A program made the position numbers and the translations under genes. A DNA stretch of 13,941 nt from assembly GCA_945871335.1 (NCBI GenBank), contig CAMBWM010000036.1, positions 1 to 13,941 on the forward strand, given 5' to 3'. The notes beneath the pieces were generated by a model. The model searched no databases, was not told where the DNA came from, and saw nothing but the letters and a program-made list of their open reading frames with translations. Positions 1 through 13,941 of this stretch are shown here, piece by piece. Source of the stretch: Polaromonas sp. YR568 (GTDB lineage Bacteria > Pseudomonadota > Gammaproteobacteria > Burkholderiales > Burkholderiaceae). Position 1 is the stretch's first letter. Each line of letters starts with the position of its first letter.

Positions 1-733
1 GCCCAACAACGCCGGCTTTGATCTCGCAGCTGCGCTGGACAGCGTGCGCCAGCGCTGAACTGTCTGCGCCAAGCAAGGCATCGATGTGGGACTCGATCCA
101 GCTGAAAAAATCCATGTCAGCGATGGGCCCGTATTTGATGATCTCCGCCAGCCCCGCACTCAGTTCGCGTGCAGGTAAGGTCTTGAGCAGGTCGAGGTCG
201 CAAATAACGCGCTGCGGCTGGTAAAAAGCGCCAATCATGTTTTTACCCAGCGGATGATTGATCGCCGTCTTGCCACCCACAGAGGAATCTACCTGCGCCA
301 GCAAGGTGGTTGGAATCTGAACAAAGGGCACACCGCGCATGTAGCTGGCAGCGGCAAAGCCGGCCATGTCGCCCACCACACCGCCGCCCAAAGCAAACAG
401 CACGGTCTTGCGGTCGCAGCTGTTTTGCAGCAAGGCGTCAAAAATCAGCTGCAAAGTGGGCCAGTCTTTGTGCGCCTCGCCATCGGGCAAGGTCACCAGC
501 AACACCTTGGCATAAGCGCTGGCCAGCGCCGCCTGCAAACGCGCAGCATAAAGGGGTGCCACCTGGGTGTTGGAGACGATGAGCGCCGTGCTGGCACGCG
601 GCAGATCCGCGTAGCTGTGAGCGCTGTCCAACAACGCTACACCGATCAGGATGTCATAGGAACGCTCAGCCAGCTCAATGCGCACCTGCCGGGCAGGCGC
701 TAAAGCGGGCACTTGGATGGCTTCTTGGGGCAT
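1..733 (-). CDS. aroB: 3-dehydroquinate synthase, N-terminal part (cut by window edge)
   Basis: AroB converts DAHP to 3-dehydroquinate, the second step of the cytoplasmic shikimate pathway, using NAD+ and a divalent metal. The window holds the first 244 codons; the C-terminal third lies beyond position 1. Translating the minus strand from the ATG at 733-731 gives a typical family start. Visible motifs are DGEAHK (about residues 84-89), the NAD-binding [11 protein letters not shown] (about 116-126), the block [19 protein letters not shown] (about 141-159), and [10 protein letters not shown], which supplies a metal-ligand Glu. It lies 25 bases downstream of aroK on the same strand, the classical aroKB pair, so it is probably co-transcribed with aroK and the pil genes. 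No strong Shine-Dalgarno is visible before the ATG. Identification is firm; only the missing C-terminus is unseen. Confidence 0.95.
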
Positions 734-758
734 GTTGGCAAGTGTATCTACCGCCAGC

Positions 759-1385
759 TCAGGCGGCCGGCGGTGCGGCAGGCGGTGTAGCCGGCTCGAG
801 CTTGAGGGCCAGCATGATGGTGGTGACCAGACTGGCCACAGAGGGGCGGCCGGTTTCAATCACCAGGTGCGCCGTTTCGCGGTAAAGAGGGTCACGCAGC
901 AGGTACAAGTCTTTGAGGCGCTGCAAGGGGTCGGCCACTTGCAGCAACGGACGGTTGAGGTCATGGCGTAAACGGCGGAAAACCTCTTCCGGTGCAGAGT
1001 GCAAATAGACTGTGGTGGTCCGCTCATGCAGATGACGGCGATTGGACGGCCGCAGCACCGCGCCACCGCCGGTCGACAAAACATAGTCGCCATCCAGCGA
1101 CAACTCATCGATCACCGACTCTTCCATATCTCTGAAAGCAGGCTCGCCCTCACGCTCGAAAAACTCGCGTATCGAGCAGCCCATCCGCTGCTCAAGCACA
1201 TGGTCAGTGTCAATGAAACGGCAAGCCATCCGTCTGGCCAGCTGGCGGCCGACCGTGGACTTTCCGGAGCCGGGCAGGCCCACACAGGCGATTCGTAAAG
1301 GTTTCGAGTTCAAGGCTGCAAAATTGTCGTCAGGTTGGCAGGCTAACGGGGCCGCCACACAAGCCCGCACAAGGCTTAGCGACAC
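759..1385 (-). CDS. aroK: shikimate kinase I
   Basis: AroK phosphorylates shikimate to shikimate-3-phosphate with ATP in the cytoplasm. The Walker A loop GLPGSGKST is at residues 36-44, the shikimate/Mg site DTD at 59-61, the GGG substrate loop at 106-108, and the lid arginine in LNRPLL (about R145). The start is uncertain. The GTG at 1385 gives 208 residues, longer than the usual 170-180, with about 24 unconserved residues first. A TTG at 1313 would give 184 residues beginning just before the conserved strand [10 protein letters not shown], closer to family length, but it has no visible ribosome site; an AGG sits six bases before the GTG. The C-terminus carries an odd Pro/Ala tail ([11 protein letters not shown]). 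The gene sits 43 bases after pilQ and before aroB, the conserved pilQ-aroK-aroB order. Confidence 0.93.
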
Positions 1386-1428
1386 CCCAGACCTGCAAGC
1401 CTCAGAGCATAACCCTGAGCGGCCGGTA

Positions 1429-2883
1429 CTAAGGCCCAGCCGCCGCTTGATCCAACAATTTCGGAGTGATGAAGACCATCATCTCTGACTTGCTGCGGCT
1501 GCGGTTGCGGTTGCGAAACAGCCAGCCAAGCCCCGGCAAATCCCCCAGCACGGGGACTTTGGTGTCGTCTGTCCGCTCAGTTTCCTCAAAAATACCGCCT
1601 ATCGAGACGGTCCCGCCGTTTTCCACCAACACCTGGGTTTGCACATGCTTGGTGTCGATGGCAAAGCCTTTGGCGGTCAGCCGCCCTACGCTGTCCTTGT
1701 TAATGTCCAGGTTCAAAATGATGTTGCCCTCAGGCGTGATCTGCGGTGTGACTTCGAGTTTGAGATTGGCTTTGCGAAATGTAGTCGTGGTCGCCCCACT
1801 GGCGGATTTTTCCTCGTAGGGCAGCTCGGTTCCCTGCTCGATCAAAGCCTTGACCTGGTCGGTCGTGACAATGCGCGGGCTAGAAATAATCTTGCCCTTG
1901 CCGTCAGCTTCCATCGCTGATATTTCCAAATTCAGCACACGTGTCAGCGAAGCGTTGAACAGTGAGACGGCAAAAGAGGCCGCGTTATAACCGTTTTGCG
2001 CAGCTGCGGGCAGATTGACAAAGTCGCCGGACGTGACTCCGAAGGTGGGCGGTTGCGCCGGCGCCGCCGCTGCATCGGGCGACAAGTAACTGGCGCCGGC
2101 CTGGGAGTTGATGCTGTTGTTCAAGCTGGTCGCCCGGCCACCCAGACGCACGCCCAGAGAGCGGCCGAAATTATCGGAGGCCTCGACGATGCGCGCTTCT
2201 ATCAAGACCTGCCTGACGGGAATGTCGAGTTTGCGGATCAAGTCATGCACTTGCACAAGCCGGGTGGGCATGTCGCTGACAAAGACCTGATTGGTCCGCA
2301 GATCCGCCAGAACACTGCCCCGGGCCGACAAAATGCGCATCCCGCCTGGCGCATTGGCACCCGTACCGGCGCCAGTGCCTGAGCCCGTGAGACTGCGCGC
2401 CACATCGGCTGCCCGGGCGTAATTCAGCTTGAACTGCTGCATGCGCACCGAGCCCAGCCCCTGCAAAGTCTGTTGCGCTTCGATTTCATTTTTCTCTCTG
2501 GCTGCCAGCTCAGTTTTAGGTGCAATTTGTAAAACATTTCCGATCTGACGCATACCCAGACCATGAGCCTCCAGGATGATGTTCAGCGCGTGCGCCCATG
2601 GCACCTCTTTTAGGCGCAGCGTGACTGTGCCAGTCACGCTGTCAGACACCACCAGATTCAAGCCCGTGAAATCTGCCATCACTTGGAGCAAAGCACGGAT
2701 GTCAATGTTCTGAAAATTCAGCGTCATCAGGCCGCGTCCATCCTGGCTCAATTGATCCGCAGACACCTGTACCTCGGGCGACGCTGGCTGCGCCGCTACC
2801 GGCCAACAAGTCCACAAAAGGCACATCGCCAGATACAGCGTGCGGGGGCTGCGTGTGGCCATCAGAATCGATACAGCGCTCAT
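1429..2883 (-). CDS. pilQ: compact type IV pilus secretin PilQ lacking AMIN domains
   Basis: PilQ forms the outer-membrane channel for type IV pili or competence pili. The 484-residue protein has a signal peptide (hydrophobic stretch about 16-31, likely cut near VAA-Q), an STN/N0 domain at about 52-122 (LNFQNIDIRALLQVMADFTG), one secretin N1 domain at about 147-220 interrupted by a Gly/Thr/Ala-rich linker at 166-181, and the secretin beta-domain at 222-475. The secretin signature VPVLGDLPGLGWLFR is at 443-457. Typical proteobacterial PilQ is about 700 residues, with one or two N-terminal AMIN domains that bind peptidoglycan; here only about 20 residues separate signal peptide and STN, so AMIN is absent. 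The ATG at 2883 overlaps the pilO-pilP stop by four bases (ATGA), so no hidden upstream portion is possible in this operon. A second ATG at residue 8 is a possible alternative start. Confidence 0.93.
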   Translation of the reverse strand: MSAVSILMATRSPRTLYLAMCLLWTCWPVAAQPASPEVQVSADQLSQDGRGLMTLNFQNIDIRALLQVMADFTGLNLVVSDSVTGTVTLRLKEVPWAHALNIILEAHGLGMRQIGNVLQIAPKTELAAREKNEIEAQQTLQGLGSVRMQQFKLNYARAADVARSLTGSGTGAGTGANAPGGMRILSARGSVLADLRTNQVFVSDMPTRLVQVHDLIRKLDIPVRQVLIEARIVEASDNFGRSLGVRLGGRATSLNNSINSQAGASYLSPDAAAAPAQPPTFGVTSGDFVNLPAAAQNGYNAASFAVSLFNASLTRVLNLEISAMEADGKGKIISSPRIVTTDQVKALIEQGTELPYEEKSASGATTTTFRKANLKLEVTPQITPEGNIILNLDINKDSVGRLTAKGFAIDTKHVQTQVLVENGGTVSIGGIFEETERTDDTKVPVLGDLPGLGWLFRNRNRSRSKSEMMVFITPKLLDQAAAGP

Positions 2884-3878
2884 GGCGTTTTCTCCAGCAG
2901 GTTCATAAAGCGTGTCTGTGCCACTTTGTTGGGCTGGGAGACTGGACTGTGCTCATACAACATCAGCCGCGAGGCGCTGATCTCAGCGACTTGCGCCTCT
3001 TCAGCACCCAGCACATCCCCTACACGCACCAGGTAAATCCGGTCCTTGACGCGAACCAGAGCCGCCGCCGGCCCCTGACCCAGCAAGCTGCCCACCAGGG
3101 TCATGCTGGCCAGCGGTTCGGATTGCAGCGGCGCCCTAGCGCGGGCAGCGGCGGGACGCGCTAATTCTTTGACGGCGAGCAAAGGTGCTGGCGGCCACAA
3201 ACGTTCGCTGCTAAATGGCGCTAAGCCCGGCGCCATGACAGGCCGAAGGCGCTCAGTGCCGGCATATTCAAGTGCTGACTTGGTGGGCAGCGCCGAAGAA
3301 TCCTTGGCGTGCGGTGAGCGCAAGCTGAGCAGCACCATGTCCATGCGCAGCATGTCAGTCTGACCGGACACCAAGTTGAAGCTGTGCAAAGCCAAACGCC
3401 ATGGCAAGGCCGACAGTTCACGTGCAAAGCCGGCCAGGTCTTCAAAACGGCCTGTCAACTGCAGCGTCAGGCGTTGCTCTTGGTAAAGTATTCCGGCGGT
3501 CGGCGCCTGGGGCTTGATCAAGGCCAGCTGCAAACGCCAAGCTTTTGCACTGCGGCTCAGGCGGGACATCAGGTGGTTAATGTCGGCGGCGCCGGGCAAC
3601 TGCATTTCGAGCTGTGACAGCCTAGATTGCGTCTGCAGCTGCTGCGTCTGGAGTTCAGTCACCGCGGCCAGCTGCGCGCGGCGCTCACGCAGACTGGTCT
3701 GCAGTTGCCCATGCGACTGCTGCACCTGTTCAATGTCTTGCGAGATCGCTTGCAGCCACACAGACCAGAGCAGCAGCAAAGCCAAACCGAAGACCGGCAG
3801 CAGGGCCAGATGACGCAGCCAAACCGGCCATTGCATCGGCGCGTTAAGTGCTAACGAGGGCAGCCTGAACGCTTTCAT
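2880..3878 (-). CDS. pilO-pilP: PilO-PilP fusion protein of the type IV pilus alignment complex
   Basis: One 332-residue reading frame carries both PilO and PilP. PilO part: short cytoplasmic N-terminus, membrane helix about 20-42, coiled coil about 47-92, ferredoxin-like core about 95-187. A Pro/Ala-rich linker (about 188-250) follows. PilP part: residues APFSSERL (220-227) look like the conserved DPFNPQRL-type motif of PilP's flexible arm, and 253-310 is its beta-domain (PLASMTLVGSL, then ALVRVKDRIYLVRVGDVLG). Normally PilP is a separate lipoprotein binding the PilN/PilO dimer and the PilQ N-domains; here no lipobox cysteine exists and PilO's helix would tether PilP. Both domains should be periplasmic, so the topology is consistent. 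ATGA overlaps at both ends (pilN before, pilQ after) leave no room for a separate pilP. The usual PilP C-terminal tail is replaced by a short unrelated one. Domain calls are from memory of the families. Confidence 0.9.
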   Translation of the reverse strand: MKAFRLPSLALNAPMQWPVWLRHLALLPVFGLALLLLWSVWLQAISQDIEQVQQSHGQLQTSLRERRAQLAAVTELQTQQLQTQSRLSQLEMQLPGAADINHLMSRLSRSAKAWRLQLALIKPQAPTAGILYQEQRLTLQLTGRFEDLAGFARELSALPWRLALHSFNLVSGQTDMLRMDMVLLSLRSPHAKDSSALPTKSALEYAGTERLRPVMAPGLAPFSSERLWPPAPLLAVKELARPAAARARAPLQSEPLASMTLVGSLLGQGPAAALVRVKDRIYLVRVGDVLGAEEAQVAEISASRLMLYEHSPVSQPNKVAQTRFMNLLEKTP

Positions 3879-4459
3879 GGCGGACCGCCCGGCTGTTTCT
3901 CGGCCGGCTCCGTTGGCAGTTCTGCACGGATCAAAAAATGTATGCCCGGCGGAGACCCCTCTTGCTGCACGGCCGTCGCGAGCGACATGTCCAGCAGCTC
4001 AGGCCGTTGCAACCATGGCGCGGAACGCTGCATCTGCAATAGCAAATCAAAAACCTGCGAGTTTGAGCGAGCTGAACCTTTGAGCAGCACCACGCGGCCG
4101 TCCTGGCTGGCTGAACTCAAATAAAGGCCGTCAGGAAGTTGCTCGGCCAGAGGTTGTAACCAGAACGCCGGTTGCCTGCTGGCTGTTTGAAATTCTTGCA
4201 AGACGGCCTCACGCATTCGCGCAGCCTTGAGATCAGCTTGCAGTCCAGACAGGCTTTTGAGTTGTGCATCCAGCGTCTTCAATTCCTGACGAAATTGTTG
4301 ACCGGTCTCTTCAGCGCGCGCTAACTGCTGCGCCAACAGCTGGCTCAGGCCCAGTGCCGAAAGCAGGGCCAGCAGGCAGGCCAAAGCGATTTTTTGCACA
4401 AAAGCCCGGCGCAGTTGCTCCTGAGAAGCCTTGCGATGCGGCAGGAAGTTAATCAGCAC
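3875..4459 (-). CDS. pilN: type IV pilus inner-membrane assembly protein PilN
   Basis: PilN is a bitopic inner-membrane protein that pairs with PilO and whose cytoplasmic N-terminus binds PilM. I place the start at the GTG at 4459, giving 194 residues that open with LINFLPHRK, the conserved PilM-binding motif (family form INLLPHR). An ATG further upstream at 4513 would overlap pilM by 61 bases and put 18 unconserved residues first. AAGGA lies three bases before the GTG, a little close, with GAAGG about 13 bases upstream. A membrane helix is at about 21-43, followed by a coiled coil (about 48-90) and the periplasmic ferredoxin-like domain (about 98-180). The GTG overlaps the pilM stop by seven bases, and the stop overlaps the next ATG by four, implying translational coupling. 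The Pro-rich C-terminal tail has no obvious role. Confidence 0.93.
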   Translation of the reverse strand: MLINFLPHRKASQEQLRRAFVQKIALACLLALLSALGLSQLLAQQLARAEETGQQFRQELKTLDAQLKSLSGLQADLKAARMREAVLQEFQTASRQPAFWLQPLAEQLPDGLYLSSASQDGRVVLLKGSARSNSQVFDLLLQMQRSAPWLQRPELLDMSLATAVQQEGSPPGIHFLIRAELPTEPAEKQPGGPP

Positions 4460-5418
4460 AGGTCCTTGAACCTTCGCAATGCAAGCCCGCAAGCCGTCAT
4501 GAGTCCGGCGCAAGCCTGTGGAGACGGCGCAGGGTCAGGCTCTTGATGGCCGTGCCTGAGGGCCGTCACCGGATCAGCCCACTCGCAATCGCAGCCGGCT
4601 TGCTGGGCCAGAGATCCACACCATTGCGGCTCTTGTGAGGTATCCCCGGTGACCAAAATCAGCGCCAGGCCCGCTGCTAAATCGCCCTGCGACAGAACGG
4701 CCATCTCATTTTGTAAATGCTGGTAAAGCCCGAACGCCGTAGTAGGTTTGGGCCAGACCGGACTTTGATGCACAACGTTGTGACGAACCAGAAGCTGCAA
4801 AAAAACACCATCTGACAGCAGCTGGACAAACGCCATCACGCCCGCCGGATTCGTCGCGGGCCGCAGGCGCAACAAGAGCGCAGCGGCACGTGCACAGGCC
4901 TGGGCTTGGCCGTCAACCACGGTGGGAGTCAAGCCAGCAGACTCGGCCAGGCCCAAACGGTCTTGCAACATGTTCCGGGGCGTGGTGGCTGTCCAGACCT
5001 GTTGCGCTGTGCTTGCACCTGCGCCGGGCACCAGGCCGTAATCCATGGCCAAGCCACTGCCCGACGGATCACTGTTATGCGAAATCGCTTGTTGAACCTG
5101 TTGCTCAAGCGCAGTCGGACTTAAAGGGCCGGGCAGTGTGAGCAACTGAGTCTGCACGGCTGATGCCGGCATGGCCAGAGCTACGCGGCGTTGGTCGCTG
5201 CCTGCGGCTCGTACCAAACGCTTTAAGGCAGCGCTGACGTCCTCAAAGCGCTCGATCTGCCCTTGCACGATACAGCCGGGCGCCAGGGGTTCGACAGCGC
5301 AGCGTTCAAGCCGCAAAAGTGCCCGTCCATCGCGGGCAAGCTCCACCCAGTGCAGGCTGTCAGTGCCGATGTCCAAACCGATAAGCGGCGGATGTTGAGC
5401 TTGAAAAAAAGAAATCAA
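4453..5418 (-). CDS. pilM: type IV pilus actin-like protein PilM, short and divergent
   Basis: PilM is a cytoplasmic actin/FtsA-like protein that binds ATP in studied species and docks on the PilN N-terminus. The phosphate-1 strand is visible as LIGLDIGTDSLHWVEL (12-27), and the C-terminal family block as GLMTACGLALRRF (305-317). The protein has 321 residues against about 350 in the family. The second phosphate motif (usually FVDIG) reads FVQLLSDG (197-204), and the adenosine-side LLAGG is LVTGD (255-259); the stretch between them, normally containing GG.Q...I...YG, is much shortened. Nucleotide binding may therefore be weakened; this is inference. The start is a TTG at 5418: the frame is closed by a TAA eight codons upstream, and no ATG or GTG precedes the conserved region. 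No clear Shine-Dalgarno is seen. It is the first gene of the pil operon and diverges from ponA. Confidence 0.9.
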   Translation of the reverse strand: MISFFQAQHPPLIGLDIGTDSLHWVELARDGRALLRLERCAVEPLAPGCIVQGQIERFEDVSAALKRLVRAAGSDQRRVALAMPASAVQTQLLTLPGPLSPTALEQQVQQAISHNSDPSGSGLAMDYGLVPGAGASTAQQVWTATTPRNMLQDRLGLAESAGLTPTVVDGQAQACARAAALLLRLRPATNPAGVMAFVQLLSDGVFLQLLVRHNVVHQSPVWPKPTTAFGLYQHLQNEMAVLSQGDLAAGLALILVTGDTSQEPQWCGSLAQQAGCDCEWADPVTALRHGHQEPDPAPSPQACAGLMTACGLALRRFKDLC

Positions 5419-5425
5419 AGAATTA
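5413..5425 (+). promoter_or_regulatory. possible IHF binding site at the pilM start
   Basis: AATCAAAGAATTA fits the E. coli IHF core WATCAANNNNTTR at every specified position. It straddles the first codons of pilM and lies downstream of the predicted pil promoter. IHF acts at pilus promoters in other proteobacteria. The surrounding AT richness makes a chance match likely enough that this stays tentative. Confidence 0.3.
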
Positions 5426-5446
5426 GATTTAATTTAAAAGAGCTTA

Positions 5447-5475
5447 ATTATGAGCAATTAACGCCTTATTAACAA
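5447..5475 (-). promoter_or_regulatory. sigma-70 type promoter for the pil operon
   Basis: Read on the minus strand, TTGTTA (5475-5470) and CATAAT (5452-5447) are separated by exactly 17 bases: a good -35/-10 pair, each with one or two departures from consensus. Transcription would start near 5440, leaving a leader of about 20 bases before the TTG of pilM. The inverted repeat TTAATT-ATGAGC-AATTAA (5444-5461) overlaps the -10 and could be an operator, although such palindromes arise easily in AT-rich DNA. Confidence 0.6.
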
Positions 5476-5601
5476 CACTAAAATACTATTTTTAATTTAG
5501 ACCACGCCCATCTTTACGCGGGCTAAGTCGCTGGTCGCTACGGCCCACGTATAGTCTGTCGACTTACACCAACAGACACACAGAGCCATCGGGCCATTTT
5601 T

Positions 5602-5607
5602 TATAAT
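5602..5607 (+). promoter_or_regulatory. probable -10 box of the ponA promoter
   Basis: A perfect TATAAT lies 26 bases before the ponA ATG, giving an expected transcription start near 5614 and a leader of about 20 bases. The hexamer 17 bases upstream (CACAGA, 5579-5584) is a poor -35, so the promoter may be weak or activator-dependent. The ponA ribosome site is also weak, with only GAG at 5628-5630. Confidence 0.45.
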
Positions 5608-5633
5608 GACCGGCTGTCTCCACGATTGAGTCC

Positions 5634-8075
5634 ATGCCCCGGAAAACCACAGACCCCAAAAAGCCCGAAAGCCAGCCAAAGAGCCAGCCTAAAAGCCAGC
5701 CCGAGGCCACGCCCCTGAACCTTTTGATCCGCCTGCTGAAGTGGGCAGCAGGTCTGACGACGGCCAGCATGCTGGCGCTGCTGATGGTGATTGCGCTGGC
5801 TTTGTCAGTGGCCTATCCCAATTTGCCCGATGTTTCGGACATGCTGAACTACCGGCCTAAGCTGCCAATGCGCGTTTTTTCGGCCGATGGCGCGCTGATC
5901 GGCGAGTTCGGCGAAGAGCGGCGCAGCCTGACGCCCATCAAAGACATTCCGCAGGTCATGAAAGACGCGGTACTGGCCATCGAAGACGCGCGCTTTTTCC
6001 AGCACGGCGGCGTGGACTATCTGGGTGTGGTGCGCGCCGGCCTGGCCAATGTGGGCCGCTCCAAAAGCCAGGGCGCGTCGACCATCACCATGCAAGTGGC
6101 GCGCAATGCGTATTTGTCTGCAGAAAAAAGCTACATGCGCAAAATTTATGAAATTTTGCTGACCTTCAAGCTCGAACATTTGCTCACCAAAGACCAGATC
6201 CTTGAGATCTACATGAACCAGATTTTTCTGGGGAACCGCGCTTACGGATTTGCCGCCGCCTCTGAAGCTTATTTCGGCAAACCCCTGCAAAAAATTACCA
6301 TCGCCGAAGCCGCGATGCTGGCCGGCCTGCCGAAAGCCCCTTCGGCCTACAACCCGATCAGCAACCCTCAGCGGGCCCGCTCCCGCCAGCTCTACATCAT
6401 TGAGCGCATGGAGGAAAACAAGTTCATCACGACAGAGCAAGCCATAGCGGCTAAAAAAGAGCAGCTCAAAATACGCAAAGGCCAAGACGACGGGCGGGTT
6501 CATGCCGAGTACATAGCCGAGACTGTTCGCCAATTGGTGTACGCCCAATACGGGGACGACACCTACTCCCGCGGCCTGAATGTTTACACCACGCTGTCTT
6601 CCGTGGAGCAAACGGCCGCCTACAGAGCGCTGCGCAAGGGCATCATGGATTTCGAGCGGCGCCAGATCTACCGTGGCCCTGAAAAATTTATCACGCTGCC
6701 TGCGGACCCGAAAGAGGCCGAGGACGTGATTGACGATGCGCTGGCCGACAACCCGGACAACGGCGACGTGATGTCCGCCGTGGTGCTGGAGGCTACGCCC
6801 AAAAAGATCAAGGCAGTGCGGCAAAACGGTGAGCTTGTCGAGATCACTGGCGATGGCTTGAAGCCCGCCGAATCGGGACTCAGCGCCAAGGCGCCTGCCA
6901 ACATCAGGCTGCGCCGCGGCGCGCTGATCCGCGTGGCAAAGACCTCAGAGACGGCTTGGGAGATCACCCAACTGCCTGAAGTTGAAGGGGCTTTTGTGGC
7001 CATCGACCCGCGCAATGGCGCCATCCGCGCACTGGTGGGTGGTTTTGATTTTGATAAAAATAAATTCAACCACGTGACGCAGGCATGGCGCCAACCGGGT
7101 TCGAGTTTTAAGCCCTTTATTTATTCGGCCGCTATCGAAAAAGGTTTCACACCCGCCACCATCATCAATGACGCACCACTGTTTTTTGATGCCAGCGTGA
7201 CCGGTAGCCAACCTTGGGAGCCGAAAAATTACGACGGCACTTTTGACGGGCCCATCAACCTGCGAACGGCCCTGAAGAAATCAAAGAACATGGTGTCCAT
7301 CCGTATCCTGCAAGCGGTCGGTCCACAAAATGCGCAGGACTGGATCGGTCGCTTCGGCTTCGAAGCAGACAAGCACCCGGCCTACCTGACCATGGCGCTC
7401 GGTGCCGGATCTGCGACGACGATGCAGATGGCCACGGCTTATTCGGTTTTCGCCAATGGCGGCTACCGCATCAACCCCTACCTGATCACCAAAATCACCA
7501 ACCAGCAAGGCCGCACCTTGGTGGAGACTCCGACACCCGTACTCAATGAAAGCATGCGCGCCATTGAGCCACGCAATGCCTTCATGATGTCCAGCCTGCT
7601 GCAGGAAGTCACGCGCTCAGGCACTGCCGCCCGCGCTCAGGCCACGCTCAAACGTCCCGACCTGTACGGCAAAACCGGCACCACCAACGACTCGATCGAC
7701 ACTTGGTTTGTCGGCTATCAACCCACCCTCACAGCGGCTGTCTGGATGGGCTATGACAAGCCCCGCAAACTCGGCGACCGCGAAACCGGCGGCGGCCTGA
7801 GTTTACCGATCTGGATCACCTTCATGGAAACAGCTCTCAAGTCCACGCCGGTGACTGAGATACCGGTACCCGCCGGGGTGGTCAACGTCGCTGGCGAGTG
7901 GTTTTATGACGAGTTTGCGCGTGGCGCCGGCGTCATCAGCTTGGGCATCGATGGTCGTCCATCCGGCTTACCGGGTGACACCAGCAACCCGCCCCTGCAA
8001 GGAGCAGCGCCACCCACTCAGGTAATGCCCGCGGCCGATGAACGGCGTCGCATCATGGACCTTTTCAAGAACTGA
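5634..8075 (+). CDS. ponA: bifunctional penicillin-binding protein 1A (class A PBP)
   Basis: PBP1a polymerises and cross-links peptidoglycan at the periplasmic face of the inner membrane. The 813-residue protein has a cytoplasmic tail with a three-fold SQPK/E repeat (13-24), one membrane anchor (about 37-60) and the glycosyltransferase GT51 domain (about 80-260) with catalytic Glu in EDARFF (E117) and QGASTITMQ (146-154). An OB-like insert (about 330-450) typical of proteobacterial PBP1a follows. The transpeptidase domain shows SSFK (catalytic S490), SKN (550-552) and KTGTT (680-684), so both activities should be intact. Length is normal. It is divergent from the pil operon, the same arrangement as ponA/pilM in pseudomonads and other relatives. 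Its last 11 bases overlap the convergent cyaY end. Also known as mrcA. Confidence 0.97.
5670..5705 (+). repeat. three 12-base tandem units in the ponA 5' end
   Basis: Units of the form AGCCAGCCNAAR (5670-5681, 5682-5693 and a diverged 5694-5705) are in frame and encode [12 protein letters not shown] in the PBP1a cytoplasmic tail. Copy number could vary between strains without breaking the frame. This is probably a flexible charged linker. Confidence 0.8.
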
Positions 8076-8394
8076 AGCGCAAGGGCTGACCAGCCTGCTC
8101 GCTGGCATAGCGCGACAGGTCGGTAAAAAATTCGCCAGTGCCCTTGGTGTCTTGCCAACGGCCGGCCACGCACTTGTAATGAAAGCCGCCCGCGCGCGCG
8201 GCCATCCAAATTTCCTGCAAGGGCTTTTGCAGGTTGATGATGATCTGGCTGCGGTTGTCAAAGCTCAGAGTCACCATGCCGCCCGTGCGCTGATTGTCGA
8301 TGTCGGCGTCCGTTTCATCGTTGATGCGGTCACACGCCGTCTCTACCGCTTGCAAAACGGCCTCGGCCAGGTCCAGGTATTCAAGCTCGGTCAT
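8065..8394 (-). CDS. cyaY: CyaY, bacterial frataxin
   Basis: CyaY binds iron and the cysteine desulfurase IscS and tunes Fe-S cluster assembly in the cytoplasm. The 109-residue protein has the frataxin alpha-beta fold: helix 1 with acidic residues (about 3-26), strands through GGMVTLSF and IIINLQKP, the core signature [15 protein letters not shown] (59-73), and a C-terminal helix (about 88-99). Length matches the family. The ATG at 8394 is preceded by GGGA five bases upstream, a weak ribosome site. It converges on ponA with an 11-base overlap and diverges from lptM with only 12 bases between start codons, so its promoter probably lies within lptM; I see a lone TAAAAT at 8437-8442 on the minus strand but no matching -35. 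The same neighbourhood (cyaY next to lptM-lysA) is known in other proteobacteria. Confidence 0.96.
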
Positions 8395-8406
8395 TACAAT
8401 CCCATC

Positions 8407-8652
8407 ATGTTTGTTTTACTTCTTAGTCAGAACCGAATTTTAGGCCGCCGTGCGCTGGCGCCCCGCCAGCATGGTCTTGCGGCTTATGGACTCAGCGCCC
8501 TGCTGCTCTTGTCATTGACGGGCTGCGGCCAAAAAGGTCCGCTATTTTTACCCTCCGGACAAGCTGTGCCCGTCACTGTCGTACCCGCCCCCAACACTGC
8601 AGCACCAGTCCCGCAGGCACCAGCTGCTGGCAAAGCCCCCGCCTCACCATGA
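8407..8652 (+). CDS. lptM: LptM (YifL-type) lipoprotein assisting LPS translocon assembly
   Basis: LptM is a small outer-membrane lipoprotein that binds the LptD-LptE translocon and promotes correct LptD disulfide formation. From the ATG at 8407 the protein is 81 residues. The lipobox LTGC places the acylated cysteine at residue 40, followed directly by GQKGPLFLP, the hallmark of this family, and then a Pro/Ala-rich tail. The region before the lipobox is longer than usual, but no other ATG or GTG lies in frame between, so 8407 is the best start; the frame stays open much further upstream across cyaY, which is a shadow. TACAAT (8395-8400) directly before the ATG could be a -10 producing a nearly leaderless message. 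The stop overlaps the lysA ATG by four bases (ATGA), implying coupling. Confidence 0.9.
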
Positions 8653-9956
8653 CGCCGCACCCTTTGAGCCCAACCAGCACGGCCGCCCTGCCCGGACACC
8701 CTTTTGTGGCCTACCACGGTGCGGCATTGCAGATAGAAGACGTGGCCTTGAGCAGCCTGGCGGCGCAATACGGCACGCCGCTGTTTGTTTATTCCAAAGC
8801 CGCCATGCTGGCGGCACTGGCCGCCTACCAGCGCGGCTTTGCCGGCCGCGATGCGCAAATCTGCTACGCCATGAAGGCCAACTCCTCGCTCGGCGTCTTG
8901 CAGGTTTTTGCCAGAGCCGGCTGCGGCTTTGACATCGTCTCAGGGGGAGAGCTCGAACGCGTGCTGGCCGCCGGCGGTCAGGCTTCCAAGGTCATATTTT
9001 CAGGCGTCGGCAAGACGCAACGCGAAATGCGCCAGGCCCTGCAAGCGGGTATTGGCTGCTTCAATGTTGAAAGCGAAGCCGAGCTCGATGTCCTCAGCGA
9101 AGTGGCGCTGTCAATGAGCCTGCGTGCGCCGGTCAGTATTCGCGTGAACCCGAACGTCGACCCGAAAACTCATCCGTATATTTCGACTGGACTCAAGGGC
9201 AACAAGTTCGGCGTAGCGCATGAGGACGCACTGCGCATCTACAGACATGCCGCCGGACTGCGTGGTTTGCGTGTCGTTGGTATTGACTGTCACATCGGCT
9301 CGCAGATCACTGAGACCGAGCCCTACCTGGACGCCATGGACCGCGTGCTCGACCTGGTCGCCGGCATCGAGGCCGAGGGTACGGTGCTTGCGCACATCGA
9401 CTTCGGCGGCGGACTGGGTATCAACTACAACGGGGACACACCGCCGGCTGCCGACGCGCTGTGGGCACAACTGCTGACCAAACTTGACGCACGCGGCTTT
9501 GGGCATAAAAAACTCATGATCGAGCCCGGCCGCTCACTTGTGGGCAATGCCGGCGTGTGCCTGACCGAGGTGCTGTACATCAAGCCTGGGGAACAAAAGA
9601 ATTTTTGTGTCATCGACGCTGCCATGAACGATCTGCCGCGCCCGGCCTTGTACCAGGCCTTCCACACGATTGTTCCGCTCACACTGGATACCAGTACGTG
9701 CCAGGCGACGGTGTTTGACGTGGTCGGTCCAGTCTGCGAAAGCGGCGACTGGATTGGCCGTGACCGCACGTTGGCCGTGCAGGCCGGCGACCAGCTGGCC
9801 GTGCTGTCCGCAGGCGCCTATTGCATGAGCATGGCCAGCAACTACAACACGCGCGGCCGCGCGGCTGAGTTGTTGGTCGACGGTGGCACAGTGCATGTGA
9901 TTCGCGAGCGCGAGAGCGCGGCAGAGCAGATGCGCCTTGAGCGCTTAGTCCCCTAA
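8649..9956 (+). CDS. lysA: diaminopimelate decarboxylase
   Basis: LysA removes CO2 from meso-diaminopimelate to give L-lysine, the last step of lysine synthesis, and so draws from the DAP pool used for peptidoglycan. The 435-residue protein is a fold-III PLP enzyme: the PLP lysine is K76 in CYAMKANSS, with HIGSQI at 215-220, the phosphate-binding GGGLG at 253-257, EPGR at 292-295, the cross-subunit catalytic CESGD at 363-367 (C363), and Y391 in GAYCMSMASNYN. All key residues are present and length is normal. It is translationally coupled to lptM by an ATGA overlap, and no separate promoter is visible. Its stop lies only 10 bases from the convergent msrQ stop. Confidence 0.97.
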   Translation: MTPHPLSPTSTAALPGHPFVAYHGAALQIEDVALSSLAAQYGTPLFVYSKAAMLAALAAYQRGFAGRDAQICYAMKANSSLGVLQVFARAGCGFDIVSGGELERVLAAGGQASKVIFSGVGKTQREMRQALQAGIGCFNVESEAELDVLSEVALSMSLRAPVSIRVNPNVDPKTHPYISTGLKGNKFGVAHEDALRIYRHAAGLRGLRVVGIDCHIGSQITETEPYLDAMDRVLDLVAGIEAEGTVLAHIDFGGGLGINYNGDTPPAADALWAQLLTKLDARGFGHKKLMIEPGRSLVGNAGVCLTEVLYIKPGEQKNFCVIDAAMNDLPRPALYQAFHTIVPLTLDTSTCQATVFDVVGPVCESGDWIGRDRTLAVQAGDQLAVLSAGAYCMSMASNYNTRGRAAELLVDGGTVHVIRERESAAEQMRLERLVP

Positions 9957-9968
9957 GGCCAAACGCTC
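9939..9968. other. short inverted repeat between convergent lysA and msrQ
   Basis: GAGCG-CTTAG-TCCC-CTAAG-GCCAAA-CGCTC can fold as a ten-pair stem interrupted by a six-base bulge, spanning both stop codons. There is no T-tract on either strand, so it is at best a weak bidirectional transcript end or a 3' stabiliser. Confidence 0.25.
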
Positions 9969-10569
9969 AACGCGGCCGCTGCCGCAGCCGCCGCAAGCGC
10001 CAGCCGAGCAAGAGCGTCAGAATGCCGGCGTAAACCAGTACTTCAGCAAAATCGTTTTTGCCTGCGCGCATCCAGAAGAAGTGCAAGATCGCCAGCCCTG
10101 CCACCGCATACACCAGCCGGTGCAGGCGTTGCCATCGCTTCGCCCCCAAGGCCCGTATAGCAGCGTTAAATGAAGTTGCGGCCAGCGGCGTGAGCAGAAG
10201 CAGCGCCAGAGAACCCACCAAAATGAAGGGCCGCTTGGCAATGTCTATGACAATGTCGGCCACATCAAAGCCCATGTCAAAGCCGCTGTAACTCAAGAAA
10301 TGCAGCAGCGCATAAAAGTACATGAACAGGCCCAACATGCGCCGGTAACGCGCCAGCACCGACAGCCCGCTGAGTTCGCGCAGCGGTGTCACCGCCAGCA
10401 CGATCACCAAAAAACGCAAAGCCCAGTCGCCGGTGGCGCGAATCAAGGCCTCTTGCGGGTTGGCACCAAGCTGGTCCTGGGCGACCAGGTAAAGCAGCCA
10501 CATGAGGGGCAGCAGACACAGGGCAAAAGCCAAAGGCTTGGCCCAGCGGTGCGACAACAGCCGGTTCAT
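9967..10569 (-). CDS. msrQ: MsrQ, heme-binding membrane subunit of the MsrPQ system
   Basis: MsrQ (YedZ) passes electrons from the quinone pool or a flavin reductase to MsrP across the inner membrane. Starting at the ATG at 10569 (two TTG codons lie just upstream) the protein has 200 residues and about six hydrophobic helices. Conserved features of the ferric-reductase-like fold include TPLRELSG (61-68), ARYRRMLGL (73-81), and histidines H90 (ALLHF), H150 (QRLHRLVY) and H163 (ILHFFW), the likely heme ligands. It follows msrP by 45 bases on the same strand, the usual pair. It ends ten bases from the convergent lysA. Confidence 0.95.
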   Translation of the reverse strand: MNRLLSHRWAKPLAFALCLLPLMWLLYLVAQDQLGANPQEALIRATGDWALRFLVIVLAVTPLRELSGLSVLARYRRMLGLFMYFYALLHFLSYSGFDMGFDVADIVIDIAKRPFILVGSLALLLLTPLAATSFNAAIRALGAKRWQRLHRLVYAVAGLAILHFFWMRAGKNDFAEVLVYAGILTLLLGWRLRRLRQRPR

Positions 10570-10614
10570 CAACAAACAGCCCTCAAGCCCTTGCAGCCTG
10601 AATCGCGCGCGGGT

Positions 10615-11613
<999 letters not shown>

Positions 11614-11617
11614 GCGG

Positions 11618-11623
11618 TCTCCT
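11618..11623 (-). promoter_or_regulatory. strong ribosome binding site of msrP
   Basis: The minus strand reads AGGAGA four bases before the msrP ATG. It is the clearest Shine-Dalgarno in the window and settles the start at 11613. Confidence 0.7.
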
Positions 11624-11653
11624 CATAAATTAGCTTGAATGATACCAAAAGTA

Positions 11654-13015
11654 TTACAGCTCGCCGTAGCTGTGCAATCCCGATAAAAACATATTAACGC
11701 CAAGAAAAGCGAAGGTGGTCACGGCCAGACCGACCAGCGCCCACCAGGCTGCGACCGTACCGCGCAAACCCTTCATGAGGCGCATGTGCAGCCAGGCGGC
11801 ATAGTTGAGCCACACGATCAGCGCCCAGGTTTCTTTCGGGTCCCAGCTCCAGTAGCCGCCCCAGGCTTCTGCAGCCCACAGCGCACCGAGCACGGTGGCG
11901 ATGGTGAAAAATGCAAAACCGACGGCGATGGCTTTGTACATCACGTCGTCCAGCACCTCAAAGCTGGGCAGGCGCTCAGCGAGCCGCTGGCGGCCCCACA
12001 AAATGCCAGCTGCAATCAGGCCCGAGACCAGCAGGTAACCGAGCCAATAGCTGCCGCCGGCGGCAGCCGATGACTTGCGAAAGACGATAGGTACAAAACA
12101 CATCACCACGCCCAGCAGCCACAAGGGCGTGAGCCTGTACCAGCGCTTCTCGCCGGCCTGCTGCTTGACCAGGTACGCCAGCGCTACCATGGCTGCCAAC
12201 GCAAACATGCCGTAGCCAATGAAGTTGGCCGGTACGTGAAGCTTCATCCACCAGCTCTTGAGCGCCGGCACCAAGGGCTGTATCTCGTGGGCTTCACGCA
12301 CCACTGTGTACCAGAGCAAAAAGCCGACAGCGGCACTGACCACCAGCATGACAAAAGCGCCCAGCGACCGGGTCTTGTACTGCGCTTCAAAATAAAGATA
12401 AAAGGCCGCTGTCATCCAGCTGAACAAAACGAACACCTCGTACAGGTTGCTGACCGGGATGTGGCCGACGTCAGGGCCAATCAAATAGCCTTCGTACCAG
12501 CGGACCATGGTGCCAATCAGCGCCATCCCGACGGCAGCCCAGACAATGCGCGAGCCCATCAACTCGAAGCTGGCACTGCGGCCACCCTCACCCTGGCCGG
12601 CAATCATGCCCAACCAGTAAAACAGCGTGCCCATGAAAAACAACACGCTCATCCACAAAATAGCGGACTGACTGGACAAGAAATATTTGAGCCAAAACAC
12701 CTGCTCGGCATTCGCCAGATTACCCTGGTAAGACCAGATACCCAGCAATGAGGCCAACGTCACCACCAGCATCAGCGCACGCAAAGGCCGCCAAAACCAG
12801 CCCATGGCGATGGCCGCCGGTATCGTGCCCAGCAAGATACCTTGTTCATAGCCATCCATGGCCGACTGGTAACGCACAAAAGCAAACACACCACCGGCCA
12901 ACACCAGCGCGGCGAAAAGCCAGTCCAGCACGTTGCGACGAACAAAATAACCCTCATGCAAAATAAAAGCATCCTGACCGCCGCTGCTTTGCAAGGTGGT
13001 GGTTTGGGTGGTCAT
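11654..13015 (-). CDS. ccsB: CcsB (ResC/CcsA-type) heme-handling protein of cytochrome c System II
   Basis: With ResB, this polytopic inner-membrane protein exports heme and attaches it to apocytochromes c in the periplasm. The 453-residue protein has many hydrophobic helices and the WWD heme-binding motif WGGYWSWDPKE at 385-395. Flanking histidines H260 (MKLHVP) and H448 (GLHSYG) are the likely external heme ligands, and GHIPVSNLYE (184-193) is another conserved block. The soluble N-terminus (about 1-28) is extended, as in betaproteobacterial members. The ATG at 13015 overlaps the resB stop by four bases (ATGA), so the two are coupled. The naming of this family varies (ccsA, ccsB, resC); Burkholderiales usually use ccsB. 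Confidence 0.95.
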   Translation of the reverse strand: MTTQTTTLQSSGGQDAFILHEGYFVRRNVLDWLFAALVLAGGVFAFVRYQSAMDGYEQGILLGTIPAAIAMGWFWRPLRALMLVVTLASLLGIWSYQGNLANAEQVFWLKYFLSSQSAILWMSVLFFMGTLFYWLGMIAGQGEGGRSASFELMGSRIVWAAVGMALIGTMVRWYEGYLIGPDVGHIPVSNLYEVFVLFSWMTAAFYLYFEAQYKTRSLGAFVMLVVSAAVGFLLWYTVVREAHEIQPLVPALKSWWMKLHVPANFIGYGMFALAAMVALAYLVKQQAGEKRWYRLTPLWLLGVVMCFVPIVFRKSSAAAGGSYWLGYLLVSGLIAAGILWGRQRLAERLPSFEVLDDVMYKAIAVGFAFFTIATVLGALWAAEAWGGYWSWDPKETWALIVWLNYAAWLHMRLMKGLRGTVAAWWALVGLAVTTFAFLGVNMFLSGLHSYGEL

Positions 13016-13941
13016 GGGCTTTCCTGTAAAAGTCGGGATTTCAGCATTTCAAATTCTTTATCGCCATCCATGGTCTTGCGGTTGGACGACAGCGCCATGG
13101 TGGCATGGCAAGCGGGCTGAGTTGAATCCGCGGGCTCTGCCTGTAAGTGCGGGGCCGTCAGCCAAATCCAAAGCCGTCGCTCGCGCACGTAAAGCATGGC
13201 AAAAATACCCACGATCAAGAACGCACAACCCAGGTAGACGATGTTACGCCCCGGCGAACGCGTCACCTGGAAAACGCTGGCTTGTACTTGCGAAAACCCG
13301 GTCAATTCAAAAGCCATGGGCGCAGGGTAGTGAAACGCGTCACTCAAACTGAGCACCATCTGGGACATGAAGTTCTGCGCTTTTTCATCCCGCGCCAAAG
13401 GCGCAAGGCCGGCGTCCTGACGCGTTTGAGCGACCAACTCAAACAGCACGCCATTGAGTATGCGCACCAGCACTTCGCTGGCGCGGCTGCGCTCGGCTTC
13501 AGGTACATTGATTTCCATGAAGTCTGAGATCGCCTGCAAGCCGGCTGCCGGTTTGGCAGCAGGCCCTGCCGGGCTGGCAGCAACGGGCTGAGCGCTTTGC
13601 GCCCCCGCAAACAAGGCCAGCGCCCTGCCGGCAGACGCCGTGAGCTGCGCAGCGAGGTCGGGCCTGTCGGTGGCGATGGCCTGGCGCACATAGCGCCTGA
13701 CCGCTTCGTCGCGCTTGAGCGGATCGGCCAGCGCGGCACGCGCGGCCAAAAAGGTGGTCATGCTGCTTTCAGCATCCGCCGGCACGCGCAAAAATTGAAA
13801 GGGATCAGCCGGCGTTTCACGCACGCCCAACAAAAAGACGGCCGTGCTGTCGGGGTTGGCGTCCATGCGCACCGGCAGCATGTAGTTCTGGAATTCACGG
13901 GCCTGGCCAGCGGCATCGCGCAACTTGTAGCTCACGCTCGG
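13012..13941 (-). CDS. resB: ResB/Ccs1-like cytochrome c biogenesis protein, C-terminal part (cut by window edge)
   Basis: ResB is the partner of CcsB in System II cytochrome c maturation and holds a large periplasmic domain. The last 309 codons are present; the N-terminus and first membrane helices lie beyond 13941. Visible are the periplasmic domain, including QNYMLPV and PFQFLRVPAD, a Pro/Ala-rich low-complexity insert (AASPAGPAAKPAAG), and a final membrane helix in NIVYLGCAFLIVGIFAMLYV followed by the family end RERRLWIWL and a cytoplasmic tail of about 50 residues. The stop overlaps the ccsB start. The frame remains open to the window edge. Confidence 0.93.
   Translation of the reverse strand, partial: PSVSYKLRDAAGQAREFQNYMLPVRMDANPDSTAVFLLGVRETPADPFQFLRVPADAESSMTTFLAARAALADPLKRDEAVRRYVRQAIATDRPDLAAQLTASAGRALALFAGAQSAQPVAASPAGPAAKPAAGLQAISDFMEINVPEAERSRASEVLVRILNGVLFELVAQTRQDAGLAPLARDEKAQNFMSQMVLSLSDAFHYPAPMAFELTGFSQVQASVFQVTRSPGRNIVYLGCAFLIVGIFAMLYVRERRLWIWLTAPHLQAEPADSTQPACHATMALSSNRKTMDGDKEFEMLKSRLLQESP

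Follow-up and report, generated by a model that had tools for sequence, protein, structure and literature searches.

A PilO-PilP fusion protein encoded in a pilMNOPQ-aroK locus of Polaromonas sp. YR568

PilP links the inner-membrane platform of PilM, PilN and PilO to the secretin, and is described as a lipoprotein that docks on PilN and PilO through a flexible N-terminal segment. In the window, that is, the whole stretch of 13,941 nucleotides analyzed here (contig CAMBWM010000036.1), a single frame stands where separate pilO and pilP genes are usual, which raises the question of what this gene encodes, how it arose, and how its PilP part could be held in place. The surroundings are those of the usual pilMNOPQ-aroK locus, with a penicillin-binding protein gene followed, divergently, by pilM, pilN, the fusion, pilQ and aroK:

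759..1385, minus strand: aroK (shikimate kinase), downstream neighbour (PF01202, 165 bits)
1429..2883, minus strand: pilQ, 484 aa, with N0/STN, Secretin_N and secretin domains (Pfam; TIGR02515, 478.6 bits)
2880..3878, minus strand: pilO-pilP fusion gene (both Pfam domains, with sequence and fold matches to solved structures)
3875..4459 (end about 4459), minus strand: pilN (PF05137, 47.9 bits; GTG start inferred; mechanical open reading frame 3875-4513)
4453..5418, minus strand: pilM, 321 aa (PF11104, 111.5 bits)
5634-8075, divergent: penicillin-binding protein gene

The fusion overlaps pilN on one side and pilQ on the other, each time through ATGA, and the coordinates leave no room for another pilP between pilN and pilQ, as a preliminary description of this DNA had reported. 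An INFLP motif stands at the inferred start of PilN. The secretin best matches the PilQ model TIGR02515, and not the gspD that would mark a type II secretion locus.

The fused gene is one uninterrupted, ATG-started frame of 332 codons (2880-3878, minus strand; 332 aa), and the PilO-like and PilP-like halves proposed for it in the preliminary description were both recovered above cut-off by Pfam scan. PilO (PF04350) was matched at residues 49-182 with 69.9 bits against a cut-off of 22, and PilP (PF04351) at residues 220-311 with 39.8 bits against 25.6, so that the C-terminal half holds up against PilP profiles. This second match runs from profile position 38 to 130 (of 146) and so leaves out the first quarter of the profile. 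A sequence search of solved structures with the fusion returned PilO (2rjz, 5uvr) and PilP (2lc4, 2y4x), and an NCBIfam scan of the protein gave no family above its cut-off. The identity of the product as a PilO-PilP fusion protein is confirmed. It contains no cysteine and has no PilP-type lipoprotein signal peptide with a lipobox cysteine, which bears out the loss of the lipid anchor claimed earlier. That a conserved internal start might yield PilP separately was considered and rejected, M215 not being conserved in 19 aligned rows.

An AlphaFold model of the fusion, built as a single chain and not as a complex from an alignment of 44 fused sequences, was modest (mean pLDDT 62.5, pTM 0.29). 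Together with the domain matches and a comparison of junctions, it divides the chain as follows:

3600..3824, minus strand, residues 19-93: transmembrane helix running into a coiled coil, PilO part (AlphaFold helix 19-93)
3321..3590, minus strand, residues 97-186: PilO ferredoxin-like core (PF04350; 2rjz and 5uvr matches)
3198..3221, minus strand, residues 220-227: APFSSERL motif, counterpart of EPFSxxRL in separate PilP
3141..3317, minus strand, residues 188-246: predicted disordered linker (pLDDT below 50; junction comparison)
2898..3104, minus strand, residues 259-327: PilP beta-domain (PF04351; 2lc4, 2y4x and 2y4y matches)

Hydropathy peaks at residues 24-42, and on this modest model the first part has the single N-terminal helix, coiled coil and ferredoxin-like core of a PilO. 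A Foldseek search with the model placed PilP and PilO structures at ranks 1-14, followed by Amuc_1100. Rank 17 was chain C of 3oss (GspC-GspD complex, 65 residues; E 0.029, TM-score 0.77 on the target), which we take to be the GspC homology region; that fold was thus found, ranking behind the PilP structures. The core gave a weak match to EpsM 1uv7 (E 0.13).

Set against PilO (PF04350; 2rjz, 5uvr), the fusion has the same transmembrane helix, coiled coil and ferredoxin-like core and the same slot after pilN, but adds a second, C-terminal domain, with no stop before the PilP part. With PilP (PF04351; 2lc4, 2y4x) it shares the (E/A)PF-motif linker and the beta-domain reported to bind PilQ, but it lacks the signal peptide, the lipobox cysteine and the LxxWM segment, and is anchored through PilO. 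The chain had been likened to GspC of type II secretion, which is right as far as the beta-domain and the helix anchoring are concerned, both being unlipidated, helix-anchored chains that bear a homology-region fold; yet it is not simply GspC-like, and GspC is not known to possess the coiled coil or the ferredoxin-like core seen in PilO and GspM. Because the fusion keeps such a core, its equivalent in type II secretion would be GspM together with the homology region of GspC, with both functions united in one chain.

Fusions of the PilM-PilN type, reported for PulL in type II secretion (PMC10191384), for C. difficile (PMC6916266) and for most Campylobacterota type IV pilus clusters (PMC11870540), likewise join neighbouring subunits of one complex, but concern another subunit pair, and loss of a lipid anchor would not be involved. 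GspA-GspB fusions of type II secretion, in which one partner bears a PilP-like HR domain, are described (PMC9239104) as having arisen repeatedly and independently, but their N-terminal partner is unrelated and the system a different one. No printed description of a PilO-PilP fusion was found in the literature searched (mostly abstracts, with few subscription journals), in agreement with the preliminary description, although what had appeared there as a single oddity is better read as part of a family with three origins.

A database search with the window protein returned 32 proteins, 31 of them with both Pfam domains; 27 are 79-98% identical to the window fusion and five 45-49%. A search from this second group added 15 proteins (14 with both domains), so that 45 database proteins in all carry PilO and PilP domains, and the two-domain architecture that was to be sought in related genomes is indeed present there. 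The same 332-aa architecture recurs in many clusters, including P0011 with 345 sequences and P0003 with 121, and P0046 is intermediate between the groups, with 54% identity to P0031 and 50% to the window. Cysteine is absent from all but two of P0001-P0047 (47 proteins): P0045 has C110, which lies within the core, and P0047 is a fragment of PilO alone. A profile combining the two groups with the fusion at locus L084 retrieved eight proteins of a third type (P0049-P0056). PilP lay above cut-off in all five of those scanned, and PilO below cut-off in four and unlisted in one. In a profile comparison with the first family both halves of the third type align (98.4%, 269 columns), and a low-confidence structure model of the L084 type had a mean pLDDT of 43.6; both speak for the PilO half of the L084 type, which by itself falls short of the Pfam cut-off. 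The JGI labels for P0053 and P0054 read PilP/PilO, and the pairing had therefore already been seen by annotation software.

The arrangement of the unfused genes constrains how such a frame could have formed. In all 103 unfused loci measured, pilP lies out of frame with pilO, and a median of 66 codons (57-91) separates the end of pilO from the first matched PilP residue (the counts of 103 and 104 unfused loci given here include some genomes twice). Simple loss of the pilO stop codon is accordingly rejected, and because the two genes are in different frames the merger needed a frame-shifting change, most simply a deletion that also removed the start, signal peptide and lipobox. The same facts bear on whether the fusion is an assembly or sequencing artefact, produced by a missed stop or frameshift between the halves. 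It is true that both related genomes for which named records exist are MAGs, but the 332-aa architecture occurs in many clusters and other junctions are found in two other lineages; moreover, with the frames different, 57-91 codons intervening and the signal peptide region absent, one base error cannot yield the fusion. We therefore regard an artefact as having almost no chance of being the explanation.

A lipobox and an LxxW segment are present in all ten near relatives whose stretch holds PilP (L083 and L086-L094; the stretch fetched for L102, in genome G464, holds no PilP). The junction was measured in eight of these ten, with L089 and L093 left out, and 44-53 residues lie between the lipobox cysteine and the EPF motif in the seven measured from the right cysteine; an upstream cysteine was taken in L091, which makes the 54 residues obtained there an overestimate. 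In the window group the signal peptide, lipobox and LxxWM segment are all absent, and the end of PilO runs through a variable linker to APFSSERL, the linker occupying the place of these three elements. The lost LxxWM segment probably corresponds to the published PilN/PilO-docking helix of PilP. More broadly, a lipobox pattern was found in 95 of 104 unfused frames, and visual inspection of the nine frames that it missed reveals one in five of them (L008, L009, L076, L106, L108), the others being L028 and L110 (same genome, unreadable), L100 (broken) and L085 (without lipobox). In L100 (G432:C1:1386000-1397000), each of pilN, pilO and aroK is spread over two or three frames, a pattern suggestive of sequencing error or decay. 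With separate, lipidated PilP in the near relatives, sequence comparison indicates that the fusion is the derived state.

PilP was matched in at least 280 of 299 family genomes. Among the matches listed for 399 family genomes, only G001 has a one-frame match spanning the fusion profile. Some match was obtained in 72 of 87 genus genomes, with a spanning match in G001 and G430 and the divergent third type in G478. Among the matches listed for 399 order genomes, a further fusion was found in G579 (2.2 Mb, rated 100% complete), where the PilO (positions 5-145) and PilP (4-146) profiles are each matched over nearly their whole length in one 371-aa frame, and a class search of 369 genomes gave no further match spanning both halves among the matches listed; weaker fusions may have escaped these searches. 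In the G579 locus (L115:5486-6598, minus strand), where the PilP match starts at position 4, a charged PilO tail seems to be aligned at the place of the docking helix.

In a tree of PilO plus PilP (54 rows: 41 of 109 locus rows, window included, and 13 proteins, with P0053, P0055 and P0056 left out because they gave no match to our PilO model), the window group, P0046 and the second group form one clade (96/99). For PilM plus PilN plus PilQ, the tree and the AU tests used 29 rows, window included, and not the fused gene. Here the window group stands beside relatives whose PilP is separate and lipidated (100/99), the third type beside L085, where PilP is likewise a protein of its own (100/100), and G579 beside order relatives having separate genes (100/100). 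On these three proteins a single origin was rejected for all three pairings, namely window group with third type (p 8e-5), window group with G579 (p 4e-7) and third type with G579 (p 1e-5). A single origin of all fusions was also rejected by the AU test on PilO plus PilP with all fused rows. On PilO plus PilP alone, joining the main clade with L115 (G579) was rejected, and joining the L084 type with either the main clade (p 0.436) or L115 (p 0.157) was not, so that the separation of the L084 type comes from PilM plus PilN plus PilQ. The L084 locus forms a long branch in the PilM plus PilN plus PilQ tree and has no PilN row there, and its source is one MAG, rated 82% complete and 6% contaminated; in the same tree, L087 joins the fused rows at a point flagged as long branches meeting. 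The best reading of these sequence comparisons is that the fusion had three independent origins in the order, two of them firm and that of the third type less certain because of the long branch and the single, partly contaminated MAG. L085, sister to the third type, encodes PilP separately (L085:4743-5300, minus strand) and without a lipobox cysteine after the first start; this may be an intermediate stage, seen in a single MAG.

No second pilP was found in four other fused genomes (G001, G430, G478 and G579; 70-100% complete), each of which gave one PilP and one PilO match, both in one frame, the PilO match of G478 being below cut-off. A hidden second pilP, which the preliminary description had named as a point to be checked, is rejected for these four, the window's own genome not being among them; since the two closest fused genomes are 70-74% complete (70% for G430 and 74% for G001, with 82% for G478), a lipidated PilP could still lie elsewhere in the genome. 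Other parts of the machine were also located. G430 encodes a pilin and two T2SSE ATPases; one adjoins a platform protein and a prepilin peptidase, and the other is PilT-like to judge by its size. G001 has platform protein and pilin matches and, in an assembly 74% complete, no T2SSE ATPase match, which may reflect incompleteness or loss.

Constraint on the fused gene was estimated from dN/dS with three sequences only (window, L002 and L003) and without a significance test. For the window against L002 and L003, respectively, values were 0.34 and 0.36 over the whole gene, 0.25 and 0.20 in the PilO core, 0.18 and 0.25 in the PilP half, and 0.44 and 0.55 in the linker; L002 against L003 gave 0.33 for the gene and 0.53 for the PilP half, the latter on a dS of only 0.03. 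The least constrained parts are the linker and the transmembrane and coiled-coil part. These values count against a decaying pilus locus, in which the fusion would be a by-product of genome reduction and the machine would no longer work. Such decay would agree with the small assemblies of the fused relatives (1.8 Mb at 70% completeness, 2.0 Mb at 74%), with the shortened PilM and PilQ, and with the absence of a T2SSE match in G001. Nonetheless, dN/dS is below 1, the two-domain architecture is kept by 45 database proteins, G430 has a pilin, two ATPases, a platform protein and a peptidase, and a separate fusion origin lies in a 2.2 Mb genome rated 100% complete, and we hold decay to be very unlikely.

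We consider it probable, instead, that the gene serves a working type IVa pilus in which a covalent tether to PilO replaces both the lipid anchor and the docking segment of PilP and the beta-domain still reaches PilQ. Tethering by a covalent bond is the simplest mechanism for a chain that is without the anchor and the docking part and keeps the beta-domain. A frame-changing deletion would have joined pilO to pilP, and the PilO transmembrane helix would anchor the fused chain, with the coiled coil and ferredoxin-like core pairing with PilN as usual. The disordered linker, of about 60 residues, would let the beta-domain of PilP reach the secretin PilQ at its N-terminal domains, and the covalent link would stand in for the lipid anchor and short N-terminal docking segment. 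The fusion protein would presumably be made and remain uncleaved, pair with PilN and PilQ, and support a pilus that works.

Yeast two-hybrid assays in M. xanthus reported PilO-PilP and PilP-PilQ contacts and no PilN-PilP contact (PMC3724824). PilNO and a short helix of PilP reportedly come together in a three-helix bundle (PMC11870540), and in diderms the stability of PilN-PilO is reported to require PilP (PMC6916266). The preliminary description had the PilO helix replacing the lipid anchor; the anchor has indeed gone, but the segment reported in part of that literature to dock on PilN/PilO has gone with it. Its further proposal, that the fusion fixes O:P stoichiometry at 1:1, needs rewording: 3jc8 and its companion entry hold 24 chains each of PilO and PilP over the two entries, and since that model is already 1:1, the fusion enforces the ratio rather than creates it. 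Alternatively, one chain could be made and a periplasmic protease could then cut the linker, releasing a soluble, unlipidated PilP from a separate PilO. A linker that is predicted to be disordered and is among the least constrained parts would suit such cleavage, but the freed PilP would be without the lipid anchor and docking segment, both of which are reported to hold PilP at PilNO; we find this alternative unlikely and prefer the intact, tethered chain.

Under covalent tethering, the fusion points to PilO as the partner that PilP can be attached to, and supports a constant 1:1 proportion of the two. Since a covalent bond has repeatedly taken the place of both the anchor and the docking segment, these two are predicted to have no role beyond tethering PilP to PilO. 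The fusion is real, and apparently a functional and recurrent variant of a known machine. A broader and more doubtful reading, which we offer tentatively, is that the lipid anchor and docking helix of PilP might do nothing but keep the beta-domain beside PilO, whence the repeated fusions, and that this lineage might carry a slimmed but working pilus, probably for DNA uptake, as a natural minimal diderm type IV pilus. The PilQ without AMIN, the shortened PilM and an extension ATPase reduced almost to its ATPase domain could, taken jointly and with the same reserve, be parts of that slimming.

No AMIN match was found in the window PilQ by Pfam scan. The PilQ of L095, a typical genus member, has two AMIN stretches. 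L083, with its separate lipidated PilP, has a PilQ that is also without an AMIN match, and the PilQ of L094 aligns without the AMIN region, so that the AMIN loss is probably older than the fusion. The window PilM is shorter than those of the unfused relatives compared, with about 37 residues missing in two gaps relative to L101 and L083; the missing stretch, present in both, reads GGAxLTxLI...YG...PxDY, and the GGSS-like motif near the C-terminus reads TGDTS in the window. PilB is usually longer than 408 aa, the length of the G430 ATPase beside the platform protein and prepilin peptidase (L144:5550-6773, minus strand), which is nearly all T2SSE (22-403). On the G001 MAG contig (L002:3480-4918, plus strand), the pilQ match starts at residue 96 of the window PilQ, and the first part of that gene is in another frame or broken.
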